DNA of 64,000 nucleotides, from contig CP129490.1 in assembly GCA_030584085.1 (NCBI GenBank), positions 310,001 to 374,000 on the forward strand, given 5' to 3'. This document shows positions 1 to 64,000 of this stretch, piece after piece. Positions within the stretch are counted from its first letter, which is position 1; each line of letters starts with the position of its first letter. The translations under genes and the position numbers were made by a program. This DNA is from Melioribacteraceae bacterium (GTDB lineage Bacteria > Bacteroidota > Ignavibacteria > Ignavibacteriales > Melioribacteraceae). Below the pieces are notes generated by a model. It saw only the letters and a program-made list of their open reading frames with translations, was not told where the DNA came from and ran no database searches.

Positions 1-1025
1 TTTTCCGCATAAATTATTTCGTGGTGTTTTGATTTGGGATAACTTTCCGGTTTATGAAGAGTTGTTTCATCGCCACCTTGAGCTTTTACAATTTCGACAA
101 ACTTATCAAATGCTTTCCCGTTTTTTATCAACTCATTTGAAATTTCAATTCCTTCTTCAACCGAATTTGCTTTACCTCCAAGATAAATCATTGCTCCCGA
201 AAGGGTAACAGATAAAGTTTTTAAGTCCTCAACTTCATCACCCTGCAGAACTTTAACGGATTCATAAACTTCAAGAAAATTACCAATATAATTTCCCAGC
301 GGTTGGTTCATATCTGTAATATATGCCATCACTTTTTTGTCAAATGATTTTGCTGTATCCATCAATGATTCGGCAAGTTCAATCGAATCATCCAACGATT
401 TCATAAAGGCACCGGTTCCGGTTTTTACATCGAGAACCAGTCCGTCAATTCCTTCAGCTAACTTTTTGCTCATAATTGAAGCAGTTATTAACGGAATTGA
501 CTCCACAGTAGCCGTTACATCTCTTAATGCATAAATTAATTTATCTGCAGGTGCAATATCTTTTGTTTGACCGATTAAAACAGCTCCGAATTCTTGAAGA
601 ATTTCTTCATACCGTTCTAATCCAATATCGGTTCTAAAACCGGGGATAGATTCAAGTTTATCAAGAGTTCCGCCTGTATGACCCAAACCTCTTCCGCTAA
701 TCATTGGGACTTTTACTCCGGCGGCTGCAACAATAGGCGCGAGTATTAAGGATGTCTTGTCTCCAACTCCACCGGTCGAATGTTTATCGATTTTTAATCC
801 ATTAACGTGTGATAAATCAATGACTTTTCCGCTGAAAAGCATTGCACTTGTTAAAGCTGAAGTTTCCCAATCATTTAATCCGCGTATAAAAGCCGCCATT
901 AAAAATGCCGCAAATTGGTAGTCCGTTACTATACCGTCAACATAACCATTTATCAAATAACCAATTTCCTCAATTGATAAAGCCTTTCCATCCCGCTTTT
1001 TCTTTATCAAAGTCACTACATTCAT
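1..1025 (-). CDS. deoA: pyrimidine-nucleoside (thymidine) phosphorylase, 3' end cut by window edge
   Basis: Reversible phosphorolysis of thymidine/uridine to base and (deoxy)ribose-1-phosphate in cytosolic nucleoside salvage. About 341 residues are visible of the ~430 usual for the family; the C-terminus lies left of the window. The N-terminus reads MNVVTLIKKKRDGKALS, followed near residue 78 by the family phosphate-binding signature KIDKHSTGGVGDK, then SGRGLGHTGGTLDKLE and DVKTGTGAFM. These are the classic thymidine phosphorylase glycosyltransferase blocks. The ATG at 1025 is the natural start. The gene is divergent from pepT, with about 107 bp between the two starts that must hold both promoters. 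Whether it prefers thymidine or all pyrimidine nucleosides cannot be told from the sequence. Confidence 0.93.
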   Translation of the reverse strand, partial: MNVVTLIKKKRDGKALSIEEIGYLINGYVDGIVTDYQFAAFLMAAFIRGLNDWETSALTSAMLFSGKVIDLSHVNGLKIDKHSTGGVGDKTSLILAPIVAAAGVKVPMISGRGLGHTGGTLDKLESIPGFRTDIGLERYEEILQEFGAVLIGQTKDIAPADKLIYALRDVTATVESIPLITASIMSKKLAEGIDGLVLDVKTGTGAFMKSLDDSIELAESLMDTAKSFDKKVMAYITDMNQPLGNYIGNFLEVYESVKVLQGDEVEDLKTLSVTLSGAMIYLGGKANSVEEGIEISNELIKNGKAFDKFVEIVKAQGGDETTLHKPESYPKSKHHEIIYAE

Positions 1026-1132
1026 ATTTAATCCAAATTGTTAAACAAGACTTCAATATATTGAATTTGGAGTCCAATTTCGATATAATTAAAATTCTAA
1101 ATCATTTGTTAATAGTTAAATACGAGGCGATT

Positions 1133-2383
1133 ATGTTTGATGCTAATTATAAGTTTTCCGTAGTTGATCGTTTTTTGAAATATGTAAAAATTGATACACA
1201 GTCAAAGGAAGATTCATCAACCTTTCCTAGCGATCCAAAACAGTTAGAACTTTCTAAAATTCTAGTTGAAGAATTAAAAGAGCTTGGTCTTAATGATTCA
1301 CACATGGACGAGAATGGTTATGTAATGGCAACTTTACCTTCAAACACAGAAAAAGAAGTTGATGTGATTGGGTTTATTGCTCATGTTGATACTTCACCGG
1401 CTGTTTCTGGCAAAGATGTTAATCCTCAAATTCATAAAAATTATCAAGGCGGAGATATTATTGTTAATAAAGAAAATAATGTTGTGATTGCCGAAGCAAA
1501 TAACCCTGAACTAAAAGATCTGAAAGGTTGCGATATTATTACAACAGATGGAACAACATTACTCGGCGCGGATGATAAAGCCGGAATTGCTGAAATTATG
1601 GATGCGATTAGTTATCTAGTAAAACATCGTGAAGTAAAACACGGAACAATAAAAATTTGTTTTACACCTGATGAAGAAGTCGGACGAGGTGCGGAAAAAT
1701 TTAATGTTCCAAAGTTTGGGGCAAAATATGCGTATACTATTGACGGTTCAACAAGAGGCGAAGTTGAAACTGAAACTTTTAGTGCTGATGCAGTAGTAAT
1801 TAAGATCAAGGGCATTAATGTTCATCCGGGTTATGCAAAAGGTAAAATGGTTAACTCATTGAAAGTTGCTGCAAACTTTATGGAAAGTTTACCGAAAGAT
1901 CATCTTTCGCCTGAAACAACAGAAGGAAGAGAAGGTTATGTTCATTGTGTTTCGATGGAAGGCAATGAAGAACTAACAACAATGAAATTTATCATCAGAG
2001 ATTTTATCACCGCTAAGTTAAAAGATTATGAAGGAATTCTTGAAGATTTATTAAAGAAATCTGTTGCTAAATTTCCCGGTGCCGAATATGAATTCCAAAT
2101 AATTGAACAATACAGAAATATGAAAGAAGTTTTAGACAAACATCCCGAAATTGAAGCAAACGCTTTGGAAGCACTCAAGAGATTGGATATTAAGCCGATT
2201 CAATCCGCAATACGCGGCGGAACTGATGGGTCACGATTAAGTTATATGGGACTTCCTACACCAAACCTTTTTGCAGGCGGACATAATTTTCACGCAATAA
2301 CTGAATATGTCGCAATCCAAGATATGGAGATGGCAGTTAAAATGATCGTAAATATTGCTCAAGTTTGGGAAGAGAAAGCGTAA
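1133..2383 (+). CDS. pepT: peptidase T (tripeptide aminopeptidase)
   Basis: Cytosolic dizinc M20 aminopeptidase that removes the N-terminal residue from tripeptides. The 416-residue product matches the family length (~410). Visible metal/catalytic blocks are AHVDTSP (H84, D86), TTLLGADDKAG, the general-base region FTPDEEVGRG, and near the C-terminus GGTDGSRLSYMGLP followed by AGGHNFH, which carries the last metal His. The frame is open upstream to 905, but that stretch overlaps the divergent deoA gene and has no homology. The ATG at 1133 is preceded by ACGAGGCG and starts the conserved N-terminus, so it is chosen. A strong terminator follows. Confidence 0.95.
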   Translation: MFDANYKFSVVDRFLKYVKIDTQSKEDSSTFPSDPKQLELSKILVEELKELGLNDSHMDENGYVMATLPSNTEKEVDVIGFIAHVDTSPAVSGKDVNPQIHKNYQGGDIIVNKENNVVIAEANNPELKDLKGCDIITTDGTTLLGADDKAGIAEIMDAISYLVKHREVKHGTIKICFTPDEEVGRGAEKFNVPKFGAKYAYTIDGSTRGEVETETFSADAVVIKIKGINVHPGYAKGKMVNSLKVAANFMESLPKDHLSPETTEGREGYVHCVSMEGNEELTTMKFIIRDFITAKLKDYEGILEDLLKKSVAKFPGAEYEFQIIEQYRNMKEVLDKHPEIEANALEALKRLDIKPIQSAIRGGTDGSRLSYMGLPTPNLFAGGHNFHAITEYVAIQDMEMAVKMIVNIAQVWEEKA

Positions 2384-2407
2384 ATATTTTCTAAGAAATT
2401 ATTTTTG

Positions 2408-2436
2408 AAGGCTGACTTTTTTCAGCCTTTCTTTTC
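2408..2436 (+). terminator. Rho-independent terminator after pepT
   Basis: Eight-base-pair stem AAGGCTGA / TCAGCCTT around a CTTTTT loop, followed by a T-rich tail. It sits between pepT and the next gene on the same strand. Confidence 0.8.
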
Positions 2437-2443
2437 TATATAA

Positions 2444-3301
2444 ATGCTTATGGCAGAAAAACTTCATAGAGCCACAACACATTCCATTCTTGTAAATTTA
2501 TTCTTATTTATTCTAAAAGCTGCTGTTGGTATTATTTCAAATTCTATTGCAATAATATCAGAAGCCGTAAATTCACTTACGGATATAATTTCTTCAGCTG
2601 GAATAAAGTATGCTGTAAAAATTTCAACGCAGCAACCTGACGAAAAACATCAATTCGGACATAACGCAGCTCAACCGATTGCGGCATTCATTGTTGCTGT
2701 TCTGGCTTTTGTCTTAGGAATAAATATTGTCGAAGAATCAATTAAGAGAATTATTTCTCCTGAAGAACTCAAAATTCATTGGGCAATTTATCTTGTTTTA
2801 AGTTCTACAATTTTTATAAAAATATTATTAAGTCGTTATCAAAAATCAGTTGGTAAAAAATTTAATTCACCTGCTATGAATGCAGCCGCAATCGATAGTC
2901 TAAATGATGTTCTTTCATCAGCAATTGCGCTTGCGGGAATAATTTTTGTCGCACTCGGATTAAATTTTGTTGATGGTGTTGCCGGAATTCTTGTTGCATT
3001 TTTTATCTTCAAAACCGGTTATGAAGTCGCAAAAGAAAACATTGACTACCTAATGGGTAAATCAGCCGACAGCAAACTGATTGTTCAAATTGCAAATAAA
3101 GCTTTAAGTATTGATGGAGTTGAAGGATTTAATGACTTGCGTTCTCATTATGTTGGTGATAAATTCCATATTGAAATTCATATTGAAGTGAAAAAAGACA
3201 TCAGCACAAAAATTTCACACGATATAGGTAAACAAGTTAAATATGCAATTGAAACAATGGACGAAGTGCAGCAAGTATTTGTGCATATCGATCCGATATA
3301 A
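2444..3301 (+). CDS. cation diffusion facilitator (CDF) family transporter
   Basis: Inner-membrane divalent-metal/proton antiporter, 285 residues with about six membrane helices. The N-terminal helix pair ends in IISEAVNSLTDIISS, which corresponds to the metal-binding helix of CDF proteins, and FGHNAAQP follows as the family FGH motif. A second acidic helix AAAIDSLNDVLSS and a cytoplasmic C-terminal domain with HIEIHIEV follow. No good Shine-Dalgarno is seen; two ATGs (2444, 2450) are possible. It sits 12 bp before an acyl-CoA synthetase gene and may share its transcript. The metal (Zn, Mn, Fe or Co) is not predictable. It is distinct from the two CDF genes in the metal island at 54-56 kb. 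Confidence 0.88.
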   Translation: MLMAEKLHRATTHSILVNLFLFILKAAVGIISNSIAIISEAVNSLTDIISSAGIKYAVKISTQQPDEKHQFGHNAAQPIAAFIVAVLAFVLGINIVEESIKRIISPEELKIHWAIYLVLSSTIFIKILLSRYQKSVGKKFNSPAMNAAAIDSLNDVLSSAIALAGIIFVALGLNFVDGVAGILVAFFIFKTGYEVAKENIDYLMGKSADSKLIVQIANKALSIDGVEGFNDLRSHYVGDKFHIEIHIEVKKDISTKISHDIGKQVKYAIETMDEVQQVFVHIDPI

Positions 3302-3313
3302 AAAGGTGAATAA

Positions 3314-5005
3314 ATGATAAATCTCAACAAGAGAACTTTACTTGAAGTACTTAATATCGCTTGCGATAAATACGCAAATGAAAACTTTGTATCTTGGGCA
3401 GGTAAACAACCATTAACATATTCACAGTTCAAGGAACAAGTTTTATCTGTAGCAAAGTTTTTACAAGATGAAGGTGTTAATAAAAATGATAAAGTCGCAA
3501 TCTTAAGCGAAAACCAGCCGAATTGGAGTGTCGCTTATTTTGCTGCAGTTTCTTTGGGAGCTGTTGCGGTACCTATAATGACTGAATTTCATTCCTCGGA
3601 AGTTCATCACATTTTACGTCACTCCGAAAGCAAAGCTATTTTTATTTCACAAAAACTTTATAATAAGCTCGACGATTTTGATAGCGATGTTCTGAAAATA
3701 AAAATACTAGTTGATGATTTATCAATTATTCCTCCACAAACAAAAAGCGATTTGTTAAAAGATATTTTAAACAGCGGGAAAAAAGAATTTGATAAGATTA
3801 AAAATGCTGCCATGAAATTTGTCGGGTTGACTGATGGCGAAGTTCGTGAAGATGATATTGCCGCAATATTATATACATCTGGTACTACAGGTCATTCAAA
3901 AGGTGTGATGCTTACACATAAAAATATTGTATCGGATGCAATTTCTACTTTAGGTATTGTGACACTTTCAGAAACAGACAGAATGCTTTCAATTCTTCCA
4001 TTATTCCACACAATTGAATCAACACTTGGTTTAGTAACTCCCATGTTATGCGGTTCTGCTGTATATTATTTAGATAAACCGCCTACGGCTGCAGCTTTGC
4101 TTCCTGCATTAGCTCAAGTTAAACCGACTGCGATGGTTGCCGTACCGTTAATTATTGAAAAGATTTTTAAGTTGAAAATTCTTCCGCAATTAACTTCAAA
4201 AGCAATTGTACGGAGTCTTTATAAACTGCCAACGGTTCGGAAAAAACTTCATAAAATTGCCGGTAAAAAGTTATTACATACATTCGGTGGAGAACTTAGA
4301 ATGTTTTGTATTGGCGGGGCGCCAATTTCAGCCGAAGTTGAGAGATTCTTGAAAGAAGGTGGATTTCCATACGCAATTGGATATGGACTTACCGAGACCT
4401 CTCCGCTTTTAACCGGAACCGGACCCGAGGCAGTAAGATTAAGATCAGCCGGTAGACCAATACCGGAGGTGGAAATAGAAATTAGAGATAAAAATCCAAA
4501 CAATGGAGAAGGTGAGATTTTTGCACGCGGACCAATGGTGATGAAAGGTTATTATAAAGATCCGGAAAAATCAAAAGAAGTATTATCTGATGATGGTTGG
4601 TTTAAGACCGGTGATCTTGGTGTTTTAGATAAAGATGGCTATCTGTTTATTAAAGGAAGATCGAAAAACGTAATTATCGGTTCGAACGGGAAAAATATTT
4701 ATCCGGAAGAAATCGAATCGATAATTAATGAAAGTCCTTACGTACTCGAATCGTTGATACACGAAAGAGAAACCAAATTAATTGCAAGAGTATTCTTAAA
4801 TAGTGATGCTATTGATCAAGAATTTCAAATAACAAAATTAAATGAAACTAAAGCACGAGAAATAATAGACAAAATTTTAGTAGATATTCTTAATGAAGTT
4901 AATAATCGCGTTTCGACATTCTCGAAATTACACCGGGTACTTGAACAAGTAGAACCATTTGAGAAAACACCAACACAAAAAATAAAACGGTATCTCTATT
5001 TGTAG
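3314..5005 (+). CDS. AMP-dependent acyl-CoA synthetase (long-chain fatty acid CoA ligase type)
   Basis: Activates a fatty acid with ATP to an acyl-adenylate and then to acyl-CoA. The 563-residue ANL-superfamily protein shows the P-loop-like motif AAILYTSGTTGHSKGVMLTHKN around residue 190, the adenylate motif YGLTETSP, and the hinge/C-terminal-domain blocks GWFKTGDLGVLDKDGYLFIKGR. The closing PTQKIKRYLY carries the expected catalytic Lys region. The start ATG is preceded by AAAAGGTGAA. Its stop overlaps by one base the GTG of the next gene, so the two are probably co-translated. Chain-length specificity is inferred from overall resemblance only. Confidence 0.92.
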   Translation: MINLNKRTLLEVLNIACDKYANENFVSWAGKQPLTYSQFKEQVLSVAKFLQDEGVNKNDKVAILSENQPNWSVAYFAAVSLGAVAVPIMTEFHSSEVHHILRHSESKAIFISQKLYNKLDDFDSDVLKIKILVDDLSIIPPQTKSDLLKDILNSGKKEFDKIKNAAMKFVGLTDGEVREDDIAAILYTSGTTGHSKGVMLTHKNIVSDAISTLGIVTLSETDRMLSILPLFHTIESTLGLVTPMLCGSAVYYLDKPPTAAALLPALAQVKPTAMVAVPLIIEKIFKLKILPQLTSKAIVRSLYKLPTVRKKLHKIAGKKLLHTFGGELRMFCIGGAPISAEVERFLKEGGFPYAIGYGLTETSPLLTGTGPEAVRLRSAGRPIPEVEIEIRDKNPNNGEGEIFARGPMVMKGYYKDPEKSKEVLSDDGWFKTGDLGVLDKDGYLFIKGRSKNVIIGSNGKNIYPEEIESIINESPYVLESLIHERETKLIARVFLNSDAIDQEFQITKLNETKAREIIDKILVDILNEVNNRVSTFSKLHRVLEQVEPFEKTPTQKIKRYLYL

Positions 5006-5616
5006 TGAGAAAAGTATTATTTATACTAATCATCTTTATCGCTGCTACAACAATATCCCTTGCTCAATTTTATAGAGTTGGCAGTGGATTTGTCATTTCA
5101 CTTCCCGCTGATAATGTGAAGTTTGGCGGCGGATTTGAAGTGTTTGTTGAATATAAAAACGAATCGATCTTTTCTTTTCGCACTAATGGCGGTTTTGTGA
5201 TTACAAAATTTGAGGATGTAAATCCTTATGTAAGTGATATCGATTATTCTCTTTATTGGTTGGATGGTTCGGTTATCCTAACACCATTCAAAATAATATT
5301 TGAACCATATCTCGGAGCGGGAATTGGATATTATTTTTTCTCAACCGAAGAGTTTAATGAAGTATCGACGGCAACCGGAATTTATTTTCCCCAGAAGTTA
5401 AGCAATAAGTTTTCGTATCACGTTAAAGCCGGTTTTACAATACCACTGAATGAAAGTATTAAACTCCATTTACAGGGAAAGTATTTGCTGATGGATAGAA
5501 CAATTATTGTGAATGCCGAAGAAATTGTTAATGATGAAATCAGAAAAAGTACAATTGAAGAAAAATTTGATCTTTCCAATTTATTCATAACTGCTGGTAT
5601 TATTTTAAAAATATAG
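5005..5616 (+). CDS. putative outer-membrane beta-barrel protein
   Basis: A 203-residue exported protein with a clear signal peptide (MRKVLFILIIFIAATTISLA, cleavage near Q21-F). The mature part is rich in alternating aromatic/Gly strands and contains the GAGIGYYF turn typical of small OmpA/OmpW-like porins. It starts with GTG whose G is the last base of the preceding stop codon. This tight coupling to the acyl-CoA synthetase hints at a shared lipid-related role, but the function is unknown. Confidence 0.75.
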   Translation: MRKVLFILIIFIAATTISLAQFYRVGSGFVISLPADNVKFGGGFEVFVEYKNESIFSFRTNGGFVITKFEDVNPYVSDIDYSLYWLDGSVILTPFKIIFEPYLGAGIGYYFFSTEEFNEVSTATGIYFPQKLSNKFSYHVKAGFTIPLNESIKLHLQGKYLLMDRTIIVNAEEIVNDEIRKSTIEEKFDLSNLFITAGIILKI

Positions 5617-5618
5617 TC

Positions 5619-5972
5619 CTACAATTTATTCAAATTTTCTCTGGCCTTTTTTGGTAAACCATCTACTACTAAATCGTACGAATGATCGATTAACTCTTTG
5701 ACAAAACTACTCTTTAAACTCCCGGTCAAATCTAAAGTATTCCAATGTTTTTTATTCATGTGGTAACCGGGCTGAACTTCGTCGTAAATATCTCTCAGTT
5801 CAATAGCTTTTATCGGATCACATTTCAGATTTATCGAGTGAGGATAATCCAGGCTGAGCAGTGCAAAAATTTTACCCATCACCTTAAAAACAAGTGTTGA
5901 TTCATCAAATGGAAAGCCTTCGGTAACACCTTTCTTATTGAGGCAATATTTCCGAACTATTTCTATATCCAT
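5619..5972 (-). CDS. MmcQ/YjbR family protein
   Basis: A 117-residue cytosolic protein of the YjbR (double wing, CyaY-like fold) family. It contains the family signatures GVTEGFPFDESTLVFKV, SLDYPHSINLKCDP, PGYHMNKKHWNTLDL and a final helix with an HSYDLV block. These proteins are DNA-binding-like and lack a firmly assigned role. It is convergent with the outer-membrane protein gene, with only 2 bp between the stops. Confidence 0.9.
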   Translation of the reverse strand: MDIEIVRKYCLNKKGVTEGFPFDESTLVFKVMGKIFALLSLDYPHSINLKCDPIKAIELRDIYDEVQPGYHMNKKHWNTLDLTGSLKSSFVKELIDHSYDLVVDGLPKKARENLNKL

Positions 5973-6102
5973 TCGTCAAATTCCAATAATTAGACTAAAG
6001 AATCACTATCTTTGCTACTTAAAAAATAAACTATTTTTCTGAAACTAAAATCTTATCTTAATGTATTATAGTAATCAAAAACACAAAAAACTGGTAGAGT
6101 TT

Positions 6103-8175
6103 ATGAAGAAATTCTCGTTTGTCCTATTGCTGATTGTTGCACTTATAAGTTGTAAAGCACAATCACTTGAGAAATTGATAGCAAAAAATTCTGATATAGA
6201 TTCCGCAAAAGTAATTCTCCCCGACGTTGAACATTCACAAGATAACAGATTGATAACACAGTTAATCTCTCGTTATCATTATAAAAAATTCGATTTAAAT
6301 GATTCTTTATCGTCCATCATCTTTGATAATTATATAAAGATGCTCGATAACAATAAAGTCTATTTCCTTAAGTCGGATTTGGATGAATTCGAAACTTTCA
6401 GAAATAAATTTGATGATTTCCTTTTGACAGGAACTCTTGAAGCGGGATATTCAATTTTCAACAGGTATAAACAAAGGTTAGCCGAACGAATTGAATATGT
6501 TGATAAAGAACTTAAAACAGAATTTGATTATTCAATTGATGAATCATTTACTCCGAATAGAAAAGATGCAGAATGGGCAGCTTCATCCGAAGAACTGGAT
6601 GAAATTTGGAGAAAAAGGTTAAAGAATGATGCCCTAAATAGAAAACTTGATGGTAGAGAGTGGGATGAAATTGCAAAAACTCTCGGCGATAGATATCACA
6701 GATATCACAAAATAATTTTACAATATGATGAAGAAGATGTTTTCCAACTTTATATGAATGCTTACACAGAAGCTGTTGATCCGCATACTTCATATTTCTC
6801 CCCGATAACTTCTGAAAATTTTGATATTGATATGTCACTTTCACTGGAAGGAATCGGTGCACAATTAATGAGTGAAGATGATTATACGAAAGTCAGCAGA
6901 ATTATTCCCGGTGGTCCGGCAGATAAAAGTGGTTTGCTTCAAAAGGATGATAGAATTATTGGTGTAGCGCAAGGCGAAGACGGTGAAATGGTTGATGTCT
7001 TTGGCTGGCGCTTAGATGATGTTGTTCAATTAATACGCGGCGAGAAAGGTACACGTGTCAGATTAAATGTTATACCGGCGGATGCAGATGTGAATATGGC
7101 AAGTAAAGAAATTATCATTGAGAGAGATAAAGTAAAGTTGGAAGATCAAGCCGCTAAGAGTGAAATAATATTGATCGAAAATGAAGGGACCGAATATAAG
7201 CTTGGTGTAATTGATATACCTGCTTTTTATATAGATTTTGACGCACAACGCAAAGGTGATCCTGATTATAAAAGTACAACACGTGATGTAAGAAAATTGT
7301 TGGATGAACTTAAAAGGGAAAGTGTTGACGGTGTAATAATTGATCTTAGAGAGAACGGTGGTGGTTCTTTACAAGAAGCTATTGAGTTAACAGGACTATT
7401 TATTGAACAAGGACCCGTTGTTCAAGTTCGTAATGCAAACGGATCAATTGAAGTCGGTAGAGATCCTGATAAAGATATTGCCTACTCCGGGCCATTAGCA
7501 GTTATGGTTAATAAATATAGTGCTTCCGCTTCGGAAATATTTTCAGGGGCAGTTCAAGATTATGGACGTGGACTGGTTATTGGTGAAACAACTTACGGTA
7601 AGGGAACGGTTCAGAATCTAATTGATCTAGGAATGTTCAAGAAAAGCAAAGCAGAAAAAGAAGGCAAAGTCAAAATGACTATTGCCAAATATTATCGAGT
7701 TACAGGAAGCAGTACTCAACATATGGGTGTTATACCGGATATAGTTTTTCCCGGTGTTATTGATGCACATGAATTCGGTGAAAGTTCGAAACCAAGCGCA
7801 TTACCTTGGGATCAGATTCCATCAACTAATTTTCAAAAATTTTCTGATCTAGGGAGATTCTTACCTGAACTAAGAAAGAAACATGATAGCAGAATCAGTA
7901 ACAACTTAGAATTTCAGTACCGGCTTGAAGATATTGATGAATACAACGAAAGAAAAAATAAAACCGAATTTTCATTGAATGAAGAAGTCAGAAAACAAGA
8001 ACGTGAATTAGCTGCCGAGAAAAGAAAGAAACGTGAAGAAGAAAGAGAAACCTCATCTAGTGTAACTGTTATTGAAAAGGGTGAAGTGACAAAGAAAAAT
8101 TTACGAGTAGATGATCCCGAACTCGAAGAAGCCGGATATATCTTAACAGATTTGATAGCAATGAATATCGGATAA
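6103..8175 (+). CDS. prc: tail-specific (C-terminal processing) protease, S41 family, lipoprotein
   Basis: Periplasmic serine protease that degrades or trims proteins by their C-terminus. From the preferred ATG at 6103 the product is 690 residues and opens with a lipoprotein signal (MKKFSFVLLLIVALISC). The in-frame ATG at 6061 would add 14 polar residues before the signal, so it is disfavoured. Order: N-terminal helical domain (to ~220), PDZ domain (IIPGGPADKSGLLQKDDRIIG), S41 core with IDLRENGGGSLQEA, catalytic Ser in NKYSASASEIFSGA and Lys in ETTYGKGTVQ, then a charged C-terminal DUF3340-like helical region. Length and order fit the Prc/Tsp class rather than short CtpA proteins. Confidence 0.93.
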   Translation: MKKFSFVLLLIVALISCKAQSLEKLIAKNSDIDSAKVILPDVEHSQDNRLITQLISRYHYKKFDLNDSLSSIIFDNYIKMLDNNKVYFLKSDLDEFETFRNKFDDFLLTGTLEAGYSIFNRYKQRLAERIEYVDKELKTEFDYSIDESFTPNRKDAEWAASSEELDEIWRKRLKNDALNRKLDGREWDEIAKTLGDRYHRYHKIILQYDEEDVFQLYMNAYTEAVDPHTSYFSPITSENFDIDMSLSLEGIGAQLMSEDDYTKVSRIIPGGPADKSGLLQKDDRIIGVAQGEDGEMVDVFGWRLDDVVQLIRGEKGTRVRLNVIPADADVNMASKEIIIERDKVKLEDQAAKSEIILIENEGTEYKLGVIDIPAFYIDFDAQRKGDPDYKSTTRDVRKLLDELKRESVDGVIIDLRENGGGSLQEAIELTGLFIEQGPVVQVRNANGSIEVGRDPDKDIAYSGPLAVMVNKYSASASEIFSGAVQDYGRGLVIGETTYGKGTVQNLIDLGMFKKSKAEKEGKVKMTIAKYYRVTGSSTQHMGVIPDIVFPGVIDAHEFGESSKPSALPWDQIPSTNFQKFSDLGRFLPELRKKHDSRISNNLEFQYRLEDIDEYNERKNKTEFSLNEEVRKQERELAAEKRKKREEERETSSSVTVIEKGEVTKKNLRVDDPELEEAGYILTDLIAMNIG

Positions 8176-8182
8176 GAATTTT

Positions 8183-8220
8183 AAACACTGATGGCTTGTT
8201 ATTATAACCATCAGTGTTTT
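8183..8220. terminator. bidirectional terminator between convergent prc and DUF255 genes
   Basis: Twelve-base-pair inverted repeat AAACACTGATGG / CCATCAGTGTTT with flanking A and T runs. It lies exactly between two convergent stop codons and so can serve both strands. Confidence 0.85.
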
Positions 8221-8221
8221 C

Positions 8222-10306
8222 TTAATTTTTTAGCTTTAAGATAAACTCCTCGACAGTATCCACCGGTAATTCACATGCAAAATTTCTACAAACATATGCC
8301 ATCTGTTTATCAAAATTAAAATCGTAATTTTTTGTAAACTGTGCTAATTCTTTGACCTTATCAATATTATCTTCCGTAACAATAATGGTTACTTTGTTTG
8401 GAATGAAGTTATCATTTAATCCATTTACAAAGGGTTTAAGATCATCTATTTTTTTAGCAGAAAGAATAATTTCATATGAAGATTCTTTCGCAAAGCTTAA
8501 CCCGCATAAAAAGTAAGAAAACGCTTGCGGAGCTTTAGTTATATTTTCAGCATAAGATTTTCTTAATAAATCTGCTGTTTTCTCAAATTTATCTTCAGAA
8601 GTTATTCTACCAAGTTTTATTAGATTATTCATCATCACAGAATTACCGGAAGGAATTGCGCCATCATAAATTTCTTTTGAACGGACAAGTAAGTTTTCAC
8701 CAAAATCCGGAGTAAAGAAAAAACCTCCGTTTAATGTATCCCAATAATGTTTCATCAATATTTCGTTAAGTTGAATTGCTTTTGCCAAACACTGCAAATC
8801 AAAAGTAGATTCATAAAGCTCAAGCAAACCCCAAATATTAAAAGCATAATCATCTAATGTTGCCGTTAGTTTAGCTTCTCCGTCTCTATATCTATGCATC
8901 AGTTTCCCTTCTTGATCAGTTAAATGGTTTTCAATAAAACCATTTGCCTTTAACGCAGCTTTTGTATAAGAAATATTACCAAACACTCTTCCCGCTTTCG
9001 CAAGAGCTGAAATCATTAATCCGTTCCAATCTGTTAAAATCTTATCGTCTTTCTGCGGATGTACTCTGTTTTCTCTATTCGCAAAAAGTGTGATGCGTGC
9101 TTTGTTAAGCTTGTTCACTAATTCGGTAGGATCTAATTTCGTTTCTTTAACAATATCTTCAATTGATTTTGCTAAGTGGGGAATGTTTGTCCCGTTTCTT
9201 GTCTTGCTTGACTCGTCTTCAAAGTTTCCGTCCTCAGTAAATTGAAAAACATTACAAAAAAGTTCACCATCCTCTTCACCGAGAATAGCTTTCACTTCTT
9301 CGATGGACCAAACATAAAATTTACCTTCTTCACCTTCGCTGTCGGCATCTTCGGCAGAATAAAAACCACCTTCGGGCGAGGTCATATCTCGTAATACATA
9401 TTCAATAATTTGCTCGGAAGTTTTTTTGAAGCTTTCATTTTTTGTAATCTGATAAGCATCGGTGTAAACATGAATCATCATTGCTTGATCATACAACATC
9501 TTTTCAAAGTGAGGAAGAAGCCATTTTTGATCTGTGGAGTATCTATGAAAACCATAACCAATGTGATCAAATATTCCACCTTTACGCATTTCAACTAAAG
9601 TTTTTTTAACCATTTCCAATGCTCTATCTTCACTGTGGTACTTGTGGTAATGAAGAAGAAATAACAAATTATGCGGACTAGGAAATTTTGGAGATGATCC
9701 AAATCCACCGTGTTTTTCATCGAACCTATTATTGTAATAATCAAATGCTTGTTGAAATACTATAGAAGGTATATCAGTACCTTCGTCATTAATCGATGTT
9801 TGTTTTAAATAGCTTGTAATTTGCTCGGCACTTTTTTCAATTTCTTCTTTTTGATTTTTCCATGCACGATCAATGTTTTTAATCAATTCAACAAATCCGA
9901 TTCTTCCGTAGCGTGTTTCTTTTGGAAAATAAGTTCCGGAAAAAAAAGGACGTTTATCCGGCATCATTATTATTGATAATGGCCAACCTCCATGCCCCGT
10001 CATCATTTGGCATACGGTCATGTAAATATTATCTATGTCTGGGCGTTCTTCTCTATCGACTTTTATTGAAACAAAAACTTCGTTCATTAATTTTGCTACG
10101 GCTTCATCTTCAAAGGATTCATGTTCCATTACATGACACCAATGACAAGTAGAATATCCGATTGATAAAAATATGGGTTTGTTTTCTTTTTCTGCTTTAA
10201 CAAAAGCTTCTTCGCTCCACGGATACCAATCAACAGGATTATATGCATGTTGAAGTAGGTAAGGACTTTTTTCGTTTATTAGTCTATTTGCCATTTGCTC
10301 ACTCAT
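8222..10306 (-). CDS. DUF255 thioredoxin-domain protein (YyaL/SPATA20-like)
   Basis: A 694-residue cytosolic protein of the conserved YyaL family. An N-terminal thioredoxin-like domain (to ~170) opens with the hallmark [21 protein letters not shown] and contains the redox pair in [10 protein letters not shown]. The remainder is an (alpha/alpha)6-barrel-like region with [21 protein letters not shown] and [12 protein letters not shown]. The biochemical role is not settled. Start choice between MSEQMANRL and the internal ATG (MANRL) is uncertain; the longer form is given. Nothing is missing relative to the family. Confidence 0.92.
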
Positions 10307-10325
10307 AAAAATTTCTTATAAAAAA

Positions 10326-10344
10326 ATACCCCGTTACGGGGTAT
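10326..10344 (-). terminator. terminator after GlsB/YeaQ-like gene
   Basis: Eight-base-pair stem ATACCCCG / CGGGGTAT around a TTA loop. Read on the minus strand it is followed by a run of T, as expected for the end of the 10360-10641 transcript. Confidence 0.8.
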
Positions 10345-10359
10345 AAAAATTTTAAAAAA

Positions 10360-10641
10360 TTATTCATCTTTCATTGCTCTTCCAACAAATCCGATTATAA
10401 GTGAGAAAAGAGTTGCTCCGATAATTGACCAAACTATTGGAAACGATTTCCCACCGATGTATATTGTCCAGAATTCCGGAAGTCTGAATTCACCGGCTAT
10501 CCATAAACCAAGCCAAGCACCAATAAAGCCAACTACCATTGAAATTATGCAACCCCCGAGGTTATAACCCGCTAGACTTTGTCCAATTGCACCGCAGATA
10601 CCTGCGATAACCAACAAAAGCAAGAAACCGAAAAATGTCAT
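10360..10641 (-). CDS. GlsB/YeaQ/YmgE family small membrane protein
   Basis: A 93-residue protein with three to four hydrophobic segments and the family's glycine-rich pattern (GAIGQSLAGYNLGG, VGFIGAWLGLWI, IIGATLFSLIIGFVGR). This is the 'transglycosylase-associated' stress membrane family of unknown mechanism. The frame extends to a GTG at 10653, but the ATG at 10641 is placed 6 bases after GGGAGGAG and is the better start. Confidence 0.88.
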   Translation of the reverse strand: MTFFGFLLLLVIAGICGAIGQSLAGYNLGGCIISMVVGFIGAWLGLWIAGEFRLPEFWTIYIGGKSFPIVWSIIGATLFSLIIGFVGRAMKDE

Positions 10642-10708
10642 AACTCCTCCCACTGTTTAATCAACATTAAATATATTGAATCTGGTTGATAAGTAAAAAC
10701 GAAATTGG

Positions 10709-11551
10709 TTAGAGCGTAAGTAGAATTATTGAAATTACCCCTGTAATCAAAGAAATAATACCAATCCGGTTAACACTTTCTTTCCAAATAAGGTATGCTA
10801 AGATTGAAGTGAGTAAAATGATACCTACATTAACAAGAGGGTAAACTAAAATCGCGGCTATGCTTTCCAAAGCACCGATTAAAAATATGCTGCTAAAAAT
10901 ATTTGGGACTCCAAGGATTGTACCGTTAATTATAGTCTTTCTATTGAAAGGAATTTTTTTGATAAGAATTATTGTAAAGCTGTAGAGAAACGCAAAAAAG
11001 AAAATTGAAAAAATAAAAAACTGTTTTTCTTCAATTGGTTGAGTGTATTGAAATACTTTCATTGAAAAATCACAAAATCCAATTCCAACCATTAATATAG
11101 TTAAGTAGAAATAATCTTTTGGCAAAAGAGTTTTTGTTTTGTCTCTTCGAAGAGATTGTGAAAACAAGAGTATTGTTAAACCAGTAAGTGCAAATCCTGC
11201 AATGTGATTTGTATTTGGAGATTCGTTATAAAATATTATTGAAAGAACAACCGGAATAAATAAAGAAATTCTTGAACTTAAAGTAGCTAATGCGGTTCCG
11301 GCAACTTCGATAGATTTGGCAAAAGAGAAAAAACTAGTGACAAAAACACTACCAATTACAGCCCCAAACAAAAATGTAAAAAGCGAATACTCCGCGTTGG
11401 ATTCAATAATAAATAGAATGAAACCTAGAATGCTTGCAGTAAAATAATTGCTCGAGATTAGAAGTATTGGATTGCCTTTATTAACACTACTGAATTTTAA
11501 TATTAGTGCAATACTTGTTGAACAGGCAATTGTAAGAATTAATGAAATCAA
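10709..11551 (-). CDS. EamA-like (DMT superfamily) membrane transporter
   Basis: A 280-residue, almost entirely hydrophobic protein with about ten predicted helices arranged as two related halves, as in drug/metabolite transporters of the EamA type. Conserved small-residue helices such as SRISLFIPVVLSIIFYNES and the second-half equivalent YPLVNVGIILLTSILAYLIWKES are visible. Translation appears to begin at a TTG preceded by a GGAT element; no better ATG is near. The substrate cannot be predicted. Confidence 0.8.
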   Translation of the reverse strand: MISLILTIACSTSIALILKFSSVNKGNPILLISSNYFTASILGFILFIIESNAEYSLFTFLFGAVIGSVFVTSFFSFAKSIEVAGTALATLSSRISLFIPVVLSIIFYNESPNTNHIAGFALTGLTILLFSQSLRRDKTKTLLPKDYFYLTILMVGIGFCDFSMKVFQYTQPIEEKQFFIFSIFFFAFLYSFTIILIKKIPFNRKTIINGTILGVPNIFSSIFLIGALESIAAILVYPLVNVGIILLTSILAYLIWKESVNRIGIISLITGVISIILLTL

Positions 11552-11620
11552 AAATTATCCGTTGTATAAAAAAATGATTTGTAAAAATAAATTTATTATT
11601 AATAAGATGATGGAGCATTT

Positions 11621-12427
11621 CTAATAGAATTTTCTGAACACAAACTCATTTCCCATAATAGATTTTATCTTGGCTGAAGATACTATTTTATAATCTTGAT
11701 CAACTTCAGAAAATTCCGGTTTTTCTAAATTATAGTGTTCGGCAGCTTTTAAATAAAAATCTTTTTTTGTCGGATGAAAATCTGAAACAGCATTAAATAC
11801 TTCACCCCACAACCTACTTTTTATAATTGTAAGAATTATATCGATGCAATCATCTAAATGAATCAAGTTGATTTTAGTATTACCGCCTGGTATATCTTTT
11901 CTTCCTGCAAAAAATCTTGCTGGATTTCTTCCCGGTCCAACTAATCCGCCAAATCTTAAAATTGTTGTTTGGAAATTTATATCTGCCCGTATTAAACCTT
12001 CAGCAATCACTAATGCTTTCCCGGAATCAGTTACAGGATCTAATTCTGAATCTTCAGTAACTAATTTATTATTTTCTGCGTAAACCGAAGTGGAACTAAT
12101 GAACAACATATAGTCGATCTTTGATTTATTAATTTCTGCCATAACAGATTTAATCTGTTGCGGGAAGAATTCGAGTACATTGCTGTTTCTACTTGGTGGA
12201 ATATTGATTATGAGAATATTTGAATCAAAAAAATTCTCTGTAGTGCTGCAATGTAAATGTGGATTTAATAAAATTTGATGTGCTTCAATTTTCTTTTCGT
12301 GAAGGATTTCTAACTTCTGCGGAGTTGTAGTCGATCCTTTAACATCATATCCTTCTTCGATAAGTTTTTCGGCTAGTGGAAGACCGAGCCACCCACAACC
12401 GATTATGCTTATGGAACTTTTTCCCAT
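11621..12427 (-). CDS. NAD(P)-binding Rossmann-fold epimerase-like protein (YeeZ type)
   Basis: A 268-residue extended short-chain dehydrogenase/reductase-like protein. The nucleotide-binding glycine motif is ISIIGCGWLGLPLAEKL at the N-terminus, followed by MLFISSTSVYAENN and TILRFGGLVGPGRNPARF, which match YeeZ-like NAD-dependent epimerases. No clear YxxxK catalytic pair is present, so the reaction is unknown. It lies 7 bp downstream of the SirB1-like gene on the same strand and is probably in one transcript with it. Confidence 0.8.
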   Translation of the reverse strand: MGKSSISIIGCGWLGLPLAEKLIEEGYDVKGSTTTPQKLEILHEKKIEAHQILLNPHLHCSTTENFFDSNILIINIPPSRNSNVLEFFPQQIKSVMAEINKSKIDYMLFISSTSVYAENNKLVTEDSELDPVTDSGKALVIAEGLIRADINFQTTILRFGGLVGPGRNPARFFAGRKDIPGGNTKINLIHLDDCIDIILTIIKSRLWGEVFNAVSDFHPTKKDFYLKAAEHYNLEKPEFSEVDQDYKIVSSAKIKSIMGNEFVFRKFY

Positions 12428-12434
12428 TTTTAGA

Positions 12435-13259
12435 TTACCAAGTAGTAACTTTTATCAGTCCGGAAAAGAAATCACTATTCACCTGATCACCTTTTTGTTT
12501 ATAGGCATTAGCAAGATTATTCAACATTCTTCTAATAATTGAGGGAGGATTTGTGTGAGCAGTTATAATCTTCATTACAGCTTCATAAGATTCTTTAACC
12601 ATTTTCTGTAGTTCAGTCTCATAAATTAATCGTCCTTGATTAAAACAATCAACCAAGATTACCTCTTCATCCATTTTAATCTTAGCTAAAAAATGACCCG
12701 GGAAATTACATCCTTCAATAAATAGACCTGCTCTTGCGCCGATAAGCATATAAAGAACAGTTAAGGTGATTGGAAGTCCTTGCTTGTGCTTTATTGTGTA
12801 AATTAAATTACTATTACGGGGATTATAGTAATCTTGCTTAGCTCCGGTAATATTCTTTTCTCTAAACAAAAAATTAGCTAGATCAAATTCATCACCAAAA
12901 GGGAATTTATTCATAAATTCTTCCGAAAGGGAATCAAGAAGGATTGATAATTCGCTTTCGTCGGTTAGCCCGTCTTGGAAAGCGGAAAGTAGCTCCATTC
13001 CTTTTTCGAGAGATTCATACTCATCATCAATTCGCTGCCATAAATTCCAATTTTCATATAACCATTGTCTTCTATTTTCTTGAAGAACGGGTTCTAGAAT
13101 TGATAACTTAGCTTCAGTTAACTCATCTGAAAATTCGTGTAGATCTTGTTCTAAGTTAGTACCGTAATTAATAAGTTCCTTTATTATTTGTTTACGTACC
13201 TCTTCAGTCTCGTCATCTACAAGATCAACTAAATATTGTAATGTGGTAATGTCGCTCAT
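12435..13259 (-). CDS. SirB1 family (transglutaminase-like, TPR) protein
   Basis: A 274-residue cytosolic protein. The central block YYNPRNSNLIYTIKHKQGLP with ITLTVLYMLIGARAGL, then EGCNFPGHFLAKI, is the SirB1/YchA transglutaminase-like core (including the conserved N-PGHF segment). The C-terminal helices (RRMLNNLANAYKQKGD) resemble a TPR. The N-terminal 100 residues are acidic and helical, with a HEAT-like opening. The molecular role of the family is unclear. Confidence 0.82.
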   Translation of the reverse strand: MSDITTLQYLVDLVDDETEEVRKQIIKELINYGTNLEQDLHEFSDELTEAKLSILEPVLQENRRQWLYENWNLWQRIDDEYESLEKGMELLSAFQDGLTDESELSILLDSLSEEFMNKFPFGDEFDLANFLFREKNITGAKQDYYNPRNSNLIYTIKHKQGLPITLTVLYMLIGARAGLFIEGCNFPGHFLAKIKMDEEVILVDCFNQGRLIYETELQKMVKESYEAVMKIITAHTNPPSIIRRMLNNLANAYKQKGDQVNSDFFSGLIKVTTW

Positions 13260-13346
13260 CTTAATCGAGAATTAATTTCAGTACATAGATAATAATATTC
13301 TCAATTAAAAGGTACACAAGAAGAGAAAAATCGTAAAGATGATTAA

Positions 13347-13538
13347 TTATCTGCCGCTAAGAATTCTGGACGGAAACAGAAATAATGATTTGATGAATTT
13401 AAGCAATCCATCAACTGCAAATCCAAAGATTCTAAAGGGAATTGATAACAACCAAAAGATCGGATAAAGGAATAATGCAATCAACGCCAGAGGCCAGCAG
13501 ATAATTAGTAATAGAATCCAAAGCAAAAAGGTTAACAT
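13347..13538 (-). CDS. small hydrophobic membrane protein
   Basis: A 63-residue protein: hydrophobic residues 1-35 with a WPLALIALFLYPIFWLL segment form one long or two short helices, followed by a basic amphipathic tail (LLKFIKSLFLFPSRILSGR). The ATG at 13538 has ACGGAG seven bases upstream, supporting real translation. No family is recognised; similar short proteins occur in Bacteroidota. Confidence 0.6.
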   Translation of the reverse strand: MLTFLLWILLLIICWPLALIALFLYPIFWLLSIPFRIFGFAVDGLLKFIKSLFLFPSRILSGR

Positions 13539-13688
13539 GTTGAACTCCGTTTTTTTCTTATGACGTATTAAATCCTTATTCGGTTCAGAATTAATTTCAG
13601 CTTGTTAATAATTATTTAACAGCGAGGTAATAGTCTATTAATATTGCTTCTATATAATTGCTTAACAAAAATTCAATTTGAGGGAACA

Positions 13689-13814
13689 ATGAACAGTCAT
13701 GATATTTACAAAACGGAGAAACGAAAAGAACTCAAACTAGCTTCGATATTTTTTATTGCAACCGTAGTTTTATTTTATGTGATGGTTCAAATCTCTATAA
13801 CTCTAAATCAATAA
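13689..13814 (+). CDS. tiny single-helix membrane protein (41 aa)
   Basis: A 41-codon reading frame beginning MNSHDIYKTEKRKELKLA, then one hydrophobic helix (SIFFIATVVLFYVMVQISI) and a stop. GAGGG lies five bases before the ATG. Positive charges precede the helix, predicting a cytoplasmic N-terminus. It is too short for usual gene callers. No family is recognised. It may belong with the similar miniprotein at 14056 and the histidine kinase that follows. Confidence 0.55.
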   Translation: MNSHDIYKTEKRKELKLASIFFIATVVLFYVMVQISITLNQ

Positions 13815-13940
13815 CTCCCGCGAACAATAATAAGATTCTAGAAACATTCTGTGATAAGTGTCATTTTTTTAGAATTTTCCCCGAATTAACTTTAATCTAT
13901 AAATAAGAGGTGGTGTCAGATTCGTAAGTATTTATACGGA

Positions 13941-13969
13941 TTGACAATATTTGAGTGAAGTATTACTTT
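13941..13969 (+). promoter_or_regulatory. candidate promoter upstream of the 14056 miniprotein
   Basis: A perfect TTGACA (13941-13946), then 17 bases, then TACTTT. It lies about 85 bp before the ATG of the 14056 gene, in a 241-bp gap that is otherwise featureless. The -10 matches the general consensus only partly, and promoters in this phylum can differ, so this is tentative. Confidence 0.3.
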
Positions 13970-14055
13970 GATGTGCGAATTTAAAATTTAAACAAACGAG
14001 GTATAAGCATAATATTACACTTCATCTTTTTATTGGGCGTGGCTGGGAGGCTTAA

Positions 14056-14163
14056 ATGTTATTTCAAAAAGAGTTTGATAACAAGGGGCAAATTAAAAGG
14101 GACCTTATTATCAGTCTGAGCTTATTCTTTTTTACACTTACCTTAATAGTAATTCTTCTCTAA
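14056..14163 (+). CDS. tiny single-helix membrane protein (35 aa)
   Basis: A 35-codon frame: charged N-terminus MLFQKEFDNKGQIKRDL, then a hydrophobic helix (IISLSLFFFTLTLIVILL) up to the stop. GGGAGG lies about five bases before the ATG. It resembles the 13689 protein in design (short charged head, single C-terminal helix) but not clearly in sequence. A terminator follows immediately, which supports a real short transcript. Confidence 0.55.
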   Translation: MLFQKEFDNKGQIKRDLIISLSLFFFTLTLIVILL

Positions 14164-14173
14164 AAATAATTTG

Positions 14174-14205
14174 GTGGACTCATAAGTTTGAGTCCACTTA
14201 TTAAT
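14174..14205 (+). terminator. terminator after the 14056 miniprotein
   Basis: Nine-base-pair stem GTGGACTCA / TGAGTCCAC with a six-base loop and a TTATTAAT tail, 10 bp after the stop codon. Confidence 0.65.
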
Positions 14206-14324
14206 TCAAATAAAATACTCATCACGACTAAGTATTTGCTGTAAATCATACACGCAGTCTTTTTTATTGCATCTCATAAAATAAGTTGTTATTTATAACT
14301 CTAATTTGCTGGGGAAAGGAGAGA

Positions 14325-16841
14325 ATGCAACAAAAAGTTTTTCCCCCAAACATAAAAATTTCACTAATATATTTTCTTGCCGGAAGTGCCTGGATACTTC
14401 TATCCGACTTTACCCTGAACTTGTTTTATCCTTCCGAAGATTTTGTTTTTGGAGTAAATTTATCAAAAGGATTAATCTTTGTTGTTCTTACTACGATTGT
14501 CCTTTACATAAGCACATCATACTACTTAAAAAAAATCAAATCAGAAGAACAAGTAAGAACACATACCGAAGAACAGTTAAACAAAGAAAAAGCTTTGCGT
14601 GACCAAGTTGCCGATCTAATGCCGATCGCAATAACAATCCTTAACTTGGATGGTTCAATTGAGTATGCGAATAACTATGCTAAACAGTTGCTAATGCTTT
14701 CCGAGAGTAATTTAAAAACGAGAAAATTTAACTCACCGGAATGGAAAATTAGTGATCTTGACGGAAATGAGTTCCCAAATGAGCGATTACCATTTTCTCA
14801 AGTGGTTAAAACAAATCAACCCGTATTTGATGTGCGACATGCGATAGAACTTACTAACGGGAGGAAAATATTTCTTTCAATTAATGCTTCCCCTCTATTT
14901 GATTTGAAAACTAAAATGCTGACTAATGTTGTGGCTGTAATGCAGGACATCACAGAAAAAATTAATTACGAAACTAGATTACTAGAATCTCGCGTAACTT
15001 TTAGGGGAATTATTGACAGTGTAAATGTGGCCATAATAGTTCAAAACACTAAAGGAAAAATACTGGACGTCAACAAACATACAGAGGAACTTTTTGGCTA
15101 TTCGAAATTGGAAGTGATTGGTAAGTCTTATAAAATATTTACCGATTCCATACTGAATGATTTTATAATTCTCGAAAGTAAAATTAAAAAAGTGCTTAAC
15201 GGTGAATCTCAACAAATCATAATTTGGGGAAAGACAAAAGATGGGATTCAGTTTCCGTTAGAAGTGAATATCACTTCCGGGAAATATTTTGGAGAGAAAG
15301 TTTTAATTAGTGTTCAGCGAGATATTTCAGATAGATTTAAAATGGAAGAAGCACTTAAGTCAAGCGAAAGAAAATATCGATTATTATTTGAAGACAACCC
15401 GGAGCCAATTTGGGTTTATGAACAAGAGACACTGAAATTTATAGATATAAACCAAGCGGCAACTAACAAATACGGCTATACAAAGCAAGAATTTCTTTCC
15501 ATGAGCATTAAAGATATAAGACCTGAAGAAGACCAACACATTCTTGAGGAATACTTTCTGGATATTAAAGAAAACAAGGGAATACATGATCCGAATATAA
15601 TTTGGCGTCACCAATTAAAATCCGGAAAAATCATTTATGTAAGAATACACTCACACAATATTATTTTAGATAATAAAAAATGTAGAATAGTTTTAGCAAA
15701 TGATATTACAGATCTTGTTGAAAAAGAAAATGCTTTAGTTGAAAGTCGTGAAAGATATAAACGGATTTTTGAAAATATTGTGGATATATATTATGAAGCC
15801 GAATTAGACGGAACAATAATAGAAATGAGCCCATCAATTCAAATATTATCCAAAGGTCAATTCAGCAGAGAAGAAATTATCGGCAAGCCGATTACAATGT
15901 TTTATGCAAACATTGATGATAGAAATCGTTTTTTGGAAAAAATAATGGAGCAAGGCAAAGTTGAGGATTTTGAAGTAAGATTACGTAATAAAGATGGAAG
16001 TATTATTTACTGCGCAGTTACTGCAAGATTAGTGGATCAAAATACACCAAAAGAAAGAATAGCCGGCAGTATCAGAGATATTACAACACGAAAACTTTTT
16101 GAAGATAACTTAATTAAAGCAATTGAAAGTGCGGAAAGTGCAAATAGGTTGAAGTCGGAATTCTTAGCTCAAATGTCACACGAAATTAGAACACCATTGA
16201 ATATAATCCTAAATTCCACTCAATTTATTAAAGATGAATTAGAGCAAGAACAGCTTGCTGAGTTAAGTGAAATATTTACAATTCTGAACTCATCCGGTAA
16301 AAGGATTACAAGAACTGTGGATTCAATCCTTAACATGTCGGAACTTCAAACCGGATCATACGAACCCGAGTTTACTAAAGTTGATTTAATCAAGGATGTG
16401 CTGAAGGAATTAGTCGGTGAATATAACTTTATTGCCAAATCAAAAAACCTAACTTTGGAATTATCATCTCAGATATCTCAAGCATTTGTTTACGGCGATA
16501 GGTATAGTTTAGTACAAATTTTTGCTAATCTGATTGATAATGCGATAAAATACACAAAGGAAGGAAAAATTTCTGTTTATATGCGGAAAGAAAGAAATAA
16601 AATTATAGTGGAAGTAACAGATACAGGTATAGGAATCAGCAAAGAATTTATCCCTTATTTATTTGAAGCGTTTAGACAAGAACATCAAGGATACACCAGA
16701 AAGTTTGAGGGAAATGGTTTGGGATTAACTTTGGTTCACAAATTTTGTGATATAAACAAAGCTAAGATTGATGTTCAATCAGAAATAAATGTTGGGAGTA
16801 CTTTTAAAGTTGAGTTGGAAGCATTAAAAGAGATTCAATAA
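14325..16841 (+). CDS. membrane-anchored multi-PAS sensor histidine kinase
   Basis: An 838-residue kinase. Residues ~8-75 hold two membrane helices (LIYFLAGSAWILLSDFTLNL; GLIFVVLTTIVLYIS). Four PAS/PAC segments follow, each ending in VMQDIT, VQRDIS, LANDIT or SIRDIT. HisKA contains FLAQMSHEIRTPLN (phospho-acceptor His), and HATPase contains DNAIKYT, DTGIGIS and EGNGLGLTLVHKF. No receiver is attached. The ATG at 14325 follows AAAGGAGAG; the TTG at 14286 in the same frame is less likely. The N-terminal membrane module is shared with the kinase at 18253. Ligands are unknown. Confidence 0.92.
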   Translation: MQQKVFPPNIKISLIYFLAGSAWILLSDFTLNLFYPSEDFVFGVNLSKGLIFVVLTTIVLYISTSYYLKKIKSEEQVRTHTEEQLNKEKALRDQVADLMPIAITILNLDGSIEYANNYAKQLLMLSESNLKTRKFNSPEWKISDLDGNEFPNERLPFSQVVKTNQPVFDVRHAIELTNGRKIFLSINASPLFDLKTKMLTNVVAVMQDITEKINYETRLLESRVTFRGIIDSVNVAIIVQNTKGKILDVNKHTEELFGYSKLEVIGKSYKIFTDSILNDFIILESKIKKVLNGESQQIIIWGKTKDGIQFPLEVNITSGKYFGEKVLISVQRDISDRFKMEEALKSSERKYRLLFEDNPEPIWVYEQETLKFIDINQAATNKYGYTKQEFLSMSIKDIRPEEDQHILEEYFLDIKENKGIHDPNIIWRHQLKSGKIIYVRIHSHNIILDNKKCRIVLANDITDLVEKENALVESRERYKRIFENIVDIYYEAELDGTIIEMSPSIQILSKGQFSREEIIGKPITMFYANIDDRNRFLEKIMEQGKVEDFEVRLRNKDGSIIYCAVTARLVDQNTPKERIAGSIRDITTRKLFEDNLIKAIESAESANRLKSEFLAQMSHEIRTPLNIILNSTQFIKDELEQEQLAELSEIFTILNSSGKRITRTVDSILNMSELQTGSYEPEFTKVDLIKDVLKELVGEYNFIAKSKNLTLELSSQISQAFVYGDRYSLVQIFANLIDNAIKYTKEGKISVYMRKERNKIIVEVTDTGIGISKEFIPYLFEAFRQEHQGYTRKFEGNGLGLTLVHKFCDINKAKIDVQSEINVGSTFKVELEALKEIQ

Positions 16842-16852
16842 AACAATCACTC

Positions 16853-17977
16853 TTAATTGAACAGAGCATTTTTAAGTTTTTCAAAAAGATCTTCTGCTAT
16901 TAATCCACTCTCATTTGCTGTTTCATAGCTATTCCCGAATGCAATAAAAGTTGTTTTCTTATAATTAAATATAATAGTTGAATAGCCGGCAACAGCTCCG
17001 GTATGTCCTATTGCGCCGAATATATCTGAAATTCCTAATCCGTAATTAACTCCGATTGGTGCCTCGGCAACAGGAACATCGATTACATTTCTTGTTGCCT
17101 GCAAAGCAGAGCTGAGCAAAGTTCCCGCCATCAATTCCTCAGTCCAAATAAGCAGATCATCAATTGTTGAAACGACTCCGCCTGCAGCCCAAATTGAATA
17201 AGGATCTTGTGAAGTGAAATCTTCATTGTCAGAAATTATCCCGTCATTGTTTATATCTAAATAACCTCTGACAATATTTCCATCAAGATCGCTGGTTTCA
17301 GGTAGATAAGTACTATACATTTTTAGCGGATGAAAAATTTCGTCACGCAGAAAGTCGGTCAAAGGTTTATTCGAAAACTTTTCAATTATCAATCCAAGCA
17401 AGTAGTAATTAGAATTACTGTAATAACTTTTTTCTCCGGGTGTATCAAGCAATTCTTCGTTTCTAAAAAGATCACATATCACTTTTGGTGTCCATTCGTA
17501 AGTTGGGTTTGTTGAATAAATATCAAGGAACGCATCATAATTTGTGTAGTTTGGAATTGCGGAACTATGATTTAATAACATCATTAATGTTATTTCATTT
17601 CCTCGGGTAATCACGCCGGGTAATAATTCCTCAAGAGTATTTTCGAATTTGATAATATTTCTATCCACTAAAATTAATACTGCGGTTCCAATCATAGTTT
17701 TAGTAACGCTTCCGATTCTGAATTGTTGTGAAGTTTTAATTATTGCGGAATCTCTTAAGTCTGAATAACCGAAAGCATCTTTGAAAATTGATCCATCCTC
17801 AAATTTTAAAAGAAGTAATATTCCGGGTACATTATGATCTACAAACGATTGCTGAACTACTTCTCTAATTTTCAATTCATTTTGATCTGCAAGAGAGAAA
17901 TCGGTGGAGTCTGTTGAATGTTCACAAGAAGTCAGATGTAATAAGAAAAATAAAAGTACTATACGGAGTTTCATCAT
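16853..17977 (-). CDS. serine beta-lactamase-family hydrolase, lipoprotein
   Basis: A 374-residue class C beta-lactamase/DD-peptidase-like protein with a lipoprotein signal (LLFFLLHLTSC at residues 8-18). Catalytic elements are SVTK (nucleophile Ser, Lys) in FRIGSVTKTM, the Tyr motif YSNSNYYLLG, and HTG (in IGHTGAVAGYS) in place of KTG. Such proteins act as D-aminopeptidases, esterases or carboxypeptidases, and rarely confer beta-lactam resistance. It lies convergent to the preceding kinase gene (11 bp between stops). Confidence 0.88.
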   Translation of the reverse strand: MMKLRIVLLFFLLHLTSCEHSTDSTDFSLADQNELKIREVVQQSFVDHNVPGILLLLKFEDGSIFKDAFGYSDLRDSAIIKTSQQFRIGSVTKTMIGTAVLILVDRNIIKFENTLEELLPGVITRGNEITLMMLLNHSSAIPNYTNYDAFLDIYSTNPTYEWTPKVICDLFRNEELLDTPGEKSYYSNSNYYLLGLIIEKFSNKPLTDFLRDEIFHPLKMYSTYLPETSDLDGNIVRGYLDINNDGIISDNEDFTSQDPYSIWAAGGVVSTIDDLLIWTEELMAGTLLSSALQATRNVIDVPVAEAPIGVNYGLGISDIFGAIGHTGAVAGYSTIIFNYKKTTFIAFGNSYETANESGLIAEDLFEKLKNALFN

Positions 17978-18252
17978 AACTCGGGAATCTATAACATATA
18001 TTATTATCGAATATTAATTCAAGAACTTTAGAAAATCTGGAAACTTGCTTATCAATCAAAGCGTTCGGTTTACTTCAGATTTGTGTTTTGAATCAATTTA
18101 CAAATTGGAACAAATTTCTTAACTTGACACACAAGTCGGATTATCTTAATTGAGCAAAAATTTATTTTATTACCTTCGTGCCAATATAGATTACATGCAT
18201 TATTTTATTTGCTAAAATACTTTTAAATACATTACGGAAGTGAATCCAATTT

Positions 18253-20673
18253 ATGCGAGATAATGCAAAGCCAATTTCTCATCTAAAATCCTTACTACAT
18301 AAACCGCATTTTAAAATAGCGATCATCTATTTAGTTGTCTCTGTATTGTGGATAATTTATTCGGATAAAATTCTCTTCAGTACATTTCAAGATGTTCAAA
18401 ACATTGAGCATTTCCAGTTACTTAAAGGATTATTTTTTGTAGTCGGTACTGCATTATTAATTTTTTTCTTAATTAGAAAATCTTATAACAAAGTTAAAGT
18501 TAGTAATTCTGATCTACAGGAAAGAGATAAACAATTAAAGCAAAGAAATAAACAGCAAGCAATTCTTCTTAAGATAAGCAGTATTTTAGCTAAGAATCTT
18601 GAACTAAAGAGTTTACTACAATTGGTCACTGACAGTGCCGCTAATTTGTTAGGACTTCCAACCACCGCGATTTATTTAGTCGAAAAGAACGATATTGTCT
18701 TAGGAGCAACATCCCCACCCATTCCTCCCGATTTCCCTGATGAATTTCGGAAAGCCGATTTAACAGACCACCCACATATTGAAAAAGCTTTGCGGTCAAA
18801 GCATCTTGTAATTATACACGACACCTCGAAAACAAGGCTGACCGAAGAAGAGAGAGTTATAGTCGAAACCCGTAACTTAAGATCACTTCTTTACATTCCT
18901 CTTATTCTAGAAGGTGAAGCTCAGGGAGTTCTGATTGCCGGGAAGGATGATGCTCCGGTAAAATTTTCTCAGGAAGAAATTGAATTAGCAAACGGATTAG
19001 CAAACCAAGCGGTTCTGGCAATAACTAACGCCAAGCTGTATGATAACCTAAAGAAATATACTAAGCAGTTGGAGACTCATATCCTTGGGCAAAAATTAAC
19101 TGAGGATCAGCTACGCAAAAGTGAAGAAAAATTTAGGAATTTATTCGAAAATCATTCTGCGATTAAATTTATTATCAATGTTAAAACCGGAGCAATTGTT
19201 AATGCCAATAAAGCGGCTGCGAAGTTCTATGGTTGGTCAGTTGAAACTCTTGAGAAAATGAAAATATCCGAGATCAATCTGCTTCCTGAAGACGAAGTAT
19301 ATAAAATTATGGAAGACGCAAAAAAACAAGAAAAAGTTTTTTTCGAATTTAAGCACCGTAAAGCAGATGGATCAATTGCGGATGTTGAAGTTTATAGTAC
19401 TGTTATGAAGATCGATGGGGAAGATCATTTGCACTCTGTTCTTCATGATGTGACAGATAAGAAAAAAACCGAACTACAATTGTATAAGTTATCTCTAGCA
19501 GTTGAACAAAATCCAGCAAGCATAGTAATAACAAATCTAAAAGGTGATATTGAATACGTCAATCCAACCTTTTTAAAAATTACAGGTTATTCTTTTGATG
19601 AAGTAGTAAATAAAAATCCTAGGATGCTAAAATCCGGTGATCAATCAGATGAATTTTATAAAGATATGTGGAATACTATCACCTCCGGAAATACTTGGTC
19701 AGGGGTTCTTCATAATAAAAAGAAAAACGGTAAGCTTTTTTGGGAATCAGCGATAATTTCACCAATAAAAAACGATAAAAACCAAATCACTCATTTTGTT
19801 GCTGTAAAAGAAGACATTACAGATGATGTTAAACGCGAAATGGAACTACAAAAGTATCGAGAAAACTTGGAAGAGCTTGTTGCACAAAGAACACGAGAAT
19901 TAGATAAGGTCAACTTTGAGTTGAGGCAACAGCTTGATAAAGGTAAACTTCTGGAAAAACAGCTTGAAGAATCGCTCTCGAAGGAGAAAGAAATCAACGA
20001 GTTAAAAACCAGATTTATAGCTACGGTTTCTCATGAATTCCGAACACCACTTTCCGCTTTGCTTTCGTCAACGCAAATGATTCAACGTTATTCTTCAAAA
20101 TGGAGTGAAGAAAAATTGAATCAGCACCATACAAGAATTGAATCAACAGTAAAATACCTCACTCAACTGCTTGATGATGTATTGACAATCAGTAGGGCAG
20201 ATAGAGAAATACTAAAAAATGAACCTGAATTAGTAAATATATGCAACTTGCTTAATTCGTTTATGGACGAAGTTAGATCACATATCGATGTGGAACGCAG
20301 AGTGAATATTTTCTGTGATATAAATGATTCCGAAATGAAAGTGGATAAAAAACTGCTTAGACATGTAGTAATAAATCTAATAACTAACGGAATAAAATAT
20401 AGCCCACAGGAAAGTGAAGTTAATCTAAATGCAACTTATCATAATAATAAATTGTTATTAACTGTCAGCGATAATGGAATTGGAATTCCGGAAGATGAAA
20501 TCAAATATATTTTTGATGCCTTTTATAGAACAAAAAACTCTATCGGAGTGCCAGGTTCAGGACTTGGATTAAATATTGTTAAAAGAGCCGTTGAAACTAT
20601 GAACGGTACAATTTCAGTAAATAGTGTGATTGATAAAGGAACAACTTTTACGGTTACAATACCAATAAACTAA
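18253..20673 (+). CDS. membrane-anchored GAF/PAS sensor histidine kinase
   Basis: An 806-residue kinase. Order: two membrane helices (~20-75, IAIIYLVVSVLWIIYSD and GLFFVVGTALLIFFLI), a GAF domain (~100-260, with LLYIPLILEGEAQGVLIAG), two PAS domains (~290-400, ~405-530), a coiled coil, HisKA (ATVSHEFRTPLSALLSS) and HATPase (LITNGIKYSP, DNGIGIP, GSGLGLNIVKRA). Its stop TAA overlaps the ATG of the following response regulator (TAATG), so the pair is translationally coupled and is a probable two-component system. Confidence 0.92.
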   Translation: MRDNAKPISHLKSLLHKPHFKIAIIYLVVSVLWIIYSDKILFSTFQDVQNIEHFQLLKGLFFVVGTALLIFFLIRKSYNKVKVSNSDLQERDKQLKQRNKQQAILLKISSILAKNLELKSLLQLVTDSAANLLGLPTTAIYLVEKNDIVLGATSPPIPPDFPDEFRKADLTDHPHIEKALRSKHLVIIHDTSKTRLTEEERVIVETRNLRSLLYIPLILEGEAQGVLIAGKDDAPVKFSQEEIELANGLANQAVLAITNAKLYDNLKKYTKQLETHILGQKLTEDQLRKSEEKFRNLFENHSAIKFIINVKTGAIVNANKAAAKFYGWSVETLEKMKISEINLLPEDEVYKIMEDAKKQEKVFFEFKHRKADGSIADVEVYSTVMKIDGEDHLHSVLHDVTDKKKTELQLYKLSLAVEQNPASIVITNLKGDIEYVNPTFLKITGYSFDEVVNKNPRMLKSGDQSDEFYKDMWNTITSGNTWSGVLHNKKKNGKLFWESAIISPIKNDKNQITHFVAVKEDITDDVKREMELQKYRENLEELVAQRTRELDKVNFELRQQLDKGKLLEKQLEESLSKEKEINELKTRFIATVSHEFRTPLSALLSSTQMIQRYSSKWSEEKLNQHHTRIESTVKYLTQLLDDVLTISRADREILKNEPELVNICNLLNSFMDEVRSHIDVERRVNIFCDINDSEMKVDKKLLRHVVINLITNGIKYSPQESEVNLNATYHNNKLLLTVSDNGIGIPEDEIKYIFDAFYRTKNSIGVPGSGLGLNIVKRAVETMNGTISVNSVIDKGTTFTVTIPIN

Positions 20674-21437
20674 TGAAAGACAAAAAAAGAATTTTGGTAA
20701 TTGAAGATGATCCGATATTAATTCGGAATCTTAAAGATATTTTAGAAGAAGAAGGGTATGAAGTTCATATTGCCGTTGACGGTGAAGATGGTATCAATTT
20801 AGCAAAAGAAGCACAACCGAATTTAATTATTTGTGATATTTCAATTCCTAATAAAGACGGATATGAAGTTTTAAAAGAAATTTCTCAAAGCGATAAGACA
20901 AAAAATATTCCATTTATCTTTTTAACCGCAAAAGTAGAAAGAGAAGATTTGAGAAAGGGTATGCAGCTAGGTGCGGATGATTATATCTTCAAACCGTTCG
21001 ATATTTGGGATTTGCTCAATTCTATAAAAGTACGCCTGAATAAATTTTCAAGCCTTTCAAAAATTGAAGATCAGTCAAAATCCAATGAAAATAAGAAGTA
21101 CGACATAAATGATAAGATTTTAGTTTCAATCGGTGGAAAATCGCAATTTTGTTTTATAAGAGACTTAAAATATATCAAAGCTGAAACACCGTATGTTAAA
21201 ATGAACTTCGAAAACGGGAAGAGTGTTTTACATAGGTCATCTGTAAATGAATGGGAACAGAAATTACCGGAATTATACTTTACGAGAATTCACCGATCTA
21301 CAATTATAAATAATGAGTTCATCAGCAAAATTGAAAAAATTAGTGGTACTTCATACATAATCAAATTGAAAGATGAACCTGAGCCACTAGTAGTAAGTAA
21401 GCGTTACAGTAGTAAAATTAGGGAAAGGTATACATAA
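20673..21437 (+). CDS. LytTR-type response regulator
   Basis: A 254-residue transcription regulator. The N-terminal receiver has the acidic pocket IEDD, phospho-acceptor D55 (LIICDISIPNKDGYE), and the TAK and KPF switch residues. The C-terminal LytTR DNA-binding domain (~145-254) shows IKAETPYVKMNF, VLHRSSVNEWEQKLP and FTRIHRSTIINNEFI. LytTR proteins bind pairs of direct repeats about two helical turns apart. It is probably phosphorylated by the kinase it overlaps. Possible targets are the promoters at 21.45 kb and 22.69 kb. Confidence 0.93.
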   Translation: MKDKKRILVIEDDPILIRNLKDILEEEGYEVHIAVDGEDGINLAKEAQPNLIICDISIPNKDGYEVLKEISQSDKTKNIPFIFLTAKVEREDLRKGMQLGADDYIFKPFDIWDLLNSIKVRLNKFSSLSKIEDQSKSNENKKYDINDKILVSIGGKSQFCFIRDLKYIKAETPYVKMNFENGKSVLHRSSVNEWEQKLPELYFTRIHRSTIINNEFISKIEKISGTSYIIKLKDEPEPLVVSKRYSSKIRERYT

Positions 21438-21452
21438 ACTATTACTAGAAAA

Positions 21453-21493
21453 CAGAATGTTATCCGGTTAATTCATTTGCATTTAACATTCTG
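21453..21493. repeat. 10-bp inverted repeat between two regulator genes
   Basis: CAGAATGTTA (21453-21462) and its exact reverse complement TAACATTCTG (21484-21493), separated by 21 bases. It lies in the gap between the LytTR regulator and the receiver-kinase gene. No T-run follows, so an operator or weak transcript hairpin is more likely than a terminator. Confidence 0.45.
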
Positions 21494-21547
21494 CAGAATA
21501 AATCGATAATGAGTTGTAATGACCAAATATTAGGGGAGTAGATTTTT

Positions 21548-22618
21548 ATGGAATATAAAATCCTCGTTGTTGAAGATGATCCTTTTCTACGAAGTAACAT
21601 TGCTGATATATTAGAGACCGAAAACTACAAAGTTATTACTGCCGAAAATGGTTCGGAAGGAATTGAGAAAGCTGTAAAATACTTCCCCGATTTAATCCTG
21701 AGTGATATAATGATGCCGAAGATGAATGGATTTGAATTCATCGAAGAAATTATGAAACATGATGAATTGAGTTCCACACCAATAATTTTACTAACCGCAA
21801 AAGCCGAACAAAAGAATATTAGACGAGGAATGAGTTTAGGAGCAGATGATTATTTAACCAAACCATTTCAGATAGATGATTTGTTAGCTGCGGTTGCAGC
21901 ACGATTAAAGAAAGTTGAAAACGTCAAACAGAAAACAAAAGCATTGAAAGATGAAATATCTTCAAAAGTACCGCATGAATTAAGAACGCCACTCGTTCCG
22001 ATACTTGGCTTTTCTGAACTATTGCTTGGTGAAGAAAATCTTGATCAAGTTAAAGAGATGGCTCAATTAATTCACAAGAACGGAAAAATCTTACATCAGA
22101 AAGTTGAGAAGTTTTTATTGTATAAAGATCTAATCTTTATTAAAGATGGTAATCGTGATAAAATGAAAGCCAACAATCCTTCAACCTTATCAGATGAATC
22201 GGTGCGTTATAGTTTATTAGGTTTAGAGAGTAACCTTAAAGCAACTGAAAGAATTAAAGCAGATATTGAATCCGTCTCGTTCGACATCGATGAATTTTTT
22301 ATCAACACCGTTATTAAAGAATTAGTTGAGAATGCGCTGAAGTATTCGAATATTGAAAAAGAAGTAACTATTAAAGGAATCAAAGACACAAAAAATTACC
22401 TAATAAGAATTAAAGATAATGGTCATGGTATGACTGCCGAACAAATTAAAGCGATTGATGCCTTTGGTAGATTTGAAGCAAAGAATTTTTATGAATCAGG
22501 ATTAGGACTTGGACTTGCTATCGTAAGTAAAACAATCAAAATTCTTCGAGGCGAGTTTAAGATTAAAAGTGAGTTAAATAAATATACAATCTGTGAAATA
22601 TTGCTGCCGTTAAATTAA
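21548..22618 (+). CDS. receiver-histidine kinase hybrid (response regulator fused to kinase core)
   Basis: A 356-residue protein. The receiver (1-120, phospho-acceptor D53 in LILSDIMMPKMNGFE) is at the N-terminus, followed by a short HisKA with VPHELRTPLVPILGF and a HATPase with ELVENALKYSN, IKDNGHGM and SGLGLGLAIVSKT. This reversed order is typical of relay kinases controlled by phosphorylation of their own receiver. It has no sensor or membrane part, so the input must come from another kinase. GGGGAG precedes the ATG. Confidence 0.9.
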   Translation: MEYKILVVEDDPFLRSNIADILETENYKVITAENGSEGIEKAVKYFPDLILSDIMMPKMNGFEFIEEIMKHDELSSTPIILLTAKAEQKNIRRGMSLGADDYLTKPFQIDDLLAAVAARLKKVENVKQKTKALKDEISSKVPHELRTPLVPILGFSELLLGEENLDQVKEMAQLIHKNGKILHQKVEKFLLYKDLIFIKDGNRDKMKANNPSTLSDESVRYSLLGLESNLKATERIKADIESVSFDIDEFFINTVIKELVENALKYSNIEKEVTIKGIKDTKNYLIRIKDNGHGMTAEQIKAIDAFGRFEAKNFYESGLGLGLAIVSKTIKILRGEFKIKSELNKYTICEILLPLN

Positions 22619-22680
22619 GATCCCCCAAATTCTTCTTTTCGAATTATTTTGATTTACTCTTTTTAAAGATTCTCATTTGT

Positions 22681-22733
22681 CAAACAGCTGTTTGCCCGCC
22701 TAATATCAAAAATTGCCCGTTTAATACAAAATC
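22681..22733. promoter_or_regulatory. palindrome plus 21-bp-phased direct repeat upstream of cheW
   Basis: A perfect 14-bp palindrome CAAACAGCTGTTTG (22681-22694) overlaps the first of two adjacent 21-bp units. Both units begin TTGCCCG (22692 and 22713), share TAATA and then AAA, and match at 15 of 21 positions. The spacing of exactly two helical turns, 70-110 bp before cheW, fits a regulator that binds one DNA face. LytTR proteins bind in this way, and one is encoded at 20673. No assay supports this. Confidence 0.4.
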
Positions 22734-22800
22734 CCTAATACGGCACTTTTAAAACACGATGATGAACTACGAGAGGAAAATTTATAGTTAGGAGGAATAA

Positions 22801-23286
22801 ATGGAAGTCACTTCAACCCAAAAGGAGAATTTAGAACTAATACAACTAGTCAGCTTTAAAGTTGGGAAAGAAGAATTTGGTGTTGATATTCTTAAAGTTC
22901 AAGAAATTAACCGGATGCTTAAAATAACAAAAGTCCCGAACTCACCGGATTTTGTGGAGGGTGTCGTCAATCTTAGAGGCAGAATTATTCCGGTGATTGA
23001 TCTAAGGAAAAGACTATCAATTGAAAACAAAATTCACGATGCAAAAACTAGAATTGTGGTTGTTGATATTGCCGGAAATATAGTTGGGTTCATTGTTGAT
23101 GAAGTAAATGAAGTACTAAGAATCTCGAAAGATATACTCGAAAATCCACCTGAGTTGGTTGCCCAAGTTGATAGCGACTTCATTACATCGGTTGCAAAAC
23201 TAGAGGACAGAATTATAATTCTCCTCGATTTAGATGCCCTCTTATTAAAAAATGAAAAAGAAATATTAGAAGAAATATCTAACTAA
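22801..23286 (+). CDS. cheW: CheW-like coupling protein
   Basis: A 161-residue CheW. Recognisable segments are LVSFKVGKEEFGVDILKVQEIN, ITKVPNSPDFVEGVVNLRG (the Arg-loop that docks receptor and kinase) and RIIPVIDLRKRL. In canonical systems it bridges CheA and chemoreceptors at the inner membrane. The start is well defined by TTAGGAGGAATAA. The gene is 25 bp from the MCP gene, clearly an operon. No cheA, cheR, cheB or cheY is seen in the window. Confidence 0.93.
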   Translation: MEVTSTQKENLELIQLVSFKVGKEEFGVDILKVQEINRMLKITKVPNSPDFVEGVVNLRGRIIPVIDLRKRLSIENKIHDAKTRIVVVDIAGNIVGFIVDEVNEVLRISKDILENPPELVAQVDSDFITSVAKLEDRIIILLDLDALLLKNEKEILEEISN

Positions 23287-23311
23287 ATAAATTAATTAAA
23301 GGAGATATAAA

Positions 23312-25411
23312 ATGAAGAATCTAAAAATCGGGGTAAGACTAAGTATTGGTTTTGGGATAGCAGTCTTTATGCTGGGAGTGGTTTTATTTACTGGCTTAAA
23401 TAGTTTGTCAACGGTTAATGATGAAATAGATTTAATTGTACATGACAGATTTCCCAAGACAGTTCAAGCTAATGAAATTGTATCAGCAATTAATACAAAT
23501 GCAGTAGCGATAAGCAATATGTTGCTTTCTAATGATCCAAGAATCAAACAAGAGACCTATAAATTGTTTGAAACAACAGGTGAAATTGTTAACCGTAACA
23601 TGGAAAAATTTAATGAAACCGTTAAATCAGATAAAGAGAAAGGGCTTATAGCAAAGATTAACGATATCAGACGAAATGAATTTTTTCCGGTTAGACAAGC
23701 ATTGTTAAATGAATATGAAGCCGGCAACATCGATGGTGCAATTGCAATTCTGGTTGGTGATTACAAAACACCTCAGGAGCGCTATATTCAAGCTGTAGAA
23801 GAACTTATAAACTATCAAAATCAATCAGTAGTGGAAGGATCTATTGATGTTGATAATGCGTATAGTACAGCCACCACTTTACTATTAGTTATTGGCATTT
23901 TAGCTCTTGTATTTGTTATTGGTTTTGCATGGTTCTTAACAAACAGTATAGTTCGCCCTGTTAATATGGTAAAAGAAAGAATGACATCACTTGAATCGGT
24001 ATGTATTACAAATCTTGGCAATGGTTTAGTGGGATTGGCGAAAGGCAATCTAAAAATAAAAGTAGAAAAAGCAACGAAACATCTTAACATAACTACAAAT
24101 GACGAAGTCGGTCAAATGGCTCAAGTATTTGATTCAATGCTTTCAAAAGCACAAGCTGGAATTGATGCTTATGAAGTAGTTCGCGAAAAAGTTGGAATGC
24201 TTTCTGACGAAATGGAAGGTTTGATTGATGATGCTAAAGACGGAAAATTAAGCAGTCGTGGCGATGCAAAGAAATTTGAAGGAACTTGGAGTCAATTAGT
24301 TGTTGGTGTTAACGGAATTTTGGATGAAGTTATAGCTCCTGTTCAAGAAGGTTCAAGAGTATTAGAAATAATGGCCAAAGGAGATTTAACACCGCGAGTA
24401 ACAGGAAATTATAAAAATGATCATAAAATTATTAAAGACAGTATTAATCAACTTGGTGAATCTTTAGAAACAGCAATAAGAGAAGTAACCGAATCAGTTT
24501 CTGCAACAGCTAGTGCAAGCAGTCAAATCTCATCATCATCGGAAGAAATGGCAGCCGGAGCACAAGAACAATCAGCACAAGCAACAGAAGTTGCTTCAGC
24601 AGTTGAACAAATGACAACGACCATTCTACAAACAACAAAGAATGCAAACATAGCATCAGAAAGTTCAGTAAACGCAAGTAAACTAACAAAGACCGGTGTC
24701 GAAAATATTATAAAAGCAAAAGAAGGAATGAATGAAATTACAACCTCGGCACAAGGTACAGCCAGAGTAATCGGTTCTCTTGCAAATAAAACAGATCAGA
24801 TTGGTGAGATAGCACAAGTAATTGATGATATTGCGGATCAAACAAACTTGCTTGCACTAAACGCAGCTATTGAAGCAGCCCGCGCTGGAGAACAAGGCAG
24901 AGGATTTGCGGTTGTAGCAGATGAAGTTCGTAAACTTGCCGAACGCACAACAAAAGCAACCAAAGAAATCGCTGAAACAATTAAGCAGATCCAAGGTGAA
25001 GCAAAAGAAGCGAATGAATCAATGGTAGAAGCGGGTAAAGTGGTTGCCAAAGGAATCGAATTAAACGCAGAAGTAGAAGATGTTTTATTAAATATTGATA
25101 AGGCAGTAAAATCAGTAAGTAATGAAATCAATCAAGTAGCAACAGCGAGCGAAGAACAATCAAGTGCTGCTGAACAGATTAGTAAGAACATAGAATCAAT
25201 CAGCAGTGTTACACAGCAATCGGCAGCTGGTACACAACAGATTGCAAGAGCTGCAGAAGATCTAAACAGACTAACTGATAATCTACAAAACTTGATAAGC
25301 AAATTTAAGATCAATGCTAGAAGTCACTCAATGAAGCAAGAGGATTATGTAACAGTAAAAGAAGAAAAACATTACAAAGTTACAGGTAATGGAAGATTAG
25401 TGAATCATTAA
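23312..25411 (+). CDS. methyl-accepting chemotaxis protein with multiple HAMP-like modules
   Basis: A 699-residue transducer. It has an N-terminal helix, a ~160-residue four-helix-bundle sensor (4HB_MCP type) and a second helix ([21 protein letters not shown], ~188-208). A HAMP domain and at least one further HAMP-like segment ([20 protein letters not shown]) follow. The signalling hairpin has the invariant tip [20 protein letters not shown]. Many Gln/Glu pairs flank it, consistent with methylation sites. GGAGATATAAA precedes the ATG. It ends in an unusual basic tail without the NWETF receptor pentapeptide. With CheW but no CheA nearby, its kinase partner is unknown. Confidence 0.94.
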
Positions 25412-25445
25412 GCACCCCCAAAAATATAGTACATGCGATAACTTG

Positions 25446-25478
25446 AAGCCGCCCGTAGTTTTGGCGGCTTTTTTTATT
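25446..25478 (+). terminator. terminator after the MCP gene
   Basis: Eight-base-pair GC-rich stem AAGCCGCC / GGCGGCTT followed by a run of seven T. Strong Rho-independent type. Confidence 0.9.
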
Positions 25479-25490
25479 AACAATATCAAA

Positions 25491-26264
25491 TCAGAATTTC
25501 AACTTTATTCCAACCGGACAATGATCCGAGCCCATAACATCCGGCATTGTGAATGCATCGGTAATATTCTTTTTCAAGTTTTCACTGATGAAGAAGTAAT
25601 CGATTCTCCAGCCGACGTTTCTTTCTCGAGAACGAGTAATTACATCCCACCAAGTATAGACTTCAGGATTATTGTTAAACATTCTTAGTGTATCGATAAA
25701 ACCCTCGGCAAAAAATCTGTCCATCCAAGCTCTTTCTTCGGGTAAAAATCCGGATACAGTTTCATTTGCTTTGGGTCGGGCTAAATCAATTTCTTTATGT
25801 GCAGTGTTTACATCTCCGCAGACAATAATTTTCTTTCCTTGTTTCAGCAAATCAACAGCATACTTTTGAAATGCTTCATAGAAATCGAGTTTGTATTTCA
25901 ATCGTTCCTTATCACGCTTACCGTTTGGGAAATAGATATTGAATAAAGTAAACTTTTTAAACTCGGTAATTACAATTCTTCCTTCGCTGTCAAATTCCTC
26001 AATTCCAAAACCTTTGCTAATGCTTATTGGTTCTTCTTTTGTATAAGTAACGACTCCGCTATAACCCTTTTTATAAGCTTGGGAAAAATAAGCATGATAA
26101 CCATCAACATTTGTTAAGGATTCATCAAGCTGTTCTTCCCAGGCTTTAGTTTCTTGCAGACAAAGTATATCGGGATTTTCATTTTTAAACCACTCAAGAA
26201 AACCTTTCTTTGCAACTGCTCTTATTCCGTTTACATTCCACGATAGCATTGTATATGATTTCAT
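25491..26264 (-). CDS. xth: exodeoxyribonuclease III
   Basis: A 257-residue AP endonuclease/3'-5' exonuclease for base-excision repair. All family blocks are seen: LSWNVNGIRAV, ILCLQETKAWEEQ (catalytic Glu), GDVNTAHKEIDLARP (Asp/Asn), WRIDYFFIS and MGSDHCPVGIKL (catalytic Asp-His at the C-terminus). AAGGGG stands just before the ATG. It is convergent with the MCP transcription unit. Confidence 0.94.
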   Translation of the reverse strand: MKSYTMLSWNVNGIRAVAKKGFLEWFKNENPDILCLQETKAWEEQLDESLTNVDGYHAYFSQAYKKGYSGVVTYTKEEPISISKGFGIEEFDSEGRIVITEFKKFTLFNIYFPNGKRDKERLKYKLDFYEAFQKYAVDLLKQGKKIIVCGDVNTAHKEIDLARPKANETVSGFLPEERAWMDRFFAEGFIDTLRMFNNNPEVYTWWDVITRSRERNVGWRIDYFFISENLKKNITDAFTMPDVMGSDHCPVGIKLKF

Positions 26265-26298
26265 TTTTTCCCCTTTTTATTACAAAATAGTAAAATAT

Positions 26299-26318
26299 CC
26301 TCGCTTAGCGGGGTTTTT
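26299..26318. terminator. orphan hairpin with T-tail upstream of xth
   Basis: CCTCGC / GCGGGG stem (one G-U pair) with TTA loop, followed on the plus strand by TTTTT. No plus-strand gene precedes it, so it may end a small transcript, or act in the xth leader on the minus strand. It lies in a 298-bp gap that otherwise shows only AT-rich DNA. Confidence 0.4.
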
Positions 26319-26562
26319 ATTTAAAATTTGAAAATTATCAAAAATCAATATTAACAATAATATTCAACTCGCAAAGTGTAATATATCTTTTAGTGGGTTA
26401 TTGACAATAAAAAAAAATGTTCGGATAATAGTGTCGTAAATTATCACTACTCCGAGAGAGTAAGAATACAGATTACTCAACGGAAATTTTTCTTACCCCA
26501 TATTTTACATTCTCTCCCGAAGCGGAATTCTCAACATAAATTAGTTTAATCAAGGAGCCTTT

Positions 26563-26967
26563 ATGAAAGCATTAAAGTTTTTGCTTTTGCTTGTAGTGGT
26601 GTGCTTTTTCTCCGCATGTGCTCAGGAATCCGACAACTCGATTCCTGAGGTAAAAACAACAAAAGAAGCGGTTGAATTTGTCAATACGTGGGACAAAAAT
26701 GTTTATCTCTTTATGCCCGCCGACGATCCGATCACGACACTAGGTGGTTTAACTAAAGAAGATTTTGCATGCTGGGGGATGGAGTTGTTTAAGAATCTGG
26801 ATTCACTTCTCGCCATATTAAAAATTCCGAATGAAGGTATAAGATTAATGGGAGACGGAGCATATAACGACGCAGGAGAAAAAAAACCGAAAGTTTATAT
26901 AACATGGAATACTTATGAAAAAAGTTTAGTAGGGGCTAAGCGATTTATACTTGTGGCAAAAGAATAA
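26563..26967 (+). CDS. putative lipoprotein of unknown function
   Basis: A 134-residue exported protein with a lipobox (LVVVCFFSAC, Cys at ~19). The mature part has FVNTWDKNVYLFMPADDPI, LGGLTKEDFACWGMELF and a C-terminal ITWNTYEKSLVGAKRFILV strand. No family is recognised. CAAGGAGCC lies before the ATG, and a T-rich upstream region could hold its promoter. It is the first gene of an accessory stretch. Confidence 0.65.
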   Translation: MKALKFLLLLVVVCFFSACAQESDNSIPEVKTTKEAVEFVNTWDKNVYLFMPADDPITTLGGLTKEDFACWGMELFKNLDSLLAILKIPNEGIRLMGDGAYNDAGEKKPKVYITWNTYEKSLVGAKRFILVAKE

Positions 26968-27151
26968 AAACCAGAGCTATCAGATTGAGGTATTTAAGAC
27001 CACTAGTTTAATATTGAGTTTGGTTGAATGATTCAAAACGTTTAATAGTGGTTTTGTGGTATTATAACAGAATGCTCATTCTCTAATTATATAAATATGT
27101 CATTATGATTATATGATTATTAGATATAAAAATTAGCTGAAGGACGTTAAC

Positions 27152-29257
27152 ATGGACAAAGAACAAATTTATTCGATGATCTCAAGGGGCAATACTTCCC
27201 AATTGGAAATGCTTCTTGCAACTGGCGCATTAAATGCCAATGATACAACACCGAGCGGTGAACCGATGATTATTATGTCAGCTTGTATGGGAGATGCAAG
27301 ACTGGATATCACCAGAACATTAGTCGATTACGGGGCTGATTTCAATGTTAAGGTCAGTGACAAAACTTTATTGGACTGGATCAAGCAACCGACTTACAAA
27401 GCTAATTTAGGAACAATTGCATACTTACGATCTTTAGGTGCAATTGAAGAAACTGAAGACGAAGAATTGGAGGAATTAGATTATGATCAAGAATATGTAG
27501 TCTACCGGGAAACAAAACCTTCTTTGTGGGATATGCGAAAAATTACGATTGAAAATGCTCAGCATTTGCTCGAAATCAGAATGAAATTTATTTATGAAGA
27601 CCCCAGCAACAATAAGTACAGCAAACTTATAAAAGAATTTATTTCCGGTTATGATGACTTATGCGGAAGTGCAGTATTAGGAATTGTGTACAAGTTGTCC
27701 CCAGGAATATCTCATTATGAATTTACCGATTGGGCATACAAAAATATTTTTGATAAAGAATTATATCTTTATTCCACTTGGGATTCCAACTACAGGGGCG
27801 AAACTACGCTGGATGGTTTTTTCACCAACTTTAAATTAAACAGCAGAGTTCCTATTAAACAAGAGATCCAAGAAGAAAAAGATAACTCAAAGGTTTTTCA
27901 AAATAATTTATCAAACGCTGATTCTCTTAAAGCTGGAATTGAATCTGCCGAGCTTACAGCTAATAAGAATGATAGTTTGAAAACATCTCCTCAAAATTTT
28001 AATACAGATGAGAGCCCCCAAACAAAAGTGGTAGAAGAAATTTCGAGTGTCTCGAAAAAGGGTTTTAATTTTATTGTAAACTCCTTTAAAACTACAAAGA
28101 CATATCAATACAAGTATAATTCTACAGTAAAAATATTTACGGCTTCAGCATTTAAAAAGTTATTTGTAGCAAAAGTGACTATTGATAATCCTACGCCACA
28201 CCATATTACTTTTTCTTCAAACCAATTCAATATTGAAGATAATTCAAACCAATTGGTTTATCCCAAATTTTGCGGTACCGGAAACTCAGTAATCGAGAGC
28301 GGAATAACACACCTCATTAAAAATACAATTAACAGTGAGAATAATAAAAAGATATGTCAATTTGAGGGTGTTCTCAGCGAATATCTGTCCTTTGTTGAAT
28401 GGCATATTTGGCCTAATCAAAAATATGAAGATTCATTTATTTTTGAAGTGGACGATAACAAGGAATACCTACAACTTAAACTCGAGAATTTTGATCATCC
28501 TGTTGAGAGTCATTTTTTACAAATAACCTTTGAACCGTTATCAACCACATCCCGCTATCTATTCAAAAAAGATGATACCGATATGGAGTTAACTTCTTCA
28601 TCCGGATATATATTTATCACATCAAAAGTGAAGTTAGTTAATAATTCAAATAGGTGGGTAAGAATATCAACTTCAAATTTTGCACTTGTTAACGAATCGG
28701 GAGAAAAAATTGAAGCTGATTTTTACGGTGCCGGCAACTCTGTTGTAAAAGCCGGATCAATCACAACATTTTTTACAAATCAAAATGCTGAAAATGGCAA
28801 TCTTACCCAAAGAATATTCGGTGGATTCGCTTCACAAAACTCCTTTATGGAGTGGCACCTAAGTCCTGGCGAGGGTTTTGAGGAAACCTTTGTTTACTTG
28901 CTTTCAAATTCATTGGCAAAAAATCTAAAATTAGAATTTCGTTATTTGCTTCCGACAGGGGAATACTTCAAATCTTCATCTGCAACTTTTGTGGGGCAGC
29001 AGACGAATGCCGGATGCTTTATCGCTACCGCAGGATTTTCTGCAAATGCAACCGAGGTAAATACTTTACGCAGTTTCCGTGATAACGTTCTTCAAAAATA
29101 CTTCATCGGCAGATTGTTTATAAAATGTTACTATAAAATTTCTCCTTCTATTGCCGAGTGGATAAAAAAATCGGATAAAAGAAAATACTCAACAAGAGTA
29201 TTGCTTAAACCAATAATAAGATATGTCGATAAATCTAATCGGTTCAATAAAATATGA
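27152..29257 (+). CDS. ankyrin-like protein with tandem Ig-like domains and C-terminal CFI-box
   Basis: A 701-residue multidomain protein. Residues ~1-105 are ankyrin-like (LVDYGADFNVKVSDKTLLDW). Residues ~125-245 form an unassigned helical domain, followed by a low-complexity linker to ~300. Two related ~140-residue beta domains follow; both contain a tract of the form 'F-G-(T/A)-GNSV' and 'WH-(I/L)' with an N-terminal strand (KVTIDNPTPHHITFSSNQF; KVKLVNNSNRWVRISTSNF), so they are a tandem duplication. The C-terminus (~622-701) begins GCFIATAGFSANATEV and continues LRSFRDNVL, IGRLFIKCYYKISPSIAEWI, the 'CFI-box' C-terminal domain found on otherwise unrelated bacterial proteins. No signal peptide is seen. 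Function unknown. Confidence 0.75.
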   Translation: MDKEQIYSMISRGNTSQLEMLLATGALNANDTTPSGEPMIIMSACMGDARLDITRTLVDYGADFNVKVSDKTLLDWIKQPTYKANLGTIAYLRSLGAIEETEDEELEELDYDQEYVVYRETKPSLWDMRKITIENAQHLLEIRMKFIYEDPSNNKYSKLIKEFISGYDDLCGSAVLGIVYKLSPGISHYEFTDWAYKNIFDKELYLYSTWDSNYRGETTLDGFFTNFKLNSRVPIKQEIQEEKDNSKVFQNNLSNADSLKAGIESAELTANKNDSLKTSPQNFNTDESPQTKVVEEISSVSKKGFNFIVNSFKTTKTYQYKYNSTVKIFTASAFKKLFVAKVTIDNPTPHHITFSSNQFNIEDNSNQLVYPKFCGTGNSVIESGITHLIKNTINSENNKKICQFEGVLSEYLSFVEWHIWPNQKYEDSFIFEVDDNKEYLQLKLENFDHPVESHFLQITFEPLSTTSRYLFKKDDTDMELTSSSGYIFITSKVKLVNNSNRWVRISTSNFALVNESGEKIEADFYGAGNSVVKAGSITTFFTNQNAENGNLTQRIFGGFASQNSFMEWHLSPGEGFEETFVYLLSNSLAKNLKLEFRYLLPTGEYFKSSSATFVGQQTNAGCFIATAGFSANATEVNTLRSFRDNVLQKYFIGRLFIKCYYKISPSIAEWIKKSDKRKYSTRVLLKPIIRYVDKSNRFNKI

Positions 29258-29380
29258 GGAGAATTCATAACATTTATATTGTTAAGTAATTTAGTCTAAT
29301 GCTGCGGCAATATTTCGGGAGATAAAATCAAATTTCATACTTATCCGGTGCTTTTAGAATAGGTTATGAGGAATTTCTTA

Positions 29381-30451
29381 ATGAGCTTAATTAAAAAAAT
29401 TTTTTTACCCAACACTAAGAAATTAGAAGAAAAACGGGATATAAGCTCTCTTGCCGGCTTGCTTAATTATATCAATTCATCCGATTCGACTGAAAATCAA
29501 TGCGGTAATGAAGCGCTCTTGGCATTGATAAGATTAAACGATAAATCGGCAATTGATGCTATAACAAATGTTTTATATCAACTGACAGATAAAAATAAAA
29601 ATTACGAAACGGCAAGATTAATTGGACAGAAATTGTTGCAGTCTGAATTACCGGAAAACAAGCGCAGCTTGATAGAAGGAATAATTTATCCAAGAAGCAC
29701 TTATGAAACAGTTGATGTTTTAGTTAAAAAATTAGATCCCAAAGTTTCAAGTGATGAAGAAACGCAGACAGAACTTGATAAATATTATAAAGACAGAAAC
29801 AAGCAAATTGAAAAGCAGATGGATTGGGAAGAAAAATATAATATAAAATTATCCTATCAGCTTTATATGCGTGATAAACCTTATGATCCTTATGAGTCTG
29901 CCTGTAATGAAAGAGATAGAGCATTAAAAAGGCTGTCAGAATTGAAAAGTGATATTGCTGTTCCGTATCTCATTGATTTCCTTCGAAATAAATTTTACAA
30001 ACGGACAAACTTACTTGTTGAAGAAAAAGAATATTTGATGGCATTGGATGCGCTTGAAAAAATTGGCGACCCGTCTCTTAAACCAATGGAAGATCTATAC
30101 GAGGAAATGAATGATTTTATATATCAATTTTTCCATCCACATCTGCTTACTTTTCTGCAAACTGTCAAGAAAAATGGAAAAACCTTTTTAGTCGGACGAG
30201 ATCGGGAAATTGAATTAAACGAAGAGTTTCAAGTTGGAGCAATGTTCGGAGAGGATGCATTTCATTTCGCTTCTTTGCTTAAGAAATCAATTGACCGAAT
30301 CTCTCCTCCCCAAATTCTACCTCTGGAAAAAATAATTGTCGGATATTGTAAAAACTGTGGAAGGGAATTAAAAATCAAAAAAGTAAATGTAAAGCCGTTT
30401 ATGAACTTAACCTGCAAATGCGGGTTCCATAATAAAATTGAAACTAAATAA
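29381..30451 (+). CDS. hypothetical helical-repeat protein with C-terminal zinc ribbon
   Basis: About 356 residues. Helical segments at the N-terminus (LAGLLNYINSSDS, ALLALIRLNDKSAIDAITNVL) look like degenerate HEAT/armadillo repeats, and a similar pattern recurs around 190-230 (AVPYLIDFL, LDALEKIGDPSLKPMEDL). The C-terminus has CKNCGRE and CKCGFHNKI, a four-Cys zinc ribbon. The frame also has an ATG at 29366, but GAGGAATTTCTTA places a good ribosome site before the ATG at 29381. It sits between two ankyrin-type genes. Function unknown. Confidence 0.65.
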   Translation: MSLIKKIFLPNTKKLEEKRDISSLAGLLNYINSSDSTENQCGNEALLALIRLNDKSAIDAITNVLYQLTDKNKNYETARLIGQKLLQSELPENKRSLIEGIIYPRSTYETVDVLVKKLDPKVSSDEETQTELDKYYKDRNKQIEKQMDWEEKYNIKLSYQLYMRDKPYDPYESACNERDRALKRLSELKSDIAVPYLIDFLRNKFYKRTNLLVEEKEYLMALDALEKIGDPSLKPMEDLYEEMNDFIYQFFHPHLLTFLQTVKKNGKTFLVGRDREIELNEEFQVGAMFGEDAFHFASLLKKSIDRISPPQILPLEKIIVGYCKNCGRELKIKKVNVKPFMNLTCKCGFHNKIETK

Positions 30452-30480
30452 TAGTGTAAAAATTATTAAGAGAGGAAGTA

Positions 30481-31755
30481 ATGGGATTTTTCAAATCTGT
30501 AGAGGAAAAATTACTAATTCACTGTTTTGAGAAAAATTTAAAAGCCATCGAAAAAATCCTAAAAAGGAATCCGCACCTTAAAGATCTTTTTTTCCCAAAA
30601 TATAGAAATATTGAGGAACTGAAAAAGAACTATCCTAAAAGTGAGAAGACTACTAATTTATTCGGCTATGCGGACTTACGTCGAGAGAGCTTATCCAAAC
30701 AGATAGATCAAGATATTTATACAATCGTACCAGGAAATTACTTGGATATAAGATCAAAAGATTTATTTAAGTTACTAATTTCTATCGGATGCAATCTCAA
30801 TATTCAATATGAAACTCTTCTTGGTCGGCAAACCACACCGTTGATTACAGCAGTAGAAAATCTCGACATAGAATTGGTAATGTTACTATTAAATAAAGGG
30901 GCTGATGTAAATCTAGATATTGATTCTGGTAAATCCCCGTTGCACATTGCACTAGAGTATTCAACTAGTTATAATTTCGAAATAGTAAAAAAATTAATTG
31001 AAGCCGGTGCTGATATTAACGCAAAGACAGAGTTCGGTCAAACGCCGCTCCACAGAGCAGTTGAAATAGGAAAATTAGAAGCAGTAAATCTTTTACTCGA
31101 AAATGGAGCTGGAGTCAACGCAATTGATAATGATAAAAATACCCCCTTATTTTTTACAATGGAAAGCGGAAGTATTGATATAGCAGAAAGGCTTATTAAA
31201 GCAGGGGCAGATTATAGAGGGCTGCAGATAGTTTATGATAATTATTTCAAGGTTATTTACTATCAGCGAAGGATATATAATCAATCTTATCTAGAATATG
31301 TTATGACTAGAATAAAACATTTAGGTATCGTATCCCCACTAATTTTATCTTTTAAATGGGAGCTGATAGAAATACTGTTTCACTTTTTGGGCAAAAAAGA
31401 ACCATTAGAACAAATCGACAGTGATGGAAATACATTATTGACCTTAGCACAAAAAAGTTCAAATAGAACCACAAGCTTTGCACTGGCACTATATTTCTAT
31501 TGGAAATATAGATCAAAAGAATGGTGGAAAAATCAAGCCACCGATAACTTCTTATGCGATTATTGTAATGCATCAGTTTATAAGATGGACACGACTTTTC
31601 TTTATCGCAATAAATTAGCTTGTGAAGAATGCTGCAGTCAGAGATTAATAATACCGCATAAAGCAAAATTTAAAAATGATATCGATTTCTGGGGAAAAGC
31701 TGAAATACCATATGCCATCGATTTCATTAAGAATATCAAAAAAATTGAGTACTGA
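30481..31755 (+). CDS. ankyrin-repeat protein with C-terminal zinc-finger-like motif
   Basis: A 424-residue cytosolic protein. At least four ankyrin repeats occupy ~100-245: TTPLITAVENLDIELVMLLL, KSPLHIALEYSTSYN, QTPLHRAVEIGKLEAVNLLL and NTPLFFTMESGSIDIAERLI. A degenerate fifth follows near DGNTLLTLAQKSS (~320). The C-terminus contains CDYCNAS and CEECCSQ, a probable zinc-binding pair. GAGAGGAAGTA precedes the ATG. The 29-bp gap from the previous gene suggests an operon. Such proteins mediate protein contacts; no catalytic domain is seen. Confidence 0.75.
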   Translation: MGFFKSVEEKLLIHCFEKNLKAIEKILKRNPHLKDLFFPKYRNIEELKKNYPKSEKTTNLFGYADLRRESLSKQIDQDIYTIVPGNYLDIRSKDLFKLLISIGCNLNIQYETLLGRQTTPLITAVENLDIELVMLLLNKGADVNLDIDSGKSPLHIALEYSTSYNFEIVKKLIEAGADINAKTEFGQTPLHRAVEIGKLEAVNLLLENGAGVNAIDNDKNTPLFFTMESGSIDIAERLIKAGADYRGLQIVYDNYFKVIYYQRRIYNQSYLEYVMTRIKHLGIVSPLILSFKWELIEILFHFLGKKEPLEQIDSDGNTLLTLAQKSSNRTTSFALALYFYWKYRSKEWWKNQATDNFLCDYCNASVYKMDTTFLYRNKLACEECCSQRLIIPHKAKFKNDIDFWGKAEIPYAIDFIKNIKKIEY

Positions 31756-31883
31756 ACTCAGAGGGAAAATTAATTTAAGGATCTCATTAGCTGTAAAGCT
31801 TAATGTGATTTCAATAATGAACCCGGCATTATCTAATTGAAATATATTTAAACAACGTAAATAACTTTTAAAAAGAGGTGGTT

Positions 31884-32411
31884 ATGGAAAAATCACTATT
31901 AAAGTTGTATTTGATATTCATGATGTTAATTTTTTCATCATGCAGCAGTATTGATTTTACGACAGTTAAATATGAGCTCACGAAATCTTCACAACCTTTT
32001 TTGGATATCAGAGTTGTCGGTTTTGAAACTGATACACGCGGGAATATTGGAAAAGCTAAAACAACCAACATACTGTATGATATCGAACCTGAAGCAGGTT
32101 ACAACTATGCTTTGATTGAGCTGCAATTTAGCAATCCGGGCTCTTCCGATTCGCAAATACATTTCTCAGAACTCTATTTCCAAAATCAACAAAAAGAAAA
32201 TTTGGAAGCATATTTTTTCTATCCAGAAGATTTAACCGGGGAAAAAGGTAAAGAGGGATACTTCCCGCTGCAGTCGAAAATAGCCTACAGCGAAATCATT
32301 AAACCGGAAGAAAAATTAGTCGAAAAATTTCTGGTTGTTATTCCAGAAAACGAAACTTTAATTAATGTTGAATATGATGATTTAGAACCACGTGTAATTA
32401 CGTTTAAGTGA
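31884..32411 (+). CDS. putative lipoprotein of unknown function
   Basis: A 175-residue protein with signal peptide and lipobox (LIFMMLIFSSC). The mature region is beta-rich: a strand pair YALIELQFSNPGSSDSQIHF and a C-terminal EKFLVVIPENETLINVEYDD. This resembles DUF4352-like immunoglobulin folds, similar in style to the repeats of the 27152 protein. The ATG at 31884 follows AAGAGGTGG; a GTG at 31878 is the alternative. It ends the accessory cluster and is followed by a terminator. Confidence 0.65.
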   Translation: MEKSLLKLYLIFMMLIFSSCSSIDFTTVKYELTKSSQPFLDIRVVGFETDTRGNIGKAKTTNILYDIEPEAGYNYALIELQFSNPGSSDSQIHFSELYFQNQQKENLEAYFFYPEDLTGEKGKEGYFPLQSKIAYSEIIKPEEKLVEKFLVVIPENETLINVEYDDLEPRVITFK

Positions 32412-32427
32412 TTTCTTTTTGCTAGGA

Positions 32428-32460
32428 CCCCAACCACAATTATTCCGGGTTGGGTTTTTA
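32428..32460 (+). terminator. terminator after the accessory cluster
   Basis: CCCAACC / GGTTGGG stem with a 12-base loop and TTTTTA tail. The stem sequence is akin to the larger hairpins at 33493 and 47780. Confidence 0.65.
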
Positions 32461-32501
32461 TTGCACCAAAATTCGTAGTTTTGCATAACACACAATTAGT
32501 T

Positions 32502-33467
32502 ATGCAGATGAATCAAAACTTACTCCAAGATTTGTTATTTATTGTAAATGTTGTACTTCCAGTGTTCCTTCTGGTCTTTGTCGGAATTATACTGCGACTT
32601 TTAAAAATTGTAACCGAAGAGTTTGTAAAAATCACTTCCAATTTTGTTTACAAAGTTTCACTTCCCGCATTAGTATTTTTAAAATTATATGACGTTGATT
32701 TAGAACGAACTATAAATGTTGATATGATGCTTGTAATAGTTTTTGGTACAATCGCAGTATATTACATCGCAAAAATTATCGCAAAGAAAATGTTGTTAAA
32801 GCCTGAGGATGAAGGAGTTTACGTACAGGGTGCGTTTAGAAGTAATTACGCAATTGTAGGATTGGCAATTATACTAAGAATGTTCGGACTCGAAGCGGTT
32901 GCTAAGGCGAGTTTCCTTTTATTATTTGCACTTCCGATTTATAATCTTTACGGAATCATTGCTTTAACACTTCCTCATAATCAAAACGCTAAAGTTGATT
33001 ATAAGTATATCGCAAAGGAAATTTTACTTAACCCTCTCATACTTTCAGTAATTGCGGCAATCCCTTTTTCGGCTTTTAAAATTGGAATCCCGGACTCGTT
33101 GGAAACAACGGGCGGTTATTTAGCAGATATTGCATTGCCTCTTGCTTTAATAAGTATCGGCGGTTCAATGAATCTCCAGTCTATAAAAAAAGCTTCGGGA
33201 CTTGCTTTCGGATCAGCTTCAATTAAAAACATTGTCGCTCCTGTTGTTGCAACGGTTGCTGCGTATTTTCTCGGAATACGTGGCGAGGATATCGGAATAA
33301 TTTTTATCGTGTTCGCGTGTCCTACCGCAATTGTTAGTTTTATAATGGCGGCGGGATTAAAAGGAAATGTAAAATTAGCCGGTAATATTGTTGTCATTTC
33401 AACTTTGGCTTCATTACTTACGATGACATTGGGGTTATTTATACTCAGATTGCTGCAGTTAATATAA
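32502..33467 (+). CDS. AEC family (auxin efflux carrier-like) transporter
   Basis: About 321 residues with ten predicted helices in two halves, as in AEC permeases. Typical segments are VVLPVFLLVFVGIILRLLKI at the N-terminus, FRSNYAIVGLAI, the second-half IALPLALISIGGSMN, and ACPTAIVSFIMAAGL, the conserved C-terminal crossing helix. The start is one of two close ATGs (32502 or 32508) without a clear ribosome site. Substrates of the family include malate and other organic acids; specificity is not predictable here. Confidence 0.85.
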   Translation: MQMNQNLLQDLLFIVNVVLPVFLLVFVGIILRLLKIVTEEFVKITSNFVYKVSLPALVFLKLYDVDLERTINVDMMLVIVFGTIAVYYIAKIIAKKMLLKPEDEGVYVQGAFRSNYAIVGLAIILRMFGLEAVAKASFLLLFALPIYNLYGIIALTLPHNQNAKVDYKYIAKEILLNPLILSVIAAIPFSAFKIGIPDSLETTGGYLADIALPLALISIGGSMNLQSIKKASGLAFGSASIKNIVAPVVATVAAYFLGIRGEDIGIIFIVFACPTAIVSFIMAAGLKGNVKLAGNIVVISTLASLLTMTLGLFILRLLQLI

Positions 33468-33492
33468 ATTTGCTACTTTCTGAGTGGCTTAA

Positions 33493-33528
33493 AGAAGCCG
33501 AACCCCGATTAATCGGGGTTGGGCTTCT
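33493..33528. terminator. large perfect hairpin of a recurring intergenic family
   Basis: AGAAGCC-g-AACCCCGATT directly followed by AATCGGGGTT-g-GGCTTCT: an almost perfect inverted repeat without loop bases. It follows the AEC gene and probably ends its transcript. Its core (AGCCCAA...TTGGGCT) recurs at 47780. Confidence 0.7.
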
Positions 33529-33603
33529 AAATGATTTGTTTCGTGAACTTTTATCGCTGGAATTATTATCTTAAACAAGTATCTCAAATCAATGGGTATA
33601 TAA

Positions 33604-34275
33604 ATGCAGCAAGTCGAACTAAATCATCTTGTTCCTTTTTTTTCGGATGCGGAAAAAATTATAATTGATGATTTCCAAAAAAATGCTGTAGTACAAAGTT
33701 TTAAGAAAGGAACATATCTTTCAATGGAAGGCGATTCTTGCGAATATTTTCCAATTGTAAAATCCGGGCTGATTCGAGTTTTTAAACTCGGTCCTCGGGG
33801 ACAAGAAGTTACTTTGTATAGAATCGAACCCGGGCAAAGTTGTATTCTCACAATCTCTTGCCTGCTCTCAAATCATAAATTTCCGGCTGTTGCTGTTGTT
33901 GAAGAAGATTGTGAAATAGTATTGATCCAAGAGAAAATTTTGAAAGAGTGGATGAATAAATACAAGAAATGGAATGAATATATTTTCGATTATCTCTCCA
34001 AAGTATTGTTCAATGTTCTAAAAATTTTGGAGAATATATCATTTAAAAGAACCGATCTTCGTATTCTGGAATACTTAACTTCTTCAGCTGTGCAATCAAA
34101 TAATATTATTGAAGTTACACATCAAAAAATTGCCCTCGAAATTGGTACTGCAAGGGAGGTAGTAAGCAGATTTCTAAAACAATTGGAAAAACAAAAACTC
34201 ATTAATTTACAACGCGGTAAAATTATCATCCTCGATTTTGCTAAACTTCAAAAAGAACTGACACTTCTGCAATAA
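33604..34275 (+). CDS. Crp/Fnr family transcription regulator
   Basis: A 223-residue regulator. The N-terminal cyclic-nucleotide-binding-like domain contains GTYLSMEGDSCEYFPIVKSGLIRV, and the C-terminal winged helix has HQKIALEIGTAREVVSRFLKQLEKQKLI. Single Cys residues (in SCEYF, SCIL, SCLL, EDCEIV) do not form an Fnr 4Fe-4S pattern. The E-TAREVVSR recognition helix resembles Fnr/Dnr-type redox or NO regulators. It stands 112 bp upstream of an exported cytochrome operon and may control it. Confidence 0.88.
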   Translation: MQQVELNHLVPFFSDAEKIIIDDFQKNAVVQSFKKGTYLSMEGDSCEYFPIVKSGLIRVFKLGPRGQEVTLYRIEPGQSCILTISCLLSNHKFPAVAVVEEDCEIVLIQEKILKEWMNKYKKWNEYIFDYLSKVLFNVLKILENISFKRTDLRILEYLTSSAVQSNNIIEVTHQKIALEIGTAREVVSRFLKQLEKQKLINLQRGKIIILDFAKLQKELTLLQ

Positions 34276-34387
34276 CCAGACAATTAAAATAATACCTCGT
34301 GTGTGATTAAGTCACAGACAATTAATCTTACGTCAACTATTTTCTTGATATCGTATAATTAAATTTTTAATTAGAAGCGGGGGATAG

Positions 34388-36037
34388 ATGAAAAATAAAA
34401 TAATAACATCATTTTTAATTTTTTCCTTTATCGGAGGTGTAGTCCTAATATCTCAATCATTTCGAGTTAATCAAATTCCGAACGGAAGTACAAATACATG
34501 TCTCAATTGTCATAATAGTGAGTTCGGCGGGGATGCCCGTAATAATTTTGGTAAGCTTGTTGAATCCAGATTTCTCTCGACTCCCGGTTCAACAGGAAAT
34601 GTTCAATGGGGTCCTTTACTTGCAAGTTTAGATGCCGATAATGACGGTGTGACTAACGGTCAAGAATTACAAGATCCTTACGGAATATGGACTTCAGGTT
34701 CGCCGAATCCCGGCAGTTTTTCTTTAGTAACTTTACCGGGAAATTCTTCAAGCAATCCTTTGTCTACATTGACAATAAATTTTTCCGGAATGACTCCTCA
34801 CGTTGGACAAACTCTTTATTTACGTGTAATTGATAAACTTAACCGTAAAGAAGTCGGAAGGAGATCAACAACTATATCGGAAAACTTTTCTCTTGATATT
34901 GATGTTATTATTCAAGGCAGAAGTTATACTGTTGATTTCTTTGCGGATCATAACGGTAATGGATTCTACGATATTCCTCCAACTGACCATGCTTGGAGAA
35001 TGGAATTGGATGATGCTCAAGGAAACGATGTACTTGAGTTTTCTCATAATACGGATTTCACCGATATAGAATGGTCATATTTACTTACAGTAAATTTTAT
35101 AGATATGAATCCGCATATCGGACAGCTTTTTGAATTTAGAGTTGAAGATGACCTCACATCGGAAGAAATTGGCAGAACGAGAATTGAGTTTATTCCTTCC
35201 GCTGCATTTACTATAGATATTCCAGGAATTCTTCCGAACAGAGAATATAATCTGGAGTTTTATGCAGACCATAATCAAAACGGTGTATATGATAGCCCGC
35301 CGACAGACCATACGTATGAAATGAAAATTGAAAGCGGAAACGGTGACACACAAATTGATATTCCTCATAATACAAATTTCACAGACATCGGCTGGAAGTA
35401 TCTTTACACGCTGAACTTACTTAGTATGACTCCGCATTTAGGACAAACGCTTGAACTTCGAGTTTATAGAAGTGACAACAATGAAGAGGTCGGACGAACA
35501 AAGGTTTCCTCCATTGCGGGAGAAAATATTTCAGTCTCAATTCCTCAGATAGAAATTGATCATGATTACGTAGTTGATTTTTATGCCGATCATAACGGGA
35601 ACGGAATGTATGATGCCCCGCCAACCGATCATGCATGGAGATTAACGTTTAACAGCTCAACCGGAAATTTTGTGCAAAATTTTTCTCATAATACCAATTT
35701 TACCGATATTGATTGGCCTACTTCAACTTCGGTTGATGATGAAAATATAACAAATAGTTTTGTGCTATCTCAAAATTATCCCAATCCATTTAATCCAAGT
35801 ACAAAAATAACATTTACAATTCCAAACGTAGGGGATGAATATATTCGTCCCCTACAAGCCAAATTAATTGTTTATGATGTTCTGGGTAGGCAGATTAAAA
35901 CACTTGTAAACAACAATCTTGCAAGCGGTGTGTACGAAGTTGAATTTAATGCAGAGGGATTAAGTAGTGGCATTTATTTTTATAAACTAACTGCCGGTCA
36001 ATTTTCCGAAACCAAGAAAATGATATTGACCAAATAA
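34388..36037 (+). CDS. secreted haem-motif protein with three repeats and T9SS sorting tail
   Basis: A 549-residue exported protein. After a signal peptide (SFLIFSFIGGVVLISQS) comes a CLNCH haem-attachment motif and an EF-hand-like calcium loop (DADNDGVTNGQEL). Three ~100-residue beta repeats follow; each begins with L-x(2)-MTPH-like text and ends with 'FYADHN-NG-YD-PPTDH'. The C-terminus is the classical type A type IX secretion signal: SQNYPNPFNPSTKITF, then GRQIKTLV and SGIYFYKLTAG. It should be moved across the outer membrane and anchored or released there. It heads a four-gene operon with a second cytochrome, a YceI-like protein and a DUF5777 protein. Confidence 0.85.
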   Translation: MKNKIITSFLIFSFIGGVVLISQSFRVNQIPNGSTNTCLNCHNSEFGGDARNNFGKLVESRFLSTPGSTGNVQWGPLLASLDADNDGVTNGQELQDPYGIWTSGSPNPGSFSLVTLPGNSSSNPLSTLTINFSGMTPHVGQTLYLRVIDKLNRKEVGRRSTTISENFSLDIDVIIQGRSYTVDFFADHNGNGFYDIPPTDHAWRMELDDAQGNDVLEFSHNTDFTDIEWSYLLTVNFIDMNPHIGQLFEFRVEDDLTSEEIGRTRIEFIPSAAFTIDIPGILPNREYNLEFYADHNQNGVYDSPPTDHTYEMKIESGNGDTQIDIPHNTNFTDIGWKYLYTLNLLSMTPHLGQTLELRVYRSDNNEEVGRTKVSSIAGENISVSIPQIEIDHDYVVDFYADHNGNGMYDAPPTDHAWRLTFNSSTGNFVQNFSHNTNFTDIDWPTSTSVDDENITNSFVLSQNYPNPFNPSTKITFTIPNVGDEYIRPLQAKLIVYDVLGRQIKTLVNNNLASGVYEVEFNAEGLSSGIYFYKLTAGQFSETKKMILTK

Positions 36038-36054
36038 GTCGATTGAGGATATAC

Positions 36055-36480
36055 ATGAAAAAAATCTTAAACATAATTCTCTTGATTTATGTCATATTAG
36101 TATTTAACGGCTGCGCAGATCAAATTGTATCAGAGTGCGAAGAATGTAATCCATTACCAGGTGAAGTTAAGCTCAACACTTTTTCGGGGATTCAGACCAA
36201 ACTATTTAATACTACATGTGCATTATCCGGCTGTCACGGTGAAAATGCAACACAAGCAAATTTAATGTTAGTTGAAGGTGTTTCGTATTCGAATTTAGTT
36301 GAACAGCAATCATTTCTGTATCCGCAATTCTCAAGGGTGAAAGCCGGTGAAAGTGAAAACAGTCTTTTGATTAAAATGTTGAGAGGCGAAACGGGTATTA
36401 TGCCTCCGACCGGAAAGCTTGATGATTCTATTATTGATTCGGTTGCAATGTGGATTGACGATGGTGCTCTAAATAATTAG
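36055..36480 (+). CDS. exported cytochrome c-like lipoprotein with CX4CH haem motif
   Basis: A 141-residue lipoprotein (lipobox LVFNGC). The mature part has a haem site spelt CALSGCHGENA, i.e. C-x4-C-H rather than C-x2-C-H, as in several Bacteroidota and Planctomycete 'SGCHG' cytochromes. Further on are LIKMLRGETGIMPPTGKLDD, a probable Met axial ligand region, and WIDDGAL, the cytochrome-c-type C-terminal helix. The ATG at 36055 is preferred over the upstream TTG. It probably transfers electrons to or from the 34388 protein. Confidence 0.8.
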   Translation: MKKILNIILLIYVILVFNGCADQIVSECEECNPLPGEVKLNTFSGIQTKLFNTTCALSGCHGENATQANLMLVEGVSYSNLVEQQSFLYPQFSRVKAGESENSLLIKMLRGETGIMPPTGKLDDSIIDSVAMWIDDGALNN

Positions 36481-36488
36481 GGGGAACT

Positions 36489-37058
36489 ATGAAAAGATTG
36501 ATACTATTTTTTCTGTTTGTTTCGGTAATTGTTTCACAAGAATATCATGTAGATAAAACTAAAGATAATCTTGTGAAGTTTATTTCCGATGCACCTCTTG
36601 AGGACTTTGAAGGTGTTACAAACAGTATAGATGGTTATATGTATTTAAAATCAGTGGAGGATTTAAACGATAACCAGCTTTACTTCGAAGTGGATCTGAC
36701 AACTTTAGATACGGGTATAGAATTAAGAAATAGGCATATGCGAGATAACTATCTGGAAACAGAAAAATACAGATTCACTTTTTTTGAGGGAAGAATTAGT
36801 CGAATCGAAAAAACATCAGAACAAAAATATTCCGTGGAAGTTAACGGTACATTATTTATTCATGGCGTAACGAATGAAATTAATGTACAGGGGGTGTTAA
36901 CTTCTGCGGATTATGGTTATCTGGTTGAATCTGAATTTACTGTCGCTCTTTCGGATTACAAAATTGATATACCTCAGTTAATGTTTATGAAAATTAATGA
37001 AGAGATGAAACTTCAATTGCGATTTCATCTAGAAAAAATTGTTCGTCCGGAGGAATAA
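36489..37058 (+). CDS. YceI-like periplasmic protein
   Basis: A 189-residue exported protein (signal MKRLILFFLFVSVIVSQ) of the YceI lipocalin-like family. It contains FISDAPLEDFEGVTNSIDGY, DTGIELRNRHMRDNYLETEKY and VNGTLFIHGVTNEINVQG, which match the family order. YceI proteins bind isoprenoid or other hydrophobic ligands. It is 8 bp from the cytochrome gene. A second YceI gene is at 46206. Confidence 0.87.
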   Translation: MKRLILFFLFVSVIVSQEYHVDKTKDNLVKFISDAPLEDFEGVTNSIDGYMYLKSVEDLNDNQLYFEVDLTTLDTGIELRNRHMRDNYLETEKYRFTFFEGRISRIEKTSEQKYSVEVNGTLFIHGVTNEINVQGVLTSADYGYLVESEFTVALSDYKIDIPQLMFMKINEEMKLQLRFHLEKIVRPEE

Positions 37059-37059
37059 A

Positions 37060-37893
37060 ATGAAGATAAAATTTTATCTAATAATTCTTGCAATTTCACT
37101 TACAACATTTACACAGGTCAAATGGCAGCGTGAAGCGGCGGAAGCCGATTTACCGGTTGAACTTTTTCATTCAACTTTTGCTATAAATTTACCAACCGCT
37201 GAAACAATCGGTTCACGAGAATTGGAAATTGAAATATCACATAGATTTATACCTACAATAAAAAGCGGTAGTAAAGATTTTTGGGGTTTAGACGGTCCGG
37301 TCATAAACAGATTAGCTCTGGCTTACGGAATTACTAATTCTACTCAGATTTCACTTGGACGCTCAAATTTTAATGATAGTTATGAATTGTCTGTTAAACA
37401 AAAAATATTTGAAAACGATAACGAAATTTTACCGTTTGTTATAACTGCACAAGTCGGTTCTGCCTGGAATTCGGATCACCTTGTAATTGAATCTTCGGAT
37501 TCAAAAGCATTCCAATTTTTTGCTCAAGCAATTTTAAATACACTGTATGATAAGAAACTAGCATTAGGAATTGTGCCCTCGTATTTATATAACAGTCATC
37601 CCGAGTGTAAAGAAACTCAATACAGTTTTACAATAGGAACTTACCTGCAATATTATATTAGTGATGTGTTCAGCATTTTATGGGAATATAATCCCACCGT
37701 AACCGGCTGGCGTGATTATCACAATCCAATGGGATTTGGTTTGGAAATTGAAACCGGCGGACATTTCTTTAAAATATTTTTGACCAACAGCACCGATCTT
37801 AATCAAACTCAATTTCTCTCCGGCGCGAATAAATCATTTGATAACGGTGATCTTAGACTTGGATTTATGATAACAAGATTATTGTTTTTGTAA
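37060..37893 (+). CDS. DUF5777 family beta-barrel protein
   Basis: A 277-residue exported protein with signal MKIKFYLIILAISLTTFTQ. Blocks FHSTFAINLPTAETIGSRELEIEISHRF, GLDGPVINRLALAYGIT and the closing GDLRLGFMITRLLFL match DUF5777, an outer-membrane-like family often next to YceI and cytochrome genes in Bacteroidota. GGAGGAATAAA overlaps the end of the preceding gene, giving tight coupling. It may form the outer-membrane partner of this electron-transfer set; that role is inferred from context only. Confidence 0.8.
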   Translation: MKIKFYLIILAISLTTFTQVKWQREAAEADLPVELFHSTFAINLPTAETIGSRELEIEISHRFIPTIKSGSKDFWGLDGPVINRLALAYGITNSTQISLGRSNFNDSYELSVKQKIFENDNEILPFVITAQVGSAWNSDHLVIESSDSKAFQFFAQAILNTLYDKKLALGIVPSYLYNSHPECKETQYSFTIGTYLQYYISDVFSILWEYNPTVTGWRDYHNPMGFGLEIETGGHFFKIFLTNSTDLNQTQFLSGANKSFDNGDLRLGFMITRLLFL

Positions 37894-38083
37894 ATGTAGT
37901 TTTATTACAAAAATTGAAGACAATAAGTAAAGAACACCGAATCTTCGATCATACTGTAACAAACCCACTAACCCAAGAAAAACACCGAAGGCGTGATATG
38001 CTTGTAACTAAAAAAGATGACATACAAAAGAAGGAACGTCGAAGGTCTGAAATGATAGTAAGATTCTTAGTGATAGAAGTAGA

Positions 38084-38160
38084 AACGCCGAAGGGGTGAC
38101 ATGATTGTAAAAAAAGCTGAAAAGGATAAACTGAAACCCCGAAGGGGTGAAATTATAGAG
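38084..38160 (+). repeat. two-hairpin REP unit, copy 1
   Basis: An ACGCCGAAGGGGT unit is followed 51 bp later by an ACCCCGAAGGGGT unit, with AAAGGATAAAC in between. The same arrangement recurs at 38360-38441, so the pair was copied as one block, as in BIME elements. Confidence 0.75.
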
Positions 38161-38359
38161 TTTGGAAACAGTATTTTCTAATGTCACCGCTTCGCGGTTT
38201 TGAGTCATGTTGGCTATTTTTTTTATAATCATATCATCCCTTCGGGATTTGGGATGTTTTGGTAGGCGTGATGATTTATAATAATGCCATCCCTTCGGGA
38301 TTGATGATATGTAGTACTTACAACACTATACTCACATCATAATGCTCAACAAAATAAAC

Positions 38360-38441
38360 AACGCCGAAGGCGTGAGATTATTGTAAATAAGCAAAGAGGA
38401 TAAACCCAAACCCCGAAGGGGTGAAATGATAGATTCCGAAA
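38360..38441 (+). repeat. two-hairpin REP unit, copy 2
   Basis: ACGCCGAAGGCGT and ACCCCGAAGGGGT hairpins 49 bp apart with AGAGGATAAAC between them; clearly related to the block at 38084. The second stem differs from the first block's mismatched copy by a pairing-restoring change. Confidence 0.75.
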
Positions 38442-38599
38442 GAGTTTTAATTTCAAATCTTTATAACAAAGCATAATTATTGTAATTTATATAATTAGTT
38501 AAATTAATGCTGATTACAACTAAGATCGTTTTTTTAATATGCCGAACTTATAAAAAGTTACAGTCAATTAAATTCTGTAGAATAAAATGGGAGATGAAT

Positions 38600-39064
38600 A
38601 TGGCCGGTACTTTTTCTCAAGTCTACATACAAATTATTTTTGCCGTAAAAAGAAGAGAAAATTTACTTAATAAAACTTGGAGAGCAGAAGTTTTTAAATA
38701 CATCGCGGGTGTTATAAAAGAGAAGGGTCATAAACCAATTATCGTTAATGGTGTATCCGATCATGTGCATTGTTTTGTTGGCTTGAAACCGTCAACTGCT
38801 ATTTCGGATTTAGCGAGAGATATAAAGAACAATTCTTCAAAGTTTATAAACGAAAGTAGATTTGTAAAACATAAGTTTAATTGGCAAAGCGGGTATGGAG
38901 TTTTTTCTTATGCGTATTCTCAGATTGACGCGGTTTATAATTATATATTGAACCAAGAAGAACATCACCGTAAGAAGAGTTTTCGTGAAGAGTATTTGGA
39001 GTTTTTGGATAAGTTTCATGTTGAGTTTAAAGAGGAGTATTTGTTTGATTGGCTTAAGGAATAA
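38600..39064 (+). CDS. IS200-like (Y1/HUH) transposase, REP-associated type (RAYT)
   Basis: A 154-residue single-strand transposase. It has the HUH motif in GVSDHVHCFVGL (H55, H57) and a catalytic Tyr in AVYNYILNQEEHH (~Y113/Y115). It starts MAGTFSQVYIQIIFAVKRR, the pattern of TnpA proteins that act on hairpins. No IS605 TnpB and no clear IS ends are present. REP-like hairpins lie on both sides (37.93-38.44 kb and 39066-39090), so it is likely a domesticated RAYT that spreads the palindromes rather than a classical insertion sequence. GGGAG precedes the ATG at 38600. Confidence 0.88.
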   Translation: MAGTFSQVYIQIIFAVKRRENLLNKTWRAEVFKYIAGVIKEKGHKPIIVNGVSDHVHCFVGLKPSTAISDLARDIKNNSSKFINESRFVKHKFNWQSGYGVFSYAYSQIDAVYNYILNQEEHHRKKSFREEYLEFLDKFHVEFKEEYLFDWLKE

Positions 39065-39065
39065 T

Positions 39066-39090
39066 ACCACCGCTTCGCGGTTTTGAGTCG
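39066..39090 (-). repeat. inverted REP-like hairpin downstream of the RAYT gene
   Basis: ACCGC-TTC-GCGGT followed by TTTGAGTC, the same sequence as the copy at 38183-38207. It sits directly after the transposase stop codon. Confidence 0.75.
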
Positions 39091-39209
39091 CAGTTTGTTG
39101 ATCTTTTTCAAAGGACGAATTACTTTCTCATAAAGCCGATGAAATGATTTCTTCTCAAAAATAAATTTGCACAGCTCAAAAAGCTTTCCTAAATAAGCTG
39201 AAAAATAAT

Positions 39210-39476
39210 TTGGCAATAGACAGAATATCTAATAAACTTGATGCATTCAACAACCACGATTTCAAAACCTTCCTCGACGAACTCAAAAAGAAAAAATTAA
39301 CACTTTCATTAAAAGAGCAGGACGAATGGGAAGAATACTTTAACGAGCACAAAGAAAAAATCTTAGAACTGCAATCCCAAATAAACCAAACCGACCGCGA
39401 AATAGACCAACTCGTTTACCAACTCTACGACTTAACCGAAGAAGAGATAAAGATTGTTGAGGAGAGTGTTGGGTAA
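39210..39476 (+). pseudogene. C-terminal remnant of an Eco57I/TaqI-type restriction-methylase protein
   Basis: An 88-codon frame from a TTG, encoding KLDAFNNHDFKTFLDEL, LSLKEQDEWEEYF, and the end INQTDREIDQLVYQLYDLTE then EEIKIVEES. This TDREID-LVY-LYGLT-EEI-IVE tail is characteristic of the extreme C-terminus of large type IIG/BREX-like DNA methylases of ~1000 residues. The frame is open for only ~15 codons further upstream, and no methylase core lies nearby, so this is the leftover of a deleted gene. It could alternatively be an independently expressed stub. Confidence 0.65.
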
Positions 39477-39526
39477 AAATCTTCGTATAATATAATTGAC
39501 GAAAAAAAAATATCTATATTTACACA

Positions 39527-39826
39527 ATGAAATATATTTTTCTAATAATATTCTTATCAACAAGTATATCGCTTTTTGCTTGCGAGCATGAGACAACGAA
39601 CGAATGCAGCTCACAAGAAGTTAATATTAACGAAGAGAACCATTCATCTTCCGATGAATGCTGCCATGATTTTTGTACTTGTAACTGTTGTACTAAAATA
39701 CCTGTTATAAAAAATAGTAGTAACCTTTCAAATCTTCTTTGTTTCTCCACACAGCATCAAATAACTAAAGTTCAAATACTTCCAAGTAATTTTGCAGACC
39801 ATTGGCAGCCTCCTAAACAATTATAG
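39527..39826 (+). CDS. Cys-rich exported protein (DUF6660-like)
   Basis: A 99-residue secreted protein with signal MKYIFLIIFLSTSISLFAC. An acidic/His stretch (CEHETTNECSS) precedes SSDECCHDFCTCNCCTKIP, a very Cys-dense motif resembling the 'CSPFCTCNCC' box of small Bacteroidota proteins that stand before TonB receptors and metal-efflux genes. Metal binding is likely but unproven. It is 53 bp upstream of a TonB-dependent receptor and presumably functions with it. Confidence 0.65.
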   Translation: MKYIFLIIFLSTSISLFACEHETTNECSSQEVNINEENHSSSDECCHDFCTCNCCTKIPVIKNSSNLSNLLCFSTQHQITKVQILPSNFADHWQPPKQL

Positions 39827-39879
39827 TTTATCTGGAACATCACATTTTTTGTTAAACTAATTTTTATAAGGAGGCGAAC

Positions 39880-42048
39880 ATGAACCGTTTTGCTTTTTTC
39901 ATCGCATTAGTATTACTGAATATAAATTTACTCGCTCAAAATAAATTGAGCGGAGTCATAATCGACGAACATACACATGAAAAATTAATAGGTGCTAATA
40001 TAATTGTAATAGGTACGACTATCGGCACGTCGACTAATACCAAAGGAGAATTCACTCTTTCAAACATACCGGACGGTAAACAGTCGATTAAGTTTTCGCA
40101 CATTGGTTACAGCGATTACGTAATTGAATTGGATTTTCCATATACCGGCGATGCTTTGGAAATCGAACTTGAATCGGAAACCGAAGAAGTTGAGGAAATA
40201 TTTGTTAATGCCACTAGATCTTCGCGAACAATTGATGCCGAACCGACAAGAGTTGAAGTAATTGCCGGTGAAGAAATTGACGAAAAGATTAGTATGGATC
40301 CTTCCAATATTTCGATGATATTAAATGAAAGTACAGGTATTCAAGTTCAGCAGACATCAATTGCGAGTGCAAACAACGTGTTTAGGATACAAGGACTCGA
40401 TGGGAAATATACACAGCTTCTTCGTGACGGATTCCCATTGTTCGGTGGTTTTTCCGGTAGTCTTAGCTTAGTTCAAGTTCCTCCGCTGGACCTTTCACAA
40501 GTAGAAATAATCAAAGGAAGTTCATCAACTCTTTACGGAGGCGGAGCTATTGCCGGGTTGATAAACTTAATTACAAAAGAACCTGATGAAAAAGGCGAAC
40601 TTTCATTTCTAATTAATGGAACTTCGGCTATGGGGTTAGACGTAAGCAGTTTCTACTCAAAGAAATTTGAAAAATTTGGTTTGACTTTTTTAGCTGTACG
40701 TAATTCTCAAAAAGCATATGATAATAATGACGATAATTTTTCCGATCTTCCTCAGATTGAAAGGTACTCGTTAAATCCAAAATTCTATTTCTACTTTGAT
40801 GAAAGAAATGTTTTAGAAGTTGGCGGAAGTTTTTCGTATGAAGATAGAATCGGCGGCTTTATTACCGCGATTGAAAATGAAGAAAATCGCAATTCATTTT
40901 ACCACGAAGAAAATAAAAGCAGTCGAATAACTTCGCAGATAAAATATGATAGGAAAGGAAATGATTCTCGGCTCACTTTAAAAAACAGCATATCGTACTT
41001 TAAAAGAGAACTTAATCTCTCTGATTATTCTTTCAACGGAATTCAGTTATCAACATTCTCCGAAGCTGTCTATAATTTTAATCTGAATGAATTTGGTGAC
41101 TGGTTACTTGGAGTAAACTTATACACGGAGAATTTTTCTGATAAAACTAAAATGCAATACAATCATAATTCTTCCGACATAACCTATGGATCATTTGTTC
41201 AGAACAATTTGGAGTTATTCGATAAACTCTCGCTTGAAACCGGACTTAGAGTTGATTACAACACAGAATATGGAATTTTTCCTTTACCTCGAGTAAATCT
41301 TTTGATTGATATTTCTGAAAAACTTAAAACTAGAATTGGCGGCGGATTAGGTTATAAAATTCCTACCATCTTTACGGAAGCTTCGGATGAACTTGCTTAC
41401 CGAAACATTCTTCCACTTGACATGGAAAATACAGAAGCCGAAAAATCATACGGCTTAAACATAGATTTCGATTATAAAACCATTTTATTCGGTGGGATAA
41501 CTTTTTCGATTAACAATCTATTTTTCTATACACGAATAGATAATCCCCTCTATTTGCAATTCAATAATGATAACAATTCATTTGAATATTCATCACTAGA
41601 CGGATATGCCGTTACGAAAGGGATCGAAACAAATTTAAAATTGACTTATGATCATTACAAATTATTTGCCGGTTATACATTTACTGATGTAATTAGCCAC
41701 TCAAATAAAACCTCGTCAAGTATTCCTCTAACACCGAAGCACAGTCTAGGTATAGTACTTATCTATGAATTACACGGCAATCTTCGCATTGGATTAGAGG
41801 CGTACTATACGGGTAAGCAAAAATTGAGCGATGGTACAAATACAACGGATTACTGGATAAACGGAATAATGATTGAAAAACGATTTGGAAAATTGAGTTT
41901 CTTTTTAAACTTCGAAAACTTTCTCGATACTCGTCAATCTAATTATGGACCAATGTTTACCGGTACTCCCCAATCACCTGACTTTTTAGAACTATATGCA
42001 CCTACGGATGGGAGAATAATTAACGGAGGTGTTAAGATTAGATTGTGA
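39880..42048 (+). CDS. TonB-dependent outer-membrane receptor
   Basis: A 722-residue receptor. It has a signal peptide, a carboxypeptidase-regulatory-like domain (~20-100: LSGVIIDEHTHEKLIGANI, GEFTLSNIPDGKQSIKFSHIGY), a plug (~105-225, with LLRDGFPLFGGFSG and QVEIIKGSSSTLYGGGAIAG) and a 22-strand-type barrel ending NGGVKIRL. The closing Leu (after Arg) differs from the usual aromatic end. TAAGGAGGCGAAC is an excellent ribosome site. The ligand is unknown; the upstream Cys-rich protein suggests a metal or metal complex. Confidence 0.92.
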   Translation: MNRFAFFIALVLLNINLLAQNKLSGVIIDEHTHEKLIGANIIVIGTTIGTSTNTKGEFTLSNIPDGKQSIKFSHIGYSDYVIELDFPYTGDALEIELESETEEVEEIFVNATRSSRTIDAEPTRVEVIAGEEIDEKISMDPSNISMILNESTGIQVQQTSIASANNVFRIQGLDGKYTQLLRDGFPLFGGFSGSLSLVQVPPLDLSQVEIIKGSSSTLYGGGAIAGLINLITKEPDEKGELSFLINGTSAMGLDVSSFYSKKFEKFGLTFLAVRNSQKAYDNNDDNFSDLPQIERYSLNPKFYFYFDERNVLEVGGSFSYEDRIGGFITAIENEENRNSFYHEENKSSRITSQIKYDRKGNDSRLTLKNSISYFKRELNLSDYSFNGIQLSTFSEAVYNFNLNEFGDWLLGVNLYTENFSDKTKMQYNHNSSDITYGSFVQNNLELFDKLSLETGLRVDYNTEYGIFPLPRVNLLIDISEKLKTRIGGGLGYKIPTIFTEASDELAYRNILPLDMENTEAEKSYGLNIDFDYKTILFGGITFSINNLFFYTRIDNPLYLQFNNDNNSFEYSSLDGYAVTKGIETNLKLTYDHYKLFAGYTFTDVISHSNKTSSSIPLTPKHSLGIVLIYELHGNLRIGLEAYYTGKQKLSDGTNTTDYWINGIMIEKRFGKLSFFLNFENFLDTRQSNYGPMFTGTPQSPDFLELYAPTDGRIINGGVKIRL

Positions 42049-42192
42049 GGTGAACAAAATGGATTGATATGATAGTAATTACTTACTCAGAATATTGGTA
42101 GTTGTGAAGAGTGTTAGATCATGAATATAATCCCAATCCCGAATAATCCGGGTTAGGTCACTATCATTATATTAATTGCCCTAATAGGAATT

Positions 42193-42780
42193 CTAGCCGG
42201 TTTGAATTTTATTTAAATCAGCTTCATCTTGTGCGGCTTGACGAAATAGCACACCTGAAATGAAAAACAACATAATAAATAATCCATGAATACCTGAATA
42301 AGTCATTATTTTTCTTATTGTAAAATCAGCGTTTTGTGTACTAGCGTATAAAAGCACAACAACGGCAATTAAAAAAAGTATGAGTGATACTGCAAACATT
42401 GTAAGAGATAAGCCACGTGATTTGAAGCGCGACATAACCGCTCCAACGATTCCGATTCCGATAACACCAAAGTAAATAGTGTTAACCGGATTATCTTCGG
42501 AACCTATTATACCAACTGCAAGATTTGCCCAGATGAGAAAAAGTCCGGCAAAAAGTCCGACCGCAATTCCCGCCTTATATCTTCCATTATTTACCTTTGT
42601 TGTTAATAAAACATATGTAAAACCTGTACCGAAGAGAAGAAATCCGGCAATAATAAAATCACCGATACTCCAATCCACTTCTGTTGAAAACTGCATTGCT
42701 ACGAAGGGTATCACCAATAGTCCGATTGTGATAATCGTAACTATTATTGTTGATTTAAGAAGTTTACTATCCGTGTTCAT
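42193..42780 (-). CDS. hypothetical membrane protein (six helices)
   Basis: About 195 residues, nearly all hydrophobic: IIVTIITIGLLVIPFVAM, IIAGFLLFGTGFTYVLL, AGIAVGLFAGLFLIWANL, FGVIGIGIVGAVMSRF and two more helices. The ATG at 42780 has ACGGAGATACATTG before it, better than the frame's upstream ATG at 42855. It follows the winged-helix gene on the same strand and belongs with this regulator/membrane set. No assigned function. Confidence 0.65.
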   Translation of the reverse strand: MNTDSKLLKSTIIVTIITIGLLVIPFVAMQFSTEVDWSIGDFIIAGFLLFGTGFTYVLLTTKVNNGRYKAGIAVGLFAGLFLIWANLAVGIIGSEDNPVNTIYFGVIGIGIVGAVMSRFKSRGLSLTMFAVSLILFLIAVVVLLYASTQNADFTIRKIMTYSGIHGLFIMLFFISGVLFRQAAQDEADLNKIQTG

Positions 42781-42861
42781 CAATGTATCTCCGTTTTTAT
42801 AATGTTTGTAATTGTGTTTCATAAAAGTACTTTGTAAAACAAAGTAATAATTCAAAAAATT

Positions 42862-43161
42862 TTATTTCTGTGATTTAATTAGTTTTTCCAAAACTCTAAG
42901 ATGTTCTTCAAAAGCTTTCTTACCTTCTTTGGTGATATAATATTTGGTATTGGGTTTCCTATCGATAAAAGATTTTTCAACACCGATAAACTTTTCTCTT
43001 TCCAGACCTTTGATGTGACTTGCTAAATTGCCGTCCGTTACATTTAGATATTGCTTGAGCGAGTTGAAATCGAGCTTATGGTTTACGGATAAAGCCGACA
43101 TGATTCCCAGCCTAACCCGGCTTTCGAATGCTTTATTCAGTTGATTAATGGATGCTTTCAC
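42862..43161 (-). CDS. small winged-helix transcription regulator
   Basis: A 99-residue regulator with one winged helix: VRLGIMSALSVNHKLDFNSL, LNVTDGNLASHIKGLERE (recognition helix) and the wing KPNTKYYITKEGKKAFEE. This is the HTH_34-like/PadR-near group common in Bacteroidota. Its start overlaps the end of the 43158 membrane-protein gene by four bases. It presumably represses the operon it lies in. No metal or ligand site is visible. Confidence 0.82.
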   Translation of the reverse strand: MKASINQLNKAFESRVRLGIMSALSVNHKLDFNSLKQYLNVTDGNLASHIKGLEREKFIGVEKSFIDRKPNTKYYITKEGKKAFEEHLRVLEKLIKSQK

Positions 43162-43769
43162 CTCTCATACCTGAAATACATATAAATTCCATAAATAATG
43201 TGGATAACACCAAACCCAATTGCCCAAATAATTAAGCTGTGTTCAACAAAGTAAGCGCTAATCAAACCTAATCCAATCTGGACAAAACCTAAAAACTTAA
43301 TTTCATCAATTGTAAACTTGCTTGCATTGTATAAAGCGAGTCCATAGAAAATAAGAGATGAGGGAAGAATCAGACCGATCAGATCATTAATAAGAAAAAT
43401 TATTATTAGAAATCCACCGGTTAGCAAAGGGACTAACATGCTTGCCATTAGCCTTCGAGATGTGGGATTCCCAATATTCTCATCCTTAACTTTAGCATTT
43501 TTGTATGAGAAAAATACTGCGGTTAACAAGGCAAGCGATAAAATTATAACGCCTAGAAAAATGACATTAGTCAACCCGGTGGAAATACCGTCGGTTAAAA
43601 TTATAGTAGGATTGAAATCAAAATAGTTATACGCAATGAAAGCACCGGCCAAAGCATATAAACCAGCCATAATACCCGCCCAACCAGAGAGCGATAAAAA
43701 TTTGGATGATCGCTCCATCATCGAACGAATTTCCGCTATATCCTTAATGTAATCTCGATTTTCTTTCAT
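43158..43769 (-). CDS. hypothetical membrane protein paired with winged-helix regulator
   Basis: A 203-residue protein with a short acidic N-terminus (MKENRDYIKDIAEIRSMMER) and five to six helices including GWAGIMAGLYALAGAFIAYNYF and VIHIIYGIYMYFRYER. A membrane protein of this kind fused in one operon to a winged-helix regulator is a recurrent Bacteroidota arrangement of unknown role. Overlap ATGA-type coupling with the regulator supports co-translation. Confidence 0.72.
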   Translation of the reverse strand: MKENRDYIKDIAEIRSMMERSSKFLSLSGWAGIMAGLYALAGAFIAYNYFDFNPTIILTDGISTGLTNVIFLGVIILSLALLTAVFFSYKNAKVKDENIGNPTSRRLMASMLVPLLTGGFLIIIFLINDLIGLILPSSLIFYGLALYNASKFTIDEIKFLGFVQIGLGLISAYFVEHSLIIWAIGFGVIHIIYGIYMYFRYER

Positions 43770-43956
43770 ATCAAAGTACTTTTTATTTCAAAGTTAATAT
43801 TAATATTAAGATTATGCAAGGCAATTGTTGATAACCCGAACGCTACTTTAAGGTCAATATACGATCACTTGAGATTGGGCTTCTGAGAAAATATTATTTA
43901 AATTGAATGGCAATACTTAGCAAATAAAAATATTCTTCAATTTATTATAGTACACT

Positions 43957-44838
43957 ATGTCTAACATCGATTTTATTATTGAAGAGCGAGCAGCTAACAT
44001 TGGTAAGTTTATGGTTGGCAGGCTGCTGCCTTTTAGTCAAAAAAGAATGGTTGGACCATTCATATTTATTGACCACATGGGTCCGATAAAATTAAGTGAA
44101 GGTCAAAACTTAGATGTACCGCCGCATCCACATATCGGGCTTTCAACACTTACTTATCTGTTTGAAGGGAGCATTATGCATCGTGATACACTAGGTAATG
44201 AAGTTGAAATTAAACCCGGAGAAGTTAACTGGATGACCGCAGGAAAAGGAATTGTTCATTCAGAACGTACACCTGAATATCTCCGCGACTCTGTAAAAAG
44301 CATACACGGATTACAAATCTGGGTTGCATTACCGCAAAAATTTGAGCAAATGCAACCTGAATTTTTTCACATTAGAGAAAACGAAATACCTACTTGGAAA
44401 GAAAATGGTCTCAAATTAAAATTAATTGCTGGTGAACTATCCGATAAAAAATCACCGGTTCCAGTTTATAGTAAGTTATATATGATAGAAATAAAAAGCT
44501 CGGAACAGCAGACAGTCGATATTGGAAATCAACTTTATGGTGAATCCGGATTATATATCCTTGAGGGTAGTATCCAAAGCGAAGGTAACAAATATTTACC
44601 AAACCAGCTGCTCGTTGCCAAGGATAGCAGTTTTTGTGAGTTTACCATCGAAGCAGGAAGCACTATTTATATATTTGGCGGGGAACCATTTCCCGAAAGA
44701 AGATACATTGACTGGAACTTTGTTTCTTCTAATAGAGAATTGATAAACGAAGCAAAAGAAAGATGGATAGCCCAAACTTTCGGTAAAATTGTAGGAGATG
44801 AAGATGAGTTCGTTCCATATCCCTCACGCAACGAATGA
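43957..44838 (+). CDS. pirin family protein
   Basis: A 293-residue bicupin. The metal-binding cluster is seen as PPHPHIGLSTLTYLFEGSIMHRD, then GEVNWMTAGKGIVHSER (His and Glu ligands), with the second cupin near YGESGLYILEGSI. Pirins are iron proteins, some with quercetinase activity. It begins a plus-strand group of small redox/stress genes that runs to 47755; no strong ribosome site is seen. Confidence 0.9.
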   Translation: MSNIDFIIEERAANIGKFMVGRLLPFSQKRMVGPFIFIDHMGPIKLSEGQNLDVPPHPHIGLSTLTYLFEGSIMHRDTLGNEVEIKPGEVNWMTAGKGIVHSERTPEYLRDSVKSIHGLQIWVALPQKFEQMQPEFFHIRENEIPTWKENGLKLKLIAGELSDKKSPVPVYSKLYMIEIKSSEQQTVDIGNQLYGESGLYILEGSIQSEGNKYLPNQLLVAKDSSFCEFTIEAGSTIYIFGGEPFPERRYIDWNFVSSNRELINEAKERWIAQTFGKIVGDEDEFVPYPSRNE

Positions 44839-44905
44839 CTTTAGAAATTGCAGTGATGTACCGTTAAACAATGTTGTAAATTAATAATCTTAGAAAGAAA
44901 TAATT

Positions 44906-45394
44906 ATGGAAAAATATACAATACCCCCACAGACAAGAATAGGTCATGTTCATTTAAAAGTAGCTGATTTAAATCGCTCACTCGAATTTTATAGAGATCT
45001 CTTAGGTTTTGAGTTAACGATGATGTACGGAAGTCAAGCAGCTTTTATTTCAGCCGGAGGTTATCATCACCACATCGGACTAAACACTTGGCATAGCAAA
45101 GACGCACCGGCTGCATCGAAAGAAGGTGTAGGTTTATATCACACGGCAATTCTTTATCCGACAAAAAAAGATCTCGCTATTATCTTTGAAAGATTACGAA
45201 ATGCTAATTACCCGCTTACCGGTGCATCCGATCACGGGGTTTCCGAAGCGCTCTATCTTGATGATCCCGACGGTAATGGTGTCGAATTGTATTGGGATAA
45301 ACCAAAAGAACAATGGCCGACTAAAAAAGATGGTTCGATAGATATGTTTACAAAACCCTTAAATCTCGACTCACTGCTAAGTGAATTAGAATAA
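44906..45394 (+). CDS. VOC family (glyoxalase/extradiol dioxygenase-like) protein
   Basis: A 162-residue vicinal-oxygen-chelate protein with IGHVHLKVADLNRSLEFYRD (first metal His), GGYHHHIGLNTW, GLYHTAILYP (second His) and DPDGNGVELYWDKP (Glu ligand). These are the ligands of an extradiol-dioxygenase-like or glyoxalase fold. Substrate unknown. It is often found as a catechol 2,3-dioxygenase-like gene beside pirin. Confidence 0.88.
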   Translation: MEKYTIPPQTRIGHVHLKVADLNRSLEFYRDLLGFELTMMYGSQAAFISAGGYHHHIGLNTWHSKDAPAASKEGVGLYHTAILYPTKKDLAIIFERLRNANYPLTGASDHGVSEALYLDDPDGNGVELYWDKPKEQWPTKKDGSIDMFTKPLNLDSLLSELE

Positions 45395-45418
45395 TAATTC
45401 TAAGTATATTGTTATTAA

Positions 45419-45997
45419 ATGTTTTCGCTACTAAAAGAACATATTAACAATAGAGTACTTCTTACTGATGAAGAATTTATTATCTGTTCAAAATTCTTTG
45501 TACCTAAGAAGTTAAAAAAGCATCAATTTCTTTTAAACGAAGGTGATGTTTGTAAGTACATTGGGTTTGTAAACTCGGGTTGTTTGCGTGAATACTCAAT
45601 TGACAACAAAGGAACGGAACATGTAATTCAATTTGCTATTTCTGATTGGTGGGTAGCGGATCTTAATAGTTTCCTTTCCGGTTCGCCTGCAAAATACAAC
45701 ATTGATGCTCTAGCAGTTTCGGAGGTTCTTTTAATTGATAAATCTGCTAGAGAAGAGTTGCTTGCAAATTGTCCGAAGATGGAACGCTTTTTCCGTCTGT
45801 TAATTGAAGCTAACCATGTTGCAACTCATCAAAGAATTTTAGATTCACTTAGCGCTTCAGCAGAAGAAAGATATCTTAAGTTTGTTAAAACTTATCCACA
45901 ACTTATTGAACAAGTATCACAAAACCAGATCGCATCTTACCTTGGTATTACTCCTCAATCATTAAGTAGAATTCGAAAAGAATTGTCTCAGAAGTAA
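45419..45997 (+). CDS. Crp-like regulator of the short Bacteroidota type
   Basis: A 192-residue protein with a cyclic-nucleotide-binding-like domain (LLNEGDVCKYIGFVNSGCLREY) and a C-terminal helix-turn-helix YLGITPQSLSRIRKEL. It lacks the phosphate-binding cassette details of true cAMP receptors. It lies in the middle of the pirin-VOC-YceI-DoxX set and probably regulates it. Confidence 0.85.
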   Translation: MFSLLKEHINNRVLLTDEEFIICSKFFVPKKLKKHQFLLNEGDVCKYIGFVNSGCLREYSIDNKGTEHVIQFAISDWWVADLNSFLSGSPAKYNIDALAVSEVLLIDKSAREELLANCPKMERFFRLLIEANHVATHQRILDSLSASAEERYLKFVKTYPQLIEQVSQNQIASYLGITPQSLSRIRKELSQK

Positions 45998-46205
45998 ACC
46001 CGATTTAAACACTATATTGTAGTCAGATAAGATTTATTGATGATTAGATTATTCTCTCCGGTGAACAACCTACCGCCAAATCTAAATTTGTTACCCTATG
46101 TTAACTTCCTTTTTTAACCTATGTGAATGCGCCGCTGCCCTCTTTTAGGTTATGTTTGAGTTGTAAATGAACAATTCATATCAAACAAAAAAAAGGAATA
46201 ACATA

Positions 46206-46754
46206 ATGACAACTTGGAAAATTGATTCAGCCCATTCAGAAATAAACTTCAAAGTAAAACACCTTTTGGTCTCTACTGTTAGAGGTAACTTTGATAATTT
46301 TGATGCCGTTATAGAGACAAACAAAAGTGATTTTAGTGATGCTAAAATTAATTTCGAAGCGGACATAAACAGCATCAATACAAAAAATGAACAACGAGAT
46401 GCTCACTTAAAATCTGCCGACTTCTTCGACGCGGATAATTATCCGAAGATGACTTTTGAATCAACCTCTATCAAGCAAATATCAGATTTTGAAATGAAGG
46501 TAAAAGGAAATCTAACAATTCGCGGTATTACTAAAGAAGTCACTCTTGACGTGATCTATAACGGAATTGTCTCCGGTATGGATGATAGCACTGTTGCCGG
46601 ATTTGAAGTGACCGGGAAAATCAACCGTTTTGATTTTGGATTGCAATGGAACGCGGTTACCGAAGCTGGTGGTGTCGTTGTTAGCAATGAAGTGAAAATT
46701 GAAATCCTTGCCGAATTCACTAAAGTTAATGAATTGGTTGAAGCGGTATCATAA
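46206..46754 (+). CDS. YceI family protein (cytosolic form)
   Basis: 182 residues starting MTTWKIDSAHSEINFKVKHL, with TVRGNFDNFDAVI, NEQRDAHLKSADFFDADNYP and KGNLTIRGITKEVTLDV, all diagnostic YceI blocks. No signal peptide is visible, unlike the 36489 homologue. The ATG at 46206 follows AAAAGGAATAACATA; the in-frame ATG at 46167 would add 13 polar residues and is less likely. Confidence 0.9.
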   Translation: MTTWKIDSAHSEINFKVKHLLVSTVRGNFDNFDAVIETNKSDFSDAKINFEADINSINTKNEQRDAHLKSADFFDADNYPKMTFESTSIKQISDFEMKVKGNLTIRGITKEVTLDVIYNGIVSGMDDSTVAGFEVTGKINRFDFGLQWNAVTEAGGVVVSNEVKIEILAEFTKVNELVEAVS

Positions 46755-46780
46755 AGAAATATAATATTGGAAAACTTAAA

Positions 46781-47206
46781 ATGATAAGAAATATAATAAA
46801 TCCCGGCAGTTATACACAGAAAATAAATATTGCATTCTTATTTCTTCGCATTGCCATCGGAATTACTATGTTAACACACGGTGTACCTAAGCTCATTCAC
46901 TTACTAAGCGATAGTCCTATTCAATTTGTCGATCCGATTGGTATTGGTGAATCTACTTCCTTAGTGCTAGCAGTATTTGCAGAAGTATTTGGTTCAATAC
47001 TTTTAATTTTTGGAGCAGCCACAAGGTTAGCGGTAATTCCATTGTTCATTACTATGTTGGTTGCCATATTGGTTGTGCATTGGGCAGATGCGTTTGGCGT
47101 TAAAGAAGTTGCTTTGCTTTACCTTTCGGTTTATATTACAATCGCCGTAACTGGTGCCGGGAAATATTCGGTCGACAATCTGCTTTATAAGAAGATTGAT
47201 TTTTAG
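46781..47206 (+). CDS. DoxX family membrane protein
   Basis: A 141-residue protein with four helices and the DoxX signatures FLRIAIGITMLTHGVPKL, FAEVFGSILLIFGAATRLAVIP and ALLYLSVYITIAVTGAGKYSVD. DoxX proteins are implicated in quinone/redox or sulfur chemistry and in resistance to thiol stress. It lies 26 bp after the YceI gene. Confidence 0.88.
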   Translation: MIRNIINPGSYTQKINIAFLFLRIAIGITMLTHGVPKLIHLLSDSPIQFVDPIGIGESTSLVLAVFAEVFGSILLIFGAATRLAVIPLFITMLVAILVVHWADAFGVKEVALLYLSVYITIAVTGAGKYSVDNLLYKKIDF

Positions 47207-47262
47207 ATATTTCTCCGATACTTTCTACAAGTAATTAGTCAATAATAATTATAGGAGACATA

Positions 47263-47472
47263 GTGGAGCGCAAAGAATATTCTAATGGTGAAATAACAAT
47301 TGTCTGGCAACCAAAATTATGTATTCAATCGGGAGTGTGCGTGAAAACACTCCCGAGAGTATATAATCCTAAAGAAAGACCTTGGATTAAACCCGAAAAC
47401 GCTACAACGACAGAACTGATCAGCCAAGTTGCACAATGCCCTTCCGGAGCACTAAGTATAAAAGAGAATTAG
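47263..47472 (+). CDS. (4Fe-4S) mono-cluster ferredoxin-like protein
   Basis: A 69-residue protein with a Cys set C-x5-C near the N-terminus (CIQSGVCVKTLPRVYN) and a later CPSGAL, the Fer4_19 pattern of a divergent single-cluster binding domain. It begins with GTG, supported by AGGAGACATA just before. One base separates it from the GNAT gene; this ferredoxin-GNAT pair is common in Bacteria. Confidence 0.88.
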   Translation: MERKEYSNGEITIVWQPKLCIQSGVCVKTLPRVYNPKERPWIKPENATTTELISQVAQCPSGALSIKEN

Positions 47473-47473
47473 C

Positions 47474-47755
47474 ATGATTGAAATAAAACAAATTGATCAA
47501 GGTCAGAAAGGTTACTTTACTGCATTGGATGACGGAAAAGAAGCTGGCAGAATGAGTTATTCATTTGCAGGTAGTTCTAAAATCATAATTGATCATACTG
47601 AAGTAAATGCTGCCTATCGCGGTCAAAATATTGGTAAAAGAATTTTGTCTGAAATAGTCGCGTATGCTCGGCTTAATAATATTAAAATAATTCCGCTATG
47701 TCCGTTTGCAAAATCTGTATTCGAGAGGACCGAATCGATAAGGGATGTCTTATAA
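47474..47755 (+). CDS. GNAT family N-acetyltransferase (YjdJ-type)
   Basis: A 93-residue minimal acetyltransferase with IIDHTEVNAAYRGQNIGKRILSEIV (acetyl-CoA motif A, R/Q-x-x-G-K) and IIPLCPFAKSVFER. This 'Gcn5-related small' family is typically encoded next to a mono-cluster ferredoxin, as here. Substrate unknown. Confidence 0.88.
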   Translation: MIEIKQIDQGQKGYFTALDDGKEAGRMSYSFAGSSKIIIDHTEVNAAYRGQNIGKRILSEIVAYARLNNIKIIPLCPFAKSVFERTESIRDVL

Positions 47756-47779
47756 GAATATATTTTTCTTAAAAATAAA

Positions 47780-47815
47780 AAGCCCAATCTCGATTGATCG
47801 AGGTTGGGCTTCTAA
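47780..47815. terminator. bidirectional terminator between GNAT and katG
   Basis: AAGCCCAA-T-CTCGAT / ATCGAG-G-TTGGGCTT hairpin with a two-base loop. It lies between convergent genes and belongs to the same family as 33493-33528. Confidence 0.75.
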
Positions 47816-47832
47816 TTAATACTCATTAATGA

Positions 47833-50473
<2,641 letters not shown>

Positions 50474-51541
50474 ATGGAAAATTTGAACAAGAGAATTGCC
50501 GGTCGATTAAAAGTATTTGACGAATCCTTTGCAAAAAAAATACTTGAAAAACAATTTGAAGCACAACCTACTTTAAAAGAGAAGTACGGCGAAAAGCAAA
50601 TTCATCATTACATTGAAGACACTAAATTTCATCTAAGCTATCTAGCTGAAGCAATTATAAATAACGAATCCGCTTTATTTAACGAATACCTGGCATGGGC
50701 TAAAACATTTTTCGAAAATCTTCCCGTAACTGATGACGAAATAATTATGAACCTTGAATTACTGAGGGATGAAATTGCATCGAATTTACCGGAAGAAATG
50801 TACAACGTTACAAATAAATATATTAATGAAGGGATTGAATACTACAAAATAAAATCACCTGTGCTTCCTTCTTTCATAAAAGATGAAAATCCGCAAAAGG
50901 AAATCGCGGAAAAGTATTTGAATTTTTTGATTGAAGGAGATAAAGTATCGGCTCATCAACTAATAATGAATGCTGTACAAAATGGAATCCCAATTAAGAA
51001 TTTGTATCTAAACGTATTTCAAGTCTCACAGCAAGAGACGGGTCGTTTATGGCAGATGAGTAAAATATCTGTCGCACATGAACACTTTATAACTGCCGCA
51101 ACTCAGTTAATAATGGCCCAGCTATATCCGTATATGTTTACATCAGTTAATAAAGATAAACGTGTTATAGTCTCATGCATTCAAGGTGAATTGCACGAAA
51201 TTGGAGCAAGGATGGTTGCCGACATTTTTGAAATGGAAGGTTGGAATTCATATTACTTTGGTGCGAATACTCCAATTAGAAGTGTTATAGATAGTATCAA
51301 TAAATATAATCCTCAAGTACTGGCTATATCTACTACAATGACGTTTAACTTATCATCTGTTTCCGATATGATTGAAAAAGTAAGATCCGAAATCGCTTCA
51401 AAAGATTTGAAAATTTTGGTCGGAGGATATCCATTTATAATTTCGGAAAAGTTATGGCAGAATATTGGTGCCGATGGTTTTGCTCCAAACGCAATTTCTG
51501 CTGTCAAACTTGCGGAAGAACTTATTACCCCAGAGGTTTAA
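50474..51541 (+). CDS. cobalamin-binding sensor protein with CarH-like motifs
   Basis: A 355-residue cytosolic protein. Residues ~1-125 are a helical domain (EKYGEKQIHHYIEDTKFHLS, NLELLRDEI) resembling that of RsbRD-type sensors. Residues 145-225 are a B12-cap domain with W193-x9-E203-H204, the spacing used by AdoCbl photoreceptors of the CarH/LitR group. Residues ~228-355 are a Rossmann-like B12-binding domain with E239-x-H241-x-x-G244 (lower axial His). In CarH the residue after the Trp is the upper His; here it is Gln194. No DNA-binding domain is present, so output must pass to the kinase encoded 4 bp downstream. Binding of cobalamin is well supported; light sensing is only possible. Confidence 0.85.
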   Translation: MENLNKRIAGRLKVFDESFAKKILEKQFEAQPTLKEKYGEKQIHHYIEDTKFHLSYLAEAIINNESALFNEYLAWAKTFFENLPVTDDEIIMNLELLRDEIASNLPEEMYNVTNKYINEGIEYYKIKSPVLPSFIKDENPQKEIAEKYLNFLIEGDKVSAHQLIMNAVQNGIPIKNLYLNVFQVSQQETGRLWQMSKISVAHEHFITAATQLIMAQLYPYMFTSVNKDKRVIVSCIQGELHEIGARMVADIFEMEGWNSYYFGANTPIRSVIDSINKYNPQVLAISTTMTFNLSSVSDMIEKVRSEIASKDLKILVGGYPFIISEKLWQNIGADGFAPNAISAVKLAEELITPEV

Positions 51542-51545
51542 TTAA

Positions 51546-52739
51546 ATGATTAATAATAATGTTGACGGACTTGTTATCTCATGCAGTAAAGAAGGCAGAA
51601 TTACAACAGTTCATTTTTGCAGCTTGGGAATTAACGAAGAAAAAATAGATGGTAAATTATTTATTGAGCTTTTTAGAACAGAGTATATTCATACTGCTCT
51701 CGATTTTATAAATAAAATAAAAGAAGACTCCGCAGCTTTTGGATGGGAATTGTTCATGAATCCATCTATTAATAATAAACCATTTTTCTTTAGCGGATCT
51801 TTGATAGACAATGAAATTTTCATCATCGGCTCTCTCACAAAAGTGGATTTTGATAAATTCAATAAAGGTATGATGCTAATTAACAATGAACAGATAAATA
51901 AAATACGAGAATTAGAAAAAGAGAGAATAGAGAAAACTTTAAGTGAGCAAAAAACCGACGATAAAATTTTTGATGAACTAACAAGACTGAATAACGAACT
52001 TGTAACGATGCAAAGAGAATTAACCAAGAAAAACTTGGAGCTGGAAGAACTAAATAAACTTAAAAACCAATTTATAGGAATGGCCGCACATGATTTACGT
52101 AATCCTCTTGGTACTATTTTGAATTATGCTGAATTCTTAGAAGATGAATGTGATCCCTTTTCTAATGAACAAATTGAATTTCTTCATCATATAAAATCTC
52201 AAAGTTCGTTTATGCTTAGTCTTGTAAATGACTTGCTGGATGTTACTTCAATAGAATCCGGCAGTATAAAACTATCTCTTGAAGCGGTTGATGTTGCGGT
52301 ACTAATATTCCAAATTATTCATTTAAATAAAGTGCTTGCCGATAAGAAAGAGATTGAAATTAATATCGATTCTCAAATACAATCATCTAGCTTATTGTTA
52401 GATAAAGGAAAAATTGAACAGGTTATAACCAATCTTTTAACAAATGCAATTAAGTACTCGGAAAAGAAAACTACAATTACTGTTTCGATTTATGCGGAGA
52501 AGGATCAAATAATTATTTCGGTCAAAGATCAAGGACAGGGTATTCCAAAAGATGAATTAAACCTACTGTTTAAGCCTTTCCAAAAAACCAGCGTAAAAAG
52601 TACTGACGGTGAAAAAAGTACCGGACTAGGGTTGTTCATTGTTAGAAAAATTGTTGAAGCACATAAAGGAAAAATTTGGGCTGAAAGTAAACCGGGTATT
52701 GGTTCTACTTTTTATGTAAGTCTGCCTTCAACTAGATAA
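51546..52739 (+). CDS. PAS-like sensor histidine kinase partner of the B12 sensor
   Basis: A 397-residue soluble kinase. Residues ~1-110 form a PAS-like fold (DGLVISCSKEGRITTVHF, FGWELFMN, FIIGSLTKV). A coiled coil (~110-175), HisKA (IGMAAHDLRNPLGTILNYAEFL) and HATPase (NLLTNAIKYSEK, DQGQGIP, STGLGLFIVRKI) follow. No membrane helix. It begins four bases after the B12 gene's stop, so the two are one operon and likely one signalling unit. No response regulator lies beside it; the target is unknown. Confidence 0.9.
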   Translation: MINNNVDGLVISCSKEGRITTVHFCSLGINEEKIDGKLFIELFRTEYIHTALDFINKIKEDSAAFGWELFMNPSINNKPFFFSGSLIDNEIFIIGSLTKVDFDKFNKGMMLINNEQINKIRELEKERIEKTLSEQKTDDKIFDELTRLNNELVTMQRELTKKNLELEELNKLKNQFIGMAAHDLRNPLGTILNYAEFLEDECDPFSNEQIEFLHHIKSQSSFMLSLVNDLLDVTSIESGSIKLSLEAVDVAVLIFQIIHLNKVLADKKEIEINIDSQIQSSSLLLDKGKIEQVITNLLTNAIKYSEKKTTITVSIYAEKDQIIISVKDQGQGIPKDELNLLFKPFQKTSVKSTDGEKSTGLGLFIVRKIVEAHKGKIWAESKPGIGSTFYVSLPSTR

Positions 52740-52826
52740 TATAGTAATTCTAAGACAGGTACATCAATTGTATGAATAATCATTTTCTATTGCAATTTCT
52801 ATTGCAGTCATTTTCTTTAAAATTAA

Positions 52827-52859
52827 AAAGCCTCGTAAGTGCTTTACTTACAAGGCTTT
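52827..52859 (-). terminator. terminator of the original tRNA-Asp transcript
   Basis: AAAGCCT-C-GTAAGT / ACTTAC-A-AGGCTTT hairpin (one mismatch). Read on the minus strand it is followed by TTTTTAATTTT. It lies five bases beyond the 3' end of the tRNA-Asp fragment, i.e. on the host side of the insertion. Confidence 0.75.
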
Positions 52860-52864
52860 AAGAG

Positions 52865-52910
52865 CGGGGCCGACGAGACTCGAACTCGCGACCTCCTGCG
52901 TGACAGGCAG
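52865..52910 (-). tRNA. 3' part of tRNA-Asp(GTC), 5' part missing: integration site
   Basis: On the minus strand the sequence reads CTGC-CTGTCAC-GCAGG (anticodon arm, anticodon GTC), a five-base variable loop, T-arm GCGAG-TTCGAGT-CTCGT, acceptor strand CGGCCCC and discriminator G. From base 27 backwards (52911 on) the D-arm and 5' acceptor strand are replaced by unrelated DNA. An intact tRNA-Asp is therefore expected at the far end of the element, beyond this window. This is the standard footprint of a tyrosine integrase that recombines in a tRNA anticodon/3' half. Confidence 0.85.
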
Positions 52911-52926
52911 TGGGATTTCTGCAATC

Positions 52927-52974
52927 CTGCTGTCAATTCCCAGCTTTTCGGCAGTCGGTACATAGTCGGTACAT
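52927..52974. repeat. integrase-site repeats next to the tRNA fragment
   Basis: CTGCTGTCA (52927-52935) is the inverted partner, with one bulged G, of TGACAGGCAG inside the tRNA anticodon arm (52901-52910), forming a candidate recombination core. Immediately after comes an exact tandem 11-bp direct repeat AGTCGGTACAT (52953-52963 and 52964-52974), a possible arm site. All lie between the tRNA and the integrase start. Confidence 0.5.
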
Positions 52975-52992
52975 CCTTGAAGGAGTATTATT

Positions 52993-54027
52993 ATGTTTCT
53001 TTCAAGAGATACAAAATCACCGTATTACCAAGTAATCTATTTTGTAAATGGTAAAAGAACCAAAATTTCTACACGAACGGCTAACAAAAAGGAAGCAGAA
53101 AAATTTCTAAAATCCTTTGTACCTCAGCAGAAAGAAAAGAAGGTTGAACCGGAAGAACCAAAAGAGAAAAAAGTTTCTATAAAACTAAGCTGCTTTATCG
53201 AAGAATATAAAACTTATGTACGCAACACATATTCTGAAAAATATCTTAAGAAAGCTGTGAGACCATCATTTATGGCTTTACAAAAAAATATTCCTGATAT
53301 GCCGCTTAATCAGATTTCAACGAGAATCATTGATCAATTTATATCCTCAGCCTCAGCAATTTCCAAACATTCAGCGTCACTTTACCACCGCACCCTAAAA
53401 GCAGCATTTAATAAAGCTGTAGTTTGGAATTATCTTGAAGCTAACCCTTTCGATAAAATTAAAGCTCCCAAAGTTCCGAAATCCTTTCCTGTGTTTATTT
53501 CAGAAAGTGAACTAATCCTTATTCTAAACAATACTCAAATGCAGCTAATGAAAGATATATTTACAACAGCCTTTTATACTGGTATGCGTCTCGGCGAGTT
53601 AGTTAATATGAAGTGGAATTGGATTGACTTCAAAGAAAATATTATCACAGTTAAAAACTCAAGTGAATTCAATTCCAAGAACAAGCGTGAAAGAATTATT
53701 CCTATTCATCAGAAAGTACAAACTATTCTGCAAACTCGTTATCAATTAGGAAGGTTTGAAAATACTCTTGTCTTTTGTCGTTACGAAGGAATAAAATTAA
53801 ATGAGGATTTTGTAAGCAAACAATTTAAAAAAGCAGTAAGAGAAGCAAAACTAAATGATAAAATTCATTTCCATACACTCCGTCATTCTTTCGCTTCGGC
53901 TCTTGTTCAACGTGGTATTTCTCTTTATGCTGTTAAAGAATTATTAGGTCATGGAAATATTAAAACAACTCAAATTTATTCTCATTTGCAGAAGGATAAC
54001 TTAAGAGAAGCAGTCAATCTGTTATAG
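52993..54027 (+). CDS. int: tyrosine-family integrase/recombinase
   Basis: A 344-residue phage-type integrase. An N-terminal arm-binding segment (YYQVIYFVNGKRTKISTRTA) and a SAM-like core-binding region (~70-160) precede the catalytic domain. The catalytic residues are TAFYTGMRLGELVNMKW (Arg), HTLRHSFASALVQRG (His-x-x-Arg), LLGHGNIKTTQ (His) and IYSH (nucleophilic Tyr). GAAGGAG precedes the ATG. It faces away from the tRNA fragment into the element, as usual for elements inserted in tRNA genes. All catalytic positions are intact. Confidence 0.92.
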   Translation: MFLSRDTKSPYYQVIYFVNGKRTKISTRTANKKEAEKFLKSFVPQQKEKKVEPEEPKEKKVSIKLSCFIEEYKTYVRNTYSEKYLKKAVRPSFMALQKNIPDMPLNQISTRIIDQFISSASAISKHSASLYHRTLKAAFNKAVVWNYLEANPFDKIKAPKVPKSFPVFISESELILILNNTQMQLMKDIFTTAFYTGMRLGELVNMKWNWIDFKENIITVKNSSEFNSKNKRERIIPIHQKVQTILQTRYQLGRFENTLVFCRYEGIKLNEDFVSKQFKKAVREAKLNDKIHFHTLRHSFASALVQRGISLYAVKELLGHGNIKTTQIYSHLQKDNLREAVNLL

Positions 54028-54214
54028 TCACATATCGCAATAATATCTACTATGCATATATTCCTATTTCTTACACGACAAATACTTTGAACGGGTTATC
54101 TTGTGTTTACTTTAATATGTAATAACTTTATCAGCAGATATAGCTAAATCGGTAAGTTCTTTTACATTACTATGTTCGGCGTTTTCGATTAACTTAGAAT
54201 TCTTTTTATGAAAA

Positions 54215-55030
54215 TTATTTGGCGAGTTTCAAAATCCTAAACGAACCCCGTATAACAACACTAAAAACAATTGCTCCGATAATTAAATCGGGTATTTTTG
54301 AATTAAGCAAACTCACCAGTATACCGGCTGCAATAACTCCGCCGTTTACAATTATATCGTTCGAAGTGAAAATCATACTTGCCTGAACGTGTGCTTCTTT
54401 ACTTTTTGTTTTCTGCAGAATTATCAGCGAAGCGACATTACCGATCAATGCAAAGATTGAAACTATTATCATTGTCTGAAAATCGGGCAAACCTTCAAAT
54501 CCGATGAATCTCCTCACAACTTCGATAAACCCGATTACAGCTAAGGTAGATTGAAAATAGCCGGCTAACTTTGCTACTAACTTTTTCCTTGAGATTGCTT
54601 TACCGACTGCCAATAAGCTCAACCCGTAAACAGCGGCATCGGCAAACATATCGAGTGAATCGGCAACAAGTCCCATCGATTTTGAAATCAATCCGGTTGT
54701 CATTTCTATAACAAAAAATGCAAAGTTGATGATCAGAACAGTCCACAGAAGTTTGGTCTGATTTGATTCTTCGGCGAGAAAGCTTTTTGACTCTTCGATT
54801 GGTTTGCTTTCAATAAAACGTGAATCCAAATTCAACTCATCTATGCTTTTGGTTATTTCATCATTGTCACCCGAATGAATTACGGATAGAGTTCTGTTGG
54901 TAAGATCAAAATCTAATCTTTTGATATTACTTAAACTTTCTAATTTCATTCTTACCATCTGCTCTTCGGCGGAGCAATCCATTTTTGAAATTCGGTAAGT
55001 CGATTTCGTTAAATATGATTCTGATTGCAA
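54215..55030 (-). CDS. CDF-type cation efflux protein with N-terminal HMA-like domain
   Basis: 271 residues. Residues 1-75 are a ferredoxin-like HMA/heavy-metal-associated style domain (YRISKMDCSAEEQMVRMKL, with a single Cys). From ~95 on are six helices with LVADSLDMFADAAVYGLSLL (CDF metal-site helix) and MIFTSNDIIVNGGVIAAG (second site region). The start overlaps the end of the czcD-type gene by 22 bp; internal starts after MDCSAEEQ are possible. Such fusions of an HMA-like head and a CDF body occur in Bacteroidota metal loci. Confidence 0.82.
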   Translation of the reverse strand: MQSESYLTKSTYRISKMDCSAEEQMVRMKLESLSNIKRLDFDLTNRTLSVIHSGDNDEITKSIDELNLDSRFIESKPIEESKSFLAEESNQTKLLWTVLIINFAFFVIEMTTGLISKSMGLVADSLDMFADAAVYGLSLLAVGKAISRKKLVAKLAGYFQSTLAVIGFIEVVRRFIGFEGLPDFQTMIIVSIFALIGNVASLIILQKTKSKEAHVQASMIFTSNDIIVNGGVIAAGILVSLLNSKIPDLIIGAIVFSVVIRGSFRILKLAK

Positions 55031-55905
55031 TCTTTATCTCCCGGTTCTTCTATTTGAATTGTTGTATGCACTATATTGAATTTATCTCTGAGAGCTTCGC
55101 TTATTTTGTTAATTAGCTCATTGCTGCGACAGTTTTCTTTAGCTACTGCGTGAACAGTAAGAGCGGTTTCAGTAGTACTCATTGCCCAAATATGCAGATC
55201 GTGAAAGTTCTCTACTTCCCGTAAAGAATTAAGATAATTTTCAACCTCTTCTTTGTCTATGTCTTTAGGAACGGCATCGAGCGCTAAGCTTGTGGAATCT
55301 TTCAGTAAATCCCAGGTGCCCCAAAATATAATCAATGCTATTACAATACTTACTACCGGATCGAGCCAGTACAAATTTGTAAAAGTTAACACAACTCCCA
55401 CTATTACAACGCCGAGAGAAATTCCGGCATCGGCAGCCATATGCAGAAATGCACCTTTTATGTTTAAGTCCTGCTTTCTACCGGAGAAAAAGAGAAATGC
55501 GGTTGCCGCGTTGATCACAACACCTATTCCGGCAACTATCATAATCGTGCTTCCTTCAATCTGCTGTGGTTCGGCAAATCTCCCGATCGCTTCCCAAATT
55601 ATTATTCCGATAGCGACTAACAGAATCATAGCGTTTAAGAACGCTGCTAGCACGGAAGATTTTTTTAATCCGTAAGTATATTTTTCAGTTGCGGATTTTT
55701 TAACCAGATAACTCGCTACCCAAGCAATTACTAATCCAAGAACATCGCTAAGGTTATGTCCGGCATCGGCAATTAAAGCTAATGAATTTACTATTAAGCC
55801 GTATATTACTTCAACAACTATATAAACAACATTCAATGCAATACCGATTGCAAATGCTTTGCCGAAATCTTTTACTTCGTGCGTGTGTGAATGATTTTGT
55901 GACAT
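55009..55905 (-). CDS. czcD: CzcD-type cation diffusion facilitator (Zn/Co/Cd)
   Basis: A 298-residue transporter with His-rich N-terminus MSQNHSHTHE, six helices and both metal-binding HxxxD motifs: ADAGHNLSDVLGL in helix 2 and FLHMAADAGISLG in helix 5. The cytoplasmic C-terminal domain (HDLHIWAMSTTETALTVH) is the CDF ferredoxin-like part. It exports Zn, Co or Cd from the cytosol, complementing the RND pump. Confidence 0.92.
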   Translation of the reverse strand: MSQNHSHTHEVKDFGKAFAIGIALNVVYIVVEVIYGLIVNSLALIADAGHNLSDVLGLVIAWVASYLVKKSATEKYTYGLKKSSVLAAFLNAMILLVAIGIIIWEAIGRFAEPQQIEGSTIMIVAGIGVVINAATAFLFFSGRKQDLNIKGAFLHMAADAGISLGVVIVGVVLTFTNLYWLDPVVSIVIALIIFWGTWDLLKDSTSLALDAVPKDIDKEEVENYLNSLREVENFHDLHIWAMSTTETALTVHAVAKENCRSNELINKISEALRDKFNIVHTTIQIEEPGDKDCNQNHI

Positions 55906-55923
55906 TTTGTACTCTTTATTTTT

Positions 55924-56133
55924 TCAACAACATTTATCCTCTTTCTGCCTCGGCGGACAAACTACCGAACCGTATGAACAGAAAACACAGCAGTCGCCCT
56001 TCAAAGGTTTCAATAATTGCTTACAGTTTTCGCATTCGTAAAAATGCATACAAGCATCTTCCGGCATTATCAGCATTTTTTCAAATCCGCAGTTGGGGCA
56101 TTTTATAGTTGATTCATATACAATATTTTTCAT
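55924..56133 (-). CDS. small Cys-rich protein with GDCCVFCSYG motif
   Basis: A 69-residue protein with a Cys2 zinc ribbon (CPNCGF, then CENCKQ), GDCCVFCSYGSVVCPPRQ and a final Cys pair. The GDCCVFCSYG box defines a small conserved family that accompanies heavy-metal and mercury genes; its role is unknown. Its start is the base after the stop of the YnfA gene, so it is co-translated. Confidence 0.8.
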   Translation of the reverse strand: MKNIVYESTIKCPNCGFEKMLIMPEDACMHFYECENCKQLLKPLKGDCCVFCSYGSVVCPPRQKEDKCC

Positions 56134-56469
56134 TTAAACACTCCTCGGCGCATACATAATTATTGCAATTCCCACAATACAAATTGCGGCTCCGATTAAA
56201 TCATAATTATCGGGGGCTTTACCGTCTATCGTCCATCCCCACAAAATAGACATAACTACAAACACACCGCCGTAAGCCGCGTAAATTCTTCCGAAGTTCG
56301 GCGAAGACTGAAGAGTCGGAATTATTCCGTAAAAGAATAAAATAATTCCGCCGATTAATCCGAGCCAGATACTTTTTTCTTCTCGCAGCCAAAGCCAAAC
56401 TAAATAACCGCCGCCTATTTCTGCAAGTCCGGCAAGGAAAAAAAGAAAGATTGATTTAAATAATTCCAT
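56134..56469 (-). CDS. YnfA family (UPF0060) membrane protein
   Basis: A 111-residue protein with four helices ([75 protein letters not shown]). This is the YnfA/SMR-like small transporter family; the loop AAYGGVF and WGWTIDG is characteristic. It is often linked to metal or drug efflux but its substrate is unconfirmed. Confidence 0.9.
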
Positions 56470-56515
56470 TACTCATTTCCAATCTCATTTAGTGAAAATG
56501 ATAATTTACAAAATA

Positions 56516-56857
56516 TTAGATTGCCTTTTCACCTCTTTCATTCGTACGAATCTTGATAGTGTTGCTCACCTCAACTACAAATATTTTCCCGTCGCCGGGG
56601 TTGCCTGTATGGGCAATTCGTTGAATAGTATCCACAACTTCATCGACAATATCATTATGAACAACTAATTCCAGTTTCACTTTTTCAACATAATCGTGCA
56701 ATCCTTCTCTTATTGCATCCTCGGAATCCTTAGCTTTTGATTTTCCGAAACCTTTGATCTCAGAAATTGTAATTCCGGGCAGTCCTTCAATTTTATGCAA
56801 AGCTGTAATTACATCATCTAATTTGAACGGTCTTATTATTGCTTTTATTTCTTTCAT
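56516..56857 (-). CDS. PII-like signal protein of metal-efflux type (PII-NG)
   Basis: A 113-residue PII-fold protein. The opening KEIKAIIRPFKLDDVITALHKI, the B-loop TGNPGDGKIFV and the C-loop IRTNERGEKAI are well preserved. The T-loop after GFGKSKAKDSEDAIREG lacks the Tyr51 uridylylation site of classical GlnB/GlnK. A 'new group' PII with this feature is known to be encoded beside CzcA/CusA-type RND genes. It probably senses ATP/ADP state and modulates the pump. GGGAGAATAAAA precedes the ATG. Confidence 0.88.
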   Translation of the reverse strand: MKEIKAIIRPFKLDDVITALHKIEGLPGITISEIKGFGKSKAKDSEDAIREGLHDYVEKVKLELVVHNDIVDEVVDTIQRIAHTGNPGDGKIFVVEVSNTIKIRTNERGEKAI

Positions 56858-56898
56858 TTTTATTCTCCCATTATTCTATCTTACTTCTTACTTAGAGC

Positions 56899-56925
56899 AA
56901 CCTCGAAGGAATTACCTTCGAGGTT
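56899..56925. repeat. stable hairpin between czcA and the PII gene
   Basis: Perfect 11-bp stem AACCTCGAAGG / CCTTCGAGGTT with loop AATTA, in the 110-bp gap on the minus-strand transcript from czcA to PII. No T-run follows on the minus strand, so it may act as a processing or partial stop signal rather than a strict terminator. Confidence 0.55.
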
Positions 56926-56967
56926 TATTATATATTTAGTATTCGTGCTAATTAGTGAAATTAGTGT

Positions 56968-59900
56968 CTACATTTCACCTGTCCTTACTTTAACCGGGAA
57001 CCACTTATACAATGCCGGCAAAACAATCAACGTAAGTATAGTAGAAGTAAACAACCCGCCGATAACAACCGTAGCAAGCGGTCTTTGAACTTCACTTCCG
57101 GTGCCGGTTGCAATAAGCAAGGGCATTAAACCCAGCATTGTTGTAAGAGCCGTCATCAATACCGGGCGTAGTCTAAGTTTCGCACCTTCAATCGATGCTT
57201 CATCAATTGGTATTCTTTCGCGCAGCAATTGATTCAGATATGTAACGAGTACCATTCCGTTCTGCAGAGCAATACCAAATAACGCAATAAATCCGACTGA
57301 AGCTGGCACTGAAAGGTTTTGATCGGTTAACCAAAGCGCGATGATTCCGCCAACAAGAGCAAGCGGGATATTTATAAATATCAGCAAGGTATTCTTCATT
57401 GAATTGAAGCTGGAATAGAGCAAGAAGAATACAATCAATAAAGTAATCGGGATGACAATTGCAAAACGTTTGTTCGCTTCCTGCTGCAGTTTATACTGCC
57501 CGCCCCAGGTTGTGTAATAACCAACCGGTAAGTTTACCTTTGCGTCAATTTCCTGCTGAGCTTCTTCAACAAAACCCCCGATATCTCTCCCGACAACATT
57601 ACATTGAATTGTAATAAAACGTTGATTCTGCTCGCGTGTAATTTGACGCGGTCCTTCTATTTCTTCAATATCGGCAACCTGGCTTAACGGAACTTCCATT
57701 CCAGTCGGCGTGCTTATCAGTAGTTCTTTAATAACCGCTTTGTTATTTCTGTATTCCGGCGCTAAGCGGACAAAAATATCGAACCGTCTAATACCTTCGA
57801 AAATTTGTCCTGAAGTTTCTCCGCCGATTGCAGTTTTAATAACCTGCTGAACATCCGCAAGATTTAAACCGTAGCGCGCGATTGCGTGGCGGTCGACAGT
57901 AATTTTAAGCTGCGGTTTTCCGGTTACCTGGTCTACCTGTAAATCTTCCGCGCCTCTAACTGTTCGTAAAACCCCGGCTATTTTTTCCGCGTTACTTTTT
58001 AAAGATTTTAAATCCTCCCCGAAAAGTTTAACGGCAAGTTCAGCTTTAACGCCTTCGAGAAGTTCATCAACCGACATTTGAATAGGTTGTGTGAAGTTAA
58101 CAAGTATGCCTGGAAAACCTTCAATCTTTTCACGTATGTCTGATTCCAGTTTTTCAAGTGTTATACCGCTTCGCCACATACTCTCATCCTTAAACACAAT
58201 GAATGACTCGGCGCTGTTAATCGGATCTGTATGTGCTCCTACCTCGCCTCGCCCAATTCTTGTAATCGTCTCGTCAACTTCTGGAATCTCTTTTATTCTT
58301 TTTTCAATAAGCATTGTTGTTTTTTTGCTTTCATTAAGGGATATGGACGGAGCCATAGTAATTTTTACTATCAGAGTACCTTCTTGAAGTTGAGGAGTAA
58401 ATTCCGATCCCAGCCTTGGGTAAAGAAATATTCCTGCAATAATAATTATTACTCCCAGAACTACCGCCGCAATCCGGTTCTTTACAAAAAACTTAATAAC
58501 GGGATTATAAATTTTTAGCAGCAGCCGGATTATTAAATTCTCCTTCTGTTTATCACCATTAGTTTTTTTCCTCTTCTTTTTTAATAGGAATGAAGAATAC
58601 ACCGGGGCTAAAAGCATTGCAAAGATCAACGAACCAAGCATAGCGAGAGCAATTGTATAAGCGAGCGGTCTGAACGTTTTACCTTCAACTCCCTGTAAAG
58701 TAAACAAAGGAATGAAAACAGTAATAATAATTATTATAGAAAAGATAATGGGACGCAGAACTTCTTTACTTGCTTTAGCAACAATATGAATAAAATTTTC
58801 ATCCGGTGATGATTCCCGTTTCAGCCTGTCCACATTTTCAACAAGTACAATACTCCCGTCCACCATCATTCCGATGGCGATTGCGAGCCCGCCGAAGGAC
58901 ATTAAGTTGATAGAAATACCGAAATACTCCATTCCGATAAATGCGAATAAAACTGAAAATGGAATTGAAACTGCAACAACAATACTCGGTCTTATCGATC
59001 CCATAAACAAAATCAATACAATTGCAACAAGTGCGATTCCTTGTAATAGAGCATTGGTGACGGTATTTACGGCAGCTTCAACAAGTGATTTTTGCTCGTA
59101 ATAAGGAACGATCTCTATTCCTTCGGGAAGAGTTTTGTTTATCTCTTCCATCTTTTTTTCAACATCGCTGATTACAGTTGATGAGTTTGTTCCAAAAAGT
59201 TTAATTACCTGACCGGATATCACTTCCTCAATTCCGTTTCTTGTTTGAAGTCCTCTCCTTACCGCCCCGCCTATTTCAATATTCGCAACTTGGTCCAAAT
59301 AAATAGGCGTACCGTCTTCTGATTTAATTACGATATTTTCCAGATCTTCAATTTTTGTTGCGAGTCCAACCGAACGGACTAAAAATTCTTCGGCATCTTT
59401 TTCGATAAATGATGCTCCTACGTTCAGATTGTTTTTCTTAATTATATCCACCAGATCATTCACTGCAATATCGTATCGTAGTAATGCGTTCGGATTCACA
59501 ACTACGTGAAATTGTTTTTCCCATCCGCCGATACCGAGTACTTCGGTAACGCCGGGAACGGTTTGAAGCTGGTACTTAATAATCCAATCCTGGATGGTTC
59601 TAAGTTCGGTAAGGGAATATTTACCGGTTGTATCGTCGAGATAATAAAAAAGAACCAAACCCATTCCGGTTGAGATAGGTCCCATTTGCGGGTCGCCGAA
59701 TCCTTCCGGTATTTGCTCGCGAGCTTCCTGCAGTCTTTCGTTTACAACTTGTCTTGCAAAATAAATATCCGTCCCATCCTCGAAGTAAATATTAACTACG
59801 GATAAACCGAAGTTTGAAACGGAACGAATGTTTTCCAAATTCGGCAGCCCGTTCATTGATGTTTCGATAGGAAAAGTTACATACTTTTCAACTTCCTCGG

Positions 59901-60069
59901 GCGCAAGTCCTTCGGTAACTGTAAAGACCTGAACAAGCGAAGGAGATACATCCGGGAATGCATCAATCGGTAAATTTTTATAGCTAAAATAACCGCCCGC
60001 AAAAACAACTATCGCTAGAACAGAGATCAGCAGCCGGTTTTTTAACGCAAAATCTATTATTCTATTCAT
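56968..60069 (-). CDS. czcA: heavy-metal efflux RND pump, CzcA/CusA family
   Basis: A 1033-residue inner-membrane proton-driven pump of the HME-RND family. It has the N-terminal IIDFALKNRLL, two large periplasmic loops, twelve helices and the helix-4 motif GGLAIAIGMMVDGSIVLVEN. In CzcA-type pumps helix 4 begins GAIDFG with an Asp; here that Asp is replaced (GLAIAIG, as in CusA), while the VDG Asp and VEN Glu are kept. The metal set (Co/Zn/Cd versus Cu/Ag) is therefore not settled by this motif. TAGGAGGAC precedes the ATG. It forms a tripartite system with the next two genes. Confidence 0.93.
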   Translation of the reverse strand: MNRIIDFALKNRLLISVLAIVVFAGGYFSYKNLPIDAFPDVSPSLVQVFTVTEGLAPEEVEKYVTFPIETSMNGLPNLENIRSVSNFGLSVVNIYFEDGTDIYFARQVVNERLQEAREQIPEGFGDPQMGPISTGMGLVLFYYLDDTTGKYSLTELRTIQDWIIKYQLQTVPGVTEVLGIGGWEKQFHVVVNPNALLRYDIAVNDLVDIIKKNNLNVGASFIEKDAEEFLVRSVGLATKIEDLENIVIKSEDGTPIYLDQVANIEIGGAVRRGLQTRNGIEEVISGQVIKLFGTNSSTVISDVEKKMEEINKTLPEGIEIVPYYEQKSLVEAAVNTVTNALLQGIALVAIVLILFMGSIRPSIVVAVSIPFSVLFAFIGMEYFGISINLMSFGGLAIAIGMMVDGSIVLVENVDRLKRESSPDENFIHIVAKASKEVLRPIIFSIIIIITVFIPLFTLQGVEGKTFRPLAYTIALAMLGSLIFAMLLAPVYSSFLLKKKRKKTNGDKQKENLIIRLLLKIYNPVIKFFVKNRIAAVVLGVIIIIAGIFLYPRLGSEFTPQLQEGTLIVKITMAPSISLNESKKTTMLIEKRIKEIPEVDETITRIGRGEVGAHTDPINSAESFIVFKDESMWRSGITLEKLESDIREKIEGFPGILVNFTQPIQMSVDELLEGVKAELAVKLFGEDLKSLKSNAEKIAGVLRTVRGAEDLQVDQVTGKPQLKITVDRHAIARYGLNLADVQQVIKTAIGGETSGQIFEGIRRFDIFVRLAPEYRNNKAVIKELLISTPTGMEVPLSQVADIEEIEGPRQITREQNQRFITIQCNVVGRDIGGFVEEAQQEIDAKVNLPVGYYTTWGGQYKLQQEANKRFAIVIPITLLIVFFLLYSSFNSMKNTLLIFINIPLALVGGIIALWLTDQNLSVPASVGFIALFGIALQNGMVLVTYLNQLLRERIPIDEASIEGAKLRLRPVLMTALTTMLGLMPLLIATGTGSEVQRPLATVVIGGLFTSTILTLIVLPALYKWFPVKVRTGEM

Positions 60070-60085
60070 TTAAGTCCTCCTAAAA

Positions 60086-61066
60086 TTAATGATCGTCATC
60101 GCCGCCGAACGATTCTTTCAACAATTCCGATTTAATTACAAAAGCTCCTTCGGCAATGTAAGTTTGCCCGGCATTCAAACCGGTTAACACTTCGGCGTAA
60201 TTTGTATTCGTTTTTCCAATAGTTACCGGCTGCGGTCTAAAACTTTCACCATCTTTTACGAACACGACTTTCTGTCCTTCGAAGTTTTGAATTGCGTTGA
60301 GAGTTACGGCTTGATCTACTTCAACAAAATCGGTAAGTACTTTCCCCGTTATAAACATACCGGGTTTCCAGTAACCGGACGAATTATTCAAACGTACTCT
60401 TGCCGTTGCCGTGCGGGTATGTTCATCTACGGTAGGACTTATATAGAATATTTTTCCATTTATGGCATTTTCAATATCGTTAAAATAAATTTGAGCGCTC
60501 TGCCCTAATTTAATATCATCAATATCTTTTTGATATACGGTCAATTCAGCCCAAACAGAACTTAGATCAGCAACGGTAACAATATGTTTGTCGTCTCCGA
60601 TCAATTCTCCGGGTGTCATATGAAGATCGAGAACAACTCCGTCGATTGAAGATTTAACTTCGTATGTAACAAGACTTTCGTTACTTTCTATAACTGCAAT
60701 CACTTCATCTTTTTTAACTCTATCACCAATTTCTTTATAAACGCTTTTCACTACACCGGCAAACCTCGGAACAATGTGAGCAAGTTTATCCGGGTCGGGT
60801 ACAATTTCGCCGGTTAAATCGGTATGCATCTGTAATTTTTTTGAACCGACTTTATCAAGTTTAATTCCGAGTTCGTTAATTTCGGTATCGGAAAGAGCTA
60901 CAAGTTCTTCTTCGGTATGTTCTTCTCCTGCTTCTTCGGTATGCCCGGCTTCTTCCAAATGAACATCTTCACTACTTTTACCAAAAAATGTCACCGCCGC
61001 AAGGGTTAGAACTACTCCAACAGCTATACCAATAATTAAGAATATATATTTATTTTTCTTTTCCAT
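60086..61066 (-). CDS. czcB: RND periplasmic adaptor (CzcB type)
   Basis: A 326-residue membrane-fusion protein. An N-terminal membrane anchor (YIFLIIGIAVGVVLTLAAV) is followed by a His/Glu-rich segment (HLEEAGHTEEAGEEHTEEE), typical of zinc-type CzcB and possibly metal-binding. Lipoyl/barrel-sandwich halves (VKSVYKEIGDRVKKDEVIAV; SIDGVVLDLHM) and beta-barrel parts follow; it ends in GGDDDH. It connects the inner-membrane pump to the outer channel. Confidence 0.9.
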   Translation of the reverse strand: MEKKNKYIFLIIGIAVGVVLTLAAVTFFGKSSEDVHLEEAGHTEEAGEEHTEEELVALSDTEINELGIKLDKVGSKKLQMHTDLTGEIVPDPDKLAHIVPRFAGVVKSVYKEIGDRVKKDEVIAVIESNESLVTYEVKSSIDGVVLDLHMTPGELIGDDKHIVTVADLSSVWAELTVYQKDIDDIKLGQSAQIYFNDIENAINGKIFYISPTVDEHTRTATARVRLNNSSGYWKPGMFITGKVLTDFVEVDQAVTLNAIQNFEGQKVVFVKDGESFRPQPVTIGKTNTNYAEVLTGLNAGQTYIAEGAFVIKSELLKESFGGDDDH

Positions 61067-61078
61067 TTCGTTAATCCC

Positions 61079-62320
61079 TTAATTTATTTCCTTTGCAATT
61101 AGTCCTTCAATTTCGATTTGAGTTGAATGAATTTGCCCGATAATATTCAGATACTGATTCTGAAGCTCAAACAATGTTCTTTCGGCATCCAGCACGTCAA
61201 TAATGGCAAATCTTCCTACAAGATTTCCTTCTTTAATTATTTGGAAAGCGTCTTCCGCTTCCGGGATTGACTCGCTGTTTAACTGAGCAGCGGTCTCTAT
61301 TAATGTGTTCAACCTTTTATAAAGAACATTTAACTGCAGAGTTAATCTGTTTTTAACAGAAAAGTATTCTCTTTGCTTTTGATCTACGCGAATTTTTGCT
61401 TCCTGAATTGCGCCTTGATTTCTATCAAAGATAAGAAGCGGTATCGATGCTCCGACCAAAAATGTGTTGGCTTTTGCGTCATTTAATCTTTTGAATCCAA
61501 CGCTTATTGTTAAATCGGGGACTGCCTTCGATTCTTCGAGATTTACAATTGCGGTTTGTTTGTCATACTCACTTTCATATCTCTTGAGTTTCGGGTTATT
61601 CGTCAACTGGTTTAAGAGTGAGTCGTAACTCGGAACATCAACCGGGTATTCAAGTTCGCCAATGAGTTCGTCTATAGTTAAATCCGGCTGATAAATCAGC
61701 GAGAGCAGCTCCGATTTGTAATTTTCATATTCCGATTTCAAACGGTTCAAGTCAATCCGTAGAGAGTTTAGAATTATCTTAGCCCTGGATACCTCAGCCG
61801 GAGAAATTTTCCCGGCATCAACCCGTTTCTGCAGATTTACAACAAACTCTTTCGATACTTTTATAAGTTCTTCGTTTTTTTCAATCAGAAGCTGTACGGC
61901 TAAAGCTTGTTGAAAAGCTTTTCTTATATCCGTAATAATTTCTATTCTCTTTGTTTCATAATCCCATTCAGCCAGCGAGATGTTCGTTTCGGCAACTTTA
62001 ACCCGTTTACTTATTTTACCGGCAAGTAAAATATCCTGGCTCAAGACCGCTGTTATTTCACTGTTGTCGAAACCGTTGAAGTCTTTACTTCCTAATATAT
62101 TTTCGGCTTCAACTTCAAACTCGGGATTAGGCATTAAACCGCTCTGGATCTTTGCTGCTCCAAGCGCATCGATTTCATAATGTAAAGTTTTTAGTTCGGG
62201 ATTATTCTGAACCGCTAATGAAACTGCTTTTTCAATAGTTAATTTACCGCTTGTTTGTCCGTTTGTAGATAAAGACAGAAGACTAAACAGTACGAATACT
62301 ATACACATTACTCTGTGCAT
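61079..62320 (-). CDS. czcC: TolC-family outer-membrane efflux protein (CzcC type)
   Basis: A 413-residue exported protein with signal peptide (MHRVMCIVFVLFSLLSLSTNG) and duplicated long coiled-coil OEP halves, each with the NPELK-type lead (VQNNPELKTLHYEI; LTNNPKLKRYESEY) and the AKI-L-RIDL/QIDL-like helices. AAAGGAG precedes the ATG. It is the outer-membrane exit duct of the pump. Confidence 0.9.
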   Translation of the reverse strand: MHRVMCIVFVLFSLLSLSTNGQTSGKLTIEKAVSLAVQNNPELKTLHYEIDALGAAKIQSGLMPNPEFEVEAENILGSKDFNGFDNSEITAVLSQDILLAGKISKRVKVAETNISLAEWDYETKRIEIITDIRKAFQQALAVQLLIEKNEELIKVSKEFVVNLQKRVDAGKISPAEVSRAKIILNSLRIDLNRLKSEYENYKSELLSLIYQPDLTIDELIGELEYPVDVPSYDSLLNQLTNNPKLKRYESEYDKQTAIVNLEESKAVPDLTISVGFKRLNDAKANTFLVGASIPLLIFDRNQGAIQEAKIRVDQKQREYFSVKNRLTLQLNVLYKRLNTLIETAAQLNSESIPEAEDAFQIIKEGNLVGRFAIIDVLDAERTLFELQNQYLNIIGQIHSTQIEIEGLIAKEIN

Positions 62321-62392
62321 AAAAACTCCTTTAGTTTTTACTCTAATAATTTTTTAGAATGTTTTTAGGTTAAATAAAGTTTATGGTTGGTA

Positions 62393-62812
62393 TCAAATGA
62401 TGAGGGATACGGTAGTGTAATTCTCTAAGGGTTGATCTATTAATTGATAAAAATTATTTGAATAGAATCTGTCTTTATTGTTATAAGTTTCTATTGGAAT
62501 AAAAGTAAATGTAGCAATGCAAACCGTTAATACAATTTTACTTTTGGGGAGGAACTGCTCTTCTTCAAAACAATTTTCTTCTAAAGATACATCTTCGCAA
62601 GATTGTTGTTTTATTTCTACACCATCGGTCTGATCAAAATAATTTACGTTATTACATTCGGTACAGTCATCTACTTTTTCTATTGCTATATGACCATCAC
62701 TGCCTGTGCATAAAACATACTCGGACATCAAGTCGTGAGCGAATGTCAGATGACTGATGAATATCAGTAGTAAAAGTATGTGGGTTGATTTATTTATAAA
62801 ATTGTAATTCAT
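62393..62812 (-). CDS. exported Cys-rich protein of the metal operon
   Basis: A 139-residue secreted protein (signal ...LLLLIFISHLTFA). The mature part has LCTGSDGHIAIEKVDDCTEC, QQSCEDVSLEENC and no further domain. Proteins of this form (CxGxDGHxAIE with paired Cys) stand directly before czcC in many Bacteroidota. Its start overlaps the ArsR stop by one base (TAATG). Periplasmic metal sensing or buffering is plausible but unproven. Confidence 0.72.
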   Translation of the reverse strand: MNYNFINKSTHILLLLIFISHLTFAHDLMSEYVLCTGSDGHIAIEKVDDCTECNNVNYFDQTDGVEIKQQSCEDVSLEENCFEEEQFLPKSKIVLTVCIATFTFIPIETYNNKDRFYSNNFYQLIDQPLENYTTVSLII

Positions 62813-63174
62813 TACTCTTCAGTATGTTCTTTAATTTTTTCAATCGCATCATTGATATGTTTATCGTCAATGGAATAAAAAACCATTTTACCATCTTTTC
62901 TATATTTAACTAATCTCGCATTTCTTAATAATCTTAATTGATGCGAAACAGTTGAAACATTTGAGTCCACCGCCGCTGCAAGATCGCAAACACAAAGTTC
63001 GCTGTTAATAAGTGATAGAACAATTTTCAAACGAGTTGGTTCCCCAAGTAATTTGAAAATTTCCGCCATCTCGAGAACTTGTTCAGTATCGGCAATTTTC
63101 TTTTGGGCTTGCGCGACTTTCTTTTCATCAACAATTTCAACTTCGCAAACCGGCGCAATCTTTTCTTTTTTCAT
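62812..63174 (-). CDS. ArsR/SmtB family metal-responsive repressor (CadC-like)
   Basis: A 120-residue winged-helix repressor. The metal motif ELCVCDL (C61, C63) and the N-terminal C10 resemble the alpha3N cysteine site of CadC, which senses Cd/Pb/Zn. The recognition helix is STVSHQLRLLRNARLV, and the last helix DDKHINDAIEKIKEHTEE could add an alpha5-type zinc site. It heads the czc operon, and a palindrome 15 bp upstream is its likely operator. Metal ions would relieve repression. Confidence 0.9.
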   Translation of the reverse strand: MKKEKIAPVCEVEIVDEKKVAQAQKKIADTEQVLEMAEIFKLLGEPTRLKIVLSLINSELCVCDLAAAVDSNVSTVSHQLRLLRNARLVKYRKDGKMVFYSIDDKHINDAIEKIKEHTEE

Positions 63175-63188
63175 TCCCTAATGTAATT

Positions 63189-63212
63189 ACATTTGCACAT
63201 ATGTGCAAATGT
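63189..63212. promoter_or_regulatory. 24-bp perfect palindrome: ArsR operator
   Basis: Half-site ACATTTGCACAT followed by its exact reverse complement, in the promoter of the arsR-czc operon 15-38 bp before the start codon. It has the SmtB/CadC operator form (two half-sites with an AT centre). Very high confidence as a palindrome; the regulator assignment is by position. Confidence 0.8.
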
Positions 63213-63261
63213 TATAGCTAAAGCAATAAGGTTTTCTTTTGAGTAGAATTTTTAATCCTCT

Positions 63262-63441
63262 GCGGTACATTTTTCGTCATTCCTTTTATTACGCATTAGT
63301 TCAACGTGGTATTTCACGGAATGCAGTAAAAGAATTGATGGGTCACGGAAATATTAAAACAACTCAAACTTGTCCGCCATTTGGCGGATTTGATCTCATC
63401 TTCAAAAAGAAAACCTATTAGAAGCGGTTAATTTATTATAA
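63262..63441 (+). pseudogene. degraded C-terminal integrase copy split by a palindromic insertion
   Basis: Encodes RHSFYYALVQRGISRNAVKE then LMGHGNIKTTQ, almost the same as the end of the 52993 integrase, and also QKENL..EAVNLL after a break. The nucleophile segment IYSH is destroyed: between ACTCAAA and TCTCATC stands a short foreign stretch containing a perfect palindrome. The upstream 5/6 of the gene is absent. It is a leftover of a second integrase of the same subfamily. Confidence 0.8.
63373..63388. repeat. 16-bp palindrome inserted in the integrase remnant
   Basis: TCCGCC-ATTT-GGCGGA hairpin, within ~25 bp that has no counterpart in the intact integrase. This may be a small mobile palindrome. 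Confidence 0.6.
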
Positions 63442-63454
63442 AAATTTACACCTT

Positions 63455-63486
63455 AAGCGTACTCTTTTTACTTTAAGAGTACGCTT
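63455..63486 (-). terminator. terminator at the end of the 63473 gene
   Basis: Perfect 12-bp stem AAGCGTACTCTT / AAGAGTACGCTT that overlaps the stop codon of the minus-strand gene; an AT-rich tail follows on that strand. Confidence 0.65.
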
Positions 63487-63691
63487 CAACATTGACCCTA
63501 ATATGTTCCGTTTTATTTCCCAAAACGTTACTTGAGCCGTTATTTTTTATACCCTTCCTATTAGGATTCTTACCCATACGGTAGAGGTATAGCGGACAAT
63601 CTGTAATAATACATTCTCGAACTTCTTTTTTAGAACCGCCCGAGCAATCAAAACAATGTTTCTTTATGGCTTTCACTGGTGTTAAGTGCAT
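63473..63691 (-). CDS. phage-type small Cys protein (CFDCSGGS motif)
   Basis: A 72-residue protein from the ATG at 63691: MHLTPVKAIKKHCFDCSGGS, then KKEVRECIITDCPLYLYRMG and KNPNRKG. Four cysteines in C-x2-C...C-x5-C form a probable zinc site. This small family is found in phages and integrated elements; its role is not established. The same frame is open to 63871, but AAGGAATACAAAA stands before the ATG at 63691, and the upstream part overlaps the end of another gene, so the short form is chosen. Confidence 0.75.
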   Translation of the reverse strand: MHLTPVKAIKKHCFDCSGGSKKEVRECIITDCPLYLYRMGKNPNRKGIKNNGSSNVLGNKTEHIRVNVEAYS

Positions 63692-63794
63692 TTTTGTATT
63701 CCTTATATTTTTAATCATAAACTCTTGGCCGCAATTTCCTGTCAAAATTTTACCCGATAAATTCCATGCATAATTTCCGTCCATCCTGTCCAAA

Positions 63795-64000
63795 CTATGC
63801 AGCTTCCTTTTCTTCTTTCTTATAAAACCTAATATTCCTTTTCCCACCGGATTTACTTTCCTGTACCTCATAGTTTTTAACCTTACCCCAAACCTTCAAC
63901 CACCTGGTAAACTTGCTTTGAGTGAGTTTGTCGAAATCTTCATACTCTTTCTTGAAGCTTTCATATAATTCTTTCTTCTCATACTCTTTACCGATTCCAA
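63795..64000 (-). CDS. C-terminus of a phage/plasmid replication or primase-like protein, cut by window edge
   Basis: About 67 codons ending at a TAG at 63795-63797, in the frame that overlaps the longer, disfavoured form of the 63473 gene. The end reads KKELYESFKKEYEDFDKL, TQSKFTRWLKVWGKVKNYEV, then SGGKRNIRFYKKEEKEAA. The FTRWLKVWGK-like block resembles the C-terminal winged helix of phage/plasmid primase-helicases (DUF5906/VapE-type). The assignment is by resemblance only; the main domains lie off the window. Confidence 0.5.
   Translation of the reverse strand, partial: GIGKEYEKKELYESFKKEYEDFDKLTQSKFTRWLKVWGKVKNYEVQESKSGGKRNIRFYKKEEKEAA

What the first reader, a model, noticed from the sequence alone, without database searches (positions are those of the whole stretch)
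50474..52739. B12-binding sensor coupled to a histidine kinase, with a near-complete CarH photoreceptor motif
Seen: W193-x9-E203-H204 in the cap domain, E-x-H-x-x-G (E239-H241-G244) in the B12 domain, no DNA-binding domain, and a soluble PAS-like histidine kinase starting 4 bp later. Established: W-x9-EH marks AdoCbl light sensors such as CarH, whose upper axial His follows the Trp directly. Here that position is Gln194. Inference: this is a cobalamin-dependent two-component input, either a light sensor with altered chemistry or a corrinoid/redox sensor. The kinase's target is unknown.
Basis: partly seen in the sequence, partly recalled or inferred. Interest (0 to 1): 0.75.

Follow-up and report, generated by a model that had tools for sequence, protein, structure and literature searches.

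The report
Vitamin B12 light sensor with kinase
Two neighbouring genes appear to encode a light sensor built from a vitamin B12-binding domain plus a phycobiliprotein-like (bile-pigment-type) domain, and the dedicated kinase it controls: a split, kinase-coupled version of the recently discovered photocobilin photoreceptors, in bacteria that carry no known gene for making the bile pigment.

Summary
In detail: 50474-51541 (355 aa) carries W193-x9-E203-H204 and E239-x-H241-x-x-G244, and a soluble histidine kinase (51546-52739) starts 4 bp later. It is a phycobiliprotein-like "photoglobin", and a profile of it retrieves the photocobilin SasPcob (E=4e-8) and phycobiliproteins first in the PDB. All chromophore-contact residues that I mapped onto SasPcob (W61, E71, H72, H108, D270, W296) are present as W193, E203, H204, H241, D49 and W75. 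Gln194 is not "altered chemistry": the light-active SasPcob has Gln there too. So this is a photocobilin-type AdoCbl (and probably bilin) photoreceptor with reversed domain order. The kinase pairing is real. All 13 carriers in the order have the pair, the kinase's N-terminal domain occurs in the same 15 of 395 phylum genomes as the sensor (plus one weak hit), and in two Myxococcota-group genomes sensor and kinase are one ORF. New here: linkage to response regulators and, in four relatives, KaiB (KaiC in two); and a puzzle: none of the 97 order genomes searched has a canonical heme oxygenase, so the bilin source is unknown. Nothing was tested biochemically.

The parts
50474..51541 (+). Sensor gene: photoglobin + B12-binding (photocobilin-type) protein, 355 aa
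50474..50860 (+). N-terminal photoglobin / phycobiliprotein-like domain (residues 1-129)
   Evidence: profile A2 vs PDB: SasPcob 4e-8, allophycocyanins from 8e-7; Pfam Phycobilisome in 9 of 15 members, best 7e-7; AF2 model vs smURFP Z 17.1, 2.1 A over 129 residues
50618..50620 (+). Asp49, equivalent of SasPcob Asp270 (biliverdin contact)
   Evidence: phmmer alignment offset; D in 31/33, E in 2
50696..50698 (+). Trp75, equivalent of SasPcob Trp296 (biliverdin D ring / corrin contact)
   Evidence: spacing 26 residues from Asp49 as in SasPcob; invariant 33/33
50906..51124 (+). Helical cap of the cobalamin-binding domain (residues 145-217)
   Evidence: PF02607 E=1e-11
51050..51055 (+). Trp193-Gln194 (adenosyl cap Trp; Gln at the CarH His132 position)
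   Evidence: Gln also in SasPcob (PMC11796333)
51080..51085 (+). Glu203-His204 (EH motif, dimer interface/adenosyl contact in CarH and SasPcob)
51161..51505 (+). Rossmann-fold B12-binding domain (residues 230-344)
   Evidence: PF02310 E=2e-19; photocobilin 8J2Y Z 26.4 over 210 residues
51194..51196 (+). His241, lower axial cobalt ligand (SasPcob His108)
51546..52739 (+). Cytoplasmic sensor histidine kinase, 397 aa, dedicated partner
51546..51905 (+). Kinase N-terminal domain (~120 aa, no Pfam family, possibly PAS-like)
52062..52262 (+). HisKA dimerisation/phosphoacceptor domain, phosphoacceptor His182 at 52089-52091
52404..52733 (+). HATPase_c catalytic domain with N and G boxes

Best explanation
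The two genes encode a photocobilin-type two-component light sensor. The 355-aa protein binds adenosylcobalamin base-off with His241 as lower ligand, Trp193 capping the adenosyl group and Glu203/His204 at the head-to-tail dimer interface. Its N-terminal photoglobin domain packs next to the corrin and can hold a linear tetrapyrrole through Asp49 and Trp75, as biliverdin is held in SasPcob. Light cleaves the Co-C bond (green directly; red through the bilin when one is bound), the adenosyl leaves, the EH helix moves and the dimer rearranges. That change is passed by protein-protein contact to the co-translated kinase through its dedicated N-terminal domain and coiled-coil linker, changing autophosphorylation. 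Shown here: domains, residues, predicted fold, strict pairing and fusions. Inferred: cofactor binding, photochemistry, direction of kinase control, and the target response regulator.
For: Best PDB matches of the whole protein are photocobilins 8J2W/8J2X (E=8e-24), with 8J2Y also among the top five (E=3e-19). The AF2 model (pLDDT 89) matches them over residues 139-353 at Z 25.6-26.4, above all other B12 proteins listed, and matches smURFP/allophycocyanin over residues 1-129 at Z 17. Complete SignatureFinder light motif GxxW/EH/GxxH/GxxxP (G190-W193, E203-H204, G238-H241, G263-P267) (motif from PMC11796333). D49 and W75 align exactly with the biliverdin contacts D270/W296 of SasPcob; position 49 is D in 31 and E in 2 of 33 relatives, W75 is 33/33 (roles from PMC10979010). 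Kinase adjacent in 13/13 carriers in the order, 8/8 carriers in a second family (group f32 of the genome search), Cyclobacterium, an archaeal MAG and two Azospirillum species; spacing -8 to +18 bp in the 14 pairs measured; one ORF in L010 and L093. Kinase N-domain and sensor N-domain hit the same 15 of 395 phylum genomes, plus one weak extra hit. The genome uses AdoCbl: methylmalonyl-CoA mutase present.
Against: No canonical heme oxygenase in this genome or in any of 97 genomes searched in the order, no HugZ-type DUF2470 protein, HutW only below its cut-off, and no phytochrome PHY domain, so a biliverdin supply is not evident. The position of the phycobiliprotein Cys is Tyr46 here, so any bilin would probably be non-covalent. 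No response regulator or obvious light-regulated gene adjoins the pair in this window. No biochemical data.
Confidence: 0.75

Rival explanations
1. AdoCbl-only green-light sensor: the photoglobin domain is a structural or allosteric element that no longer carries a bilin in these organisms, as nearly so in AbDPcob (about 20% biliverdin occupancy).
For: No canonical heme oxygenase in any of the 97 genomes searched in the order or in eight further Bacteroidota carriers; no PHY phytochrome in the 17 carriers tested; weak biliverdin binding of AbDPcob (PMC10979010).
Against: AbDPcob lost the contact Asp (His there), whereas Asp49 and Trp75 are kept across phyla; a pocket without a ligand should drift. 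Bilins may be imported or made by an unknown route.
Confidence: 0.35
2. Not a light sensor but a corrinoid, redox or O2 sensor: it reports AdoCbl level or corrinoid oxidation state to the kinase in the dark (AerR/PpaA-like or methyl-corrinoid-like).
Against: Complete light-responsive signature, photocobilin as clearly best match (Z 26 versus 20; E=8e-24), phycobiliprotein-like second domain. Corrinoid methyltransferase models score far below cut-off.
Confidence: 0.15
3. The sensor is a stand-alone protein and the kinase is unrelated; adjacency is incidental.
For: A few relatives (Skermanella, Phycisphaerae L012, some Myxococcota) lack a detected adjacent kinase, although only short flanks were read in some.
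Against: Same 15 of 395 genomes for both N-domains (Fisher p 3e-26, not corrected for phylogeny), translational spacing, gene fusions in L010 and L093.
Confidence: 0.03

Closest known systems
Photocobilins SasPcob (8J2W/8J2X) and AbDPcob (8J2Y), PMC10979010
   Same: Cobalamin-binding domain plus phycobiliprotein-like globin domain; same AdoCbl residues; same biliverdin Asp and Trp as SasPcob; Gln after the Trp as in SasPcob.
   Different: Globin domain is N-terminal here (SasPcob: C-terminal; both orders were noted by the authors from predicted models); output is a separate histidine kinase, not a diguanylate cyclase or unknown partner.
Photoglobin family (Schneider et al. 2022, paper not held; cited in PMC10979010 and PMC10151467)
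   Same: The globin-B12 fusion group to which the N-domain belongs; PMC10151467 reports a CXQD motif in photoglobins, and 16 of 33 relatives here have Cys-x-x-D.
   Different: This protein and the other ignavibacterial members have Tyr or Thr instead of Cys. I could not check whether that paper lists the kinase pair.
CarH / TtCarH
   Same: W-x9-EH cap, E/DxH lower ligand, AdoCbl pocket.
   Different: No MerR DNA-binding domain; upper His132 is Gln194, so no bis-His light state is possible at that position.
CtMerR (8JBS)
   Same: Light-responsive cobalamin domain without the CarH upper His.
   Different: DNA-binding output; Arg at the Gln194 position.
Bacteriophytochrome histidine kinases
   Same: Works like: bilin-assisted light input to a HisKA kinase.
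   Different: Unrelated sensor domains; no PHY domain in this genome.

Membership tests
Photocobilin | Cobalamin-binding domain with the light signature GxxW, EH, GxxH, GxxxP | tested here: met
   G190/W193, E203/H204, G238/H241, G263/P267
Photocobilin | Phycobiliprotein-like globin domain in the same chain | tested here: met
Photocobilin | Biliverdin-contact Asp and Trp (SasPcob D270, W296) | tested here: met
   D49 and W75, aligned and same spacing; AbDPcob itself lacks the Asp
Photocobilin | Binds AdoCbl and biliverdin; green and red light convert AdoCbl | not testable with these tools
   needs spectroscopy; the organism shows no canonical heme oxygenase
CarH transcriptional repressor | N-terminal MerR-type DNA-binding domain | tested here: not met
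   no HTH in Pfam; the N-terminus is a photoglobin
CarH transcriptional repressor | Upper axial His after the cap Trp (TtCarH H132) | tested here: not met
   Gln194; CarH model 50 bits versus cut-off 400
Corrinoid methyltransferase protein (MtbC/MtaC/MtgC) | Scores above the curated family cut-off | tested here: not met
   best 78.6 bits versus cut-off 370
Orthodox two-component sensor kinase | HisKA phosphoacceptor His plus HATPase N/G boxes | tested here: met
   HisKA and HATPase_c; H182, N296, N300, D328, G330, G332, G360, G362 invariant in A4
Orthodox two-component sensor kinase | Cognate response regulator | tested here: inconclusive
   none adjacent in the window; receiver-domain genes lie directly downstream in several relatives
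PAS-domain kinase | PAS domain in the N-terminus | tested here: inconclusive
   no Pfam/PDB hit; profile-profile 58% over 66 columns

The most novel reading that the evidence does not exclude
A photocobilin two-component system that, in part of its range (G029, G067, G074, G089), is wired to receiver domains and KaiB, with KaiC in two of them, would be a B12/bilin light input to a Kai-type state or timing switch in non-photosynthetic bacteria. In heme-oxygenase-free hosts its photoglobin would use an imported or otherwise made linear tetrapyrrole.
Probability: 0.2. Interest if true: 0.8.

Novelty: new variant of a known kind. Interest (0 to 1): 0.56.

Why it matters
The papers I could read describe photocobilin output mainly as a fused cyclase or an unknown partner. 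Here is a widespread set (Bacteroidota including Ignavibacteria, Myxococcota, Alphaproteobacteria, an archaeal MAG) in which the partner is known from genome evidence: a dedicated histidine kinase with its own N-terminal domain. That makes B12-light signalling to phosphorelays directly testable with two small soluble proteins. It also poses a sharp question: why keep the bilin pocket in genomes without a recognisable bilin-making enzyme.

Tried and rejected
AF2 of the Polyangia sensor-kinase fusion without an alignment gave pLDDT 38 and was discarded. The HutW/ChuW anaerobic heme-degradation route: all hits below the family cut-off, consistent with HemN/HemW-type relatives. HugZ-type DUF2470: none in 22 carriers. 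Phytochrome PHY as a sign of bilin use: none in 17 carriers. Pfam and PDB assignment of the kinase N-domain: no match. Correlation of sensor and kinase distances (Pearson 0.79 over 14 pairs) was not used as evidence because shared phylogeny alone can give it. VIA-align did not list photocobilins for residues 1-129; the reversed domain order probably lets only one domain align at a time. The original photoglobin paper is not held, so priority for the kinase pairing could not be checked.

Full report
Observation. The B12 domain is unambiguous (PF02310 E=2e-19, PF02607 E=1e-11), and the second ORF is a HisKA/HATPase_c kinase.

Residues 1-129 are a second sensor domain. The single sequence gives only a hint (Pfam Phycobilisome E=0.011 in the full protein, 0.0027 alone), but a profile of 15 relatives (A2) retrieves SasPcob photocobilin first (E=4e-8), then a long run of phycobiliproteins from 8e-7. 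Nine of 15 members match Pfam Phycobilisome on their own, best 7e-7. The AF2 model (pLDDT 89.4, pTM 0.85) aligns residues 1-129 to smURFP and residues 1-127 to allophycocyanin B at Z 17 and about 2 A, and residues 139-353 to photocobilins 8J2Y/8J2W/8J2X at Z 25.6-26.4, above MetH, AerR and CarH at 20-22.

Residue mapping. From the phmmer alignment, chain index plus 6 gives the paper's numbering. W193, E203/H204 and H241 fall on SasPcob W61, E71/H72 and H108. D49 and W75 fall exactly on D270 and W296, which PMC10979010 names as contacts of biliverdin. In 33 full-length relatives from several bacterial phyla and one archaeal MAG: W75, W193, E203, H204, H241, G244 33/33; D49 31 (Glu in 2); Q194 29. 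The published light signature GxxW/EH/GxxH/GxxxP (PMC11796333) is complete here and in 24 of 33; most misses are the Gly of GxxH.

Gln194. SasPcob has Gln at the same place (stated in PMC11796333) and is photoactive; its light state is water/hydroxide-ligated instead of bis-His (PMC10979010). So Gln194 predicts a SasPcob-like end state and is no argument against light sensing.

The pair. A kinase follows the sensor in all 13 carriers among 97 genomes of the order, in eight of eight carriers of another Bacteroidota family, in Cyclobacterium (L009), an archaeal MAG (L011) and two Azospirillum species. Spacing ran from -8 to +18 bp in the 14 pairs measured. In L010 (Polyangia) and L093 (Myxococcota) sensor and kinase are one ORF. 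The kinase N-domain has no Pfam or PDB match. Searching 395 phylum genomes, the sensor N-domain hits 15 genomes and the kinase N-domain the same 15, plus one weak hit at 7e-5 (Fisher p 3e-26 without phylogenetic correction). It is a dedicated partner. Exceptions without a kinase in the DNA read: Skermanella, Phycisphaerae L012 and some Myxococcota. In Ilyobacter a related sensor overlaps a GGDEF gene instead, so the output is exchangeable.

Downstream wiring. In this window no response regulator adjoins the pair. In relatives, receiver-domain genes follow directly (L008, L065, L068, L071, L072 confirmed by Pfam; others by their N-terminal sequence). KaiB occurs in 8 of 97 order genomes; four of those are carriers, and in all four KaiB lies 1.2-2.4 kb from the sensor (Fisher for co-occurrence p 0.01). 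KaiC (PF06745) is in the same cluster in L008 and L071. Two relatives have the pair beside what look, by their N-terminal sequences, like heme biosynthesis genes (hemE, hemN, hemH, hemG) and one near a hemA-like gene (not confirmed by a family search). This genome itself has no KaiB.

Cofactors. AdoCbl use is supported by methylmalonyl-CoA mutase in the genome. Biliverdin supply is not: no PF01126 heme oxygenase in any of 97 order genomes or in eight further Bacteroidota carriers and L009; of the carriers tested only the Polyangia fusion carrier has one. HugZ-type DUF2470 and PHY domains are absent. HutW-like hits are below cut-off. Sixteen of 33 relatives have Cys at position 46 (a C-x-x-D motif that could bind a bilin covalently); this protein has Tyr. 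The retained Asp and Trp argue that some tetrapyrrole is bound, but this is inference.

Mechanism, shown versus inferred. Shown: domains, predicted fold, residues, pairing, fusions. Inferred from photocobilin work: AdoCbl photolysis, adenosyl release, EH-helix shift and dimer change, as SasPcob light activation acts on a partner enzyme through protein contact (PMC10979010). Inferred here only: transmission to the kinase N-domain and the coiled-coil linker L-N-N-E-L...Q-R-x-L-x-K-x-N, whose counterpart directly follows the cobalamin domain in the L010 fusion.

Novelty. The sensor is a new member of the photocobilin family with the less-studied domain order; the strictly paired split kinase and the Kai linkage make it a variant. 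The photoglobin paper of 2022 was not available; as I recall its abstract, it reports photoglobin association with signal-transduction domains generally, so priority for the kinase link is uncertain.

Noticed in passing
L008 8277-10891; L071 1978-4998; L067 5846-6118; G067:C1:291126-291371: KaiB (and KaiC in L008 and L071) encoded within a few kb of the photocobilin-kinase pair together with receiver-domain proteins; all four KaiB genes found in carriers lie there.
   Followed up: partly
L067 9615-14500, L073 1-5612, L068 11589-12866: In three relatives the pair sits beside genes that look by sequence start like heme biosynthesis genes (hemE, hemN, hemH, hemG; hemA-like), a possible light-tetrapyrrole link.
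   Followed up: no
L074 5363-6037 (G000:C1:77419-77982): Second CarH-like cobalamin domain in the same genome: 224-aa stand-alone protein with W-E and EH motifs, no photoglobin and no adjacent kinase, beside a PAP2-like membrane protein; similar stand-alone CBD genes are common in the order.
   Followed up: partly
L079 4533-6576: Ilyobacter polytropus plasmid: a related cobalamin sensor overlaps a GGDEF gene whose linker resembles the kinase linker, suggesting exchange of the output enzyme.
   Followed up: no
L065 5831-6334, L064 6232-6699, L068 5545-6009: Small, apparently secreted ORFs next to the pair; the L065 one has a borderline VirK match (5e-5, just under the cut-off), the L068 one no match.
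   Followed up: partly
window 52873-52928 and 52993-54027: tRNA remnant (Rfam 24.7 bits, below the 29 cut-off) beside an integrase gene, then cation-efflux genes: likely left edge of a genomic island just right of the pair.
   Followed up: partly
L070 1-5764: In G031 the pair is followed by what look like CheW, CheR and chemoreceptor genes, a possible link to phototaxis.
   Followed up: no
L073 6839-7902: In G067 the sensor is split into two ORFs by a stop/frameshift while the kinase stays intact: pseudogene or sequencing error.
   Followed up: no
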